Program-made: the position numbers and the translations under genes
Notes under the pieces: generated by a model
Seen by the model: only the letters and a program-made list of their open reading frames with translations
Told to the model about the DNA's origin: nothing
Database searches by the model: none
NCBI GenBank assembly: GCA_022539475.1
Contig: VCMS01000030.1
Location: 372,001 to 436,000, forward strand
From: Gracilaria domingensis
Taxonomy: Eukaryota > Rhodophyta > Florideophyceae > Gracilariales > Gracilariaceae
Direction of reading: 5' to 3'
DNA: 64,000 bases
Shown: positions 1 to 64,000 of the stretch, one piece after another
How the letters are laid out: every line of letters begins with the position of its first letter
Position numbering within the stretch: the stretch's first letter is position 1

Positions 1-626
1 GGGGGGAGCGAAAGATTGAGAGAACATAAAAACTTGCGTCCCGGACACCCAGGGCCTGACAGAGCACAGCAGCTTGTCTCAGTATTCTGTAGGGACTCCT
101 TGCAAAATATGTTCCAAAGATGTGGGTCTCCTGGAGAATCCCAAAGTTGGATCCATTTCGCTTCCTTATCGGGAGTTGGACACGCACGAAAAGGCAGATC
201 TAGTGCGTCCATATATGTTCTAATCTTGTAACACCCGCAATAAAGAGTAAGAACTTCACTATCCTCGTGAATGTGCACGGATTCTTACAACACAAAAATC
301 CCTTGTGCTTTTTTATCTTCCTACCTCTCAACTACGAAGCATCTTGTCACTGCCCAAGCATCATAACATGGCATTATTCACCTCTCCCAATTGATACTAG
401 GGAGCCAAGTTTACCAAGGTTAGACCGAATTCAAGAAACACAATGAACAGCGCTCGAAAACAAGTGCAGTATAAGCGTAATATTTCTCGGGACAAATTCA
501 TTCAGGAGTGGAAGAATGATGTTCAGCATCCAGTGCATTCGTTTTCATCCCATTTCTCTCCATGTGCATCTCGTCTGCAACCCTAAGCTCATAGCTTAGG
601 TTATTATGAAAAAAGAGTAAGCGTCA
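1..626. other. Gene-free left edge
   Basis: No reading frame with recognisable similarity or coding character is visible on either strand in this stretch. The only open frame of any length, near the left edge, is short and resembles nothing I know. The stretch ends at the CTA that I take as the target-site duplication of the adjacent Harbinger transposon. Confidence 0.5.
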
Positions 627-629
627 CTA

Positions 630-646
630 GAGGGTTTACGCAAGCC
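630..646 (+). repeat. Harbinger left terminal inverted repeat
   Basis: The 17 bases match the reverse complement of the right end except for the tip and one transition (GTTTACGCAA is shared exactly). CTA precedes it. Confidence 0.65.
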
Positions 647-660
647 AGTTCGTATAGAAA

Positions 661-722
661 TTCTCGTAGCCACATAGTACCCGTAGACGTAATGTACTCC
701 GTGGCTACGAGGGGTACGAGAA
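661..722. repeat. Subterminal hairpin of the Harbinger element
   Basis: Perfect 11-base arms CTCGTAGCCAC (663-673) and GTGGCTACGAG (701-711) are flanked by further complementary bases around TTCTCG and CGAGAA. It lies between the left terminal repeat and the first gene. It may be a transposase-binding or structural end element; this role is inferred. Confidence 0.55.
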
Positions 723-762
723 TTGGAATACCATATTTCGTGTAAACGCAGCTGCGTACGAG

Positions 763-1764
763 ATGCACTTCGTACCGACTCCTCAATGCCACCTCATCTT
801 CTCCAGTCCAATACCGCCAAACTGCGGCAGAGTGGCTGATGCTTTAAGCTCCAACAACCACCCTACAGATGGGCTGAAAGACGCAAAATCAGAGAAGCTT
901 CATTCATCGTCACAACTATCTTTCCAAAGCGCTCCTGAACATTCAATTTCAAAACCGCAGTCGCAAGCGAAAACAAAATTGAAGCGGTTTCGTTTTTCAG
1001 ACACATATGATCTGTTCCTTTTACGCTCAGTAAGAGATGCAGACGCACATGTTCCTCAATGGGGCGAAACTGAATCTTTATTTGACAAAGTCATATCCAC
1101 ATTCATGACTCTAGTTCCACACCGTGCCTTTACTTGCATGCACAAACCAAGCAAGAAGACATTAATTGACCGTTTCAAACGTCTTGTTTGTGCTCGTCGA
1201 GAGCAGAACAAAGTTAATGAGAGAGCAAGCGGCATTGCAGAGGAGTACGGAGAAAAAGAAAATCTACTTGATGACCTCATATTGGAAATAGATGAAAGAA
1301 CAGAACAGACTCGCCAGGAAAAAGCTGAACTTCAGGCTAAGGAGACCAAATTGATAGAGGCAGGTGAAATGATACGTTCGAAAGCGTTAAATCGTAGTTC
1401 TAAACTTAAGCGCAAAAATCACGACGTGACTGGCCCTGAATCAAGTTTTCATTCCAAACGAGTGAAACAAGTTGATGCTTTACAATCTGATGATGCGATT
1501 ACGACCCTTATAATGGAGCAATCTCGGGAACAACAGAAAAGAGAATCTGAAAGAATTAGGGTGGAACAGGAGAGGTTAGAGGTTGAAAAATGTAGAGCGG
1601 AAAGAGAACTTGAACGTTACGAGACGCTGAAGTCTGAGTCTGAAAGAAGGATGGCTTTGGAAGAGAAGAGGTTTGAATTGGAGAAAGAAGAACGTAGGCA
1701 AGCAATGGAGGAACGGAAACACATGCTAAACATAATGGCCGCCTTGAGTAGAAAACTACAATGA
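763..1764 (+). CDS. Harbinger-associated Myb/SANT-like DNA-binding protein
   Basis: The 333-residue protein has a basic, Trp/Phe-containing helical region at about residues 70-150 (RFRFSDTYDLFLLRSVRDAD onward, ending in a DRFKRLVCARRE helix), resembling the Myb/SANT-like domains of Harbinger partner proteins. The C-terminal third (about 245-333) is a long charged coiled coil very rich in E, R and K. In known Harbinger elements such a second protein binds transposase and helps nuclear import and end recognition; here that is inference from position. It starts about 130 bp inside the left terminal repeat and points toward the transposase at the other end. The reading frame is intact. The first ATG in frame was used; no shorter start is favoured. 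The family call rests on fold-like appearance and context rather than a diagnostic motif. Confidence 0.6.
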   Translation: MHFVPTPQCHLIFSSPIPPNCGRVADALSSNNHPTDGLKDAKSEKLHSSSQLSFQSAPEHSISKPQSQAKTKLKRFRFSDTYDLFLLRSVRDADAHVPQWGETESLFDKVISTFMTLVPHRAFTCMHKPSKKTLIDRFKRLVCARREQNKVNERASGIAEEYGEKENLLDDLILEIDERTEQTRQEKAELQAKETKLIEAGEMIRSKALNRSSKLKRKNHDVTGPESSFHSKRVKQVDALQSDDAITTLIMEQSREQQKRESERIRVEQERLEVEKCRAERELERYETLKSESERRMALEEKRFELEKEERRQAMEERKHMLNIMAALSRKLQ

Positions 1765-2371
1765 CTTCGTATCATTATATGTAGCTCGTCGCTCCTGTGC
1801 ATTGCATACATTGTTTTTCTCGAAAGACATTTTACAAGTATGAAGCAAACTGAACGACATTGAGCTCTGCTCATATTAGTGAGCTCCAGGCTCGGAAGGG
1901 CCCTTTTCATTGAGTAGAAGTAGCTGTTCTGCATAGGTTTAGAACCAGGAAGTTGCCTTCACCGGATTTGTTGAATATCAAACAGCTCATTGCCTTGCTT
2001 GTCCATAGTAAACACTCTTTCTGCGCTTGCATGCAGTGGAGTAAAGCATTCACTTAGTAAATGCGAAGCATAACGATACAAGTACTGCAGCCGTACATCG
2101 CGGAATTGAATCCTTAAATCTCAAGAGTAGCACGTGATTGATTTCCCTGCGTCAAAAGCTTTTAACAAATAACTGTCTGCTACGACGTGCTGGAGACAAT
2201 GTTCGGGTTTCACAAAGAGAAAGAATATACGATGCCTTCAGGGTCCAATGACAACCTGGAGGCGTACAGTGGTCGAGATTGTGTTCAACAACTGGCCCGG
2301 ATTTTGCTTTACTTGTTCATGGTTGCCACAACACTTTCGATTGCAGTACACATATCGACGCTCGGGTTTTC
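1765..2371. other. Gene-free stretch inside the Harbinger element
   Basis: Only short frames without coding character are seen. It separates the Myb-like gene from the captured SPINDLY-type fragment. Confidence 0.45.
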
Positions 2372-3660
2372 TTAAGAAATACTGTTTGCTCCCAGCCCCA
2401 ACGCATCAGATTCTTCTTCGTCCGAAATTTCACAGGTGGAGCGGCATGGCGGACTAGATCCAACAGAATCATCTTCCAATTCAAAAATACAGTCAGAGAG
2501 AACTTCCTCGCATTTCGTAGTCAGTGATACCGAATTGCCTTCTTCCACAATCTTTCCATCGTTCTCTTCCCGCATTCCGCAGAGCATTTTCTCCACGTTC
2601 ATCATTTACCTGTCACCCTGCCCAAGCGGACTTCCCATCATGTCCGTGCGAAGCGAGCTGCGAATAGATCTGAGGCGCGGCAGATCGGTACCAAAGCTGA
2701 CTGCCTTCTCGATGAATTCATCATCTGTGTAAGCAACAAGTTCTGGATGTCCCTCGACCGTTTGCAACGAGACCCCAACATTGTGAGCATGGTCGCCGTT
2801 TTCAGATCGCGCGCCCATCGTAATAACCGGTACTCCCATGAACATGGCTTCACACGTAATAGTTATCCCATCGTATGGAAACGGGTCCAATCTGACGTCT
2901 ACGTAAGGATACAGCTGCAGGTATGATATGGCAGACGGTAGGAGAGAAACAAGGTCAAGCATCTCGGGAGAGACAGCTTGTTTCAGAAACAGCTGTTCAA
3001 TGCGCTTATTTGTCGTAGGGGTCGCAAACGGCCCTGCTTTCAACAGCAATTGCGAACTTGAAACACGCTTCGAAAATGGCGCTCATAAGCGTATCGCTCG
3101 CTACTGCACTTTTGCCAGAACACGAAAGGAACCGAACGTAACAATGCCACCGAATGACTGTAGTGGTGGTTCACAGGGCTGTTCAGGGGTCTCAAGAGAT
3201 GGAATGTAACAAAGGAAAAGGTCAAGAAGTCGCCACAGCCTCTTCGAAAACTGCTGGGACGTATTGAGTGGATCAATTGGGCGATCAGTTACCCGATAGT
3301 GTATAGCCTTCAGCTCAGTCGTGTTTGGATAATCAATCCATGACACCCGCACCGGTGCAAACCGAAGTGCCATTACACCCCGCCGATTGTTGGCCACATT
3401 CCGATCCAGCTCAACCAAAATATCGATCTTGTCCTCGACAATAAGTTTTGCGGCGGCAGGCGACGTGAGACCACAAATATTTCGTGATCGGTCTTTGAAA
3501 AGCGTCTGGTAACGGACGGTCTTCGGATCAGATTGTGCCACATTTGCGTATGCGTAGACTTTGAACCCTGTCGTGTCATACTTCTGCAAGAGAGCCTCAA
3601 AGTAGCTCACTGAATGTGTGAAAACGTCTGGGAGAAGGTACTCTATCCGCAACGGACTGT
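2372..3660 (-). pseudogene. SPINDLY/OGT-type glycosyltransferase, catalytic half, decayed
   Basis: Read on the minus strand, fragments match the C-terminal catalytic part of SPINDLY-type (GT41) protein O-glycosyltransferases in the right order. At about 3650-3101: FTHSVSYFEALLQKYD, DKIDILVEL, a WIDYPNTTELKAIHYRVTD stretch, and FVTFGSF-like IVTFGSF. At 3049-2606: LLKAGPF, VDVRLDPFPYDGITIT, MFMGVPVITMG and HAHNVGVSL. At about 2605-2372 a tail beginning NVEKMLCGMRE follows. The pieces are in different frames, with shifts around 3050-3100 and near 2606, and part of the central segment is compressed. This family attaches GlcNAc or fucose to Ser/Thr of nuclear and cytosolic proteins. The matching TPR half lies next to it on the opposite strand. 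It cannot be a working gene as arranged. Confidence 0.8.
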
Positions 3661-3984
3661 CCGTGTTCGAGCCGCGAGGTCGTCTTGGACCCACACATGG
3701 CGCGTTTTCCAAACAACGAAGCAAGTGCACGGCAATGGTGTTGCCCGTGGGGGCGGGGGGGATCTCTGCGGGGGCGGTCCATGGCAGAGATTCGCGGTAA
3801 GAAGGCGGGCGGCTGCGCCAGGACCGTTGCTGTGTGAACACGGTGCCGCCGGTAGAGGTGCGCGGCCGTCGCGACGGAGAACTTGTCGGGGCCAAAACGG
3901 CGTGCGCGGCGCTAAAGGCGCCAGCTTCGAACGGAAACGTCCAATAGGAGCGCGGCACGCTGTAAACGAGCACAATCTCGCCAC

Positions 3985-4255
3985 TAGCGCCCTCAGAGCG
4001 CCACCACTTTGCCCACCGCCCGTCGCAGCCTCGTGCCGTGACCGCGTCGCCGCCCCGCCTCGCGGCGCCGCTCGCGCCCACGTCGCCGCCGCCGTTCCCC
4101 CCAGTACCCCCCATGGCCCCTTGCCAAAGGCGCCACCCGCGCGCTCACCCTCGCGCCCACCGCCGGTCGCAACCCGGCGCCATGACCGCGTCGGCGCCTC
4201 CTCGCCGCGGCGCCCCCCGCGGCCCGAGTCGCCGCTCCCGTTCCCCCCAGCACAC
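3985..4255. repeat. Imperfect tandem duplication, about 140-bp unit
   Basis: Two diverged GC-rich copies lie end to end (about 3985-4110 and 4125-4255). Each runs from GCGCCACC through a GTCGCAxCC block and TGACCGCGTCG to CCGTTCCCCCCAG. They lie between the two SPINDLY-type halves, in what looks like a former 5' region. Confidence 0.55.
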
Positions 4256-4270
4256 CTCGCGCCCCCCATC

Positions 4271-5700
4271 GACGAACTGCTATCGCGGGCTGCGTTCCTG
4301 TACGTGTGCGGCCCCAACGCCGCCGCGGAGCACGCGGTCACCAGTGCGCTGTCCACGCTGCAGTACGACCACACGCAGTATGCGCGCGCAGTCGTGCGGC
4401 TCGCATCCGTTGCGATGCCTCCACCTCGGTCGCCGCAGTCTGCTACACCTCCGCGTCGTCGCCGCCCCCATTGCCCCCGTTGCCCCCGCCTCCGCTGCGC
4501 GCCGCGCCGCGGTTCGACTGCAGGAATCTGCCCGCCGGCGTCCGCCAGCTCGTGCTGCACCGCGCGTTACTGCCACGCTTTCTGCAGCTGTTGCAGCCCG
4601 TGTTTCCGCGCCACGCACCGCTGTGCGTGTATCGCCACATTTCCGCGCTGAGCGAGCTGAGGCGCTCCTGGATTTTCTCCCACATCGACGTTCGCAACGT
4701 CCTGTCTTTCCCCCCACGCACCATGCAAGACGCGGCTGCTTGCCCGCGCACTTCTGCTCTTGATGCGTCTCGTGTGGGGCAAATCCTCATTTGCCCTACG
4801 CCATTGCCGAATTTACCGAACTGCTGGTCGTCCATGAGAACAATGTGCAGCAGCTGACCGTGCAGCATGCGCACGCGCGCGTTCCAACACCGAGAAGACG
4901 TTGCGGCGCGTGTTGCGCAACGCGCCCAAATCGGTGCCCGCGCTGCAGGGCCTGGTCACCATTTTGTTCAACAACTCCGAGCAGTTTCCAGACGCGTTCC
5001 GACTTTTCAGACGAGCCGTCACGGTCTCGCCCTCGTGCGGTGATATCATCGTATCGATACGTCGCTGACGTTGCAGCCGCCCGCATTGCTCAGCGATGTA
5101 TGCCTGCGCTTGAAGATTGACGGCCTTCCTGCTCACGCTGTCAAGCAATACTCCGACGCTCTCAAAAGGCTCTCTTGTACTACGAGCTGTGTCTGCAGCA
5201 CAATTCTTCGCACGTCGAAGCATGGTGCAACCTCGGCGTGCTCCACAAGAACGCAGGAAACCCCGATGTTGCCATTCTCGCCTACCAGAAGGTTCTATAC
5301 CGCAATTCAAACTACGAAATGGCCAAAATCAATCTCACTGTGGCTCTCTGCGAAAAGGTTCTCAAATCAAGCATGATGACGCCAAGCTTGCAAGGAACCT
5401 TTCTAAGCGCGCCCTTGCTCTCCAGCCCTGCTTCTCCGATGGTTACTACAATCTTGGCGTTCTCTACGCCGAAACTGGAAAGTTTGAACGCGCTCTTCTG
5501 TGTTAAAATATTGCTGTGTAAAGTATCCCACGTCTAACTGAGGCTCATAACAATCTAGGAGTCGTGCAGAAAGAACTCGGAAATATGCACGAAGCGCTTG
5601 GGTGTCACAAACGTCCCTTGCAATGTGATCGTCAACAACATCACACCCACAGCAACATTACCGTCGTCTATACAGTTTTGGGTGATACAGGTCTGCACGG
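4271..5700 (+). pseudogene. SPINDLY/OGT-type protein, TPR half, decayed
   Basis: Several plus-strand frames, none continuous, encode tetratricopeptide repeats like those preceding the catalytic domain of SPINDLY-type enzymes. Recognisable units are ALQGLVTILFNNSEQFPDAF (about 4950-5010), HVEAWCNLGVLHKNAGNPDV (about 5212-5275), DGYYNLGVLYAETGKFERAL (about 5436-5500) and EAHNNLGVVQKELGNMHEAL (about 5542-5603). Moving between them needs several frame changes and crosses stops (for example near 5070 and 5504). The first 500 bases are GC-rich and low complexity, like 5' ends of other genes in this window. The half lies head to head with the catalytic half on the other strand, so the original order has been broken by inversion or by separate capture. 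It ends about 120 bp before the transposase gene. Confidence 0.75.
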
Positions 5701-5819
5701 CTAGTTTTAAGCAGTGAAGCAGTGGTACCAATCATAGATTCCACGTAGTTTGGAACATCCTTACACTTTGTTCAAAAGATCCAGACCGAAATGGAAGACC
5801 TTTCTCACCCAGATTAAGT

Positions 5820-6959
5820 TCATAGCATGCAGTAAAGGTCTAGATCTGGTGCTTTACAACCAAAAAAATGGCTTGCCTGCCCTCCTTTCTCAATGCATAC
5901 TTTGAAGTTCAGTAATAAAGCCGAAGCAATGTACAGCAGGGCCACTGGAAAACGGCGAACAGACAGAAGCCTCGAGAATCCGTTTCGCACCCAGAGTTGC
6001 TTTAGATCTTTATAGTTCCACTCGACGGAGGTCCGTATTGCATTCATTGATGTATTGTATGTTTTCTGATCCTCAGTTGCAATGGCACGTTCAAATGCAG
6101 TCTGTAGCCATGGTCGAAGAACGTATGCCGGATCTCCGTACAGATAGTACTGTCTCCCATTCATTAAAAGACATTCCTCCATTTGTTGTTCCACTCCACT
6201 TCGTCGCAGCAGAGTGAGATCGTGGTGCCGACCAACAATAGGTCCAAATAGATGAAACATTAAACCATCTGGAGTAGAAATTGTCTGATACTTCAAACAG
6301 TGGCGCCGCGTGTGTCCAGAGAAGCAAGATCTTTGATTGCTACCATCCCCGCCTGGCCGGCAGATATTTACTTTTGTACAGTCTATGAACCCCACGCAAC
6401 TGTCGAGTGGTGCACCAACACGAGTAAGAGCTTCCGCATACAACTGCGCTCTAGATTGTAGTAGATGATTGCGAACCGATGTCACAAGATGACCTTTGTT
6501 TTCGACAAAATGCTCTATTGCTTCCCAAAAAACCTCACTTATGTGCGAGTATCTCATTCCGAACATGTACTCCATATCATACCACGTAATTGCTGATGCT
6601 AATCGCTTTAAGACAATGCAACATGCGGTGATTGAGTCACATCGGTATCTATTTCGTGAGGTGTGCGGTTGGTTCCAATGAATGATATTTGATATTCGCC
6701 CAACATCATTTGGACGAAAGCGAAAATCATGGAGGCATTGTTCCGTCGAGAGACAGTTCATGTTAAACGAATGGGTCTTGATGCTCCATATCCGCAGCTT
6801 GAGAGCAGTCAAGTCACTACTGGATTCTCTCGTAAGTCTGGCCATATGTTCGCGCAACAAAGGACAGAGATTGGACTGTATGGATAGGGCGAGTAGTAAC
6901 TTTCGGCGTCGGTAGCGACGACGTGCATATCCAATTGTATACTGCTTTTGGCGTACCAT
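5820..6959 (-). CDS. PIF/Harbinger DDE transposase
   Basis: The 379-residue protein carries the DDE superfamily endonuclease fold of HARBI1-like transposases. The proposed catalytic triad is D193 in FIDCTK, D276 in YGDPAY and E313 in SVEWNYKDLKQLW. A GPIVGRHHDLTLL segment between the first two matches the family's GxxxGRxHD motif. The N-terminal half is basic and helical and probably binds DNA. Length is usual for the family and the frame is intact from the first ATG. It sits at the right end of the element, about 340 bp inside the terminal repeat, converging with the Myb-like gene. It would cut and join the element ends in the nucleus. All three acidic residues are kept, so it may still be active even though the cargo between the genes is degenerate. 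Confidence 0.9.
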   Translation of the reverse strand: MVRQKQYTIGYARRRYRRRKLLLALSIQSNLCPLLREHMARLTRESSSDLTALKLRIWSIKTHSFNMNCLSTEQCLHDFRFRPNDVGRISNIIHWNQPHTSRNRYRCDSITACCIVLKRLASAITWYDMEYMFGMRYSHISEVFWEAIEHFVENKGHLVTSVRNHLLQSRAQLYAEALTRVGAPLDSCVGFIDCTKVNICRPGGDGSNQRSCFSGHTRRHCLKYQTISTPDGLMFHLFGPIVGRHHDLTLLRRSGVEQQMEECLLMNGRQYYLYGDPAYVLRPWLQTAFERAIATEDQKTYNTSMNAIRTSVEWNYKDLKQLWVRNGFSRLLSVRRFPVALLYIASALLLNFKVCIEKGGQASHFFGCKAPDLDLYCML

Positions 6960-7298
6960 TGAACAACGAAAAGAAAGAGTAGGCTTTTGAAGCCCGACTA
7001 GAGTTGTGCAAATTCAGCTTTGCAATGGTGCGATGCAATAGTTCAATTGAATGTCACAGTATACTACGCGAGGTGAAATCACAAGCACAGACGACGCTTC
7101 ACATCTCAGGTCGCGTGGCGTTCTGCCCGTCTTATCTCAGACTTAAAAAGTCAACAGGTGACGATATCCTTGTACGTTCGGTACGAGATTTGCTTGGCGT
7201 AAGATTTGGAAAGCTATTCAACGCATAAAAGTTTCGTGACATACGTGTCGTTCGTGTCTACTCCCGTTTACACGAGAAATGCGGTTTGCGTAAACTCT
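6960..7298. other. Transposase promoter side and right Harbinger end
   Basis: No gene is seen. It should hold the promoter of the minus-strand transposase. It ends in the right terminal inverted repeat at 7283-7298, followed by CTA at 7299-7301. Confidence 0.5.
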
Positions 7299-7301
7299 CT
7301 A

Positions 7302-8433
7302 CTGTCTTCTTCTTCTTCTTCCTCTTCTCTGTGGGTATTCTAGACTTGAGAGTTCTGCTTGAGAGTCAGTGTGGCACTGAGTGTGCTCAATTGGTCAGTG
7401 CTTAAATTATGTGAACAGTATATGCTGACCAACTGAGGACAGTGAAGCTTTCTCGCTTCCACATAACGGTCACCTGCTTTGAGGAAAGTATTATATCTGT
7501 CTATAAATCGAAATACGTCCCTTGTTCTCTCGTTTTCTGGTCCATCATTTCTTCACGACTTGTGGTTTTAGGAGTGCACAACAAGCAATGGACCAGAAAG
7601 CTGAATTGCAGTTGACGTCTCAACAACCAAGTTGTTTAGGGTAGTTTCACGGTCCACACCAAGGTTTCTCTTCAGACGTTTGTGGGAGACCAGGGTTTTC
7701 AGTCTCTGTATATTGCTACGTGATAAGCGGGATAACGTGAAGCACGTGGCCTGTTCGAGCGATCTTGTGTCTGTTTCAGGGCGCAAAGCCCATGGAGTTT
7801 GTTGGGATAACCTCACAAGACCCTCGACGAGCATCACTTTCCAATCCAACTCATATGAAACGTTTTGCGTTTCCAACCGCGACACAGAAGCAAATCAACT
7901 TATACTTTTTTGCTTCCGTTCGGGCAAACATCGGGACGGGAACGAACCCCTACCTTTCTTGGTAAATTATCGTTTTTCGTTATTCTCCGGGCCTGCTAAT
8001 GTTGCGCCAGTGGGTGAGGATAAGACCTGTTCTTGAGCGATAACTTTGCTTACTTTGGTACACAATTTCCTATGAGACGGGACAACTTCGTGACGGCATC
8101 GCGATCGTTGCACTCGAAATTGTCGATGACAAACAAAAACCATTCTGCGCTACGCGTTACGTACAGTTCCGTTACTTTGCATGACGAACTTTGAGAGAGT
8201 CCGAATTCAAAAGAGATTGAGATCAGATTTTCAAATAAAGTGAGAATAGAGACAAACAGCAGTTGTCGGCTCATGCCATTGGAGGACCGGACGAAAGAGC
8301 ACGTTGACATGCTGGCGCATCCGGGTTACAGCGAACACATTCCAGTTGAGATTTTTTTATTACATATCTGTACATGCAATTGTGGAGCGGTTGTGGAGCG
8401 GTTGCGTTTCAGCAATGAAGGCTGGTTGTAAAA
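7302..8433. other. Gene-free stretch with a pyrimidine repeat
   Basis: A (CTT)n-like pyrimidine run sits at 7305-7328. Two overlapping short frames around 7630-8036 have no recognisable domain. The right part lies just downstream of the minus-strand WD40 gene and should hold its 3' region. Confidence 0.4.
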
Positions 8434-10266
8434 CTAAAGTAGCAAGTCCGAAACAAGAGATGAACTTCTGCGTTCGTACTCCAACAGGCTCGAGTACGTA
8501 CGATCACTGACTGCAATGTACAAGCCCTCAGAACAAGGTGTCAGTGCTATGCCAGCAATTTCTCCGAACAGGTCAATCTCTTGGCACGTATCAAACTCGC
8601 CTCTGTTCACATCGAAGATATGCACGTAATCTCGAGCTTCTGCCATGAACATGAACTGCCCGCACGAGGAAAAGCGCAGCGAGCGGACTGCTCCTAGACG
8701 GGCACCGAGAACGCTAATAGATTGCGACATATTACGAACATCCCACACACGACAGGTCTGGTCTTGCGAGCCAGTTGCCAGTAACCTGCCGCTTGGATGC
8801 CAGGCGGTTGCGAATGAGAATTCCTCATGCCCATGCAGCTGGGTGATTCGTTCACCGCTTTCGCCGTCAATAACTTGGATAGGCTTGTCATCGCCCGCCA
8901 CGGCAACCATCTTGCCAAACGGTCGCCGAGTAGCGTGGTTGACGGGTTTTTCGAAGCGGAATGCGGACTTACGCTGAAAGGTGTTCATATCGAAAGTTCG
9001 AACATAACAATCGTTGTTACTAGTAATGATAGTACCATCATGAATGTCAATCGCATTGGTGATTGCATTGTCGTCATACGTAATCCTCTTGTTGTGAATA
9101 ATGGCACCAGTCCTCAGATTCTTTGCGATCATCTCTCCAAAGAAGCCGCCTGCAATAACCAGGTCGTCTTTCGCAATCAATGTAGAAATCTGTACCAACA
9201 TACCGAGGCTGTTCGGCCCAGATGTAGTGGAGCCACTGAGATCAAGCACCTTCGACTTGCGCTTTGCACAAGAATCCCAGTGCACGACGACTCCTTCATG
9301 CATGACAAACACATCGTGCTTACTAGTAGCCCACGCAAGGTTCCGCAACTGAAAATGAACAATGTTACACTTGACCTTTCGTGTATTCTTGAAGAAGTCG
9401 TAGAAACAGGCATCCTTCTTAGGTTCCTTCACAAGACCCTCCGCACTCTCTGACGCGTCGCGGCGCTGATTGTCGCGAAGGCGAGTAGCACGATAATCAT
9501 CCCTTGTGAATTGAAGCGTATCCCAGGGGATGCCCTGCACATCCCCACCTTGCGCGGCTTGCTCAGCAGTAATATCACCGGCGTTTATGCCGTACGGACT
9601 GAAGTCAGAGATAGGATAAGATACAGCCTCTGCTTTACGACGCGACTTTGAAGAAGCGGCGCAGTGGCGGTAATCATCACGAGAGGACCCAAGCTCAGAC
9701 TCCTCGTCCGAAAGAAGCGAGTCGGCATCCGAGCCAGCATCATTCTCATCAGCGCGGGATGCGGCGTACGCGCGATGCGCCGGGCAGAAAGCGCCGCCAA
9801 AAGAAGCCGCATGCAAATCAACATGACAAGTGCAAACATGCTGCGCAGCGCGTCTCGACCGTTTCCTGGTGCCCAGCGACGCCATGACAGCACTGGCCAC
9901 CACGCGCGCCGCCATAGGCGACTGCAGTCCGTGGCAGGCTGCATAGCACTGCGAGCGTGGCGCGTGGACGCTGGCTGAGGCGCTGTGGAGGTCGGGCATG
10001 GCGCCACAAGGCGCGCACGTGGAGAGATCGGGCACAGGAGATTGGGCTTGATCGCAGGCGGCGCTCTCGAACGAGCGCCAGCGAAAGTAGTCGAACGCGT
10101 CGTCGCCGACGCGCGGCGGCGCCTGGGGGGAGGCGGGGGCGGCGCGCGGCGGCTGCGCCGGCACACTGGGCAGGTGCACGACGTCCGGGAAGACGGCGCA
10201 CGGCGGATTGAGCCTCGGCTTTGGCGGCGGGATGCGCTGCGAGCGCCTCGGGGGCGGGACGTCCAT
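8434..10266 (-). CDS. WD40-repeat protein of the fungal/plant C2A9.03-like family
   Basis: From the ATG at 10266 the protein has 610 residues. The first 200 are low complexity (basic, Pro/Ala/Ser-rich). A conserved stretch then begins DFSPYGINAGDITAEQA (about residue 220) and continues through QGIPWDTLQFTRDDYRATRL, which I recognise as the signature preceding the propeller in an uncharacterised fungal and plant WD-repeat family. WD40 repeats follow to the end; the clearest is around HGHEEFSFATAWHPSGRLLA with SQDQTCRVWDVRN. The role is unknown; such propellers are usually protein-interaction platforms. An ATG further upstream at 10635 is in frame, but the extra 123 residues are low complexity and cross a 23-base homopolymer, so I chose 10266. 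The gene is tail to tail with nothing and its 5' end faces the 3' end of the phosphoribosyltransferase gene. Confidence 0.85.
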   Translation of the reverse strand: MDVPPPRRSQRIPPPKPRLNPPCAVFPDVVHLPSVPAQPPRAAPASPQAPPRVGDDAFDYFRWRSFESAACDQAQSPVPDLSTCAPCGAMPDLHSASASVHAPRSQCYAACHGLQSPMAARVVASAVMASLGTRKRSRRAAQHVCTCHVDLHAASFGGAFCPAHRAYAASRADENDAGSDADSLLSDEESELGSSRDDYRHCAASSKSRRKAEAVSYPISDFSPYGINAGDITAEQAAQGGDVQGIPWDTLQFTRDDYRATRLRDNQRRDASESAEGLVKEPKKDACFYDFFKNTRKVKCNIVHFQLRNLAWATSKHDVFVMHEGVVVHWDSCAKRKSKVLDLSGSTTSGPNSLGMLVQISTLIAKDDLVIAGGFFGEMIAKNLRTGAIIHNKRITYDDNAITNAIDIHDGTIITSNNDCYVRTFDMNTFQRKSAFRFEKPVNHATRRPFGKMVAVAGDDKPIQVIDGESGERITQLHGHEEFSFATAWHPSGRLLATGSQDQTCRVWDVRNMSQSISVLGARLGAVRSLRFSSCGQFMFMAEARDYVHIFDVNRGEFDTCQEIDLFGEIAGIALTPCSEGLYIAVSDRTYSSLLEYERRSSSLVSDLLL

Positions 10267-10306
10267 GGGTAGAAGCGGGAGCGGGGTGTGGGAGAGGGGG
10301 GAATGT

Positions 10307-10329
10307 GGGGGGGGGGGGGGGGGGGGGGG
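10307..10329. repeat. 23-base G homopolymer upstream of the WD40 gene
   Basis: On the coding strand this is a C run ending 41 bp before the chosen ATG. The surrounding 250 bp is also strongly strand-asymmetric (G on plus, C on minus). Confidence 0.9.
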
Positions 10330-10450
10330 AGCGAGGGGGTGGGGGGCGGTGGCGGAAGACGAGGGGTGGAAGACGAGGGGGGGCGGTGTGGGAGCGGGGG
10401 ACGGGGCGACGGGAGGGGGCGGGCGGAGCGGACACGACAAAGGGGCGCGC

Positions 10451-10490
10451 ACGCGGGACGCGGGACGCGGGACGCGGGACGCGGGACGCG
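10451..10490. repeat. Short tandem repeat, ACGCGGG unit
   Basis: Five consecutive copies of ACGCGGG run into a G-rich tail in the upstream region of the WD40 gene. Confidence 0.85.
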
Positions 10491-10662
10491 GGGGGCGGAA
10501 GCGGAGAGCTGCGCGCGCGCAGCTGCGCGGCTGCGTGGAGCGCAGCGGCAAGGAGCGCGAGCTGAAAAAAGCGCAGCGCACGGCGTGCGCGCGCGCGGCA
10601 CGTTTTGGATGATAATAAGGGCAGATATCATACATCTTATCTGCCGCGTGCGTATCCGCCCG

Positions 10663-12480
10663 TCACGTCTTGCCGCGCGTCAGCCGCTCCTCCACCTCGT
10701 CCAGCGTCTGCAGCCGCTCGCCGCCCAGCGGCGGCTCGTCGTCGTCCGCGTCTGCGTCCTCCCACCGGATCACCGCCACGTCGTCGTCGTCGTCGTCGTC
10801 TTCGTCGTCTTCGTCGTCGCCGTCCTCCTCCGCCGCCGCGTCCGCCTCGCTCGCGCCGCGCATGCCGTGCTCGTCACCCACCACCGCGTCACGCGCACCG
10901 TCCCGCTTGCGCGGCCGCTTGGCCTCCGCCCCGCCCACCCACGGCTCCTCCTCCACGAAGCTGATGCGCCCCTTGTCGCCCGCCGGCAGCAGCTTTGCCA
11001 GCGACTCCACCGGCACGTCGTAGCCCGACAGGAACGCGCGCCCGCCGTCCATCATCTTCTCAATCAGCACGCCGACACCCACCACCTTGGCGTGCGCCAT
11101 TTTCGCCAGCTTGAACAACGCCTCCGCCGTAGACCCCCCCGCCAAAAAGTCATCTATGATCAGCACACGGTCCCCCGACTCCAGGTACTCACACGACACA
11201 ATCAGCTCGTTACTGGTGCCCTTGGTCGCCGAACGGTACGTTGTCTGATACGAGTCGCTTATAGTGATAGGCCGGCTCTTTCGCGCAAACACCAACGGTA
11301 TACCCAGCCTCCTGGCCGTTGGCAACCCAGCAATCAGCCCAGTAGATTCCACCGTCAAAATCTTGTTGGGCATCGTGTGCCTCAGCCTCTCCGCCAGTTC
11401 CTCGCCGCACACCTCCATGAGCTCCGTGTCCACCATGTGATTCAAAAACGAGGACACCTTGATAATGCCGTCTCCCAGCATCTTGCCCTCCCGCAAGATT
11501 CGTTCCTTGAGCATTCTGGCGCCCACCAGCTGTTTGGCTTCATTCTCATCGTCACCACCGGGCGTGAACGACCCAAACTGGCCCGGTGAATCAAACGTCA
11601 GCTTGAGTCGGCGTGAAAGCTGCATGAACAGTTCATCCAACGCAGAAGCAATCGCAATGGTTACGTGGTGAGCGCCAGCAAATGCAATCGCAATACTGAC
11701 CGAACGCTGAGCCACAATCTGTATCTCGCCGTCGAAATACGACACAGCGCTATTGAAATTGACCATGCGATTCTCATCGGAGATGGGACGCACACGCTCA
11801 ATCATACTGTTAGCCTCACCGGCAACGTCCCTGGTGTGGTAGCCCTGCTGCATGGCCTTGTTGATGTTCGCAGACGACTTTGGTGCATCAATGGTCATGT
11901 CATGAAACTCGGCAATGGCAGGAAGTCCAGTGGCCTCGTATACGCCCTTGGCTTTGACGAAGGCTATTTCTTCGATGGTAGCGTTTCGAAGCGCGTCTTC
12001 GCAGCCTTGCGCGGGCTCGAAGTCGGCGAAATTGTGCTCGATGAGAATGCCCACGCGTGAATACTGGTTTCTGAGTTCATTTGCCTTATGATGATCAACA
12101 GCCAGTGCCCAAACATCAGAAAACTCATCTGCAGTATCCGAGCCCGAGTACAAGGCGGACGTGATCAAGCCAGCCTCTTTCTGCTCACGGTACTCGTTCA
12201 GACTGGGCGACTCGAGAAATTCAGCCACACAGTTAGAATCAAACAGTTGTTGCGCTGCATCGGAAGCAGGGTCTCCTTCCGCGCTTTGCTGCGACGGCAA
12301 TTGCAGGTCATCAGACGACAAGAGCTGTTCCGCCACGTCGGCAGCCTCATCCGACTGCGCATGGGCGCGCGCCATACGAACGCTGCATGGTGGGCGCGCT
12401 GGTCGATGTGCACAACGGGCACGGCGCAGGGGCGACGCGCGGCTCGACAGCGTGCACGGCGACGGCGAGACGAAGGCCAT
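10663..12480 (-). CDS. Xanthine phosphoribosyltransferase fused to an unknown N-terminal region, plastid-type leader
   Basis: From the ATG at 12480 the protein has 605 residues. Residues 1-40 (MAFVSPSPCTLSSR and basic, Ala/Arg-rich) look like a plastid transit peptide. Residues about 60-310 form a well-ordered region I cannot name. Residues about 322-510 match bacterial Xpt xanthine phosphoribosyltransferase closely: LKERILREGKMLGDGIIKVS at the start, NKILTVESTGLIAGLP, and the PRPP-binding loop DRVLIIDDFLAGGSTAEAL at about 435-455. The enzyme makes XMP from xanthine and PRPP in purine salvage. The tail (about 510-605) is very acidic, with an Asp/Glu run encoded by a GAC-type trinucleotide repeat near 10783-10830. 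Bacterial Xpt is about 190 residues, so most of this protein is extra. An in-frame upstream ATG at 12978 gives an implausible leader. Confidence 0.85.
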   Translation of the reverse strand: MAFVSPSPCTLSSRASPLRRARCAHRPARPPCSVRMARAHAQSDEAADVAEQLLSSDDLQLPSQQSAEGDPASDAAQQLFDSNCVAEFLESPSLNEYREQKEAGLITSALYSGSDTADEFSDVWALAVDHHKANELRNQYSRVGILIEHNFADFEPAQGCEDALRNATIEEIAFVKAKGVYEATGLPAIAEFHDMTIDAPKSSANINKAMQQGYHTRDVAGEANSMIERVRPISDENRMVNFNSAVSYFDGEIQIVAQRSVSIAIAFAGAHHVTIAIASALDELFMQLSRRLKLTFDSPGQFGSFTPGGDDENEAKQLVGARMLKERILREGKMLGDGIIKVSSFLNHMVDTELMEVCGEELAERLRHTMPNKILTVESTGLIAGLPTARRLGIPLVFARKSRPITISDSYQTTYRSATKGTSNELIVSCEYLESGDRVLIIDDFLAGGSTAEALFKLAKMAHAKVVGVGVLIEKMMDGGRAFLSGYDVPVESLAKLLPAGDKGRISFVEEEPWVGGAEAKRPRKRDGARDAVVGDEHGMRGASEADAAAEEDGDDEDDEDDDDDDDVAVIRWEDADADDDEPPLGGERLQTLDEVEERLTRGKT

Positions 12481-14286
12481 TGTACGACGCGGGACGTTGA
12501 CGCGGTCGCGGCGTGTACCACAGGCACGACGGTGGCGCTCCCTTCGTAGAGATACCTTCGGAGATTGCCACAGTGGCGCTCCGCGCCCGCCGTGCGGCCA
12601 CATGGGAAGGGGCATCTCCAACGTGCAGTGCGCGCCGCACGCGTGTATGCACGTACAAACGTGTGCACGAGGTATACGTGGGGACGTGTTTATCGTGGCA
12701 GATCGTCGACGGCGAGCACTATAAAAACGCACGACGACGCGGCGGAGCTCGTGCGAATTTCCGTTGACGTGATTCACGCGTGCGGGGAAACTGAAAGGGA
12801 GCGAAGGGCGAGGGAGGGGGAGGGGGGTCGAGCACGTGAGGCGTGTCGTACTTTGGCAAGATGCATTGGTTGCGAGGAGGGGGACTGTATGTGGAGGAGG
12901 CTTGGGTGTACGACACGGCCGGCGTATCGGCGCCAATTGGTGGCGACGCGTGACGCTGAGATATTCAGCCTTGCCCAAAGGCTTTGAGTGTTCAACAAAG
13001 GTGAGTCTTACGCTCTTTCGTTTTTTTTGCTTCGCGTGGATGGGAAAGCAGCTCAGATGATGAACAAATGATATTATTTGCTACTCTTGAAGCGCGGATG
13101 GCTCTGTGACGCCGCCGCGATGACGAGTGATTATGAATCACCAAGATCGTTGATGAGCTGTGGTTTGTTGTTTGGTGGGTGTGTTTGAGCCAAACATGTT
13201 TGAACAATTGCTGACCGTTTTGCTTGTAGCATCCTTTTATTGTATAATTGCGCGTGGGCGACTCTTCCTTTGAAGGTACCGGTACTGGAAGGGGCAGAGC
13301 GGAGCCGACGCGCTGTGTTGATGGTTTGTCAAACTGTGCTACTCGCTAATGGAAAGTTTGCAGCGGCGCTACGGAGACGGCTGTGGGTAGTTGGACAACG
13401 ATTTGTTGTTAGCTGTGTGCCATCGAATAGGCGGCTCGGATGGAGGCGACGCGCGATGTTGGCGTGGAGGGAGTCAAGATTGATGTTGATAGGAGAGCTC
13501 GTCGTTAAACACTGTCGCAAAACTGAACTGCGAATCGGGGGGGTGCGATTGGCGCTGGCGGCGGCGCGGGCGAATAAAAGCACGACGCGCGCGTGCGGCT
13601 TTGATGCGGCTTTCATACGCAGCTGACGTATGTTATACGCGGCTGAGAGCGGCGGTAGCGAATGGTTGCGTGCGACGTACGTGACGCTGGTGGGGGTACG
13701 ATAGTTGGGGCGGGAGGGGGAGCGATGGCGCAATGTGCAGCGCTGTGCACTTTGTGTGTGGGTGTTCCGAAATGCGCGCGGCGAGGCGCGGATTGCGGAT
13801 GAGTCCGCGGATTCCGCGCGTGTTTGTTGTTGCGAGAGCGACGCGCAGCGCGCGTCCGGGCGCGCATGACGTGCTGCGCGGTGCGCGCGGTGCGCGGTGC
13901 GCGCGCACGTGGGTGAGCACGTCGCCGCCAGCTCGCTGGCTGTTCCGAAAGCTGGCGCGGCGCGCGCCGATGACGTGCTGCCGCACTTGCGCCGCGCGCC
14001 ACGTGACGCTCCGCTTACAGAGCCTACGTGCGCCGCGCGCCCACTCGCCCACTTCCAAGTTTGGTTTATCATCTCTTTCGCTCACTACGTAGTAAACACT
14101 ATGTACAAGGGACAAACGTGTGTAGGAAAGAAAAAGACACGCTACTGCGTCATCGCTAATGATCATGCTACCGTAGCACCCCGTATCTCCGAAATACCGA
14201 ACCGTGGGCCTGCTGTTCCCCAAGAGAAAAAAAAAAATGAAGCTCAAACTGCGCGCGCTTGCGCGCGCGCCTGCGGCGCCGCACGC
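12481..14286. other. GC-rich spacer, no convincing gene
   Basis: This holds the promoter side of the phosphoribosyltransferase gene and the 3' side of the zinc-finger gene. Open frames on both strands (for example 13240-13626 plus, 13633-14247 minus) are composition-driven; none shows a domain. CpG- and CACGTG-rich DNA is concentrated at 13830-14040. Confidence 0.4.
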
Positions 14287-14937
14287 TCACTTGCGGAAGC
14301 GTGCGTGATGCTTTGCGTACGACGACGACGACGACGAGCGGTGGAACGACGCCGATGCCGACACCGACGGCGCTTGCGACGACGAGCGCGACGACGACGA
14401 CGACGAGCCCATGGCGGCGGCGCTCGCGGCCGACGACGCGGACGGCCGTGACGACGACGAGCCGTGCGTGATGCCGTGCACCTGCCTCTCGTGCCTGGTC
14501 AGGCCGTCCCTCAGCACAAAGCTCTTCGGACACAGCTGGCACTCGAACTCACGGACGCCGCTCTCCCGTTTCTCATGCTTGGTGAGGTTGCCCTTCTCCG
14601 TGAACGCGGCGCCACACTTCTTGCACACGTGCTTGCGAATCTTGAGGTGCTTGGAGTTGACGTGTTTTTGCAGATCTCCGCGCGACTTGAAGCGAAAGTC
14701 GCACATGTCGCAGCGGTACTTGCGATCGGGCGTGTCGGCGAGCATGCGGTGGCGCGCGGAGGAGGAGGGCGCGTGCGACGATGCGGCGGCGGACGACGAC
14801 GAGTAGGGCTGCGACGACGACGACGGCGGCGTGTCGATGTCCATGGGCGCCGACGACGGATCTGGCGATCGCTCGCGGTCGTTGAGGATGTACGACATCT
14901 TGAGCTTGTGCGCGGACGAGGAGGATCTATGCGCCAT
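14287..14937 (-). CDS. C2H2 zinc-finger protein, three tandem fingers
   Basis: From the ATG at 14937 the protein has 216 residues. A Ser/Pro-rich N-terminus is followed by three adjacent fingers at about residues 73-160. Finger one is CDMCDFRFKSRGDLQKHVNSKH-like (C-x2-C-x12-H-x4-H). Finger two starts CKKCGAAFTEKGNLTKHEKRES, where the expected second histidine is replaced by glutamate. Finger three is CQLCPKSFVLRDGLTRHERQVH-like and complete. The C-terminus is a serine-rich low-complexity tail. It is probably a nuclear DNA-binding regulator; targets are unknown. The longer in-frame start at 15105 adds only Pro-rich sequence crossing a G homopolymer, so it was rejected. The gene is divergent from cysteinyl-tRNA synthetase across a 1.2-kb GC-rich spacer. 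Confidence 0.85.
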   Translation of the reverse strand: MAHRSSSSAHKLKMSYILNDRERSPDPSSAPMDIDTPPSSSSQPYSSSSAAASSHAPSSSARHRMLADTPDRKYRCDMCDFRFKSRGDLQKHVNSKHLKIRKHVCKKCGAAFTEKGNLTKHEKRESGVREFECQLCPKSFVLRDGLTRHERQVHGITHGSSSSRPSASSAASAAAMGSSSSSSRSSSQAPSVSASASFHRSSSSSSYAKHHARFRK

Positions 14938-15635
14938 TGAGGGGGTGTAGGGGGAGGGGAGGGGGGGGGGGGGGTGGGGACAAGGGGGAGGGGGGAGGGG
15001 GGGTTGGGGTTGGGGAGTTTTGGTGGGAGGGGGTTGGTTGTTTGAGGAGTAGTAGGGCGGTGGGGGGCGGGGAGGTGAACGGTTAGGGTGGGGGGCAGCG
15101 CGCAATGGCAGTGTTTGTGGTGGGGGTGTGTGGAGGGGGAGTGGCTGGAGTGGCTGCAGATTAGATGGAGGAGCGGAGGCGTGGGGGAGGGGAAGCGGGG
15201 CGGCGGAAGGGAGGGGGTAAAGGGGGGCGGGGCGGCGGGCGGGGCGGCGGGAGGGTACAGCGCAGCGAGGTCTTTAAGGGGAGCGGGGCGGCGGGGGATA
15301 GTGCGGCGCGCGGCGGAGACGCGCGGCGCGGCACTGACGTGGTGGAGGCGGTGGCGCGCGTGCGCTTAGACGGTTGCGGCGCTTGCGTGCGCGCCGCGCG
15401 CGCGCGCGCGCGCACGCGCCACGGCGGTTGCGCGCGCGCGGCGCGCGGGCTGTGGTACGTGCGCGGCGCGCGCGCTGATTGGACGGAGCGTGCGTGCTCG
15501 CGCGCCGCGGCGCGCGGCGGAAAGCGCTTACTGTGTAAGGGCGGCGCGCGTCGAGGGTTTTGAACTGGCGGCTGATCGCACGCGCGCGAGCACGTGAGCG
15601 CACTGCTGGCGCGCGCGCGCTGCGCGCCGCCGCCA

Positions 15636-15643
15636 TGACGTCA
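15636..15643. promoter_or_regulatory. CRE-type palindrome TGACGTCA
   Basis: A perfect 8-bp palindrome of the kind bound by CREB/ATF-class bZIP proteins, in the divergent spacer about 460 bp upstream of cysteinyl-tRNA synthetase. Binding is inferred. Confidence 0.35.
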
Positions 15644-16050
15644 GCGCGGCGCGCGGCGCGCGTCTCAGCCAGCGGCGCGCCCTTCGCGCGCGGCGAGATC
15701 GCGGCCGCCGCCGGCGCGCCGCGCATCACGCACGCCGACGCGCCGCTGGCGAACCCTCGCGTCTGCGGAGCGCATTCGCGCTCCTCGGGCAAAAGTTGTC
15801 CTTAGATAACCCCCACAATTTAAAGCTGCACGCCGCCGCACGGCGCCGCGCCACGTCGCGCACGTGGCGCGCTGCTTCCATTCAATCAACGAGCGCCGCG
15901 CTTGCCGCCGTCCGCGGCGGCTGCGCTGGCGCTTGTTCACCGGCCGGCGTTCACATGTGTTGCGCGCGCCCGCTGTCCGTCCCGCGCTGCGCCCGCGCAC
16001 CGCCCCCGCTATTGCGCCGCGCTTTGTGCGCGCCCGAGTGCTTTCTCCCC

Positions 16051-16051
16051 G

Positions 16052-16082
<31 letters not shown>
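16051..16082. repeat. (GTGC)8 microsatellite
   Basis: Eight perfect copies lie 20 bp before the ATG of cysteinyl-tRNA synthetase, so probably within its 5' untranslated region. Confidence 0.9.
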
Positions 16083-16084
<2 letters not shown>

Positions 16085-16102
16085 GCGTTTGCTGCACTCG
16101 TC

Positions 16103-18112
16103 ATGGCGCCGCCGCGCGCGCGCAAGCCGCAGCCCTCCCCCGTGCACAGCAATAATTGCCCGTGGTACGGCCCCGCGCACCTCGCCGACGCCAAGTTGAA
16201 CGTCCTCAACAGCTTCACCGCCACCAAGCTGCCGTTCGTGCCCAACCAGCCGCAGTCCGACTCCCTCACGTGGTACATATGCGGCCCCACCGTGTACGAC
16301 TCGGCCCACGTCGGCCATGCCTCCAACTACGTCCGCTTCGACATTGTGCGCCGCATTCTGCTCCACTTTTTCGGCTACAACGTGCGCGTTCAGATGAACA
16401 TCACCGACATTGATGACAAGATTATCAAGAGGGCCAATGAGCGATCCATCCCGTTTCAGCAGCTGGCTCGCCATTTCGAGGCGGAGTTCATGCGCGACAT
16501 GGACTCGCTCAACGTGCTGCGCCCGCACTACGTCACCCGCGTGTCCGAGTACATCCCGGAGATCATCGCCTACATTCAGCGCATCATTGCCAACGGCTTT
16601 GCCTACGAGAGCCACGGTTCCGTCTACTTTGACACCACCGCCTTTGTCGACGCTGGCCATGACTATGGCAAGCTCGAGCCCACCTCCGTGGGCAATGAGG
16701 CGCTCATTGCAGAGGGTGAAGGCACCCTCACCGCCGCCGACGACGCCATCAAGCAGCAGAAGAAGGCCGCCGGCGATTTTGCGCTCTGGAAGAAGAGCAA
16801 GCCGGCTGAGCCGTCATGGCAGTCGCCCTGGGGATTGGGCCGACCCGGGTGGCACATCGAGTGCTCGGCCATGGCGTCTACCGTGCTGGGCCCCGTCATT
16901 GACATCCACGTCGGCGGTGAGGATCTGCGTTTTCCGCACCACTCCAATGAAGTTGCCCAGGCAGAGGCCTATCATGACAGTCATCAATGGGTCAACTACT
17001 TTTTGCACTCGGGTCATCTGCATATAGAGGGTCTGAAAATGTCCAAGTCGCTCAAGAACTTTATTACCATTGAAAATTGGTTGAAGCGCTATAATGCCAG
17101 ACAGATTCGCCTTGCTTTTCTGGGCCATCGCTATAATGCGCCCATGAATTATACCGATCATGGCATGGAGGAGGCAATCAACTTGGATAGAAGCTTCATC
17201 GACTTTTTCGGCACGCTCAAGGCTACATTGCGTGACATTGCCAAGTGCGATATCAAGACGAGAGAGTTGCGGCCTCATCAGTTGGAGACGGAGCTTTTCG
17301 CGGAGTTGGGTCGCTGCCAGAAGGCCGTCCATCAATATCTTGCGGATAACTTCGATACACCTGGAGCGCTGCGTGAAATACAAAACCTCATCCGCTCCAC
17401 CAACGCGTATCTCGCTTCCCAGGGCGTGAAAGCTAACGAACTAGCTCTTGAAAGTATAGGGCGATATGTCACCAAGATGTTCAAGGTTTTTGGGCTGGTT
17501 ACAGGTGGCGGTGATATAGGGTATGGCGAAGATGCGTCTGCTGGAGGTCAATCGCGAGAAAAGGTGCTCAGCCCCGTCCTAGACGCTTTTTGCGATTTTC
17601 GCGATAAGATTAGACAGACTGCGCGGGGCGAGAACTATGAGGCCATTAGTAAGATACTTTCTCTTTGCGATGCAGTGAGAGATGAGGTCTTGCCGCATCT
17701 TGGGGTGAGGCTTGAGGATCGCGGGCTAGAGCAGCCTTCTGTGTGGAAGCTGGAAGAAGCCGCCTCTCTAGTCATGGAGATCCAACGGAAGAAAGAGGCA
17801 GAGGAGAAGCGGAGAGAGGCAAAAGCAAAACAGAAAGCAGCGCGTGAAGCCAAGCTGCGGCAGGAGCTGGAAAAAGGAAAAGTGTCTCCTGACAACATGT
17901 TTCGTGAGGGAGACTATGCTGGCAAGTATTCGGAGTATGATGACAGTGGCATGCCGACCAAGGATGTTGACGGAAATGTATTGGCCAAGTCTGCACTTAA
18001 GGGGCTTGCAAAGGCAAGGTTGCGGCAGCAAAAGCTTCACGACAAATACCTTGCTTCTACTGCGAACAAGGCTGAAAATGGGAATTTAGTCACGCCGGCT
18101 AAAGCTGTATGA
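16103..18112 (+). CDS. CARS1: Cysteinyl-tRNA synthetase, eukaryotic cytosolic type
   Basis: From the ATG at 16103 the protein has 669 residues. It charges tRNA-Cys with cysteine. The class I signatures are clear: YICGPTVYDSAHVGHASNY contains both a zinc-ligand cysteine and the HIGH-type motif (HVGH), and EGLKMSKSLKNF carries KMSKS. HIECSAM and FPHHSNE supply further zinc-binding positions. A eukaryote-type insertion precedes GRPGWHIECS (about 16690-16840). The C-terminus after about residue 540 is a charged coiled-coil-like extension (KKEAEEKRREAKAKQKAAR) typical of cytosolic eukaryotic enzymes. No targeting peptide is evident after this start; the longer in-frame start at 15902 would add a Cys/Arg/Ala-rich leader translated across a microsatellite and is unlikely. 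Confidence 0.95.
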   Translation: MAPPRARKPQPSPVHSNNCPWYGPAHLADAKLNVLNSFTATKLPFVPNQPQSDSLTWYICGPTVYDSAHVGHASNYVRFDIVRRILLHFFGYNVRVQMNITDIDDKIIKRANERSIPFQQLARHFEAEFMRDMDSLNVLRPHYVTRVSEYIPEIIAYIQRIIANGFAYESHGSVYFDTTAFVDAGHDYGKLEPTSVGNEALIAEGEGTLTAADDAIKQQKKAAGDFALWKKSKPAEPSWQSPWGLGRPGWHIECSAMASTVLGPVIDIHVGGEDLRFPHHSNEVAQAEAYHDSHQWVNYFLHSGHLHIEGLKMSKSLKNFITIENWLKRYNARQIRLAFLGHRYNAPMNYTDHGMEEAINLDRSFIDFFGTLKATLRDIAKCDIKTRELRPHQLETELFAELGRCQKAVHQYLADNFDTPGALREIQNLIRSTNAYLASQGVKANELALESIGRYVTKMFKVFGLVTGGGDIGYGEDASAGGQSREKVLSPVLDAFCDFRDKIRQTARGENYEAISKILSLCDAVRDEVLPHLGVRLEDRGLEQPSVWKLEEAASLVMEIQRKKEAEEKRREAKAKQKAAREAKLRQELEKGKVSPDNMFREGDYAGKYSEYDDSGMPTKDVDGNVLAKSALKGLAKARLRQQKLHDKYLASTANKAENGNLVTPAKAV

Positions 18113-19990
18113 CGAGTACCTCGCTTTTAGTGCGAAGAAGGCTGGAATCGGAACTTTGTTGAACAGACAGAGAGGCTGAAGGACGACAAATTCCCGCCTC
18201 TAGCTAGCTGCACAAAAAGTGGATACGAGTGATTTTCAAAGAGCCTCAACTAGACTAGCAAGCAACTTGTACACCATTGACCAAACGTAACTCTTAAAAG
18301 TTATCAATCACAGAAACGCTCTTTTCGCTGGCTACAGCGCTGAACTGAGCTCTTGAATTTCTGTAATGTGCGTTCAGCCTCAAATGATGAGTACCCGGGC
18401 CAGGTTGAGCTGAGTATCATTTCGTTGTATGTAAAGAAGAATCACAGAGCTCTAGCTCAGCATGCCAACCCCTAGAACCTAGAAGAGGAAGTATCCTAAG
18501 GATAACGTGCACAAGCTCTACAGGAGAAGGAGTGTTCCGCTGCTCCTTTTGGTGCAGGGTAGCGTTCCTAACCCTTTACATGAAAAATTGCCATGCATGA
18601 AAGAAGCTCTACCCTTGGCTACAAGAAGCTCTACCCTTGGCTACAAGTGTAGCAAAGCTTTGTACATAAAAGTTTTTTCGATAGTTGTGGAAGCTATATA
18701 TTGTTTTGTGAAAAGGACAACGTCCATGTCATTCCTCCTTCTCCTTTACGGAAACGGTGGAGCCAATTACGCTCCTACGCGTTGGTTTGCGCAAGACCCA
18801 ACGACCTATAATACCTCTACATCACAGCCACTGACCACTGTTCAGTAGCAGCCGTACTGCGCATAGAACGCCCCTTACTGAGCTACAAGGGTACGACGAG
18901 AAAGTATTAGGTATCTTAGGCGTTTCCGAAAGCTAAGCGTTTCTTCTCCGACAATTGTAGCCTTCATCTTTCCCTCTTCATTCAACCTCAAGAGACCGTC
19001 GGCTAAGGGGCATCGTCAATTCTGCGTGTTGCCCAAACTTTCCTTTGCACGATTATCTACCGTTCCTACCAGCAGGTTCCAAAAAGCTCTCCTTATCACT
19101 CATACACTCGTAGTGAACGGAAAAGGCCTGACTTAAACGCAATCTATATATGCGTGTAGGTGGTATGGTAGCTCCAAAAGTTAATCCAAAATTGCTGAAG
19201 TCAGAGGCCTTTTGCTAGTCGTTCCCTTTGTCATGTGAGAATACAAGAGAGCAACTTTTCCGTCGTAATGTTCTTACACGGGTACCCTACCTGCAGTATG
19301 AGCAAAGTGATCATCATCTGCCTGCGGAGGCATTGAAGCTCCGGAGACGTATCCAACCTGAAAAGGTTTCATAATCCCATGCTTTCTGAGCTTTATCGTT
19401 TCAGCACGGTATCACTCATGAAACCACTTATTAGCAAAGAAAACAGCGAGACAGAGGTATCGATCTTATTCCCCGCACCTTTGGTACCGACGGCAGAGGT
19501 ATAGCCGCAAGCTTTTGGTACAGAGCATATCAAAAGAGACAACCACATATTGTTCTTAAAGTTACATTTGATTGAGGTTTACAAAAAACAGTTAATCTCA
19601 CCGGGGCAACTTTGAAGGGACCCTTGTCGAGGTAGTTCAGCAGCTATCCCTCCCAACCCGAGAGTTTATAGTCTACCTCTCTGGGCAGTTCATCTCTCTG
19701 CCGAGCTTTCATGCAATTTTGCCCCAGTTTGGAATCGCGACAATACAGATGTGTTCACAACATGCTTTCGGCTGCTTGAACGTATAAGGCGATCACGATC
19801 AGGTGAATACCAATAGGTTTGTTCTTCCGCTCTACATTCAACGAACACTTTCCCACAGGTGTGGATCCAATTTCGTTCGCTTCAATCACACTGCGTCCAG
19901 GAGTTGCTCTCCTAACCCTTTCGTGAAGTGAGGGTATAGGGATAGCTCGTGTGACATCGCAGGGTCAGGGCAAGAACGGCTTAGAAATCG
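18113..19990. other. Gene-poor stretch
   Basis: No recognisable gene or element. One open frame at 18507-18848 lacks similarity and spans a tandem repeat. Moderately GC-balanced DNA without terminal repeats I can detect. Confidence 0.45.
18603..18646. repeat. Perfect 22-bp tandem duplication
   Basis: Two identical copies of a unit starting AGAAGCTCTACCC and ending TTGGCTACA (18603-18624 and 18625-18646). Confidence 0.9.
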
Positions 19991-21334
19991 CTATTTTCGT
20001 ATTTCCTTTAGTTTCACCGTAACAGCAGCTCTGTAGTCCACGCGGCTGTTTGCAGCAGCATACATTTCTTGTTCCGTCCTTAGAGCTTTTGCAAGAGCTT
20101 CTCCTTCTACCAGACCCTGATTGTCCTTCCATGCTTCAAACAATTTCTCGACAGAAGTTTGCCGAACTTTGTGAGGCACTTTGGGCTTTGGATTGAATGT
20201 TATGACAGGCTTAACTACACCTTGCCGTGAAACAGTGTATCCGTTTGGCCGAACGCCCCCGATTACCTCACTCCCGGGGACATATTGTACTTCTAATCCA
20301 GTTGCGTTCGGCATCGGTATGACTGTGCTTGTACTGAAGCCCGCCGTTTGAGCTCGTGTTACGCTTTGAGTCACTGACGACAATGAGTTTGTCGCACCAC
20401 GCGCAATTTGCAACTTCGCTTGACCCAAGCCACCCGGTTTTCTGAGCAGAGAAAGAACGGAAGGTTGCTTGGAAGCTCCTCGACTGCTACTCACCTGACC
20501 CCATGACGCAGGTAATCCACTTCTCCGTGCCCCTATCATTAGTGTTGTCTTTTGCTTTTGCTTTTTTTCTGCGTTGGATGCATTTACTGCTTTCGCCCAC
20601 ACCTCACTCGCAGACCTCTGTGTTCGCGCTTCGCCATTCGTTCCCTTGCTAACTTGACTTGAACTGGAAACTTTAGTTGGTGGGGTGCTGGCCTCCTGAG
20701 ATTGATTACCCTTGGCTCCGTTTTCCCGTGCTACTTTGTTTTTCCCAGGATGGGCTGGGCCACTTTGTTGTTGAGCATTTGATGGTTCATTTGATGGTTT
20801 CGCACCATTTTGCTCGTGTGGCACTTGATCGGTCCTTTTTGTTTGGTTTTCAGGCTCGCTTCCTTTCTCAGCTCTCGACGATGGCTCATCATCAGGCTTT
20901 TCGGCTTTTGTCTTCTCATTTTGTGGGACTTCATTCTTTTTTTCTCGTTTAGGTGCTGGTTGGAAAACAGAAGCCGAGTTGGACATGTTGCGTTTGGAAA
21001 GGATGCTGGGACCTGCCTTCTTCGTGCTGTTCCATCCCTTGACGACTGCTTTTGGACGCTCTGTGTCGGTTGGTTTAGATGGCTCCCTTTTTGCTGCATC
21101 ATCGGGAGTCTTGGTCACACGCTTTGTTACGGCAGAATACACGGAAACGGGATCGCGTTGTGTTGACGCATTCTGAACCGATGGCTTGGTGTTCCGTCCG
21201 TCTTTCGTTGTCTCAGGGTCAGATTCGGCGTTAGGGTTCGATTGCATGGCACGCACTATGCCAACTCGCAAGAGACGCGAAGCCTCTTCGACCGCTTCTG
21301 TTATGGATGGAATTCTTAAAACATCAATAAACAT
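19991..21334 (-). CDS. Unrecognised Lys/Ser-rich protein
   Basis: The 447-residue protein is mostly low complexity: long stretches of K, S, T, Q, N and P between residues about 35 and 320 with scattered basic clusters, suggesting a disordered nuclear protein. The N-terminal 30 residues (MFIDVLRIPSITEAVEEASR) could form an amphipathic helix. The most ordered part is the C-terminal 100 residues, including YTVSRQGVVKPVITFNPKPK and a helical tail around VEKLFEAWKDNQGLVEGEAL. The tail weakly recalls the helix preceding REXO1-type exonuclease domains, but no exonuclease domain follows, so I do not assign a function. The frame is intact over 1.3 kb, supporting a real gene. Confidence 0.65.
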   Translation of the reverse strand: MFIDVLRIPSITEAVEEASRLLRVGIVRAMQSNPNAESDPETTKDGRNTKPSVQNASTQRDPVSVYSAVTKRVTKTPDDAAKREPSKPTDTERPKAVVKGWNSTKKAGPSILSKRNMSNSASVFQPAPKREKKNEVPQNEKTKAEKPDDEPSSRAEKGSEPENQTKRTDQVPHEQNGAKPSNEPSNAQQQSGPAHPGKNKVARENGAKGNQSQEASTPPTKVSSSSQVSKGTNGEARTQRSASEVWAKAVNASNAEKKQKQKTTLMIGARRSGLPASWGQVSSSRGASKQPSVLSLLRKPGGLGQAKLQIARGATNSLSSVTQSVTRAQTAGFSTSTVIPMPNATGLEVQYVPGSEVIGGVRPNGYTVSRQGVVKPVITFNPKPKVPHKVRQTSVEKLFEAWKDNQGLVEGEALAKALRTEQEMYAAANSRVDYRAAVTVKLKEIRK

Positions 21335-21776
21335 ATGTGGGTTCCTGACGTAGCCTCGTCCTTTCGTGATGGAGAATCACAGCAACAGTGATGAGATTAT
21401 GTTAGCAAATTATATTATGGGCCAATCTAGTGAATCGGGGTTTGCAGAACGAGAAACAAAGGAACTAACCTTCCGCAGCGGAGACAGCGCGAACACGAGG
21501 ATCTTTATGTACGCTGCTCATTGTAGAAGACGATTGTTGGGACTCAGTTCAAAGCGGAGCAATAAAAGGAGAGCGCAGTTGGGCAAGGATGCTGCGGGAC
21601 AGTTTAACTACTCGAGTTGACCCTGCAAAACTTTTTTCTTCCGCTGGCGCTCTAGAACATTCACCTCTGGAGGGCAGTATTCGCTAGCTCTGCAAGCCGA
21701 TAGAGCTGTACACCGCAACCCGAAGCAGGGTTAGTGAGAGCCACTCTGACAACGCGCGGGGCTTCCTCACCAGGAG

Positions 21777-21784
21777 TGACGTCA
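21777..21784. promoter_or_regulatory. CRE-type palindrome TGACGTCA
   Basis: Perfect CREB/ATF-type palindrome about 440 bp upstream of the minus-strand Lys/Ser-rich gene. It may be functional or chance. Confidence 0.25.
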
Positions 21785-22633
21785 CTTCCGACTCGAGAAG
21801 ACACAAGCTGGTGGCAGCGCTCTACCCATACGGGTGCAGAAGTCTACTGTGAGCGTTTCTCGATTCGGCCGTGTGACGAGAGCAACGAAGGTATGACGGC
21901 GCCGGGTTGTTGCTGCGCGGAGCGTCCTGAAATTCACGGGAATTTTTTGCACAGCCACAGCCTTGCAAGGCTTGCTACTGTATTTATACAGTAGTATAGT
22001 AATTACACGTTCAACCGGAACGACGAATTTTCACTGTTGCTCGTTGACGTAGTTAGACTTCTTGTCGCGGTTCAGAAACGAACTAACTCATGGGGAACGT
22101 TACCTTTACCTCGATCTAGGCGAAAGAAACGCTAGGCGCACTCCATTGACGAAGAAGTTCAAGGATGATGACAGGAATAGGTTCTATTCAATAGGGCTAC
22201 AGGAAACCAGTAACGAGTACAGTCTTTGAACGACTACTCTTTTAGTCTGGCGTCGTGCAGCCCTACTCCTTTCATCCTCCTCGAACTCCTGGGAGCGTTT
22301 CATTGCTGTCCCGGCACTTAAATCATTCTGTCACGAAGAGAAGAAAGTAAGAAAGAAGAGCGCTTTTATATCAAACATGGCCTGCAGCATTTGTGCTTCT
22401 CTCTCCTAAGAAAGGCCAAATACTTCAACGGGTCGCTGTTAGAGCATGTCTATCATCGATTAGCATTAGTGTCGTACTTACAACAGGGACACAAGCAAAA
22501 ACACAGTCAAAACACTGCTGTACCAATGACGAGTGGAAAATATGAGTAAGGTTAGGAGCGTTAGGATGCGCACAGGCTGGTGTTGGGTGTCTCAGCGCAA
22601 AGCTTCAAGTCAAATTATTGACCATTGACTACT

Positions 22634-22699
22634 AATGTTCGAAACTCAAACGCAAAAACAACGTATCATACGTTGTTTTGCGTATGAGTTTCGAACATT
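22634..22699. repeat. Long hairpin 1 of an adjacent pair
   Basis: Arms of about 30 bases (AATGTTCGAAACTC on the left, GAGTTTCGAACATT on the right, continuing inward through CAAAACAACGTA and TACGTTGTTTTG) pair with one mismatch and one bulged base around a loop of a few bases. Confidence 0.85.
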
Positions 22700-22776
22700 G
22701 TGTGTTGCGGGCGTTAAAACGTTTCATGTACAGCATCATGCTGTACAAGAAACGTTTTATCGTCCGCAACACACAT
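22699..22776. repeat. Long hairpin 2 of an adjacent pair
   Basis: Arms of about 37 bases, starting TGTGTGTTGCGG and ending CCGCAACACACA, pair with only three mismatches and almost no loop (GTACAGCAT-C-ATGCTGTAC at the centre). It directly abuts hairpin 1. Confidence 0.85.
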
Positions 22777-23448
22777 TGAAAGAGGCCCATTGGCGCCAAA
22801 CACTTCAGCAGGTTGTCAAGCGTGACCCAAAAGTATTTGAAACACAAAGGCATGCATTCAATAGCATGCAAAAGAATTCGCTCTGACCTCGCGCAATCCT
22901 TGATGTTATATGTACATCCATGTCACTGAGAAAGACGGTTGTGTGTTATATAATACGATGGACCTGGAGGCAGACTCGCACGATATCTTTCCCACCGAAA
23001 CGAATGTAGAGGGATGACGATCATCCAGTCATCCGATGACCCTATCGCCTGGGAGAAACGCGTGGTCTGAGGAGGGATAAGATTAACTTTTTCCGCCCGT
23101 AGTAGTATGCGTAACGTTAGGTCCCTACGGACAGAGTTTTGATCCTGCAGATCTTTTGTTTGATTTTGTTCGAAGTTTTGCATTGGCGCGTGCCAGTAGA
23201 TATTTATTCACGGCGCTCGTACAAAGCAACGTGGAAATGATCTTCGCGAGCGTTTCAATCTCCCATCCATATGCACTCGCTCAAAAGAACCGATTTCCCC
23301 TGCAGCCCGCCGCGCTCAGCTCTCATCTGCAGCTGAATTCCAGACACCAGACTGCGGTTTCGGATGTGCCTGGACAGAATTAATGTCGTCACGAAAACAT
23401 CTGCCCAGGTGAACATTTCGCAGCCGTCAGCTTCTTCAATTCGTTCAG

Positions 23449-24152
23449 ATGCCGTTTCCAGCTTTCCTCTCCCCCTTCATACCACGAGCTCCTCAGTGCA
23501 ATTCCAACACCATTGCACTGCTCAGACATCGATCGCGCAAGGTTCCCGCCCGAGGACGTGCTGCCGTCCGAAATGATCTCAGCCAAGAGCTTCCACCAGA
23601 TTCAAACTCTAATCCATTTCGAATCACGGAGCTACAGGAAAAGTTGGATGATGCGCTAGCTGCCGAGCAATACATATGTGCAGCAACCTTACGGGACCAA
23701 TTACGAAGCGCAAAGAACGAAGATTATATTCATGTTCTGCAAACCTTGCTTCAGTACTACGACGCGTTTAACAATCATTCTAACGCCTTGCTCGTATGTG
23801 GCAACCACGTGATGACGTTACCTGTCAACATCCACTCACGCAAGTGCATCGCGGATACGAGGCGGTATTGCAAAGCTTTGAATCATTGTTCAACACCTTA
23901 CCGCCGGACTTAAACATACAGGTTTCAGATGTAAGAATGCAGGCGTTTGGACAAGTTGCAATGGTGACATGTCTGGAGATTCCGCAGAGCAGCGTCTTGG
24001 ATGGTATGGACAAAGGACTGATACAACAACATGGCCTTCTAAGTACGTCCATCTTTGAGAAACAGAGAGTTGCAGAAACTGATGACTTCGTGTACTTGAT
24101 GGTACACCATTCCAGCGCTCCAATAATTCAACGAGCTGCAGGGAACATTTAG
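23449..24152 (+). pseudogene. UVR-motif plus SnoaL/NTF2-like protein with a frameshift
   Basis: The N-terminal frame (23449-23792) gives a Ser/Arg-rich leader (MPFPAFLSPFIPR...), plausibly a plastid transit peptide, then a UVR-type helix pair (ITELQEKLDDALAAEQYICA) and the start of an NTF2/SnoaL-like domain (VLQTLLQYYDAFNNH). The rest of the domain (MWQPRDDVTCQHPLTQVHRG, LNIQVSDVRMQAFGQVAMVT, and a VHHSSAPI ending) is in another frame from about 23796. At the junction, CTCGTATGTGG is one base short for a continuous frame, and no plausible GT-AG intron fits. UVR/SnoaL-like plastid proteins of unknown role occur in plants and algae. It is either a recent pseudogene, an assembly error or, less likely, a recoded gene; conservation on both sides of the shift is good. 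Confidence 0.65.
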
Positions 24153-24737
24153 GTACGTGTAGACGAAACCAAATGTATTGTGGTTCTGCGTAATGGGTTT
24201 TCGAGCTTTTCGTTAGTAGTATCTTAATTGCGCAACTTCACATTGTTCTTTTTGGATTACTGGGATCTCGGGGTGAGTTGTAAAACAAGGACCAGATTGC
24301 TAATACTTTCTGCTTTCGAGCAGGGCGGGCCGCTTTTTCTTACTACCTGTAAAGGATGTCTGCATATGAGCGAGAACAAGCTGCTGGAACTTTCGACTTT
24401 TGCGTGTTAAATGAAACGATAGAAGAAAACCGCCACAATGTAAAAAGGATTTGCCTCCGCGCCAAAAATGCTTGCTAACCAACAGACACTCGACCTCATC
24501 TGCACCAGCCGCTTTGAGAAAAGAGAAGCAAGGACAAGTGGAATTGCGTTTACTCCGGTGCACTTGTGCCCCCAGTGTTCGTTTGTTCATGGAGAAAACG
24601 ACGTTTACTGTTTAGCTTTTAGAAACACGTTACAGCGTGATGGCTCCTACCCGGAAGGAAATCATGAGTCTATTGAACAACCGTTCTAGTTTTCATCACC
24701 ATCGCAGGCAGTTTCACACTGTTCAGAGAGAATATGT
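24153..24737. other. Gap between converging genes
   Basis: The 3' ends of the UVR/SnoaL-like gene (plus) and the lactonase gene (minus) face each other here. Nothing else is recognisable. Confidence 0.45.
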
Positions 24738-25934
24738 TCAAAACTGTAACACGGAAGTTGGAGTAGTCACATTCGCTGACAATGAAACATATGAGCGCAG
24801 CATGCCCGAGCCCCTCTCCCTTTCCACGAAAACCAAGTTGTCTGTGTCTCGGTTGACAATGGCGACGAAGCTTACACACGCGTTTCGATACGAAACGTTC
24901 TCAATGACAAAAAAGTCACGAGGATGAACTCCAAAAGAACTCCACTCACCGAGGCGAGCGTGTATGTCACCTGTTCGCGCATCAAGTCTATATGCCACAA
25001 TCTTACCAAGTTCCGTATCAGGAAATCTTACCGATACATACAAAAAGCGTCCATCTTCAGTAACTCTGATCGCTGCGGCGGAGACTTCTTCCCCAACAGC
25101 GTACGGAAACAAGTTGTGTCGATCACAAATCGAAAGACTGGATCCACACGTGCCGTATCGCAGCGTAACCACAGAAAGAGATATCTCATTCACCACGTAA
25201 ACGGTGCTACTTTGCTGATGCAGCGCGGCGTGACGAGGTCCATCCGCCGGTTCAAAGGTAACGTTGGCTGCTAGAGAGAGCTTTCCGGTTTGAGGAGCAA
25301 CATCGAAAAGCAGCACCATGTCAGATCCCAAATCCGGAACGAGCAGACCGTTACGGTACGGTAACACCATATGTGGATGGGGAGATTCAAACTGCCAGTA
25401 CGTCTCGGAAAGGGACGGGGTACGAAGAGACGATGCGAATGAAGCTGGGACATGGTAACTGTCCAGGAAGGTAAGACCGTCATCGTCAGATAGTAACGTG
25501 GAAACGGCCCCCTCAAAGTTGGCCACTGCGACGATGCGATCGGAAAACTTGGTGATGTGAGTGGCGGCCGAGGCATTGGTGGTGGTGGACACGGAAGTCA
25601 TGAACGGGGGATAGCTCAATGACGAGACGCGAGTAGCCGTGGCGTCAGGGTTCTCATTGGCGGCGTAGATGTGAGAAGAATCAATGGCTAGATACGACGG
25701 GTTGGTGGACACAATGGGTGGGGAAAGTGTGGAGAAAAGCTGGAGTTGATCTGCGTGATACGTGAAGATGGAGACTCCGTGTCCGGCAGAAGTCGGCAAC
25801 CAAGGCTGCGAGGTGTAGCTTCCGACGGCAAGCTGAATGCTGGATGGACAATTGGGATTAGAGGCGCCCGCACGAGGAGCAAAGAGGGAAAGGAGGGGAA
25901 GTAGGAGCGCAGGACTAAAGGAAGAGAGGGTCAT
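24738..25934 (-). CDS. Secreted lactonase-type seven-bladed beta-propeller protein
   Basis: The 398-residue protein begins with a clear signal peptide (SFSPALLLPLLSLFAPRAGA, cleavage likely near residue 25), so it probably enters the secretory pathway. The remainder resembles the lactonase (YbhE/6-phosphogluconolactonase, muconate-cyclase-like) propeller: repeating strands such as NPSYLAIDSSHIYAANE, SPHPHMVLPYRNGLLVPDLG, DGPRHAALHQQSSTVYVVNE and IRVTEDGRFLYVSVR follow the family's blade pattern. The PHPH and GPRHAALH segments correspond to conserved active-site positions. Bacterial relatives hydrolyse 6-phosphogluconolactone, but a secreted form is unlikely to do that; substrate unknown. It shares a 0.5-kb divergent promoter region with the NIT1-like gene. 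Confidence 0.8.
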   Translation of the reverse strand: MTLSSFSPALLLPLLSLFAPRAGASNPNCPSSIQLAVGSYTSQPWLPTSAGHGVSIFTYHADQLQLFSTLSPPIVSTNPSYLAIDSSHIYAANENPDATATRVSSLSYPPFMTSVSTTTNASAATHITKFSDRIVAVANFEGAVSTLLSDDDGLTFLDSYHVPASFASSLRTPSLSETYWQFESPHPHMVLPYRNGLLVPDLGSDMVLLFDVAPQTGKLSLAANVTFEPADGPRHAALHQQSSTVYVVNEISLSVVTLRYGTCGSSLSICDRHNLFPYAVGEEVSAAAIRVTEDGRFLYVSVRFPDTELGKIVAYRLDARTGDIHARLGEWSSFGVHPRDFFVIENVSYRNACVSFVAIVNRDTDNLVFVERERGSGMLRSYVSLSANVTTPTSVLQF

Positions 25935-26446
25935 GTGGAAGACTGGAGGACTCGACTGGTGCTACGAGAACCTTGCAACTTGCAAGCAGACTCGATACGA
26001 TTTATAAACGGGGGAAACGTGGGTTCGGCCTGGTGAGAGCTGCTACACGCATATCTATCCTTCGGAGCATAACCAACGTATGTTTATCTTTGTACGAGCG
26101 TCATGATGCAGCCGTTTAAACTTGGAAGCGGAGAAAGTTTGCCAGCTCCTGGCTCTTGAGCCGCTGGCTGTCCTTCGCGGAAAGTCACCTGGAAGGTTCC
26201 TCTTTTCATGTTTTGCTCTTTTCACACCTTCACGTCTCGCGGAAAAGGAAACAGCCAATCACAGCCAACCACGCGGAGGCGTGCGTCTACTTGCCCCGTG
26301 GCCGGACCCGCTGTGCTCAACGTGGCACCGTCTCTCCACATGATGATCAGGGCTCCAGCGCGTTGCCGCGCGTCTGCCGCACAATCGACAGATGCGCCGG
26401 TGCGCGCAGGGGTGAGCCGCTCACCGTGAGCGCATCTGTCGCCGCC
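25935..26446. promoter_or_regulatory. Divergent promoter region, lactonase and NIT1-like genes
   Basis: The two genes start in opposite directions from this 0.5-kb stretch. A TATA-like box for the lactonase is visible at its left side; no TATA box is seen on the NIT1 side. Confidence 0.5.
26001..26008 (-). promoter_or_regulatory. TATA-like box for the lactonase gene
   Basis: TTTATAAA reads the same on both strands and lies about 70 bp upstream of the lactonase ATG, a plausible TATA position with a short leader. Confidence 0.35.
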
Positions 26447-27292
26447 ATGGCGCCCACAGTCGCCATTGCGCAGATGACCTGCACGCCCTCCATCGAGCAC
26501 AACCTCCGCACCGCCTCCGACCTCGTCGCCCAAGCCGCCCAGCAGTCCGCCTCCTTCCTCTGCCTCCCGGAATGCGTCGACTACGTCGCCGCCACGCCCC
26601 AACAGTCACTCTCGCTGGCCACCCCACTCAGCTCCAACCCCGTCGTCACTCGTCTGCAATCGCTCGCCACCCAGCACAACCTATGGATCTCCGTCGGCGG
26701 CATCCACGAACTCAGCGCCACCGATTCTTCTCGCATCTACAACACGCATCTCATTCTAGCGCCGTCTGAAACCACTCCGCGCGCCGTTTATCGAAAGCTG
26801 CATCTCTTCGACGCCCGACTGCCGTCGGGAGTCGTGTCGGAGCATCACACAACCGACGCCGGTCATGAGCTTGTCATCTGTCGAGACACACCCCTGGGCA
26901 ACATTGGGGTCACTACCTGCTACGACGTTCGCTTCGCCGAGCAATACATCGCCTTACGACACGCCGGTGCGCACACAATTTTAGTCCCGTCTGCCTTTTT
27001 TGTTCCCACCGGCCGTGCACATTGGCACGTTTTGCTGCGAGCTCGAGCCATTGAGACGCAATGTTTCGTGGCCGCCGCAGCGCAGACGGGCCGTCATCAC
27101 GAGAAGAGGGAGAGTTATGGTCATGCCTTGCTGGTAGGACCTTACGGAGATGTTCTAGTAGACGCTGCAAATCAAAGCCCGGTTGTGCGCGTTGCCGAGG
27201 TCGACTTGTCTCAGCTGCAGCGCGTGCGTGATGCAATGCCTTGCGTTCGCCATCGTCGCACAGACGTTTTGGGGCCTGTAGCTCATGTGTGA
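26447..27292 (+). CDS. NIT1: NIT1-like carbon-nitrogen hydrolase (deaminated glutathione amidase type)
   Basis: From the ATG at 26447 the protein has 281 residues, normal for the family. The nitrilase-superfamily triad is visible: Glu in FLCLPECVDY, Lys in YRKLHLFD and Cys in GVTTCYDVRF. The Y-R-K-L-H-L-F-D and C-Y-D-x-R-F motifs are those of the NIT1 branch, whose members hydrolyse deaminated glutathione as metabolite repair. An in-frame ATG at 26156 would add 97 residues of poor quality; a targeted isoform from it cannot be excluded. It converges with the GH47 gene, with 69 bp between the stop codons. Confidence 0.9.
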   Translation: MAPTVAIAQMTCTPSIEHNLRTASDLVAQAAQQSASFLCLPECVDYVAATPQQSLSLATPLSSNPVVTRLQSLATQHNLWISVGGIHELSATDSSRIYNTHLILAPSETTPRAVYRKLHLFDARLPSGVVSEHHTTDAGHELVICRDTPLGNIGVTTCYDVRFAEQYIALRHAGAHTILVPSAFFVPTGRAHWHVLLRARAIETQCFVAAAAQTGRHHEKRESYGHALLVGPYGDVLVDAANQSPVVRVAEVDLSQLQRVRDAMPCVRHRRTDVLGPVAHV

Positions 27293-27361
27293 AGCTTCTC
27301 CAGCTCATGCGCCGACAACTTTACGTCTATTTTGTTTTCCAGTGTAGTGTACATTGCTTGT

Positions 27362-29284
27362 TTATCTTATCAGCTCTGTCGCACAGTTGTTGATCGCACC
27401 CAACCCAGGAGTTACAACCAGCGCGTGACCAGCTCTGTTGAACACCCATTGATCAAGTGGCAGCGTTTCTGTATTCGTAAACGTCAGAAACAAGAACCTC
27501 AGAGTCGAACCGATAAACTCACTCGGCATCAAGTCCCCCTTCGTGATATTCCCAATTGTGTACTCCTCCAGCACAGTAAACGCCCCATTGTTTAACCCGC
27601 ATTCTTTCGTTATGTTCAAGAAGATTCTCCATGCCGTTTCTCTGTAGTACTCATCACTCGTAGAACGCCACATGTAGAACAGTGCCTCAACTAGATCAGC
27701 TTGTAACCGATATGCACCCTTCGTGATCCAAACTTTTCCGTTATACCTTGCTGAATCTCCACCTAACCCACCGGGAAACTGTTCATACATCCTGATACAA
27801 GACTTTGTGATACTCTCTGCTACATCTCTCCACTGCTCTTCTCTTCTTTCTGAGATTTCTTTGTGCTGAGCGGCGATGTGGAACACTGCAGGTAAGTAAC
27901 ACATAGATTGTTCTACAACCGCATCATTCGTTTCACTTGCAGTGTCCAATGCCCGCAGGTAAAGGTCACCAGTAGACGCTTCCTGAATAGATCTCTTCAG
28001 TAACATGTGCATAGAAGCATCTAACGGGAAACGATATGTGGCCTCGCACCCGCCGCCTTGTCTCCAAGCCTTAGTCAGATATTCATAAAATCCCCTTGCA
28101 TGTCCGGTAAACGTTGCTGTAGTGTCAATCGCCGGCCCAGCCCCTATTGCAATCACTGCGCTTTGCCACAATTCCACCATATACGCATAATATGAGTGAA
28201 TCGTTCTAAAACGAGAGTTTTGATATACAGTTGATTCTTCATCTTCTTCATCGTCGTCCACATCAAAATTAACACTTCGGCCCTCAATCTCATCAGAGAT
28301 ATGCTCTCTCAGCAAGCGCGGACCAGCTTCGACCACAGCTTGTACTGCACGATCCGCCTTGCATCGCAACTGCCTTAGTTCGGGTCTGAGAGTGTGGAAC
28401 GCAAGAGCCCGGAATTCCAAAGATATTCCAGCCGCTGCCGATTGCGAAGTTTGAGTTCCCTTGCAAACGTTAGCAGCGTCAAAAGTGCCGTTGCGGAAAC
28501 CTGCCAATCGACATAGTGGGTATGGCACTCCGTTCAGGGTGTCAAACGCAGGAGCGAGCCGCGCCGCAAGAATTTCGGCCTTGTCGAGGAAGATCGGATC
28601 ACCTGCAATTTGGTAGGAGGAGAGCAAGGCTCCCAAAATTCTTGTTGTAACCTCATGAACGTTCAAAAACTCGCTGATTTCCACGTTGAAATGACGGTCA
28701 ACCCATTCACGGGCACGCTCATAAGGTTCCATTAAGCCCATTATATACAGAGTAGGAATCGCTTCGATTATGGTTGCCCCTAGACCGAAAACGTCTGAGC
28801 CCTTTTCGGAACGAGGTCGAAGAAAGTCCGAGCCCCACGCATGCCTTTCGTACTCTTGCCATGAACTGAGCGCAGCCTGGCGCAGGATGAGCAATCGCTG
28901 TTCGTTGAGATGTTCGCTACCTGTATCCAAAACTGGCGGGATGAAGGAACCGACCGGAACGGCGGTGAGGCATGTGTCAATGCGAGTACAGCCGCATTTG
29001 TGACTGTCCTCATCTCCAAGAGCATGTTCTCGACTCGCTTGCTCTAAAGCAGCCGGCGGAGGGGACGTTCCCAGCGAAGTGAGGAAAAGAGCAAATCCGA
29101 GCGAGACAAAGATTGCAAATACTGTAGTGCGAGTTAACAACAAGTATAGAATGCGGAGCAGAGTGAAGCGAAGAGTGTGTTTTGCTGGCTTTGCGAGAAC
29201 ACGCATCTTTAGTAGAGAATGGGCATGCCATGGTGAAGAAAGAACGAAGAGCGGTACGTGCCGTCGGGAGCAAGCTCGACCCAA
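27362..29284 (-). CDS. GH47 alpha-mannosidase-family protein, probably inactive
   Basis: The 640-residue protein has a cytosolic basic N-terminus and one membrane segment (about residues 42-72, LLRILYLLLTRTTVFAIFVS), the type II topology of ER/Golgi class I alpha-1,2-mannosidases that trim N-glycans. Its luminal part aligns along the full GH47 domain: VHEVTTRILGALLSSYQIAG, FLDKAEILAARLAPAFDT, FYEYLTKAWRQGG, VEALFYMWRST and a final WVFNRAGHAL. Several hallmark residues are changed. The ETLKY glutamate is Ser (FIGSTLRF), the calcium-binding Thr of NTEAHP is Arg (NRAGHA), RPExVES reads QADLVEA, and the AEVTS acid is lost (QSAAAG). It keeps the fold but probably not full catalysis, so a lectin-like or regulatory role is possible. 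Start choice between 29284 and the ATG at 29206 is open. Confidence 0.85.
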   Translation of the reverse strand: MGRACSRRHVPLFVLSSPWHAHSLLKMRVLAKPAKHTLRFTLLRILYLLLTRTTVFAIFVSLGFALFLTSLGTSPPPAALEQASREHALGDEDSHKCGCTRIDTCLTAVPVGSFIPPVLDTGSEHLNEQRLLILRQAALSSWQEYERHAWGSDFLRPRSEKGSDVFGLGATIIEAIPTLYIMGLMEPYERAREWVDRHFNVEISEFLNVHEVTTRILGALLSSYQIAGDPIFLDKAEILAARLAPAFDTLNGVPYPLCRLAGFRNGTFDAANVCKGTQTSQSAAAGISLEFRALAFHTLRPELRQLRCKADRAVQAVVEAGPRLLREHISDEIEGRSVNFDVDDDEEDEESTVYQNSRFRTIHSYYAYMVELWQSAVIAIGAGPAIDTTATFTGHARGFYEYLTKAWRQGGGCEATYRFPLDASMHMLLKRSIQEASTGDLYLRALDTASETNDAVVEQSMCYLPAVFHIAAQHKEISERREEQWRDVAESITKSCIRMYEQFPGGLGGDSARYNGKVWITKGAYRLQADLVEALFYMWRSTSDEYYRETAWRIFLNITKECGLNNGAFTVLEEYTIGNITKGDLMPSEFIGSTLRFLFLTFTNTETLPLDQWVFNRAGHALVVTPGLGAINNCATELIR

Positions 29285-29843
29285 GGCGAGAGTGTCATGG
29301 CGGCCTTATCGACATCGCTTTTGGTCCAATCGCTCGGGATCAGTAGATACTGTAGAAACCACTCTCCTCAGCTCCGTGGATCTAAGATATGTGCTCTCGA
29401 CTTCATCGTTTTGTGAACTGCGGTGAACCACGGGCCGTAGGCTTCGTGCCGGGGGCCTCTTCATCCAGCAGCGACATGTTGTCAAAAGTGCGAAGGCAAA
29501 ACATAGGTCTAACCTAATACGGTCTGACCGCCACTCAGCGGCCGGCAGCGCGCCAGCGCGCGCACGTGGCAACTGTCGTTGCTGGAGCACGCGCCGCCAG
29601 CGGCAGCAGACACATGCCCACGAGGGGGACATCTGCTTCTGTGCCGGTCATGCCTTGGGCGCCTTGTCCCCGGCATTGTAGAAGCGCCCCCGCCACCGCG
29701 AAGCGCTCCGACTCGCACTAGACGCCGTGCTGCGGGCCGTGATAAGCCAGTGCTACGGTTGATCAAAGTCGACCATCCGCTTCGTACCGCCGCTGCGATG
29801 AGAATACCAGGCACCAATTCATCCGCGCATCACCCCTCCCTCC
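29285..29843. promoter_or_regulatory. Divergent promoter region, GH47 and USP22-like genes
   Basis: The two genes start in opposite directions from this 0.56-kb spacer, GC-richer in its middle (29530-29720). No TATA box or RNA gene was recognised. Confidence 0.45.
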
Positions 29844-32006
29844 ATGCGAATTTTTTGTCCACACCTGTCCAATATCTGCAACGCAGAAGGCTTGCGCCGA
29901 GTGTCGCGAGCAGCCGAGTCCGTGTTCGCCGCTGCAAACCGCCCACTGACTGATATCGGCAACAGCAGCGTCCCGAGATGTCTGCATCCAGACTGCGTGC
30001 TGAGTGCCGCGCAGGATGTCTTCGTCTGCCTGCACTGCGTCTATATATCGTGTCTTAACGTCGCTCATGCGCAATTAGCTCCCGCGCCAGAAGAAAATCA
30101 CAAAACTGGTGATGCTGCTTCTCTACCGGAACACCACTCCCATCTTTACCAACATTTTCTTTCAACAAACCATTTCCTTCATCTTTCCGTCGAACATCAG
30201 CAAATGTTTTGCGCCCAATGCAACGATTACGTCTTCAATCGATACCTAGATGGTGCGATAGGCTTGCAAAAGTACATGGCTCGAGCCCAGCGTCGTCGCT
30301 TTACGTCTTCCATCTCGCCCCTTGACACTCCAGTCCAGAGCAGCCCGGTGTTTCAACTATCGAATATCAAGGATCGCTCCAAAAAGAGACGCCTTCTTAC
30401 TCCATCAGAATGGACTCCGTCGGATCAAGAACTCAACAATATAACTCTCAACTCCGTCATGTTCACCCAACCAAGAAATGGCATTCGACCACCGGCTGGT
30501 CTATTCAACCTGGGAAACTCCTGTTATATGAATTCCGTCTTGCAGGCTTTCCTCAATGCACCTCCTCTTCGCAGATTCTTTCTGGCCGATGAACACAGAC
30601 CTTACTGCAAAAGAAAAACCAAATCCGATTGCCTAGCATGCGCAATTGATAAATTGGTATGTGACTCGACGTTTACCATTGAGGCCGTGCCACCGAAAGA
30701 GAAGAATGGTCAATCATCTGCATCCCTTCAAGTACCTTTTCTCGTTCCTCAATCCGTTCTTGACATCATGTGGAGAAACGCAGAACATCTTGCAACATAT
30801 GCTCAACACGATGCACATGAATTTTTGATAGCGGCTTTGAATGTTCTTAATGCACACTGTCGGCATGAAAAGTTTCCGGATAGAACGAAACAGAAAACGG
30901 ATCCCTCGAAGAACGAACTTTCGACTACGTCAAAACGAGGATCTTCTGATTCGAGGCGCAAACTTAGTCCTGTAAGCCCAGTGACCAACGTCAGAGCGGA
31001 TCGCGATGGAGTGTTTTCCAAAGCAAGCCTTCTCTCCATCCATTCAACCACAAGTATTGTTCAGAGCTTATTCAGCGGAACATTGCAGTCTGACGTTGTT
31101 TGCCGCATTTGTGGAAACAGCTCGCCCACGTTGGAACGATTCTATGACATCTCTTTGGATGTCGATAAGGTCATCAAGCCGGCTTCCACTAGGCGAAGCA
31201 GAGCGCCATCTCCTGCTATAGATTCCCAAAACAGTGGCGGGAGCTCGGCACAGAAATCATTTGCTGCTTCCAGTAATGATCGCTCTGGGCTGCGAAACAA
31301 AGCTGATCTCAGAGGTGATCACGGTTCTCAGAATACTTCTGGAAGCAGGTCATCTCATGACGCGAACAACTCAAGTGGCGAGGGCGACGATGTTGACATA
31401 GCAAACACTCTCCGCGAGTGCCTGTCGAGGTTTACTGAACCAGAACTGCTTGGATCTTCTTCTAAGATGCATTGCATGAATTGTAATAGGAGACAGGAAT
31501 CCATGAAGCAGATGAGCATAAGAACTCTACCGCCTATTATCTGTTTCCACTTTAAGCGATTCGAGCAGTCTTTTGCCAGTATAAGAAGAAGCGAAATGGT
31601 GAAGATCGATACTCCTGTGGAGTTTCCAGCAGACGGCTTGGATCTATCGCCGTTTCAAACTTCAGAGGTGTTGCGGAGGCGAGAAGGAGACACTACACAC
31701 CAAGCGATGACCACAGTGTTGTCGAATACGGCTGATCCATCGCCTTGTGAACAACCAGAAAAACTTAAACTATCGCAGTTGATAGTCAGACCCAACAATG
31801 ATGCAGTCTATGATCTATTTGCAGTCGTCAATCACAACGGTCGAATAGACAGCGGACACTATACTTCCATAATACGAAGACAAGGGGAATGGTTTCGATG
31901 TGACGATGAGAAGGTAAGCAGAATCGCGGAGGTTGGCGAGATAATTCGCAGTGAAGAGGCGTATCTGGTGTTCTACGTGCAGCGCTTTCCAAATGTGCAA
32001 TTCTAG
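29844..32006 (+). CDS. USP22: Ubiquitin carboxyl-terminal hydrolase, USP22/Ubp8 type
   Basis: The 720-residue protein has an N-terminal UBP zinc finger (residues about 5-130: CPHL, PRCLHPDC, VFVCLHC, HHSHLYQHFL, MFCAQCNDYVF), the arrangement of Ubp8/USP22, the SAGA subunit that deubiquitinates histone H2B. The USP catalytic domain follows. The Cys box is GLFNLGNSCYMNSVLQAF (C at about 226), QHDAHEFLIAALN is the QQDA-type box, two Cys pairs form the zinc ribbon (VCRICGN, MHCMNCNR), and the His box is HNGRIDSGHYTSI (H at about 672) with WFRCDDEKVS. All catalytic residues are present. A Ser-rich loop of about 70 residues interrupts the domain near 31190-31390. It converges with RPT1, with 180 bp between stops. 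Confidence 0.92.
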   Translation: MRIFCPHLSNICNAEGLRRVSRAAESVFAAANRPLTDIGNSSVPRCLHPDCVLSAAQDVFVCLHCVYISCLNVAHAQLAPAPEENHKTGDAASLPEHHSHLYQHFLSTNHFLHLSVEHQQMFCAQCNDYVFNRYLDGAIGLQKYMARAQRRRFTSSISPLDTPVQSSPVFQLSNIKDRSKKRRLLTPSEWTPSDQELNNITLNSVMFTQPRNGIRPPAGLFNLGNSCYMNSVLQAFLNAPPLRRFFLADEHRPYCKRKTKSDCLACAIDKLVCDSTFTIEAVPPKEKNGQSSASLQVPFLVPQSVLDIMWRNAEHLATYAQHDAHEFLIAALNVLNAHCRHEKFPDRTKQKTDPSKNELSTTSKRGSSDSRRKLSPVSPVTNVRADRDGVFSKASLLSIHSTTSIVQSLFSGTLQSDVVCRICGNSSPTLERFYDISLDVDKVIKPASTRRSRAPSPAIDSQNSGGSSAQKSFAASSNDRSGLRNKADLRGDHGSQNTSGSRSSHDANNSSGEGDDVDIANTLRECLSRFTEPELLGSSSKMHCMNCNRRQESMKQMSIRTLPPIICFHFKRFEQSFASIRRSEMVKIDTPVEFPADGLDLSPFQTSEVLRRREGDTTHQAMTTVLSNTADPSPCEQPEKLKLSQLIVRPNNDAVYDLFAVVNHNGRIDSGHYTSIIRRQGEWFRCDDEKVSRIAEVGEIIRSEEAYLVFYVQRFPNVQF

Positions 32007-32186
32007 CCTTTGACCTGCGTGAGGAGATAAGTCGGCAAGGAGCTCGAGCCGAGTTTCTTGACACTGCCAAGGGTACTACTCGCACCACGCGCTATGCAAA
32101 TACAAAGTACCATTGTAGAGAGGCAAGCACAAGTTGGGATATCTCGGCAATATTTTGTTGATAGAACCTTGCATAAACAAGAATAA

Positions 32187-33461
32187 CTAATTGTACACAA
32201 GATACTTTGCTGTTGCACTGAACTTAGCGTATCCTTGTATGACCTTCGCGATAGACTCCAGAAAGTCTTTCTCTGTTACTGTCTTGCGACGCGCTCGAAT
32301 GGCAAACATGCCAGCCTCAGTACAGACTGAACGAATGTCAGCACCAGTTGCATTGGGACAAAGACGCGCAAGCAAGTCCCATCGAATGTCTCGCTCACAA
32401 TTGATAGACCTTCCGTGAATCTTGAAGATCTGAGTTCTTCCCTCAAGATCAGGAAGCCCAACTTCAATCTTACGATCAAGTCGACCTGGTCGCAGTAGCG
32501 CAGGATCTAATGTATCCGGTCTGTTTGTTGCCATTAGAACCTTGATGTTACCTCTCGCGCTGAAACCATCCAGTTGGTTTAGAATTTCCAACATAGTACG
32601 TTGCACTTCATTGTCCCCACCCTGCCCATCATCGAAACGGGCGCCACCGATGGCGTCAATTTCATCGAAGAATACAATACAGGCACGTTTTGTTCTCGCA
32701 AGTTCGAATAGCTCTCTCACCATACGGGCTCCCTCACCTGTGTATTTTTGCACAAGTTCAGAACCGATAACTCGAATAAAGCATGCATCAGTTCTGTTGG
32801 CAACAGCTCGAGCAAGAAGCGTCTTTCCGGTCCCAGGAGGGCCGTAGAGAAGCACGCCTTTGGGCGGATCGATTCCGAGCGCAACAAATTTCTCTGGGTT
32901 AAGTAGAGGCAATTCGACAACCTCTCTAATGCGCTCGATGGCTTCCTTGGCACCTCCAACATCATTGTACGTCACGTCAGGCTTCTCCTCGACTGTCATC
33001 ATAGTGACTGACGCGTCAATCTTCGGAGGAAGAGGAATTTGGATTTGATACTTGTTGCGGTCGACGCCAACACGCATGCCTTCTTCTATGTCAGTTGGAG
33101 CGACGCGTTCCCCTAAGCTGACAACAAACTTTGCCATTTGCTTGATATTAATAACATATTTGGCGTCTTCTCCTTCTTGGGTTATGATCTTGGTGCATCG
33201 AGCAACCTGAAGGGGCTGCTCTTCAACAATGTTCTGACGATCTTTGACCAAATCCCACTGTGAAGGGGGTGCAAGACCTGTATCTGACTCCTTGATTCCA
33301 CATAACTCGTCGACCTGCTTTGCCTTCTCTTTGATTTCTTTTTCAAGCTTCTTAATAGCAAGTGAATATGGACCGAGACCGTATGTCTTTAAAAGGGCGA
33401 TGTCCCCCTCATCCAGGGTCTGGATCGGTGCGTCCTCTTTCTTTTCTTCTTCTGCAACCAT
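32187..33461 (-). CDS. RPT1: 26S proteasome regulatory ATPase subunit RPT1
   Basis: The 424-residue protein matches RPT1/PSMC2 along its length. The family N-terminus ([20 protein letters not shown]) starts a coiled coil, followed by the OB-type region and the AAA+ module: Walker [21 protein letters not shown], pore loop [13 protein letters not shown], Walker [13 protein letters not shown] and the arginine-finger strand [15 protein letters not shown]. It unfolds ubiquitinated substrates and drives them into the 20S core. Length and start are as expected for the family. It is divergent from the kinase-like gene and convergent with the USP22-type gene. Confidence 0.97.
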
Positions 33462-33987
33462 TTATGTTCAGATTACCACCAGCGGAACTGAAAAATTTCC
33501 CTCGAGCGTGAACCGTGCGGTTTCAGTTTCCTCCTGACGAACTCGATGAGGGCGGTCTTTGTTGGGGGGGTAGGGCAATGGTATTGCAATCCCCAGGCCA
33601 TGTACTCATGGATGGAAACGGTGTGGAGTTGGAACCTAACACACAACTTGCTGTGCACGTGGGCACGTGTGCAGATGGCACGTGATCGATGGTCGTCACG
33701 GCCTGCAACTGAACAAGGCGTCATGATCATCATGATTCATGATTCATGATGTAGCCTTATCAAAGGTGGACCTTATCTTTGAGGGTTCAACTTCGAATGT
33801 TCGTTCTCGCAAACCTGTTGAACCGAGGGTAGCTTACTTTCGTAATGACATCGTGTCGCTCGTTCTCTTCCGATCTCGATTTTCTGGCTATTCTACGCAC
33901 ATGCAAAGGGTGTCGCCCATGACCGCCTTGAAGTAAGCACATGCACTCTGGTCTCTCTTCCGCGCATATCTCATACCTCGTAATCCC
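33462..33987. promoter_or_regulatory. Divergent promoter region, RPT1 and kinase-like gene
   Basis: A short direct repeat of CATGATT occurs at 33733-33750. No other regulatory element was recognised. Confidence 0.4.
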
Positions 33988-35448
33988 ATGACAGTTTCCA
34001 TCAAATCAGAACATGTTTGCCCACCAGATCGAGACCCTCTGCCATACATAGCCCTTTTCGTTAACGGTGACAGCAGCCAGGTCATCGTCCAATGCCAGGG
34101 TGATCGTCTCTGTTTCCCACGGTTTGAGTGCCCAGAAGTTCCGCACCTCGGCGAGAAAATGTGCCAGTGCTTCCGTAACCGATTGGAAGAGGTGTGTGGG
34201 ACAAAATACGACTTACTCTTCTTGCATGCATCCATAAATTACTTCTACACGTCGGGTGAAAGGCCGGTACATGCAATTTTTCAATGCGTATCTCCGATTG
34301 ACGACGAAACAAACACGTTAGTATCACCAGCGTCAAAGGCGTACAAATGGATGTCAGTTTCAGACGTTGAAGACTTCATAGAAGAGTCTCACCCTTGTTG
34401 GAAAGATCATAGAGATGAATATAGCGCTCTCGCGACCTTAACGAGAAAAGACTTTTATGAATGTTCAGAAGAAGGGTATCGACCTTGGGAACTCCCCATG
34501 TGGCACACACGCACTGCAAATGAGGCAAAACAGGTTTTGTCAAGATTTGGATACGCTGTGAAAGGTGATTTCGAGCAGGCGATAATCACACAGAATGCTG
34601 CTGTATTGCGTGTGGCGACCAACAAAGGAAACGTTTACTTGAAAGCGAGCAATCGAAGAGAAGGCAAGATAACGGATCTAATAGCAGGGTTTGCACCTCA
34701 ACTTGTTCGGAAGCCTATATTTGTGAACGAAGAAAAGGAATGGATGTTGATGGATGATTACGGGACCGTTCTGGATCACAATTCCAGTGACGCAGAGTAC
34801 GAAAAGTTTTGTATTCCATTGGGACAGCTTCATATGGAATCAATGCAGCACCTTGAAGCCTTGAAGGAAGCTGGCCTTCCGTTTGAGTCTTCTCAGTCGT
34901 TGATACACCGAACGGAGACGATGCTAATGGATGATGGAGTCAGAAAGATTATCGGAGCGCGTGAGGCATTTCGGGATTGTACTACAAACGGAATAGCAGA
35001 TTTGCAGGAGCATTCTAGAGCTTTGTGCGAGCTACTACAGGAGCTTTATGAAAAGGGAAAGTGTCCATTGTCTGTAGTACATGGTGACCTGTGCCAAAAT
35101 ATGATAAAGAGTTACGATGGTTCTTTCATTCTATTCGACTGGGGAGCTGCACGAATCGACGTTCCGTTATGCGATATTATGGCTTTGGAGACAAAGATAA
35201 GCTCGGATGCGATGGAAGAGTACCTGAAGTTATGGGAAAAGTATGCCTCACCATCTGAACTGCGGTTGTTGTTTGGAATCGTATACATTAGGTTAAGGCT
35301 CATCTGGGTGCTGAAAAACTATGAGCATGAAGCACGCAGTGGGCGAGTTACATGGTTAGAGGGTATTGTAGTGAATATGCTTGAAGGATTGCTGGAGGAC
35401 GCTATAGAACATGTAGAGGAACGAAACCGACGAGCTTCAGACTTGTGA
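33988..35448 (+). CDS. Aminoglycoside-phosphotransferase-like kinase with N-terminal extension
   Basis: The 486-residue protein ends in an APH/choline-kinase-like fold. The Brenner catalytic motif is VVHGDLCQNMIK (about residues 362-374), followed by ILFDWGAARID with the metal-binding Asp. A nucleotide-binding N-lobe is suggested around VLRVATNKGNVYLKAS (about 207-222). Residues 1-190 form a separate domain I cannot name, with Cys-rich and Trp-containing segments (KAYKWMSVSDVEDFI), faintly NUDIX-like. The substrate is unknown; APH-fold kinases in eukaryotes act on small molecules such as choline, sugars or homoserine. Frame and motifs are intact. Confidence 0.75.
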   Translation: MTVSIKSEHVCPPDRDPLPYIALFVNGDSSQVIVQCQGDRLCFPRFECPEVPHLGEKMCQCFRNRLEEVCGTKYDLLFLHASINYFYTSGERPVHAIFQCVSPIDDETNTLVSPASKAYKWMSVSDVEDFIEESHPCWKDHRDEYSALATLTRKDFYECSEEGYRPWELPMWHTRTANEAKQVLSRFGYAVKGDFEQAIITQNAAVLRVATNKGNVYLKASNRREGKITDLIAGFAPQLVRKPIFVNEEKEWMLMDDYGTVLDHNSSDAEYEKFCIPLGQLHMESMQHLEALKEAGLPFESSQSLIHRTETMLMDDGVRKIIGAREAFRDCTTNGIADLQEHSRALCELLQELYEKGKCPLSVVHGDLCQNMIKSYDGSFILFDWGAARIDVPLCDIMALETKISSDAMEEYLKLWEKYASPSELRLLFGIVYIRLRLIWVLKNYEHEARSGRVTWLEGIVVNMLEGLLEDAIEHVEERNRRASDL

Positions 35449-35694
35449 ATGGTCAGCTCGAGGCTTTAGTCTGCGGCTGTGATACATTGTCAAGTTCGAA
35501 GCATTTATTATTTCAAGACGCGGTGCAGCCATACCTGCCTCTGATCTAGAAGCCATTCGTTTGTTCATTACGACCCAGATGTCCGACGAAAACCAGATAT
35601 CTCCGCCGCTGACTATTGCCAATGGCTTTAATCGACAATTTGCGCAGAGTCTCACAAGTCGCTGCCCCACTCACTGTACCTCTGCTTTTCTTCC

Positions 35695-36364
35695 TTATAT
35701 ATGGCGTAACATATGTTTGTCTAACTTCTCTTGGGTCGAAAAACTTTCGTTGCAGATTGGGTTTGGACAATCATATCTGGGATTCTCCTGTATTCATAGG
35801 TTCATGGTTTCTTTCTCGTCAGACTTTCCAAAGACAAAATGGGCAAGAGAGAAGTTATTGCCCACACTTACATGTTCCGTTCTTGTGTGACGCTCTATAC
35901 CAGATTTGGTATCATAAGTTTTTCTACAAATAGTACATTCATGTTGACCTCTGTTTCCTTCACTCCCTCCTCTATGGTAGTCATTTCTATGTCTGGCATA
36001 TGAGGCTTTAAGAAGAAAAGGAAAATCAAGTCAGTCATCAAAATCCGTTCATGTTCATGAACGTAACGCTTCCAGATTCTCAGTTTTGTAAGAGTTCCAA
36101 AAATGTAGATTTCGTGTGGCATTATGAACACTCACAATCAGTTTTAAAGGGTTCTTGGCTTGAAGATTGGTACGTTGACGTGTCACAACGAAAATCAATT
36201 GATGTACACAAACATAGAGTTTAGAGGACAAAAACAATACTCTCCAAAGCACAGCCTAACGGTTAGGCCGGGAAGACAAGAAAAACTTACTTAGCGCATT
36301 CAGGTTCGGGGCAGTAAATCTTTTTCATCTTTCTTCCGCGAGAACTAGAAGCATGTCCTGACAT
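35695..36364 (-). pseudogene. Split C2H2 zinc-finger gene, partly decayed
   Basis: Pieces of a multi-finger gene can be assembled on the minus strand. Exon 1 (36364-36291) begins with an ATG and ends KKIYCPEPECA, a C-x4-C half finger, at a GTAAGT donor (36290-36285). A middle block (about 36025-35872) contains a complete finger, ECTICRKTYDTKSGIERHTR plus TEH, ending at another GTAAGT donor. An 84-bp intron (35871-35788, ending TACAG) leads in frame to the last exon (35787-35695), which encodes CPNPICNESFSTQEKLDKHM plus LRH and a stop. Between exon 1 and the middle block a finger-like FGTLTKLRIWKRYVHEHE is present, but its first His is Trp and I find no acceptor restoring frame. This may be a diverged working gene with an unseen exon, or a decaying one. 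Confidence 0.55.
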
Positions 36365-37887
36365 TATTCAAGAGTTCATGAGTTGAAGTACCACGTAGAG
36401 AGGATCTCTGAATCGCCTCCGTAGCTTATCCCGAAACGATGTGCAAAGAGAAAGAAACACCGGTTCTACGCACCATTTCAGATTTAAATAGTCGGAGGGA
36501 TGTCCACTGATATAAAGGATGAAGCTACTAATGATGGGCGTGAGTCATGCCACATGGCTCAGATTTTCATCAGTTCTTAGCCTTCTTAGCGAGAGAAAAC
36601 TATTTATAGATAGTTCCACCTCAGCCCTGGAATTGGGGGCTATTATTCCCATGAACGAAGAAGAAGAAGACATGACTGGGGAATGATGGGAACTAGATAC
36701 TCTATCGAACAGGAACAACGAATGGAACTTGCCTAAATTAAATTGAACGGTTTTTCTGATTGTGTTTGACAATGCGGGTTTGTTCACGAGTTGTTGATGA
36801 TGCCACAATTGTAAATCTGTGCGGATGGAATTCTTTGCACAAATACGGTTCTGGCAGTACGCCGTAAAACAAACATTCATTCAGCCCTTCCAAGTAGATA
36901 GTGTAAATTGCAACAGCAACATGTAAGGGCTGAATGGAACGGCGCTCAGATTGCATTTCTGTGTCGCAACTGGCAAAGTTGCACAAGTCGACAAAGGGTT
37001 TCACAGCAGCGCACTCATGGAACCTATTCATGCGTTCGTCCGACTGATGTATCTCACGGATAAGGAGAGGATATACTTATGATAGGCATCTTGAAACCAT
37101 GGCTCTCAAAATTTCTTGGTTTTCTTTAGAAGAGCATGGCATCTGCCCTTTCTTCTTTCTTTCTGAAGAAAAATTGTGCGATGTGTCTCAGAGCTGAAGC
37201 GTGAACCCAATTTCGCATGTTGAACAAAAACTCTCGTTCTGTGAATGTGTTCTCAACGAACATTCTATGGCGAAGACCCTGATTCTTAATGAGCATGCAG
37301 TTTGGTGAGAACACGAAAGAAGAAAAAAAGAAGGTATGTAGTTGGCGAAAAAGAGACCTAATTCGAACTCAGTCTGCACAGCCTTGGTCTCCAAGAGCAA
37401 GAATGCGTTTGTCATGACTCAGCTTTTGTCAAACCTACTATCCGAACTGATTACTCAATGTCTCGAGCACAGATTGGATCTCGCTTTCATTCTTAAGTGC
37501 TATATGTGGCCCAATTCAGCTTTCTTTGGAAGCCTTACGAGACATGTAGATATCGCAGCTAGTATTCTACCTGCCCTGACCCAACGAACGGAAAACACCT
37601 AGGAAACCAAACCGTAAGTTTCGGCGATTGACGTTCCACATACTAATGTGGCCTTAGGAACTAATGAACGAATGCAATTCATTTAAGGTTCGCTGAGGTT
37701 AGGAAAGCCCGTTGGCTGCAATCATTGTGCAATGGGAGCAAGGCAACGGCGATTTACCTCTGAGGTAACTGGGAACGACGCAAGCCGCAAATGCGAAAAA
37801 TTGTCGACAGTCTTTTTGGGAACAAATCTTGATTAATTAACTGCAATAATATAACTTTATTTTGTTAATAGGAACTTTTATTTGCTG
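36365..37887. other. Spacer with zinc-finger relics
   Basis: No intact gene. Minus-strand fragments at about 36790-36880 (YCQNRICAKNSIRTDLQLWH) and about 37150-37230 (SFCSTCEIGFT, then LRHIAQ after a frame change) resemble pieces of the neighbouring split C2H2 gene, suggesting further decayed fingers or a duplicated copy. The right edge is the target-site duplication of the MULE. Confidence 0.4.
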
Positions 37888-37896
37888 CGATCTGCT
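37888..37896. repeat. Left 9-bp target-site duplication of the MULE
   Basis: CGATCTGCT, identical to 44106-44114 on the other side of the element. Confidence 0.97.
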
Positions 37897-38106
37897 GGCA
37901 AGTGCCGAATCGACACGACGTCGCCGACGTAGGACCCCCCTCCAATCAGGGAGTGGGGTTCAACATTGGATACCCTGATAAATGCGCCCTGAGAGCAGGT
38001 CGAGCTCCCGACCAACCACCTCCCCATATTACGCCTTCAACCCAATAGTACAGCGGGGTTCAACATCGCGTTCCTTTCGCCCAACCGTACATAACCAAGT
38101 CAGAAG
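37897..38106 (+). repeat. MULE left terminal inverted repeat, 210 bp
   Basis: It begins GGCAAGTGCCGAATCG and ends CCAAGTCAGAAG. It contains two direct copies of GGGGTTCAACAT exactly 100 bp apart (37955-37966 and 38055-38066). Confidence 0.97.
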
Positions 38107-38356
38107 TTCAGTAAAGGCGCGCTTTTCAAACAAAACGGATGCTCTTCCTCTCTCTTCTCTTCCTCGCCCGATGATCTGCCACCCCAATTCTCCCCATCAA
38201 GATATTCAAAAGCTCCCCACAAAGACATTCAAAAGCTCTCGTGACAGATCATAAGCGCAGAACTAATTAATTATTACTATCATAAGTGTCTACTCTTCTC
38301 GGTAAGCACTCCTTTCAACAAACAAAACAAAATATTAACAAGTATGCTAATACATC

Positions 38357-41300
38357 TCAGTTTCTTTGTTCAATAATGTCAAGTGCCTTCGAAATCGCAG
38401 CTGTTATTGCAAGACGAGACACAGGCGCATCTGTACCATCACGACTTTGAGATCCTTGAGATACATTGATTGATCCTGTATCCTTATCTACTGTGTAATC
38501 GTCTTTTGAGGCTATCTTTCTTTTCTTCGATGCAAAACGTTCTGTATAGGACTTCTTCCGTTTTGACGGCCTCACATTTGCTCTATTGGGTGCCTGAATA
38601 ACATTTCTAGAGCTCTGCTCCCATCGCAACATTTCGTTCTGCGGGTTGGAACTTTCACCAACCTTGAATTGGTTGAAGAAAGATAAAGATGGTAACCGAC
38701 CGTTATTATAGCTTTCCATGGAAATTCGAAGAACATTCTGAAAGTGATCGACAGCGTATGGTCCCATTCCTGATGTAACACGTTTGATTTGTTCGAACAA
38801 CGCATATGAGTCAGACCATTTTACGCAGGAACCAACCTCCTGTTCTGCAGACTGCTTTAGAAAGGAATCCACATCGTTCCCGTCCGATTGCTCTATCGTT
38901 GAGCAAAGTCCTGACTTCATTTGTTCAGTCAACTCAATGAGATCGAGCACCTTGGCTTCCTTTCGAAGACTACAAACACGAAGGTAGCCGAATTCTTGTG
39001 AGTCGGCCTTCCAATAGTCATCAAAGAAGGCTTCGATTTCAATGTAGTCATCCAATACGTCCTTTAGACTTGGGTGTTGCTGTGAAATCTCGCCGTAGAC
39101 CATCGCACATCGAACAATGTGACGGCAAGGGAAACCCATGGAACCGGTCTTTCGACAGTCACAGTACACCATGAGCTCGCTGTCACCTAATTCCTCGCTC
39201 TCCACATCCTTTCGAGCGAACAATACCGTCAGGGTCCTGCGTTCTTGTGGAGGGGGAGAGTCGAACTTGCGGAGCAGGTGTATGCTCCACGTGATTTTAA
39301 ACATAGCAACTGATTTGATGTTTGCTTCATCATCGGCGGAAAGCTCTGGCCAATCTACTTCGCTGATAGGGAGAACGCAAGCTGCCGAAACTACATAGTT
39401 CTTGGAGGGCACCACGCTTATCTCCTTAAACTTTGTGAGGCAGTAGCTGGTGTACTCCGCAATTAGATAGTCCAGTATTTCGGGAGGGAGAGGAAGCTGG
39501 CAATCTCTAATTGATCTGAATCTGGAGCTGGCGGGGGACATCGACCGTAGCCGTGATTCGTTGCGTTCTGCTAATCGTTTTGACGTCAGCCACTTCAATT
39601 GCTTTGGTATAGCAGAGAAGGGGACCTTCTTCGCCAAGATATAGGCCCTGTATCCAGCGTTAGAAGATTCTGTATACCCTGTTCCCTGAAAAAGGAAGAG
39701 GCGAGGGACTGCTGCATTTCGGAAGCATGCGACAAGTAGATATGGCCTTTTGGTATACAAGAATGAATACCAGTTAGGAATCTTCTGTGTTAACCCCTGG
39801 AAGTATCGGTTGTGGAACTCATCTCTTCGGGTGATAAAGGAGGATATAGAGCGCGACCTCCTTAGATTGAAGAGGTCTCGTGACATGTCATCGCACCAAT
39901 TTGGACGCCCGATTGTTGCGCACCAGGTAACGACATTCGACATCTGTTTCTGGTTTAGATGCCATTCGTCAAGAGAAATGAAAGATGTCTCGAACACCTT
40001 TTCTGTTGCTGCAATGCAGGCAGTGCTTTGATCCATTGATATAAGAGCTGGTGATATGGGAATCATGGACTTAAAACGTGTTAGAATCTCAGTGAAGTCC
40101 TCCTCGGACTCCCCACTGATGAATCCCATAAAGTATGTTAAGGTAAACCCGTCGTTTGCTCTTCCATTAATTGTGAAAAGGGGGAGCCCGTACCGATTCG
40201 CGACCGCTTTACAATCCACAGAAACTCCTGGTAAAACCCCGTAGCGTTTATAATCCTCCAGCCACTCCTTTAAAGCCCAGCAAACAGATGTCATCCGCCC
40301 CTGTCCATCACAACTGAAAGAGAACTTGTTCTGTGAGTCCTCTTCGTGCAGTGCCATTAGAGTTTCTAGTAGCTTCGTACACTCAAGATCTTTGGGGTTA
40401 GTTACAGAGCGGTTGTAACCAACCATCTGTCTCACCGATCTCACATTGATCGGAACGCCGTACTTGTCCGACAGAAACCGCACCGTGTCCCCAAGGTTCA
40501 TGTGCAGTGTATTTGTCATGTGAAGCGCTTCTGACCGCATACCCGCGGAAAGTTGTCTGATACCACCGTGGTCCATGGATGGAGGGTGATTATGCTTGGC
40601 CTCTCTAAAGTCCCCTACGTAGCATCTTCCATCTTCTTCTTTTTCGGGAGTTAACGTCTTTATAGTTAGCGAGAAGCTGCAAAGCTGTTTCTCACTACGC
40701 TTGCGACATTTCAAGATACACTTCTTGAGCACGCGGCTGTCTTCTACGTTCCTGCCTTCCTGATCTGTTGCTGTACATTTCTCACCAACAAATATAGATG
40801 TCCTGCACTTCAGCCTGTACCCAAGACACTCTGAAATGTACCTAACTTCCTTCACAACGTCTTGACCGGCTGCATTTAGTTCCAGGCTCTTGAAATAAGC
40901 TATGACAGCTGCTTTAAAGACACTGTTGACATCCAACTTCTCTTGTCCTGCTGCCAGAGCAGAAGCCTGCGCTTCTTCCGTGGGAGACTGAGGCTCCAAA
41001 ATACTGCTGAGAGAACCATCACCGGTTTCCTCCCTCTTCGAGAATAACACCAATTCATTAGGAAGCTCCTCGTTCTCATCTAAGAACAGAAACCTCTCGA
41101 TTAGTTTTGACGCGTCTTCGCTCTCACCATTCTCCGGAAGCTCGAACATCTGTAGTTCTTCTCGGTCCGGTAGTTCTCCTTGGTCCGTAGTGCTCAGTAC
41201 AGCAGGTATGAGACTATCACCTTCCTTACAAATCGTATCCACGGTTGGAATCCCTTGAGAACCAAATTTAATCTGCCCCATTCCATTCTGGCCGTGCACA

Positions 41301-43645
41301 GGGCCCGCTCCATTTCTTTGTTTGACGTCGCTGACGTCAAATATATATCCGACGTCATTTTGGAGGGAATTGACACTAGCGCAAGGCGTCCATAGAGTCT
41401 CTGTTTCAGCTGTGGATGGCATCGAAGTGCCATGAACAGGTTTCTTGGCCTTGATATGGAACAGCATAGGTATATTTGGGCCCCTGTCAGTGGAGAAATG
41501 GCCAGTGCTGGAGGGGAAACCATTTTGAACAACGACACCATCATGAGAGACGGTAACTTCTCCTTCATTCAACACGGAACCTAAAGGTCGTGGTGGGAAA
41601 CTCTTCGCATACAATGTGTCCCAGTAGCTTTGCCTCTGCCCCTTAACAGTTTCCCTAAAAGCATTAAACTGTTTGGCCATCCTGTCCGTCATTCTTGTCT
41701 TTCGATCCTGAACAGTAGCCTCATCCACCATCTGTGGATCGTGAGAATGGTTAGAGTTGACTGCAACCAACCAACTATTAGAGTCCAATGTAGGAAGCGA
41801 CACCACAATACTCGATGGGCATTTGTTCTTATGTTGTGGACATCGAAATCGCGCAGTCAGAAGACGTCCATCGTGCTTAGAACGCTTTCGAACGTACCGA
41901 AAGTAGTGTAGAGTGTACTGGAATCCAGTCCGCTGTTCCATTGATGAAACAAAATCCATCACATCCTTCGTTTCGCCAATGTAGTGTCCAGGACCACGTA
42001 CATCATTACGAGATAGCCTGCTATCCAGCTTAAAGGACCGTTCAATTACTTCTGACAACAATTCTTCCAGTAAGCTCACGACTAAGCTCTGTACCATACA
42101 GGGCTTTATCTCTCTCTTTCCTAACTGAAAATCAATAGGAGTTTCGAACCTCACTCTCGGTGTTGAAAGTCTTACAGGCATCTCTGGCAGGAGAGAGTTC
42201 TCATACTCCACCCTTGCGCGCACAATTGCGCGTACCTCCCTCGAGGTAAGCCTCCTGCCGGCGTTTATCTGAAATCCATCAATGCTAGTCATTGAAAGAG
42301 CAGACATGCTTCCAGTAAGAGAGCTCGTGCTTTCCATGACGTCATTTACGTGCACGGAGCTCTCAAGCACCTGCGTTTCAGGTTCACATGCATCACCTTC
42401 ATCCTCTTTTGAGCCCCCAATTCCCCCTTCCGAATCGCTCACACTATGTTCTTCAAAGCTCCCGCCATCATCAACGCTCACACATTCTGGACCCGCGTTT
42501 TCTTTCGAAAGAACGTCCTTCACCAAATCACAAGCCTCTCCAACAAGCAACGAAGTTTTAGCTACTTCACGATTCCTATCCCGACTTTTTTGCGCACTGT
42601 GTACCTTGCTGATCCCTACAAAGTCCCATCGCTTCAAAATAGTGTGTCGCATCTTCTTCAATCTCGTGAGACCATCTTTCCGCAGCTCAGAGTAGTGATC
42701 GCGATGTAGCAATCGGTAACTACCCAGCACCGATTCGGAGACTTCATCAGTTCCGTGGAACACGGCAGCCGAAAGAACCTGTAGCATCCTACTCTTTATT
42801 GCAGCCCAACGAATTCGTTCTGACAACATCTTTTTGTATCCAGACTTGTAAGTAGCTTTCGGAGAAAATCCAGTGTCAGCGGCAAACTCAGTTGCCATTG
42901 ATATGACATAGCACCCGCAACTGAATCCATCGCGTTGTCTTTTGTAACCTCTTACTGCTAGAAGATAGTTTTTGTTTGATACTACAGCGCTGCACGATCC
43001 ATTTAGAATTGCAAATTCGAACGCCTCTCTGAAGAATTCCAGTACCTCGGAAGGGCATTCGTAGCCAAGACTGTCACCAAAATACACAGTTGGCTTTTCT
43101 CGTCGACATCGAGACGAACCAATGTACTTCTTTCCCACAAGAACACCCCAGTGGTTACCGCTGATCAAAACAGGCACTAGAACTGTGTGTATTGCTACGT
43201 CTTCATCGCAACTGGCGTTCAATGTGAATGAATTTTTAAGTTGCTTTAGATACTGTTCTCGATCAGAAGGGTTGCATTTTAGGCGTCTTACATACCCTCG
43301 TAAAGCAACACCGGTGTCACATGGGCAAAAACAAACTCCTGGAGACGGTATCATGTCCATGAATGCTGAAGTTATCAAATCGGAGCATAACTGATCTCCG
43401 TCACTGGAGCTATGCACGAGCGAAATGGGATGTTCCTCGCTTTTTTCTGCGCGAACAATAGAATAAACGTGTTTATGTATGATAGAACACTTTTGCACGT
43501 TGTCTGTCACATTCAGCCCCGTTTGCCTCACTAAACGGGCATAAAACGATTTGCACATTGACGATGATTCTGGATCATCGTCATTTGCGGTGACCTTGTT
43601 AAGAACATATTGATCTAAAACAAAAGAAGGAAAATCTGGATTCAC
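38357..43645 (-). CDS. MULE transposase fused to an N-terminal Ulp1-like cysteine protease
   Basis: The 1,762-residue protein reads, in order: (1) a C48/Ulp1-like protease at about 150-250 with the full catalytic set H165 (GNHWGVLV), D191 (YFGDSLGY), Q237 and C243 (QRDGFSCGCYVIS); (2) a Ser/Glu-rich linker; (3) a FAR1/WRKY-GCM1-like zinc domain at about 580-640 (FRCPQHKNKCPSS ... NSNHSHDP); (4) a second one at about 940-1030 (KKCILKCRKR ... AKHNHPP); (5) the MULE DDE domain with candidate Asp at about 1143 (SVDCKAV) and 1204 (SMDQSTA), then SLDEWHLNQKQ; (6) a SWIM finger at about 1495-1510 (CDCRKTGSMGFPCRHI); (7) a basic tail with nuclear-localisation-like clusters (RPSKRKKSYTERFASKKRK). It would excise and reinsert the element; the protease may process SUMO-like tags on host or self proteins (inference). 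No stop or frameshift interrupts it. Confidence 0.95.
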   Translation of the reverse strand: MNPDFPSFVLDQYVLNKVTANDDDPESSSMCKSFYARLVRQTGLNVTDNVQKCSIIHKHVYSIVRAEKSEEHPISLVHSSSDGDQLCSDLITSAFMDMIPSPGVCFCPCDTGVALRGYVRRLKCNPSDREQYLKQLKNSFTLNASCDEDVAIHTVLVPVLISGNHWGVLVGKKYIGSSRCRREKPTVYFGDSLGYECPSEVLEFFREAFEFAILNGSCSAVVSNKNYLLAVRGYKRQRDGFSCGCYVISMATEFAADTGFSPKATYKSGYKKMLSERIRWAAIKSRMLQVLSAAVFHGTDEVSESVLGSYRLLHRDHYSELRKDGLTRLKKMRHTILKRWDFVGISKVHSAQKSRDRNREVAKTSLLVGEACDLVKDVLSKENAGPECVSVDDGGSFEEHSVSDSEGGIGGSKEDEGDACEPETQVLESSVHVNDVMESTSSLTGSMSALSMTSIDGFQINAGRRLTSREVRAIVRARVEYENSLLPEMPVRLSTPRVRFETPIDFQLGKREIKPCMVQSLVVSLLEELLSEVIERSFKLDSRLSRNDVRGPGHYIGETKDVMDFVSSMEQRTGFQYTLHYFRYVRKRSKHDGRLLTARFRCPQHKNKCPSSIVVSLPTLDSNSWLVAVNSNHSHDPQMVDEATVQDRKTRMTDRMAKQFNAFRETVKGQRQSYWDTLYAKSFPPRPLGSVLNEGEVTVSHDGVVVQNGFPSSTGHFSTDRGPNIPMLFHIKAKKPVHGTSMPSTAETETLWTPCASVNSLQNDVGYIFDVSDVKQRNGAGPVHGQNGMGQIKFGSQGIPTVDTICKEGDSLIPAVLSTTDQGELPDREELQMFELPENGESEDASKLIERFLFLDENEELPNELVLFSKREETGDGSLSSILEPQSPTEEAQASALAAGQEKLDVNSVFKAAVIAYFKSLELNAAGQDVVKEVRYISECLGYRLKCRTSIFVGEKCTATDQEGRNVEDSRVLKKCILKCRKRSEKQLCSFSLTIKTLTPEKEEDGRCYVGDFREAKHNHPPSMDHGGIRQLSAGMRSEALHMTNTLHMNLGDTVRFLSDKYGVPINVRSVRQMVGYNRSVTNPKDLECTKLLETLMALHEEDSQNKFSFSCDGQGRMTSVCWALKEWLEDYKRYGVLPGVSVDCKAVANRYGLPLFTINGRANDGFTLTYFMGFISGESEEDFTEILTRFKSMIPISPALISMDQSTACIAATEKVFETSFISLDEWHLNQKQMSNVVTWCATIGRPNWCDDMSRDLFNLRRSRSISSFITRRDEFHNRYFQGLTQKIPNWYSFLYTKRPYLLVACFRNAAVPRLFLFQGTGYTESSNAGYRAYILAKKVPFSAIPKQLKWLTSKRLAERNESRLRSMSPASSRFRSIRDCQLPLPPEILDYLIAEYTSYCLTKFKEISVVPSKNYVVSAACVLPISEVDWPELSADDEANIKSVAMFKITWSIHLLRKFDSPPPQERRTLTVLFARKDVESEELGDSELMVYCDCRKTGSMGFPCRHIVRCAMVYGEISQQHPSLKDVLDDYIEIEAFFDDYWKADSQEFGYLRVCSLRKEAKVLDLIELTEQMKSGLCSTIEQSDGNDVDSFLKQSAEQEVGSCVKWSDSYALFEQIKRVTSGMGPYAVDHFQNVLRISMESYNNGRLPSLSFFNQFKVGESSNPQNEMLRWEQSSRNVIQAPNRANVRPSKRKKSYTERFASKKRKIASKDDYTVDKDTGSINVSQGSQSRDGTDAPVSRLAITAAISKALDIIEQRN

Positions 43646-43784
43646 AGTTTGTTAGTGAATGTGGAAATGAACCATTTGTGGGGGATTTTCATACTTACCG
43701 AGAGCCATTTGTGACGGTATTGCAGTCAAGAAGTATTGTTTTTGGAAGACATACCGAAACAAAGAGCACTGAATAAGTGTTGTC

Positions 43785-43830
43785 GATGATGTCGTCGGCG
43801 GTGTCATCGACGGTGTCGTCGATGGTATTT
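43785..43830. repeat. Degenerate GTCGATGG/GTCATCGACG short repeats in the MULE leader
   Basis: Three or four imperfect copies of a roughly 12-bp GTCGTCGATGGT-like unit lie between the right terminal repeat and the transposase ATG. Confidence 0.6.
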
Positions 43831-43895
43831 CAAATTTGGGGCACGAACGACGTCGTTCATTTTGAGCTGTACACCAGTGACACTAGACTGTTCTC

Positions 43896-44105
43896 CTTCT
43901 GACTTGGCTATGTACGGTTGGGCGAAAGGAACGCGATGTTGAACCCCGCTGTACTATTGGGTTGAAGGCGTAATATGGGGAGGTGGTTGGTCGGGAGCTC
44001 GACCTGCTCTCAGGGCGCATTTATCAGGGTATCCAATGTTGAACCCCACTCCCTGATTGGAGGGGGGTCCTACGTCGGCGACGTCGTGTCGATTCGGCAC
44101 TTGCC
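43896..44105 (-). repeat. MULE right terminal inverted repeat, 210 bp
   Basis: Reverse complement of the left repeat except one A/G difference within the CATAACCAAG segment. It lies upstream of the transposase gene, so it probably contains its promoter. Confidence 0.97.
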
Positions 44106-44114
44106 CGATCTGCT
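44106..44114. repeat. Right 9-bp target-site duplication of the MULE
   Basis: CGATCTGCT, identical to 37888-37896. Confidence 0.97.
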
Positions 44115-44186
44115 TGGTTGGAGAAATCCTTGGATCAACAAGGCTCCTAGCTAGATGTCATCTCGCGGAAATCATCACTGACCTGA

Positions 44187-46208
44187 ATGGTGATAGACAG
44201 TCTTCTTCAAACGCGAACCTCCTTATATCTGCCAGTCCTCCGCTTGTCGAACGTGAGAGCAGCTGCCAATTTCTCACGGATTCATTCGGTTCCGAACATG
44301 GTAGGTACTGGTCGCAAGGTGAAACCAACGTATCCGGTTCAATCCGATATTGAAATTGCACAGTCGGTACCAATACAGCCTATATTCAAAATTGCCGATG
44401 GAGCTGGGATACTTTCAGAGGAACTAGTTCCGTATGGAACGACGAAAGCAAAGGTGTCATTGGCAGTTCGAGACCGTCTTGCGAGTTCTCCTGACGGCCA
44501 TCTCGTTATTGTAGCGGGCATTAATCCCACTTCCCTTGGCGAGGGTAAGAGTACAACGACTATCGGCCTGAGCCAAGCGCTGGGAGCGCATATGAACAAA
44601 AATGTGTTCACTTGCATCAGGCAACCAAGCCAAGGTCCCACTTTTGGTATTAAAGGGGGGGCGGCTGGAGGCGGCTGGAGTCAAGTCATTCCCATGGACG
44701 ATTTCAACTTGCACCTTACTGGAGACATTCATGCAATATCCGCAGCTAATAATTTACTCGCTGCAGCAATTGACACTCGTATACTTCATGAAAAGAATCA
44801 AACTGATGACGCGCTTTTCGGGAGGCTTTGTCCATTGAACCCGAAAGATGGCTCTCGTCGTTTTGCTCGCAATATGTTACCCCGTCTGAAGAAGCTGGGC
44901 ATAAGTACTACTGACCCCAATAAACTCACTCCAGAAGATATTTCGAAGTTCGTGCGTCTGGACATAAATCCGGATACAATTCAATGGAATCGCGTGGTAG
45001 ATGTGAACGATCGCTATCTTCGCTCACTAACGATAGGGAAATCCCCGACTGAAAAAGGCTACATTCGTGATTCAAGTTTCGATATCACTGTGGCATCAGA
45101 GATTATGGCAATTCTCGCTCTCGCAACCAGCCTCAAAGACCTAAGGGAACGTCTTGGACGCATCGTCATTGCTGAATCACACTCGGGAGAACTGATTACA
45201 GCCGAAGATCTTGGTGTTGCAGGAGCGCTCACAGTCCTGATGAAGGATGCATTAATGCCGAACTTGCTTCAAACCCTTGAGGGAACTCCTACATTCGTTC
45301 ACGCGGGACCTTTCGCAAACATTGCTTCCGGAAATTCGTCCGTAATAGCTGACCAGTTGGCTCTGAAGCTGGTAGGACCCGATGGCCTCGTAGTAACGGA
45401 AGCTGGCTTTGGGTCTGAAATCGGTCTCGAAAAGTTTGTACATCTGAAATGTCGCCTTGGAGGAGTGGAGCCTTCAGTGATTTTATTGGTTGCAACAGTT
45501 CGAGCTTTGAAGATGCACGGCGGTGGGCCTCCTGTTTCCGCCGGCACGCCTTTATCTTCAGTATATACTGAAGAGAACATTGACCTTGTGCGAAAGGGCT
45601 TCGCCAACTTGAAACGCCATATAGAGCATACGAAACAATACGGAGTGCCCGTCGTTGTTTGCTGCAACCGTTTTTACACAGACAGTGATAAAGAGCTTGA
45701 GTGCATCGTAAAGTTATCCAAGGACGCTGGGGCGTTTGATGCTGTCGTTTCGAACCACTGGGAGGAAGGGGGCAAAGGGGCCATAGATCTGGCAAATTCC
45801 GTAGTTAACGCAAGCAAAGTTCAGGACAAAAACTTCCGATTCATATACGAAGATGAGGATCCGTTGCGGAAAAAAATAGAAACCGTGGCACAGAAAGTCT
45901 ATGGTGCAAAAGGTGTCGAGTTTTCTGAGAAGGCAAGTGAAAGATTGGAACTGTACGAGAAGAAAGGGTTTGGTCAAATGCCAATATGCATCGCCAAGAC
46001 ACAGTACAGCCTATCAGCTGATGCATCTCTGAAAGGGGCACCGGAGGATTTTGTGCTTCCGGTTAGAGAAGTGCGATTAAGTGCCGGGGCTGGATTTGTA
46101 CTGGTTATATGTGGTAACATCCAGACTATGCCAGGATTGCCCACACGCCCATCCTACTATGACGTAGACATTGATACAGAAACTGGTCGAGTCATTGGCC
46201 TCATGTAA
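44187..46208 (+). CDS. FTHFS: Formate-tetrahydrofolate ligase, monofunctional
   Basis: The 673-residue protein makes 10-formyl-THF from formate, ATP and THF. It covers the whole FTHFS family: the ATP loop [16 protein letters not shown] (about residue 111-126), [71 protein letters not shown], and the C-terminal [13 protein letters not shown]. The monofunctional form is as in plants, unlike the trifunctional animal/fungal enzyme. Residues 1-37 ([20 protein letters not shown]) look like an organelle presequence; starting at the second ATG, 44298, would give a cytosolic form. The MULE lies only 81 bp upstream of the first ATG, so the original promoter is displaced by 6.2 kb or replaced by sequence in the terminal repeat. 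Confidence 0.96.
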
Positions 46209-46955
46209 TGGCCAAGTTCTTGCCGTGGTAAAAGAGATTTCTTTAAGAAACTGGATGAGTGAACAGGTGGTTAAGGCTATGGAAAGAAGCCTGCGTTGAT
46301 GTGAATGACCTTCATTGAGAGCAAGCGCAGACAAAACATGTGATTGAAGAAATTATAGTGGAAGTGGTGCTCAAACGGAGGTGTACTCCTCTACTGTGTC
46401 CGTTATTGATTTCTTGACGATTCCTCGGTAGATGTCCCGAAAGCGTCAAAGCTGCTCGCAAAGCTTCACATCATAAGATCATGTGATACGTAGCCAAAAT
46501 TGTGTATACCAGCCCTTTGTCCAAACTGTTATAGTCATCATGGATGAATAGCGGAAAAGCATTTCGTTGGCTATATCCTTCCATCATCGTGGAAGCCTTA
46601 CGCATTTTCTCACGGATTGTGGAACCTCTGGGCTCCTACTAGTGGATAGTTTCTAGCGGTGGGAAGCGGCGAGACAACTACCTATGGAAACTAGTTATAT
46701 CCAGGCATAGATCAGACGGGCCATCCTGCTGCCTGACACAGGAATAGGTACATGTGCAGTCACTGGTCGAGTCATTGGACTCATGTATTGACCATATTTA
46801 TCGCTTTACAAAAATGAAACTCTTCAAGAACGAGATTAGGTGAACGGAAAGTGGCAAAAGCTTTGGAGAAAAAGCGATATATCCTATGATGGCTCCCTGA
46901 CAAAGATGTGATTGATGAAATTCCGATGGACGTATTTTCTCACCGAGGGGTAGAA
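46209..46955. other. Spacer containing a duplicated FTHFS tail
   Basis: Between the FTHFS stop and the TPR gene. No further gene; the right half is the diverged duplicate described separately. Confidence 0.5.
46690..46930 (+). repeat. Diverged duplicate of the FTHFS 3' end
   Basis: ACTGGTCGAGTCATTGG occurs exactly at 46182-46198 inside the last codons of FTHFS and again at 46762-46778. Similarity continues downstream (TCATGTA-TG; GATGTGATTGA-GAAATT near 46337 and 46907) and, more weakly, upstream to about 46690. The offset is about 580 bp. The copy has lost the reading frame. Confidence 0.75.
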
Positions 46956-47789
46956 TCAATCCAGAGCGCCCAAGAAGTGCCTTTTCACGACAGCATCAAC
47001 CTCATCTGGTCGCTCTTGTGCGCGAAGGTTGTTACTCAGACCATCGATAGCCACCCTTACATTATCATCGGAAAGCTTGTTCTTCCGATATACAGCTAAT
47101 GCGGACCTGTAGAAATTCTCGGCTTCAGCCAGACGGCCTTGGCGGTCAATGACAACGGCCATGTAAAGCAGCACATCTCCATACTTTCTCGCCGACCGCG
47201 CGTCCATCATGCGGTATATGTCAGCAGCACTACGCAAGTGATACTCTGCCTCCGGCGTAAGCCCCCTCTTGCTCAAGTTCTGGGCGTATTCAACATGGGC
47301 ATCAGCGTTGTCCGAGGTGCAAAACAGGCCGAACTTTGCTCTTGCATCAACTGCTTTCTCAAAGAACTCTCCAGCGCCATCATAGTCCGGCGGTATACAG
47401 CGCTGTAATGATCCAGCATGCTTCCTACAGAGATCGGCGTAATGGGCAGCTTCCTCAGCAGAGTTGATGTTCGGATCCATGAGTTTGGCAGCACCACGAA
47501 ACGGACGGAAGCTGGGGTCGGAATCAGAGTCAATATCGGACGGATCCGGCGACCGGCGCTGGGGCTTACGTCGAAAGCGGGCAGGCTTCTGACGATTTGC
47601 GGGACGGGTGTGATTGGCGTCGTCGACGTTCTCAGCGGTCTGTAGGAAAAGATCCTCGAACTCAGCCTTGCTTAGGGTGAAACCTTGCATCACATCCACA
47701 CCCGGGATTTTGACGGCGGTACTGTTTCGCACGCATCGGTCCTTCTCAATGTAGGACTGGCGATAGCCGGGAACAGCGGGGGTTGGCAT
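46956..47789 (-). CDS. TPR-repeat protein, function unknown
   Basis: The 277-residue protein has an N-terminal region without repeats (a basic, Arg-rich, acidic-Ser patch RRSPDPSDIDSDSDPSF at about 79-95) and a C-terminal helical half with tetratricopeptide repeats of kinesin-light-chain style: NADAHVEYAQNLSKRGLTPE, AEYHLRSAADIYRM, YGDVLLYMAVVIDRQGRLAE and AENFYRSALAVYRK (about 160-235). TPR proteins act as interaction scaffolds; the partner is unknown. Its 3' end comes within 30 bp of the duplicated FTHFS tail. Confidence 0.75.
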   Translation of the reverse strand: MPTPAVPGYRQSYIEKDRCVRNSTAVKIPGVDVMQGFTLSKAEFEDLFLQTAENVDDANHTRPANRQKPARFRRKPQRRSPDPSDIDSDSDPSFRPFRGAAKLMDPNINSAEEAAHYADLCRKHAGSLQRCIPPDYDGAGEFFEKAVDARAKFGLFCTSDNADAHVEYAQNLSKRGLTPEAEYHLRSAADIYRMMDARSARKYGDVLLYMAVVIDRQGRLAEAENFYRSALAVYRKNKLSDDNVRVAIDGLSNNLRAQERPDEVDAVVKRHFLGALD

Positions 47790-48289
47790 AATAGGGAAGC
47801 AGTGAAGACGCAGACGACGAAGAGGAAGAGAACGAAGGGAAGAACGATAGGAAGAATAAGATCACAAGCAGCGGGACAAGCTCCTCACCGGTTGCGCACA
47901 AAGAACTTATTATGTGGGGGTGGGGGCCACGCGTGGGCAGTGGCGACAACGGAAACGGCGCTTTTTAAGGTAAGGGCGCGAGGGCGCCAGACAGCGACGG
48001 CGGCGAAAGGTCATGGCGGACGACGAGATGGCCAGCTTGCGCCGAGGCGAAGGCAGCGGTTCGTTGTAGCGCGTATCGACGCAGAGGGCCGTTACAGACG
48101 CTCCGAGCGAGATGCAAATGAGACGAGCGTGTAACGGCCGCATGGCTGCCGCTCGGCGGCCTTTGGGCACGTGGCGGCGCCCGTTGCCGGCGCTGCGGCG
48201 CACTGGCGCGGCGGCACCGGCGCGCGGTGATTGGCTGCAGCTGTCCCACTTTTGCTTGAAATTTCGAACGTGCAGAAACTGCCAATCAT
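47790..48289. promoter_or_regulatory. GC-rich upstream region of the TPR gene
   Basis: GC rises at about 47900-48230. Many short frames occur on both strands, none convincing. It may also serve whatever is transcribed rightward at 48290-49120. Confidence 0.35.
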
Positions 48290-49120
48290 GCGCCAGTCGC
48301 CTGCCTCACTGCCAACGATTTCTGATTCGAATAGCCTCCGATCGATGAGCACCTCGCTTCTTCTGTCAGACCTGACGCGCCTCCTTTATCTACAAAGCCT
48401 TCCTCTGAGACCACCTTTGAGGTGGAGCTCCGCAACAAAACGGAAAGTGCGAAGCGCGAACAGATGGTTTGGAACAACGTATTGCATCCGCAACTGCGTC
48501 GCGCGCCGTGAATCGCAACCTGAGCCGCAGTACCAAGCGTATCCGCGCTGGTATCCGCGCCTCGAAGCTACGCAACTCACGGTCCGGAACCTCTGGCTAT
48601 TTACGCTCCATCGGGGCAGCAGGGCGTTGCCCCTCTCGTACACCTGTTTGAACACAAGCAACGGCACTGCCAGTGTCGATCGTTCATGCTTCATGCTAAT
48701 CATGCGACGCTGACCAAGATGATCTTGGTCACGGACCCACAGGACGGCTAAATCATCAAAAATCGGTCCGATGCGCCGTGAAACAGTTGGGTAACCGATG
48801 CCATATTATATGCTTTTCCGAGCAATGCCATCCACAACTGCGCTTGTCTTTTCGTTTCAGCAGAAAGGCTTCTAACATGATCTCGATCTTCACCGCAAAC
48901 CACGTCTGCAGCGGCTGCAGTCACTGCAGTGCAGTGCAGCCATGCCCGGTGTGGACACCCGGTCTGCTCTCGCCCGCAACATTCGCAACTACACGCACGA
49001 AGGTACCGAACTGCTTCGAGCTCCACCACGGAGTATACATGCTCAGCTCAGATCTCATGAAGGACCAACTGAAGTTATACATGAGCGTTGCGCGTTACAA
49101 ACTACACTGCTTCTAACCTA
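48290..49120 (+). other. Possible decayed or intron-split gene, unrecognised
   Basis: Several plus-strand segments look coding but lie in different frames: TTFEVELRNKTESAKREQMV (about 48409-48468), PLAIYAPSGQQGVAPLVHLF (about 48588-48650) followed by a stop near 48750, and a Cys-rich segment (HVCSGCSHCSAVQPCPVW) after a typical acceptor TTTTCGTTTCAG at about 48850-48862. I recognise none of them. It could be an intron-bearing gene or a pseudogene. Confidence 0.3.
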
Positions 49121-49147
49121 TCTGGCGGAGCCCTATCATTTTCCGCA

Positions 49148-50437
49148 ATGTCCATAGCAGCTCTCTTCGAGGCACCTCGTGGCGTACGCCAACGCTTCAA
49201 GTCTGTAGACATGTCTACTTCAGTTCACGCTTACCCGTTCTTCCTTCCGTACATTGTTCCATTTCTCACTGTAGTCACACAGTACACTTCTTCGCCATGG
49301 CATGCACTCATACCTGCATTTTTCGTCTGGATTATAGTTCCTTGCCTTGATCACATTATCTTGCTAACCCCCAAAGCGCAACTAACACCACTTCAAAGAA
49401 GGCATCTAGACCAAAGACCTATATTCTTGATCGCCGTCCATTTATGGTGTCCAACGTACCTTGCGATATTGATCTGGGCTGCGCACCACGTCAGCGCTGC
49501 ACGCTTGCAAACTCTGCAGCTCTTTGGCCTGCTTTCTGCACTGGGTCTTATCGCAGCGGAAGCCATCAATGTAGCCCACGAGCTTCTCCATCGTCGCAAT
49601 CGTTGTGAACGTTTCCTGGCCAAGCTCTTATTGATCGCAGTTCAATATGGACACTTCACCATAGAGCATGCGAAAGGACACCATTTTCGCGCGGCAACGC
49701 CGAATGACCCGGCTACGATGCGTTACGGTGAGTCCTTCTACCACTTCCTACCAAGAACTGTTTTCCTGGGCTATTTGTCCGCGTGGCGAATTGAGAGCGC
49801 TAGAGTACAGCGTCTTGGCTTTAGGACATTCTCGTTGCGGAATCAAATGTTGCAGTTTATAACTGGTCAAACAATGTTTATCTTCGCGTTTGGATTCTTT
49901 TTCGGAGTCGCAGGAATTGCAGTCTTGTTGTCTCAAGCGTTGTTTGCCATAGTATTGCTGGAACTTGTGAATGGCATCGAACACTACGGGTTGATGAGAC
50001 GGCAAAAACAGGATGGAGAGTTTGAAACAGTTGGGCCGCGTCACAGCTGGGATGCACCTCTGCGCGTCTCCAATTTTGTCATGTTCAAGCTCCAACTGCA
50101 CCCCGACCATCATCTCCGTACGTTTTCGATCCCAGCATGAATTCTCTCATACGTTTCAGTATTGAAACTGACTATTAATGCTTTTCATTCTCATGTGTCT
50201 TACTTAACAGATGCTTCTAAGCGATATCAAAGTCTTCAAAACACGGAAGGCAGTCCTCAACTTCCGTATGGCTACCTTACCCTGGCGCCAATGTTACTGA
50301 TTCCGCCCCTCTGGCGTGCTGTCATTGACCCTGTGCTAGACGCATACGAACGCAAATGGGCAGAGGAAGATATGAGGCGTTCATCCGATGCGGCCAAACC
50401 CATTACGCCTCCATGCGACGTTCAATGCTCCTCTTGA
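49148..50437 (+). CDS. alkB: AlkB-type alkane 1-monooxygenase with one intron
   Basis: Joining 49148-50117 and 50211-50437 gives 398 residues. It is an integral-membrane non-haem di-iron hydroxylase with about six hydrophobic segments. The histidine clusters of AlkB are present: HELLHRRN, EHAKGHHFRAATPNDPATM followed by GESFYHFLPRT, NGIEHYGL and LQLHPDHH. After the intron the family tail resumes: SKRYQSLQNTEGSPQLPYGY and PPLWRAVIDPVLD. These enzymes hydroxylate terminal carbons of alkanes using rubredoxin electrons; the algal substrate is unknown. Without splicing the frame ends three residues after the donor codon plus a short tail, losing the conserved end. Starts at 49088 and 49148 are both possible. 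Its 3' end overlaps the next gene by 35 bp. Confidence 0.9.
50118..50210 (+). other. Spliceosomal intron in alkB, 93 bp
   Basis: Donor GTACGT at 50118 and acceptor TTACTTAACAG ending at 50210, with a branch-like ACTATTAAT at about 50171-50179. Removing it restores the AlkB frame exactly (DHHL-HASKRYQSL). The in-frame stop in the intron (near 50138) confirms splicing is needed for the full protein. Confidence 0.88.
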
Positions 50438-51584
50438 TTTTGATCAAGTCACCGTCTTTGTAATGTCGCTCGACTACAATACGAGTATCGTCACAGAGCC
50501 ATCCCGCTTCGATAAGCACGGAACTTCCCTCACGCAACAGACGTACAGATATTCCTTTGGGAAGTGTTATTAGTTCACCTTCGACACAATCTCTGCTCAA
50601 GACTCCGCTTGTTTGTCGAATGCTAGAATCTTCCGGAAAGATTACTTCCTCTGCTTCATATTCCCACGACCCATATAGGCTGGCAACCTCCAACTTAGGT
50701 CCTTCGGCAAACCGATCCCCTCCACCACAACCCGGTAGAACCTGCCCGTCACAAAACTCGCCCCCCCAGCTTTCGTTGAAGACGGTTACATCCCCAAAAT
50801 TCTCGGTTAGACGGAAACTCAGCTGCACCCGCTGCTTCCCATTTGCAAGAATTGTGTACAATGCAGACTTGCCAAGCTCTACTGAGCCGCAACTAATGCA
50901 CCCATCCGAGAACCCTCCGTTCCCTGGCCCCTCCAATTTTACAACTGAAACTTCCGGTATTACTGCATCTGCTTCACAACCGACGCTAGGTAATGCTCTT
51001 GTACGTTTCAAGTAAAGAGCACCCTCGGTGACCCTGGAGCTGGAGACCGTATCAAATCCGTTGGGTGCAACTCCCCAATCTCGAAACTCATCAGGAACGT
51101 ATCGATCTGGAATTGGAAGCAAAGTACCATGTGAGCTGAATGTAGCTTCGAATCCAAACCATTCTCCATCCGTGGCCGTTTTTAGATCCCCGTTATCGAA
51201 ACCGAACGAGGGTGTAGGAAAAAGAGAGCGCTGAGGTCCCTCCTCGAAAGTTTTAGCGACAGACGTTTCTATTCCACTGTGTTGCATAAGCGGTAACGAA
51301 ATGCGAGAGCGTTTCCAAGAGTTTGTTCTGACATGCTGGGTTCTGCGAGGATCCCAAGAGTTCGGAGTAAAAAGTCTATATTTCTTGCGGAGGACTGCAA
51401 TAGAATTGTTAAACGCCAAACCCATTTTGTTTGAAGTGGTTGTGAAACAACAGCTACGTCCGAGCGAGCTTGAGGGAGCTGTGAATTCGGAAGCTAAAAA
51501 GTCTAGACTTTGTGACTCGGGAGCATTCTGTATTACGATATCGTCACCCTGGGTGTGACATGAACGTGTGGCTGTAGGCTTCAC
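50403..51584 (-). CDS. Conserved plant/algal-type protein, lipocalin-like, function unknown
   Basis: The 393-residue protein has a Ser/Thr/Arg-rich N-terminus without acidic clusters (residues about 1-60), plausibly a plastid transit peptide. The conserved body starts at DGEWFGFEATFSSHGTLLPI (about 139) and continues PDRYVPDEFRDWGVAPNGFD, VGCEADAVIPEV, VQLSFRLTENFGDVTVFNE, ending LPKGISVRLLREGSSVLIEA and a WLCDDTRIVVERHY strand. I recognise this as an uncharacterised plastid family of plants and algae with a beta-barrel, lipocalin/DUF3598-like look; the name is a best guess. The gene is convergent with alkB and the coding ends overlap by 35 bp. Confidence 0.65.
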   Translation of the reverse strand: MKPTATRSCHTQGDDIVIQNAPESQSLDFLASEFTAPSSSLGRSCCFTTTSNKMGLAFNNSIAVLRKKYRLFTPNSWDPRRTQHVRTNSWKRSRISLPLMQHSGIETSVAKTFEEGPQRSLFPTPSFGFDNGDLKTATDGEWFGFEATFSSHGTLLPIPDRYVPDEFRDWGVAPNGFDTVSSSRVTEGALYLKRTRALPSVGCEADAVIPEVSVVKLEGPGNGGFSDGCISCGSVELGKSALYTILANGKQRVQLSFRLTENFGDVTVFNESWGGEFCDGQVLPGCGGGDRFAEGPKLEVASLYGSWEYEAEEVIFPEDSSIRQTSGVLSRDCVEGELITLPKGISVRLLREGSSVLIEAGWLCDDTRIVVERHYKDGDLIKIKRSIERRMEA

Positions 51585-51723
51585 GAAGAGTATGCGCGGC
51601 GCATGCCGGCCACAAGGCTTTCCGATTCAAATCTGAAACATTTTACTAGACCCCATCTATTATATCGTACTCTGTAACTCTGTCGATATTTACTACTACT
51701 CCTATTCGTAAGATACACGCACC

Positions 51724-52107
51724 GTGAAAGGTATCCAGGAGCTTCTTGCAGCTTCGGATACTTCACAGGTACATGTTGCTTATCTTCTAAAACCTAGTAC
51801 TGGCCCACTGAGCACAGTTCTATCTAGCCCTCTGTTAGCTACGTTGCATGAAGTGATTGTACCGCTGCGTCGCATTATGTTTCCCGCGAATCTTCGTCCC
51901 CTTGGACAATTCGGGAATGTCGCTAAAGTCATGCTTGTTGGTATGTTACCTTTTTGTGCCGGGCTTTTGTCCACATGCCAGGGGATGTTAGCCGGCACCA
52001 CATATCGACAAATGATGCCTGGCCTTGTTGTATTGGTACTGCTCTTCCACCTGCGACTTGAAGTTAAAAGAACGATTCGATATCGGCCTCTCGATATCGT
52101 TGAATGA
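51724..52107 (+). CDS. Small putative membrane protein, unrecognised
   Basis: A 127-residue frame with two hydrophobic segments near the C-terminus (VAKVMLVGMLPFCAGLLSTC and MPGLVVLVLLFHL) and a charged tail. No family is recognised. Its end overlaps the 3' end of the bZIP gene on the other strand by 44 bp. It could be chance or the last exon of a split gene. Confidence 0.3.
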   Translation: MKGIQELLAASDTSQVHVAYLLKPSTGPLSTVLSSPLLATLHEVIVPLRRIMFPANLRPLGQFGNVAKVMLVGMLPFCAGLLSTCQGMLAGTTYRQMMPGLVVLVLLFHLRLEVKRTIRYRPLDIVE

Positions 52108-53830
52108 AGCGTAATTTCAGAGACTGATTCTCCTCTATCAGGCATCCCTTCCGTTGTTCCAAAGATGGTAAGTAAGCTTTCAGGTACGCCAGTTCCATTT
52201 TCGTGTTCTCGATTCTCCGTCTGCGCTTCTCATTACTGCGCTGCGCTGAAATACGATTACGAATAACGATTTCGCTCTTTGTTGGAGCTGGCAAGGTCTT
52301 CTTAAACGGAGGCATTGGCTGCTCTTTTGGCGGTTTGTTTACGATAGTTGCCGCATTATCCGGGGCTTCATGGAAGATTATGCTAGAACTAGTGTTAGCA
52401 CTATTGGCCGGCAGCACACGTGATGACATACGCGGCATACCGGCAGCAACTTCATTAACGCGTACAGAAGGGGTAACATCGGCCCCGTTACCAAGCAGGA
52501 TTCTCTGAGAACCATGGCGGGCGGGGTGAGCAGGTTCTCTACCAGAGACTGTTGAAGATAGCTCTGGATCACTACTGGGCATAAGTTGGGGGTTGACCTG
52601 AGCTATGCTTGGACCGATTTCTCGAGCGGGGAAAGCCGGGGTTTCATGCATGGCGTTATTCGGTAACAGCCGCTGGGGTGCGTGCAAGTGCGGTGAAGAG
52701 ACAGGCATCTCTGCGGGAACGTGAGAGATATCCATGCGGCCATCCCCATAATGGCGAGGATTGCTTTCAGTGTGATTGATCGCATCATCGGCACCTGGCA
52801 TCAGCTGGGGAAACGAAAACTGCTGCGCGAGTTGATTCGGCTGGGACGATTGCGAGACAAACGATGATTGATGAGGTTGCGGCGACACTGGGCGTCGTCG
52901 AGGTGCATCAGTCGTTCTCGACGGACCGAAAGCATCTACCGTTCTCATCGGCAACGATAGGCGGGCATCGGCAGCTATGAGTTGCAAGTAAGAAGCTCGC
53001 AAGCGATCGAGGTGATCTTGGCGAATGCCGACGAGCATAGAACGAGGTGCCTGACACACGGAGGTGTGGGCGGGGACAGTGCGCACCGCATGCGAAGAAT
53101 CAACCTGTCGCATACCAGGCGGAATCCGGCAGGGTAACGAAAGCGAATCGTACACGCCAAAGTCCGCTAGACCCAAGAAAGAGCCATCGGGTGCGTGCGG
53201 TCGACGAAGTGGTGCAGAAAGCTTGTGGAAAGAAAAGTGGCGCGAATACAAGAGAATGTCATCCGGGACGGCCGTGAAGGTCGGGTAGCGAAAAGAGACA
53301 AGCACGGTGTCCAGCAGGAAGATGGTACTGTTGACGAGAATCAAGCGCGAGATGGTGACGGTGGGGTTGGAAGGGCTGGTGCCTTCTACGCGGGTGCACT
53401 TGAACAACTCGCCGGGCACCGAGGAGTAGGTGTAGCGACCAATATGGGTGGTGGGGGGGGAAGAGGCGTTCTGAACGTGATCGAAGAAGAAGCCGAGCAC
53501 GCTCTGGCCGCGACTTTGCGTGGGTAGGAGCAGGGTGTTGGTGCGCTGCAAGATGGTCTCGGACAAGTGGGAGGCGCACGACGGACGGGCGCAGACGTAC
53601 AGAAGGCTGTAGCCACGGGAGAGGTTGAGGTTGGGGCGCTGTTCGTCCGAGGTGTAGCCGGTGTCGAAGGCGGAGCGCAAGATCCAGGCGAGTGCGTGCG
53701 AGTTTGCGCGAAGGCTGCTGAAGACGTCGTTGTACGTTGAAATCAGAAGCTCGATGTGGGTGTTGGAGAGCGATATGGCGGGCGGCGGGGGCTCGTTGTT
53801 GAAGTGGGCGTGGTGGGGGGAGGCGGTCAT
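52064..53830 (-). CDS. bZIP transcription factor with unusual basic region
   Basis: From the ATG at 53830 the protein has 588 residues. The bZIP domain is at the extreme C-terminus (about 520-585): basic region RNRISAQRSNEKRRRR, then leucines spaced by seven in LKAYLPSLEQRKGCLIEENQ and SLKL. In the canonical N-x7-R/K pattern the last position is Asn here (N-RISAQRS-N), so DNA specificity or affinity may differ. Residues about 15-260 form an ordered unknown region (FSSLRANSHALAWILRSAFD, HFSFHKLSAPLRRPHAPDGS). The middle is Pro/Ser/Gln-rich, as in activation domains. The longer in-frame start at 54178 would translate a poly-C tract. It is divergent from the Sen1-like gene. Confidence 0.85.
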   Translation of the reverse strand: MTASPHHAHFNNEPPPPAISLSNTHIELLISTYNDVFSSLRANSHALAWILRSAFDTGYTSDEQRPNLNLSRGYSLLYVCARPSCASHLSETILQRTNTLLLPTQSRGQSVLGFFFDHVQNASSPPTTHIGRYTYSSVPGELFKCTRVEGTSPSNPTVTISRLILVNSTIFLLDTVLVSFRYPTFTAVPDDILLYSRHFSFHKLSAPLRRPHAPDGSFLGLADFGVYDSLSLPCRIPPGMRQVDSSHAVRTVPAHTSVCQAPRSMLVGIRQDHLDRLRASYLQLIAADARLSLPMRTVDAFGPSRTTDAPRRRPVSPQPHQSSFVSQSSQPNQLAQQFSFPQLMPGADDAINHTESNPRHYGDGRMDISHVPAEMPVSSPHLHAPQRLLPNNAMHETPAFPAREIGPSIAQVNPQLMPSSDPELSSTVSGREPAHPARHGSQRILLGNGADVTPSVRVNEVAAGMPRMSSRVLPANSANTSSSIIFHEAPDNAATIVNKPPKEQPMPPFKKTLPAPTKSEIVIRNRISAQRSNEKRRRRIENTKMELAYLKAYLPSLEQRKGCLIEENQSLKLRFIQRYREADIESFF

Positions 53831-55525
53831 GACGGGGGCTGAGGGTGTTTGGGAGGAGGGAAGCGACGGAGAAAGCGGTGGGGGTTGGGGGGCGGGGGCG
53901 GGAGGAAGGGGGGGGGGGGGGGGGGGGGGGAGGAAGAGGGGGGGAAGAGCGTAGAGGCGAGGCGGATATGAAACGGCGCGGCGGGGCGGAGCAAACAGCC
54001 GCGCAAGTCGCGAGGGCGCGGCGGTGCGCGGCTCTGGCGCGGCGACGCAGTCGGTTGCGGCGGCGCGCCGCGGTGGCGCGCATCGTCCACGCGTGGACGG
54101 GCGGCGGCGCCTTTTCCACTGCACCTGAGCCGTCGCGCTCCTCGCTGCCACCAGCGAGTGGGATCCGTGCTCACCCACTCAGCGCGCCGCAGCGCGCACA
54201 CGCGTCACGGCGCGCGCGCCCCATTACAGCGGCCGCGCATCTTGCGCGCGCGCGCCGCCGCGCAATGACAGTTGCCGCCGTTGATTTGCGACGCTGTCGT
54301 GGCGACGCTGTCGTGGCGACGCGTCGTGCCGCGACGCGACGCGCCGCGACGCGACGCGACGCGACGCGACGCGACGCGACGCGCCGCCGCCGCCACGCCG
54401 CGCTCTGCCGGAGCTCGCTGCCGCCGCACCGTTTGGGCGCCCGCCGCGCTCGCCGCGCCCGCCGCGCTCGCCGCGCCCGCCGCCGCCGCAGCGCGTGTCT
54501 GGCCTCGCGCGGAGCGCCGCACTCGCGAGCGCTCACCGCGCCGGCTGTAAGCATCGTGCGCTCTCGCCATGCGCACTGTACCAACCGTCCCCGTGCGCTC
54601 CCCCGACTAGTCCACGCCAGCTTTGCAATCGTGAGATGCTGACAGAAACCGCCAACTTCTGCCGCATCTGTATAACCGTGTGCCGCCCGCTTGCGCTCGC
54701 ACTCTGCTCAAGCCGCGCAAATTCCGCGTACACTTCGTCTTCCTACGCGCGCATGCGCTGAGCGCGCTGCGCGTCGCGCGCCCGACTCGCTGCCGCCCCG
54801 GGTGCCGCACAGCCGCCGTGCCCGGGCTGCACCGCGTGCAGTCCGCATCATCAGTTGCATCGCTATCGCAAGCATCTTGCGCGCCCCCACATGGCATGGC
54901 AGCGCGCCGGCTTTCCCGCTCCGTGTGCGCGTGTACACGTGCCGCCGTTCATCTGAATTATTTAATTTCAGTTTTCGGGCTTCCAGTGTGTGGCGGCTGT
55001 AAGCAACGCTGCGCTACCCGCCAAATTTTGCATTCGCGTGGCGCCAGCGCCAAAAAGTAGCGCGGACACGCAAACAGTCGTCGACCGCCGCTGCCGCATA
55101 TCTCTCCTGTCCTCCGCGAGCCTCATCGCCGCCGCCGCTGCCGCCGCGTGCATTCGCCGCGCCGTTACCATCGCCCCGACCGCCATCGCGCTCAAGCAAT
55201 CAAAAGCGCCTCTGCTGCCTGTCTGCCACAGCCGCTTCCCCATTCTCTCAACTGTCGCCGTACGCATCGGCTTTTGGCTTGGTCCGCCGCACCAAGCTCC
55301 ACCTTCTTTTGTACCTCGTCTGCGTCTCGCCACTCATACAGCCTCCACTTAAACAGCCTCTACTCCTTCAGTAGCGCACCTCCTTCTCTCCAGCTTGTCA
55401 ACATTGTCAACCTAATTCCCGTCTTCGCGCTCGCCCCTTCTCACAGCTGCTGCCCACGCTGCGTTTCGCGCTGCGCTCTCGTACTAGAAAGTAACATTTC
55501 ACATCCGCCACCATTTTGACACGTC
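53831..55525. promoter_or_regulatory. GC-rich divergent region between bZIP and Sen1-like genes
   Basis: A 23-base G run (53908-53930, C on the bZIP coding strand) lies 78 bp upstream of the bZIP ATG. Short-period repeats occupy 54291-54477. The right end just before the Sen1-like ATG carries TGACACGTCATGACG, two ACGT-core-like boxes. Long open frames on both strands here are composition artefacts. Confidence 0.5.
54291..54477. repeat. Cluster of GC-rich short tandem repeats
   Basis: Two copies of ACGCTGTCGTGGCG (54291-54318), seven perfect copies of GCGAC (54346-54380), and two copies of an 18-bp CGCCGCGCTCGCCGCGCC unit (54442-54477). Confidence 0.85.
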
Positions 55526-58500
55526 ATGACGCCAAAGAGAAAGAATTCAAGTCGCCTTCGCGCCAACGCGGCTGCGAACGACCATCCCAAACTGCCACAA
55601 CCTCCCGAGTACATCATGTCCTTGAAGACAAACGACCCTAAGAGTTTTGTCGTTGAACTCGTCTCCTTCTTTCGAAAGCAGAAGCATCATCCAGAGGTGT
55701 GTGTGGGATGGTGGTGCTGCTTTCCAAAGTACATGTCGTACTTACTCACTTACCTCTCAGAACCTTTTGATGACGACCGACAAACCTGGGAGCAATTTAG
55801 ACGTCAAGTTGCCATCCAGATAAAGAACTGTCGCCAATGCGCTACCAAGTACCATCAAGCTGTGGCCGCGTGGGAAGTCGGCGACGAGTTGGCAAGCTGG
55901 CCGAAAAGTGTTGCCAAGAGACGGGTTCAAGCCTTGCTTGATTGGGATTGCGATCGTGTAATTCCCAGCATCCTCATTGGCGCCGATATCAACGAAAACG
56001 ACCCCGCACAACGGGGCGCCATGATGCAATGTAGAGAAGCCTTTCTGGAGGCCTTAATAAGTCTTCGATTGTGCACATGCGCCAAGTTCTGTGCCGCACT
56101 TGGCACCGTTTTCCGGAAGCGTACTCCAGCTCGCAATGCGGAAGACGTCATTCCGTTCATCCGAAGTCTTAAATTTATTCCCTCGGGCTTGCTCGCGCTG
56201 TGCTTTCACGATGTGCCCGCTGTTCAGGTATGGGCTCTTCGTATTTACAACGATTCTCGCGGTTTGCAAGCAGGCTTACCCGCGCTGCTCTATCTCTTTC
56301 GAAAAGAGCTCAAACGCATCAACGAATTGCAAGAGGCACTGGAGTGCGATACATATCTTGATAGCTCAGATTATGAAAGCGACATTTGGAAACTTCAGTC
56401 ACGTTGGGAGAGCTTCTCGACTTTGTTTTGCAAGGCAGACCAGGGGACTATGTATTCTTTTGTCGAAGACGGACACCATCTTAAGCTTATGAGGGCTGTT
56501 TCTTTGGCCACGGCGTCAAAGTTCGAAAAGGTTGTGAAGGCTGGCTGCAGAATTTTCCGCCTTCTTCTGCGAAGAGTGTCATACGATGTTTTGTTCGTTT
56601 CCAGCTCATTTACACCGAAGGAACTCCTGGATCATGTGCTTTTGGGGGTCAGGAGACCGTCCAATTCATCTAATACAAGAGAGAACCTTCTTGGGCTTCT
56701 GAGTCCTGTTTTCACCCTTGTTCGCAGTAATTGCGACAAAGAAAAGGTGGCGCGATTGTACACTAGATGCCTGCAAAAGTTGTACGACATTGCGGGCATA
56801 GCGAAAATTTGTGGTTTGACTACACAGGCCGAAGCATTGGAAACGTTACCGGGTATTGAGAACAATTCTAGAGATCGACACACTCTTCTCAAGGTTACCT
56901 CGCAGCTTTTGTTGTTGTTTTACAGGTACTCGGTCCCCGCGTTGCCTGTTGAAGACCCAGTCATGATTTCAAACATTGTCATCTCCGCTGTCTGGGAAGA
57001 TGCGACAAGTGACTGGAGTTGGGATCTGCTTCGGTTTGTACTTCTTACGGATGCGTTTAACATCATCAGGAATATTAAACCATCGAAAGACGTTGAAGTA
57101 ATATCCTCAACGTTTCTCGACGAAAGAGTTACAATTGGAGAAAAGCGTGCGGACGAGGAACATCTTTTGTCGGAGTTATTGCACATCGGTGGGAAAAGCA
57201 AACCCAAAAGGACATGGGTGGGACCTTTATGGCGAAAGGTGTTATCCGGGACTCATATCAGAAGTCACGATTCTCATAGTGACGCTGTCATGGAGAGAGA
57301 AATGTCTGTTCTCTTGGACTTGCATAGAGTGATCGGGATTCTAGACAACAGAATGGTTCAAGCAACGTTTGATGACGAAGAGGGTGTTTCTCAATCTTAT
57401 GGACAATCCTCCCCTTCGATAATATCGAAGCAGAAGAGGCGCCTTGTAGAATCTATCAACACCGTTCAGGAACTTACTTGGTCACGGTTTCGACGGATCT
57501 GCGATATGAGGTCGACCCAAACCTGGATGCGTCTGTTGCCGTTTCATGCGGCTCATCTGTTATCGAGCGCGAAAAAGGACGTCAGTGTGCAATGCCTGGC
57601 TGCAATGCGGAGATCGTTTGGACTTCAGAATAATTCGAGTTTGAGTAGTCAGTCAAAGCTTCTTGCTACTGCCGTTAAGAAGAATCCAGAGGCGGCATCC
57701 ATGCTTGTTGATGGCGTCTATTCTTCGCTGCGCATCATGTATGCTCTTGGCGACATGGTCTCGCCAAGGACGTATGCTTCCTTTTTCCTGTGGTTCCAAA
57801 TCCTTCATGATTCAGGCTACACTTCTCTGTTGCGTGCTAGGTCCACATCGCGCTGGGCGATGGCTGTAGTTCAATGTTTCTCTGTGAACTGGAAGAGTTT
57901 TGAGAAGAACATCGGGGAAGAGGAGTATGGTCAAACGTGCTGTCAATTCTTCACCAAACTGCGAGAGATATGGAGTATACTATACGCTGACGCGAATCGC
58001 AAAGCTTCCCCCCAATCACAGGCGTTAGTTGTTCGAAACGCGACGAAAGGACTGTTTAGCATGCACTGCATGAAAGATTCAGGTGTCCTCGCTTCTTGGG
58101 CATACACAATGGCATCAATGGCTTCTGAGTGGAAGACTTCGGAGGAGCATCGTTCTGCCATGTGCAAAATTATCGCATCACATGCCAACGGTAGCTCAGA
58201 AGGTAATCGGATGACATTCGAACAATGTGAAATGTTAGTTCAGAAGGGGGGTCTTGATGCAGCGAAGTCGTTTTTGAAGGGGTGGTCGAAAATTGATAAG
58301 AAGGCGACGGGCAATGACGTAAAGCCCAAGGTTCTCAACAGCACGAGGATTGATCACTTTTTCCCGCGGAAAGCACCTGAACCGAGCAGGGATAGACATC
58401 CTCAAATCCACGGGATCAGAAACAACACGATCACTCGGGGACCTATTCGTAATCCACGGCCCAGACTTCCGCTGGCTAGAACTATATTGAAGCCCGTGAG

Positions 58501-61500
58501 GGCAAATGGACCTTTGAGTGACTTGAGAAAGGAGTTGCTCGGCGATGCACCTGTGCGGCCAAAGGCTCGTCGCGGGCTGCAACCAGAAAGCCAGCCAACC
58601 AAAACCCCATTTGAGATTCAGATTGAGCAAGCAAGGGCAAAGAAAGCTGCTCGCTTGGTTGCAGAGAGTAATCGGGTGCTACAGTCCATGGATGTCAATG
58701 ACAAACTAAGCAGTAGAAGCCCATCTAAAGAACCACCTGTGGATTTAGAAGGGACTGCGGCACGAGAGGTGACTCCAAGCCCAGATCCAGAACAAGAGCT
58801 TCTTCGTGAGTGCACACTGCCGAAAAGTGTTAGAAATCTGCCACCACGCGATATGGATCTTGTGTACCGAGCTCTTATTCACAAGACAGAGCCGAAGGTG
58901 TCGGTATCAGGCGATTTCAGAGAATGTGGTAAGACATACGCAAATGTTGAAGAGTACGTGGAATTCTGGGAGCCACTGCTTATATCAGAGTGCCGCGCTT
59001 CGATTCAAAACACAGTGAGGGAAGAAAATAACTTTGCCTCGCAGTTTCAGCACGACGCGAACGGTTACAGGTATTGCCGCACTGCTTTTGAGGTGCAAGA
59101 ACCACCTTCAAGTATTGGATACTTTCATCAGCTACGTTTAAACTTCTGTCCGGACCAAGGAGGAATTCCGAAAGAGTTTGGGCAGGACCTATCGAGTTCA
59201 CAATTCTCCGTTTTTCAAGCTCAGCCAACAGACCTAGTATACCTCCGAATACCTCCGGCAAGGTGTACAGAACGCGATGGAGCGCCCCAAGCGGAAGCTA
59301 TAGCACTCGTCTCTACCTCGAAGGTGGAAAAGGGCGTTCGTGAGCTGGTCCTACAAATATGTTTTGACGATGGGCTTGATAAGGCTCCTGGGAAAGGACG
59401 ACGCATTCAGATAAGTCGTCTATCCAGCCTGGTCACATTTCAGAGGCAGATTGAAGCATTGTGGTCGATTTCTAATCTTCCAGATGGCATACTATGGCCG
59501 ATACTTGACCCATCTCAGGGCTTGTCGGTAAATGACAGGGTTTATGTCAGCAACCGAGAGACGTCTACCGGTCTTGCTGCTGCTCCATCTGAATTCATTT
59601 GTGATCTTGAGAAAAGCGGAGGCCTCAACCACTCTCAAGCCGATGCCATAGGCAATGTTGTTCGCTCGTCGGGACCGTTACTCCAATACCATGGGCCAAA
59701 AACAAATGAAAGGTTCTTTAAGAAGAATCATGGAGCTCTGAGCCTAATCCAGGGCCCACCAGGTACAGGAAAAACGTCTACCATCATGAACATGATTTCC
59801 GCATTCATCACTACTTCACAGAATCGCTCTTTTCCGCGCGCTGTCCGGGTTTCTGTGGATGACGTGCCTCTTAGGATACGAATTCCTGCCATACGTGTGC
59901 TCGTGTGTGCTCCATCTAATGCGGCTGTCGATGAAATCATGTCACGGGTTGTTGGACAGGGCTTGACGTTTCCTGGAGGCACTAAGGCATGCCCGAGAAT
60001 AGTTCGAGTGGGTGCCGGTACGACTATTGACCAACTTAAGCGGTTTGAGCTTCGCTTACTTGCAAAGTCACGTGGACAGCGGAATCAAGCTGAATCTGAC
60101 CTCAAGGATACAAAGACACGGTTAGATAATCAGTGTCGAGCCCTACAACAAGTGAATGAAAGGATATCCAAAGCACATACTCAAAGATGCGTATTAATTG
60201 AGAAGGAAGCACAAAGTATTAAGTTGCAAAAGAGTTCCTCCCCGGAACTTCTGCGACAAATACAGTCTTTGACGGAACGATTAACCATCTTGCACGAAGA
60301 GAAAGATGTACTCAAGGGTCACCTTTGTCAAGTTCGAGATGAACGAAAGGTTCAAGACCGCGCCATACGGATGGAAAAGATGAAGCGCATGAGCAGAATA
60401 TTGAATCAATCTAACTTAGTCTTTTCTACGTTGAATTCAGCTGGACATGAGATGATGAAGACTCTGGGTGTCAGTTTTGATGTGATTATCATCGATGAGG
60501 CGGCCCAAAGCATCGAACCGGAAAGTCTTATTCCCATGACTCTCGGAGCAAAGGGTAGAAGCACTTCCAAATTCAGCCATGTTGTTCTGGTGGGAGATGC
60601 ACAACAGCTACCAGCAACAGTGGTGTCTACTAATCCTTCCGTTGTGAAGCATCTCCGGACTTCGCTTTTTGAACGTATGTGCTTATCAGATCGACATCGA
60701 GCAACGATGCTGAATGTACAATACCGCATGCATCCAACGATTTCTAGCTTTCCCAATAAGCAATTTTACTTCGGGGAGATACGAGATGGGCCAAAAGTAG
60801 CGGAGAAGCATATGACGAAATGCTTTCATCGCGACAGCAAAAGAAGATTTGGACCGCTGACCTTCTACGATACCTCAAAACTGAATCATGTAGAGAAGCG
60901 AACGGCAAAGGGGTCTGTAAGCAACTTATCTGAAGCTCGTCTCGTAATTAAGATTCTCAGAAGCTTGATCCGCTCGTACAGGTCTGAGGATTTTAATGAC
61001 AGTATTGTTCTTCTAAGTCCTTATCGTCAGCAAGTTTTTCTGTTACAGCAACTTGTTCGTGAATGTCGGATCCTTAGCACAATGAACGTTGAAGTAAGTA
61101 CTATAGACGGTATTCAGGGTCGTGAGAAACAGATTGTTGTTCTCAGTACCGTGCGAGGCGGAAATGCGAAGGATATTGGTTTCGTGAACGACGAAAGGCG
61201 GATGAATGTAGCGCTTACAAGGGCTCAGCATTCTTTGCTTGTCGTGGGAAGCGCTTTGGTTTTGAGTCGAACATCCATGCCGTGGCAGGGACTCGTTAGC
61301 CACTGTCGCGAAAACTCCCATCTAATTTCCATATCGACGAATTGTGACTCCTTCTTTGCTGTTAAAGACAATGTGGGTGGCCGTGACACAAATGCGGGTA
61401 AGTATTCTGCTGCCAAAGTTGTGTTGCAGGGCTTGTCTTGTGCTGTTCCGAACCGTGGAGCCCGGGTCAAAGACGAAGACGTTCCGAATGGTGGCGATCC

Positions 61501-63232
61501 AAGTCGTTCTAGAGGAAATTTGACAATGGAGAATACCTGCACGAGATCATCGGCGATAGTTCTCAAAGAGACAAAGAAGCCACTGTTGAGGTCATGCAAG
61601 CGACCAGCTACCCCTGAAAGGACCGACAAGATTACAAGCGATGTGAAGCGGATAAAAGGAAATCCAGAAGATGCTGTTGGTTTGACTGCAGTAGAGGGAA
61701 ATCTGAAGATCAGCGCTTCGATTCGAAGTGAAGCGAATGCATGTGGAGCTCACGCGAAGCGTACAACTCAAAGCGGAGATGTAGGGGGAAAACAGAATGT
61801 CGATGATGAGCAAGAGAAGACCGGAAAGGACGTTTATGAGCTCAGAAAGCGGAACAGTTTGCAAGAATCCCATGTCAGTGTTCCTGTCGATGGTGGTACA
61901 GGAGGACGACCGGAAGTAGCCAAAAAACAGACCAAGGACTCTGCCGGGAATTCGATGAAAACGTTGCCGCTAAGATCGAACGTGCTGATAAGTATTCCTT
62001 CGACTACGGAAGACAGGGCGCGGAAGCCAAAGGCCGGGGGTTCTACTGTCGTCCCATCAAACCCTGTGCGGGCCCAAAAAGTTGAGAAAGGCCCTGAAAG
62101 GCCTTTTGTTCCGTGGAAGAGGAAGACGAACTCCACCCCCAAAGATGGCTCCCCGTTCGAAAAGGATCCGGCAGCCCGGTTTGTACCACCGGGGATGTCC
62201 AAAAGTCCAAACTCGAAGAGGCAGGACTGGAATGCAAGCAAGTTAGCCGAAAACACCACTGAACACTTAAAGAAAATGAAGAAAATGGTCCTCCAGTCTC
62301 CTCAGGGTACACCATCAGATCTACGCTCCCGTGCTGTCAGGTCCCCTCACTTGAACCAAACACCTCCACGGTTCACAACTCCGCATGGGCCAAAGACAGA
62401 TGTTCTTTCTCGGCTTGGGAATAAAGGACAGCTTACTCGAAGTGGAAATAGTCGTCAGAATGCACCTTGGGAGCAAGCGCAAGCACTTCACCATGCTACA
62501 AGGGACCAGTCCTCTTCAAAATGGAGTCAAAGCTTGGCTAGCAGCGGCTACTCTCCTCGAAGTAGACCCCAAACAAATATGCGACAAGATGGAACAAGCA
62601 AGGGTATGCCTTCGTCGAAAGGCTTTCTTAGGGTACGCCCAGAGATTCGAAAGATGAATCAAAAGAACCAAAGAAACTACACTGTTCATGGTCCAGGCCA
62701 TGGATCGAGCAACCCATCCCGGAACAGGAGAAAGGACAACTTGGGTTCAATGCCGATGACCAATGTTAATCACAGAGGATTCGTGAAGAAAATTGATCGT
62801 GATGAACAGCGAATGCGAGGTAACACGTTTCGAAAACGAAGAAAAGAAATGTCGAATGCCAAACCTCAATCCGCTCCCGACAGGAACGGAAGGACGAGTA
62901 CTGGTAATCATCAAGGCAATCGTGCTCCGCCCCGGCACGGTCCATTTGTACAAACAAGGAGCATGTACTCCAGTAGGAACGGGGCGAACCCAAACCTAAA
63001 CTTAGCAAATAATGACACTAACACAACCTTCGGACACAGGCCTGCAGCTAGCCATAACCATCAAAGCTTAACTTTCGCGGCAACTCAATCTAACTTTGTA
63101 CAGCAAAGCTCCAGGACCAGAGTGACTCCGAAGAATCAAAAGGGTATGGCTTCCGGGTCTCTTCTACAAAGACTACAGGCAGACCAAGCACGGACTTTGA
63201 ATATAGTGAACCGTGCTATAGAGAGAAGATAG
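55526..63232 (+). CDS. SEN1: Sen1/senataxin-type RNA:DNA helicase
   Basis: The 2,568-residue protein has a long helical N-terminal region (about 30-1000) like the Sen1 N domain, which binds RNA polymerase II. An SF1B helicase core runs at about 1370-1960. Motif I is [12 protein letters not shown] (about 1409), Ia-like VLVCAPSNAAVDEI, then a coiled stalk insertion (about 1510-1630), motif II IIIDEAAQSIEPES (about 1657), motif III LVGDAQQLPATV, IV-like NVQYRMHPTI, motif V VSTIDGIQGREKQIVVLS and motif VI NVALTRAQHSLLVVG (about 1890). The last 600 residues are basic, Gly/Asn/Arg-rich and disordered. The family unwinds RNA:DNA hybrids, ending transcription and resolving R-loops in the nucleus. It is intact and intronless over 7.7 kb. 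The first ATG follows the promoter boxes immediately. Confidence 0.95.
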   Translation: MTPKRKNSSRLRANAAANDHPKLPQPPEYIMSLKTNDPKSFVVELVSFFRKQKHHPEVCVGWWCCFPKYMSYLLTYLSEPFDDDRQTWEQFRRQVAIQIKNCRQCATKYHQAVAAWEVGDELASWPKSVAKRRVQALLDWDCDRVIPSILIGADINENDPAQRGAMMQCREAFLEALISLRLCTCAKFCAALGTVFRKRTPARNAEDVIPFIRSLKFIPSGLLALCFHDVPAVQVWALRIYNDSRGLQAGLPALLYLFRKELKRINELQEALECDTYLDSSDYESDIWKLQSRWESFSTLFCKADQGTMYSFVEDGHHLKLMRAVSLATASKFEKVVKAGCRIFRLLLRRVSYDVLFVSSSFTPKELLDHVLLGVRRPSNSSNTRENLLGLLSPVFTLVRSNCDKEKVARLYTRCLQKLYDIAGIAKICGLTTQAEALETLPGIENNSRDRHTLLKVTSQLLLLFYRYSVPALPVEDPVMISNIVISAVWEDATSDWSWDLLRFVLLTDAFNIIRNIKPSKDVEVISSTFLDERVTIGEKRADEEHLLSELLHIGGKSKPKRTWVGPLWRKVLSGTHIRSHDSHSDAVMEREMSVLLDLHRVIGILDNRMVQATFDDEEGVSQSYGQSSPSIISKQKRRLVESINTVQELTWSRFRRICDMRSTQTWMRLLPFHAAHLLSSAKKDVSVQCLAAMRRSFGLQNNSSLSSQSKLLATAVKKNPEAASMLVDGVYSSLRIMYALGDMVSPRTYASFFLWFQILHDSGYTSLLRARSTSRWAMAVVQCFSVNWKSFEKNIGEEEYGQTCCQFFTKLREIWSILYADANRKASPQSQALVVRNATKGLFSMHCMKDSGVLASWAYTMASMASEWKTSEEHRSAMCKIIASHANGSSEGNRMTFEQCEMLVQKGGLDAAKSFLKGWSKIDKKATGNDVKPKVLNSTRIDHFFPRKAPEPSRDRHPQIHGIRNNTITRGPIRNPRPRLPLARTILKPVRANGPLSDLRKELLGDAPVRPKARRGLQPESQPTKTPFEIQIEQARAKKAARLVAESNRVLQSMDVNDKLSSRSPSKEPPVDLEGTAAREVTPSPDPEQELLRECTLPKSVRNLPPRDMDLVYRALIHKTEPKVSVSGDFRECGKTYANVEEYVEFWEPLLISECRASIQNTVREENNFASQFQHDANGYRYCRTAFEVQEPPSSIGYFHQLRLNFCPDQGGIPKEFGQDLSSSQFSVFQAQPTDLVYLRIPPARCTERDGAPQAEAIALVSTSKVEKGVRELVLQICFDDGLDKAPGKGRRIQISRLSSLVTFQRQIEALWSISNLPDGILWPILDPSQGLSVNDRVYVSNRETSTGLAAAPSEFICDLEKSGGLNHSQADAIGNVVRSSGPLLQYHGPKTNERFFKKNHGALSLIQGPPGTGKTSTIMNMISAFITTSQNRSFPRAVRVSVDDVPLRIRIPAIRVLVCAPSNAAVDEIMSRVVGQGLTFPGGTKACPRIVRVGAGTTIDQLKRFELRLLAKSRGQRNQAESDLKDTKTRLDNQCRALQQVNERISKAHTQRCVLIEKEAQSIKLQKSSSPELLRQIQSLTERLTILHEEKDVLKGHLCQVRDERKVQDRAIRMEKMKRMSRILNQSNLVFSTLNSAGHEMMKTLGVSFDVIIIDEAAQSIEPESLIPMTLGAKGRSTSKFSHVVLVGDAQQLPATVVSTNPSVVKHLRTSLFERMCLSDRHRATMLNVQYRMHPTISSFPNKQFYFGEIRDGPKVAEKHMTKCFHRDSKRRFGPLTFYDTSKLNHVEKRTAKGSVSNLSEARLVIKILRSLIRSYRSEDFNDSIVLLSPYRQQVFLLQQLVRECRILSTMNVEVSTIDGIQGREKQIVVLSTVRGGNAKDIGFVNDERRMNVALTRAQHSLLVVGSALVLSRTSMPWQGLVSHCRENSHLISISTNCDSFFAVKDNVGGRDTNAGKYSAAKVVLQGLSCAVPNRGARVKDEDVPNGGDPSRSRGNLTMENTCTRSSAIVLKETKKPLLRSCKRPATPERTDKITSDVKRIKGNPEDAVGLTAVEGNLKISASIRSEANACGAHAKRTTQSGDVGGKQNVDDEQEKTGKDVYELRKRNSLQESHVSVPVDGGTGGRPEVAKKQTKDSAGNSMKTLPLRSNVLISIPSTTEDRARKPKAGGSTVVPSNPVRAQKVEKGPERPFVPWKRKTNSTPKDGSPFEKDPAARFVPPGMSKSPNSKRQDWNASKLAENTTEHLKKMKKMVLQSPQGTPSDLRSRAVRSPHLNQTPPRFTTPHGPKTDVLSRLGNKGQLTRSGNSRQNAPWEQAQALHHATRDQSSSKWSQSLASSGYSPRSRPQTNMRQDGTSKGMPSSKGFLRVRPEIRKMNQKNQRNYTVHGPGHGSSNPSRNRRKDNLGSMPMTNVNHRGFVKKIDRDEQRMRGNTFRKRRKEMSNAKPQSAPDRNGRTSTGNHQGNRAPPRHGPFVQTRSMYSSRNGANPNLNLANNDTNTTFGHRPAASHNHQSLTFAATQSNFVQQSSRTRVTPKNQKGMASGSLLQRLQADQARTLNIVNRAIERR

Positions 63233-64000
63233 GAATGAGAATGAGCGTCGCTATAGTCGAATAATGTAGCCCTTGAAGGGCTGAAGGTTCAGGACTCCTG
63301 AATCAGGAGGCCTCGTTAACAGCAGCACAACTTTTTGCTGCACAAGAGTGCGGGTGTATTATTGATAACATTTAACTAAATCTGAATTTTTTCTGAGAGC
63401 TTTTTGTTCGCTGCGGGAATTCCATATCCTATGTGTTGGGTTGGGTTAACTTCACAGCACATATTCACCTTGCTACCGTCGGTACCTTCCTACAAGGGTA
63501 GTTATCTCAGGTATTGTCGATGTTGACGGGAAACGCCGCATCCATCTCGTAATCTCTTCTGAGAAGAGTCTTTGCTCGTCGTTCCCTTGTCTTGGCATAT
63601 CGGTGCGGTTGAGAGTATTGTGTGGTTAGGGCTTACCGATTTCCGCTACGAACACCTGGGCATTTTGTCGCCCAAGCCGTCAACGTTAGTCCAGAATCGT
63701 GGTCTACGAGGGCAAAGAATTCATTCATGTGGAGGGAAGCTGGTTGAATGACTTTCTATGTTTCAATAGCTTCTGCAATGTTTCCATTTACTGGCTAATC
63801 TCGACACCAAGCAAAATCCTGCTTCGTGTTCGTGTTCGAAGCTAACCGCGTATGATGACTAGGAAATTCCAGTCATCTCTATTGCATCAGTCACCTCGCA
63901 GGTTCTGCAGCCTATTTGAAGACATCGACTGTGACCTACTTTCTTTTGTAAGCTATCGATGTCATGCGGCAAGTTCATCGCCTCCGACGTTGGAACGAAC
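63233..64000. other. Gene-free right edge
   Basis: No gene or repeat recognised downstream of the Sen1-like gene. A short near-palindrome (AGGACTCCTGAATCAGGAGGCC, 63290-63311 region) follows the stop by about 60 bp and might mark the transcript end. Confidence 0.4.

Follow-up and report, generated by a model that had tools for sequence, protein, structure and literature searches.

A Mutator-like element with an Ulp1-like protease domain ahead of its transposase in the red alga Gracilaria domingensis

The window analysed here is a stretch of 64,000 nucleotides of the Gracilaria domingensis contig VCMS01000030.1. It contains a Mutator-like element (MULE) that spans positions 37897-44105 (6209 bp), ends in long terminal inverted repeats (TIR) and is flanked by 9-bp target-site duplications (TSD). 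The features of the element are, in positions of the window:

37888..37896, no strand: left 9-bp TSD CGATCTGCT, exact
37897..38106, plus strand: left TIR, 210 nt, on the 3' side of the transposase (inverted-repeat comparison)
38357..43651, minus strand: open frame of 1764 codons from stop to stop, with Ulp1-like protease, weak zinc-finger-like regions, MULE transposase and SWIM (reading of open frames)
39113..39178, minus strand: SWIM zinc finger, residues 1492-1513 (Pfam, under cut-off)
39668..39670, minus strand: Glu1328, likely catalytic (conservation among relatives)
39947..40198, minus strand: MULE transposase domain PF10551, residues 1152-1235 (Pfam)
40031-40033, minus strand: Asp1207, likely catalytic (conservation among relatives)
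40214-40216, minus strand: Asp1146, likely catalytic (conservation among relatives)
41741..41902, minus strand: weak FLYWCH-like zinc finger (Pfam E 0.017, under cut-off)
42662..43474, minus strand: Ulp1/C48-like cysteine protease domain, about residues 60-330 of the frame (family alignment and profile)
43636..43698, minus strand: putative intron GTAAGT...CAG, 63 nt (read by eye)
43699..43708, minus strand: putative first coding exon, 10 nt, ATGGCTCTCG (read by eye)
43896..44105, minus strand: right TIR, 210 nt, on the 5' side of the transposase (inverted-repeat comparison)
44106..44114, no strand: right 9-bp TSD CGATCTGCT, exact

The two TIR are far beyond chance, as the runner-up inverted pair in the 6.6-kb region has 29 nt and 72% identity. 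An earlier note on this DNA described a MULE whose 210-nt ends differ once, with a perfect 9-bp duplication and a 5.3-kb gene free of interruptions. Direct comparison bears out the ends (209 of 210 positions identical, with the sole mismatch at position 198), CGATCTGCT stands at both flanks, and the frame on the minus strand is uninterrupted over its 1764 codons. The assignment to the MULE is likewise upheld by the 9-bp TSD, the long TIR and the MULE domain, as well as by the conserved DDE and SWIM residues, the three copies in the genome and the empty sites of one of them. The G+C content is 46.8% in the element versus 51.1% in the window. In keeping with a red-algal host, the genome has 11 matches to the light-harvesting family, one of which finds its best solved counterpart in chain 7y5e_72, part of a Porphyridium complex.

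The gene of the window copy likely starts with the ATG at 43708, given the 63-nt intron and the 10-nt exon; read by eye, the CAG that closes the 63-nt stretch joins ATGGCTCTCG in frame with the 1764-codon frame. This putative start faces the side of a formate-tetrahydrofolate ligase gene (PF01268). The element is upstream of that gene, 72 bp from its earliest possible ATG (44187). Elsewhere in the window, a frame of 2570 codons at 55520-63232 contains AAA_11/AAA_12 helicase domains, presumably UPF1/senataxin-like.

Judged by the Pfam scores, the match to the MULE domain is marginal in the window copy and clear in a relative on contig C7 (contigs of the assembly are designated C below). The whole window protein scores 27.4 bits with PF10551, 0.2 bits short of the cut-off of 27.6, its C-terminal half alone scores 27.8 bits and the sister C7 element 48.5 bits. 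The SWIM finger of the window protein scores 13.9 bits against a cut-off of 19.6. The residues D1146, D1207 and E1328, which we take to be the catalytic triad of MULE transposases, are kept in 13 of 15, 15 of 15 and 14 of 14 places with data, respectively, and the C-C-C-H set of the SWIM is complete in 11 of 12. No relatives of the transposase were found in viral contigs and phages.

The genome contains at least three full copies of the element: the window copy, C13:23922-30138 and C6:49736-55948. An internal 1-kb probe recovers the same three copies and none further, a lower bound, and the search of the genome with the terminal repeat returns, besides the six ends, only a 128-bp match of 77% and a 34-bp match. 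The two other full copies have their own exact 9-bp TSD (TTACTTTCG and TGCAAAAAC), and all three TSD differ. The C6 copy lies in a repeat, and C59, C2 and C174 carry paralogous empty sites in which TGCAAAAAC stands once and no footprint is left. The single 9 bp at three related empty sites indicates that the C6 copy inserted cleanly. The joined flanks of the window and C13 copies match only themselves, so that the search for empty sites within the genome, which gave three for the C6 copy, gave none for the window copy. Insertion of these elements duplicates 9 bp of the target: the TSD are exact in every copy checked and empty sites exist for one copy. The repeat that harbours the C6 copy is present at several places, and the insertion adjoins a transposase remnant (L006, 669-1286) with a DDE_3 domain, presumably Tc1/mariner-like.

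The window copy is the only one of the three with an open frame. The C6 copy is broken by one in-frame TGA, and the C13 copy has one TAG and one TGA in two matched parts and, within the transposase core, an inverted piece of about 0.6 kb. This inversion (L009, C13:23000-31000) covers element positions of about 2114-2728, and a short stretch, TGTTGCTG/CAGCAACA, recurs at either end of it in reversed orientation, as repair of staggered breaks would leave it. The window and C6 copies differ at 90 of 6209 positions (1.45%); with the inverted piece omitted, window and C13 differ at 103 of 5602 (1.84%) and C13 and C6 at 116 of 5602 (2.07%). Per 5602 sites, the changes unique to one copy are 36 in the window, 67 in C13 and 49 in C6. 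The 36 of the window copy comprise 13 synonymous, 20 nonsynonymous and three noncoding changes, with no stops, and the nonsynonymous deficit on this branch is not significant (P 0.17).

The earlier note took the element to be recently inserted, and this reading stands in part. In DNA transposons the identity of the terminal repeats is not reset at insertion, unlike in LTR elements. The mismatch at position 198 is common to all three copies and therefore predates them, which discards TIR identity as an insertion clock. The open frame was also rejected as proof of activity, since 28% of neutral simulations with 33 coding changes remained without a stop (P 0.28), so that an intact frame argues only weakly. 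The distances between the copies (1.45-2.07%) and the 36 unique sites of the window copy do not point to a fresh burst. The window element is intact and fairly young.

These same data bear on the possibility that the family is a fading relic, which stopped moving earlier and of which the window copy stayed intact by luck. Two of the three copies are broken, the copies have diverged as given above, the pattern of changes is near-neutral with a stop-free frame expected by chance in the proportion simulated, and the genome search found no short TIR derivatives. On the other hand, all the TSD are exact, the window copy retains its frame and ends, and the TIR of the window and C6 copies differ at 2 of 420 positions versus 88 of 5789 elsewhere (one-sided P 0.051). 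A relic of this kind is a serious possibility, falling just short of an even chance, and it is compatible with the explanation of the locus as a MULE with a fused protease. As a transposon, the window element is real, full-length, possibly mobile and otherwise ordinary.

A sister MULE family, represented by L040 (C7:122945-129437) and L018 (C98), has the protease and the transposase in the same order. The C7 element has perfect 225-nt TIR and an exact 9-bp TSD, AAATTTACA. It differs from the C98 element by 10 mismatches over 5053 aligned positions, and the match stops exactly at the terminal repeat. This pair argues more strongly than the window copy for recent transposition in the genome. The protease and transposase parts of the C7 element lie in two frames. 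They would be joined into about 1700 residues by an intron of 83 nt, bordered by GTAAGA and GCAG and picked by consensus from 25 frame-keeping splice pairs; alternatively to a spliced fusion, the element may encode two separate proteins.

The N-terminal domain of the window protein, on which the earlier note is silent, resembles the SUMO-removing enzymes of the Ulp1/C48 type, and its protease activity is a prediction. It carries His167, Asp193, Gln239 and Cys245, which presumably fill the His, Asp, Gln and Cys roles of the C48 catalytic set. In an alignment of open-frame members these four residues are invariant (12 of 12). The 12 are the window protein and 21 domain-bearing loci minus 10 omitted, namely nine interrupted by stops in this region and L052, in which the open frame begins late; a set picked for open frames favours intact catalytic residues. 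When broken copies are included, all four residues are kept in 10 of 15 places, and two of the four are lost in C256, which among those 15 is most closely related to the window copy. The profile of the 12 members matches, among the solved structures, C48 proteases with values from 3.5e-4 (the best) to 6.3e-4 (yeast Ulp1, 1euv), along with one unrelated chain at 0.44. Peptidase_C48 (PF02902) is matched by nine of the 12 aligned members, the best at 2.2e-5. For the window's own domain, Pfam yields nothing up to E 1; phmmer with this domain returned only two chains, of a deubiquitinase, with E 1 and 1.5, and a structure model of the protease region, made from the single sequence with no alignment, has a pLDDT of 37, too low to inform on the fold.

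Genome-wide there are 35 Peptidase_C48 matches, four at places that resemble the window protease and 31 elsewhere. Sets of C48 matches with identical scores occur on different contigs (C30/C481, C359/C521, C117/C552 and C211/C333/C405), which suggests gene duplication, further mobile elements or haplotypes left uncollapsed.

The relation between protease and transposase was followed over the whole genome (77,892,253 bases in 680 contigs). Residues 1-387 of the window protein match 40 places. Among 108 candidate transposase places, 27 were scored, and these 27 rows correspond to 26 places, with the C13 copy counting twice. A protease match lies within 3 kb upstream and on the same strand at 20 of the 26. 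The remaining six (C121, C269, C342, C22 (12,949), C360 and C140) lack a protease match within 3 kb; for C121 and C140 there is one about 12 and 14 kb off, respectively. Altogether 21 protease matches take part in these pairs; near the other 19 of the 40 there is no scored transposase. Distances between proteases and distances between transposases were compared in 15 places, that is, the 20 paired places minus C6, C13 and C98 (near copies) and C141 and C16 (incomplete stretches). The two sets agree closely, with a Mantel r of 0.933 and a rho of 0.914, none of 2000 permutations being as high, and in 13 of the 15 places the nearest neighbour is the same for both parts. These 15 places still include some close kin. 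With four of them dropped, r is 0.94 over 11 places, nine nearest neighbours agree and none of 5000 permutations is as high; with the window and C256 dropped too, r is 0.88 over nine places, seven neighbours agree and again none of 5000 permutations is as high.

The recurrence of the pairing and the agreement of the distances indicate that the association is old. The protease would already have been joined to the transposase in an ancestor common to many elements of this genome, rather than having been picked up by the window copy itself. That the feature in the window is a full-length MULE with a protease-transposase fusion of old origin is highly probable, if slightly less so in view of the two protease residues lost in C256.

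The ratios of nonsynonymous to synonymous change (dN/dS) are less uniform. Two deep protease pairs, C121-C56 and C56-C78, give 0.05 and 0.11, which speaks for selection on the protease, although the values are rough since dS exceeds 4, and both pairs share C56. Among 13 protease pairs five are saturated, and the ratios obtained are 0.14, 0.43, 1.13, 0.05, 0.11, 0.36, 0.48 and 0.35. A value of 0.99 for the C7-C121 protease pair, from a query-anchored codon comparison, was discarded as distorted, the proper alignment giving 0.14. Between the window and C6 copies the ratio is 0.53 for the protease, 0.72 for the linker and 0.32 for the transposase. Within the family the ratios are weak proof of selection; those of close copies are not low and reach 1.13.

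Capture of host genes is common in MULE, and the protease might be a fragment of a host ULP acquired by a transduplication like that of Pack-MULE, with no role in transposition. The Ulp1 of plant elements has been judged a probable product of repeated transduplication in the accessible part of PMC2528002, and 31 of the 35 Peptidase_C48 matches of the genome lie away from the places that resemble the window protease. Order and strand are nevertheless constant at 20 of 26 places, the protease and transposase distances co-vary, the catalytic set is retained throughout the open-frame members and the two deep pairs have a dN/dS of 0.05-0.11. A captured passenger of this kind is therefore quite improbable.

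As a working mechanism for the fused protein, binding of the 210-nt ends may fall to the zinc-finger-like regions, and cutting and joining of the DNA to the DDE core. With less assurance, the protease would take SUMO, or a tag related to it, off the transposase or off host proteins that serve in silencing or repair; we incline slightly against rather than for this tag-removal role. It is a tentative proposal, somewhat under an even chance, that the Ulp1-like protease has stood lastingly at the N-terminus of the MULE transposase since before the present families split and has been kept by selection for helping transposition, for example through deSUMOylation of the transposase itself or of silencing proteins present at the element. 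The protease may instead act in cis, cutting the polyprotein to free the transposase and leaving tagged proteins aside. The N-terminal position of the domain in one very long polypeptide fits such cleavage, as does the long stretch after the protease, where dN/dS (0.72) exceeds that of the other two parts, whereas the Ulp1-bearing KIU/VANC of Arabidopsis is a separate gene product linked to anti-silencing, as described in the available sections of PMC13317346. Cleavage in cis is unlikely.

Ulp1-like domains occur in MULE, CACTA and Ginger transposons. Within Mutator elements, the accessible part of PMC2836005 lists them for hydra, lancelet, Arabidopsis, maize, rice and melon; the hydra and lancelet MULE carry the domain in a layout that may equal that of the window element. 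The same source describes Ginger1, in which the Ulp1 is on the transposase itself, as here, but is C-terminal and accompanies a transposase like a Gypsy integrase. MULE of melon, rice and grapevine with an Ulp1-like domain, elements with TIR included, are reported in the available text of PMC2528002 and are in this like the window element. The Arabidopsis KI-MULE, or Kaonashi (KIU), is also a MULE with an Ulp1-like domain (PMC2528002, PMC13317346, as far as accessible), but it is a non-TIR element whose ULP sits in a gene of its own, reversed relative to mudrA (PMC2528002). The TIR of the window element and its protease in frame with the transposase exclude it as a KI-MULE. The KIU proteins are tied to anti-silencing in Arabidopsis, and the role of their Ulp1 is reported as unknown in the sections available of PMC13317346.

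Among red algae, the accessible part of Dupeyron et al. 2019 (PMC6446971) tabulates the Rhodophyta "MULE-Cc" groups 36 (Jittery sub-group) and 38. By their description these resemble the window element in the red-algal host, the one ORF and the SWIM finger, as well as in the long TIR (192 and 500 bp; 244 and 640 bp). For group 38 a 9-bp TSD is listed, as in the window element, and for group 36 the table has only "various inserts, potentially host derived". The words "protease", "peptidase" and "ulp" are absent from the main text of PMC6446971. In a partial search of the open-licence literature no report was found of an N-terminal, in-frame and co-inherited Ulp1, and nothing was found in that literature for Ulp1 and transposase together with red algae, or likewise with diatom; PMC2725143, checked for C48, gave nothing.

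The presence of Ulp1 in MULE is already reported for plants and animals, and it is the domain layout of the window element that is noteworthy. In grapevine, according to the part of PMC2528002 at hand, the ULP follows downstream after the transposase ORF and may point either way, and its families are not monophyletic; in the window element, on the other hand, the protease is upstream, in frame and co-inherited. Here protease and transposase keep together in many diverged elements of a single genome, unlike the probable repeated captures of grapevine, and such co-inheritance is good material for asking whether deSUMOylation works within transposition. If the proposal is true, the removal of the tag would be a built-in step of transposition in these elements and not the work of a captured passenger.
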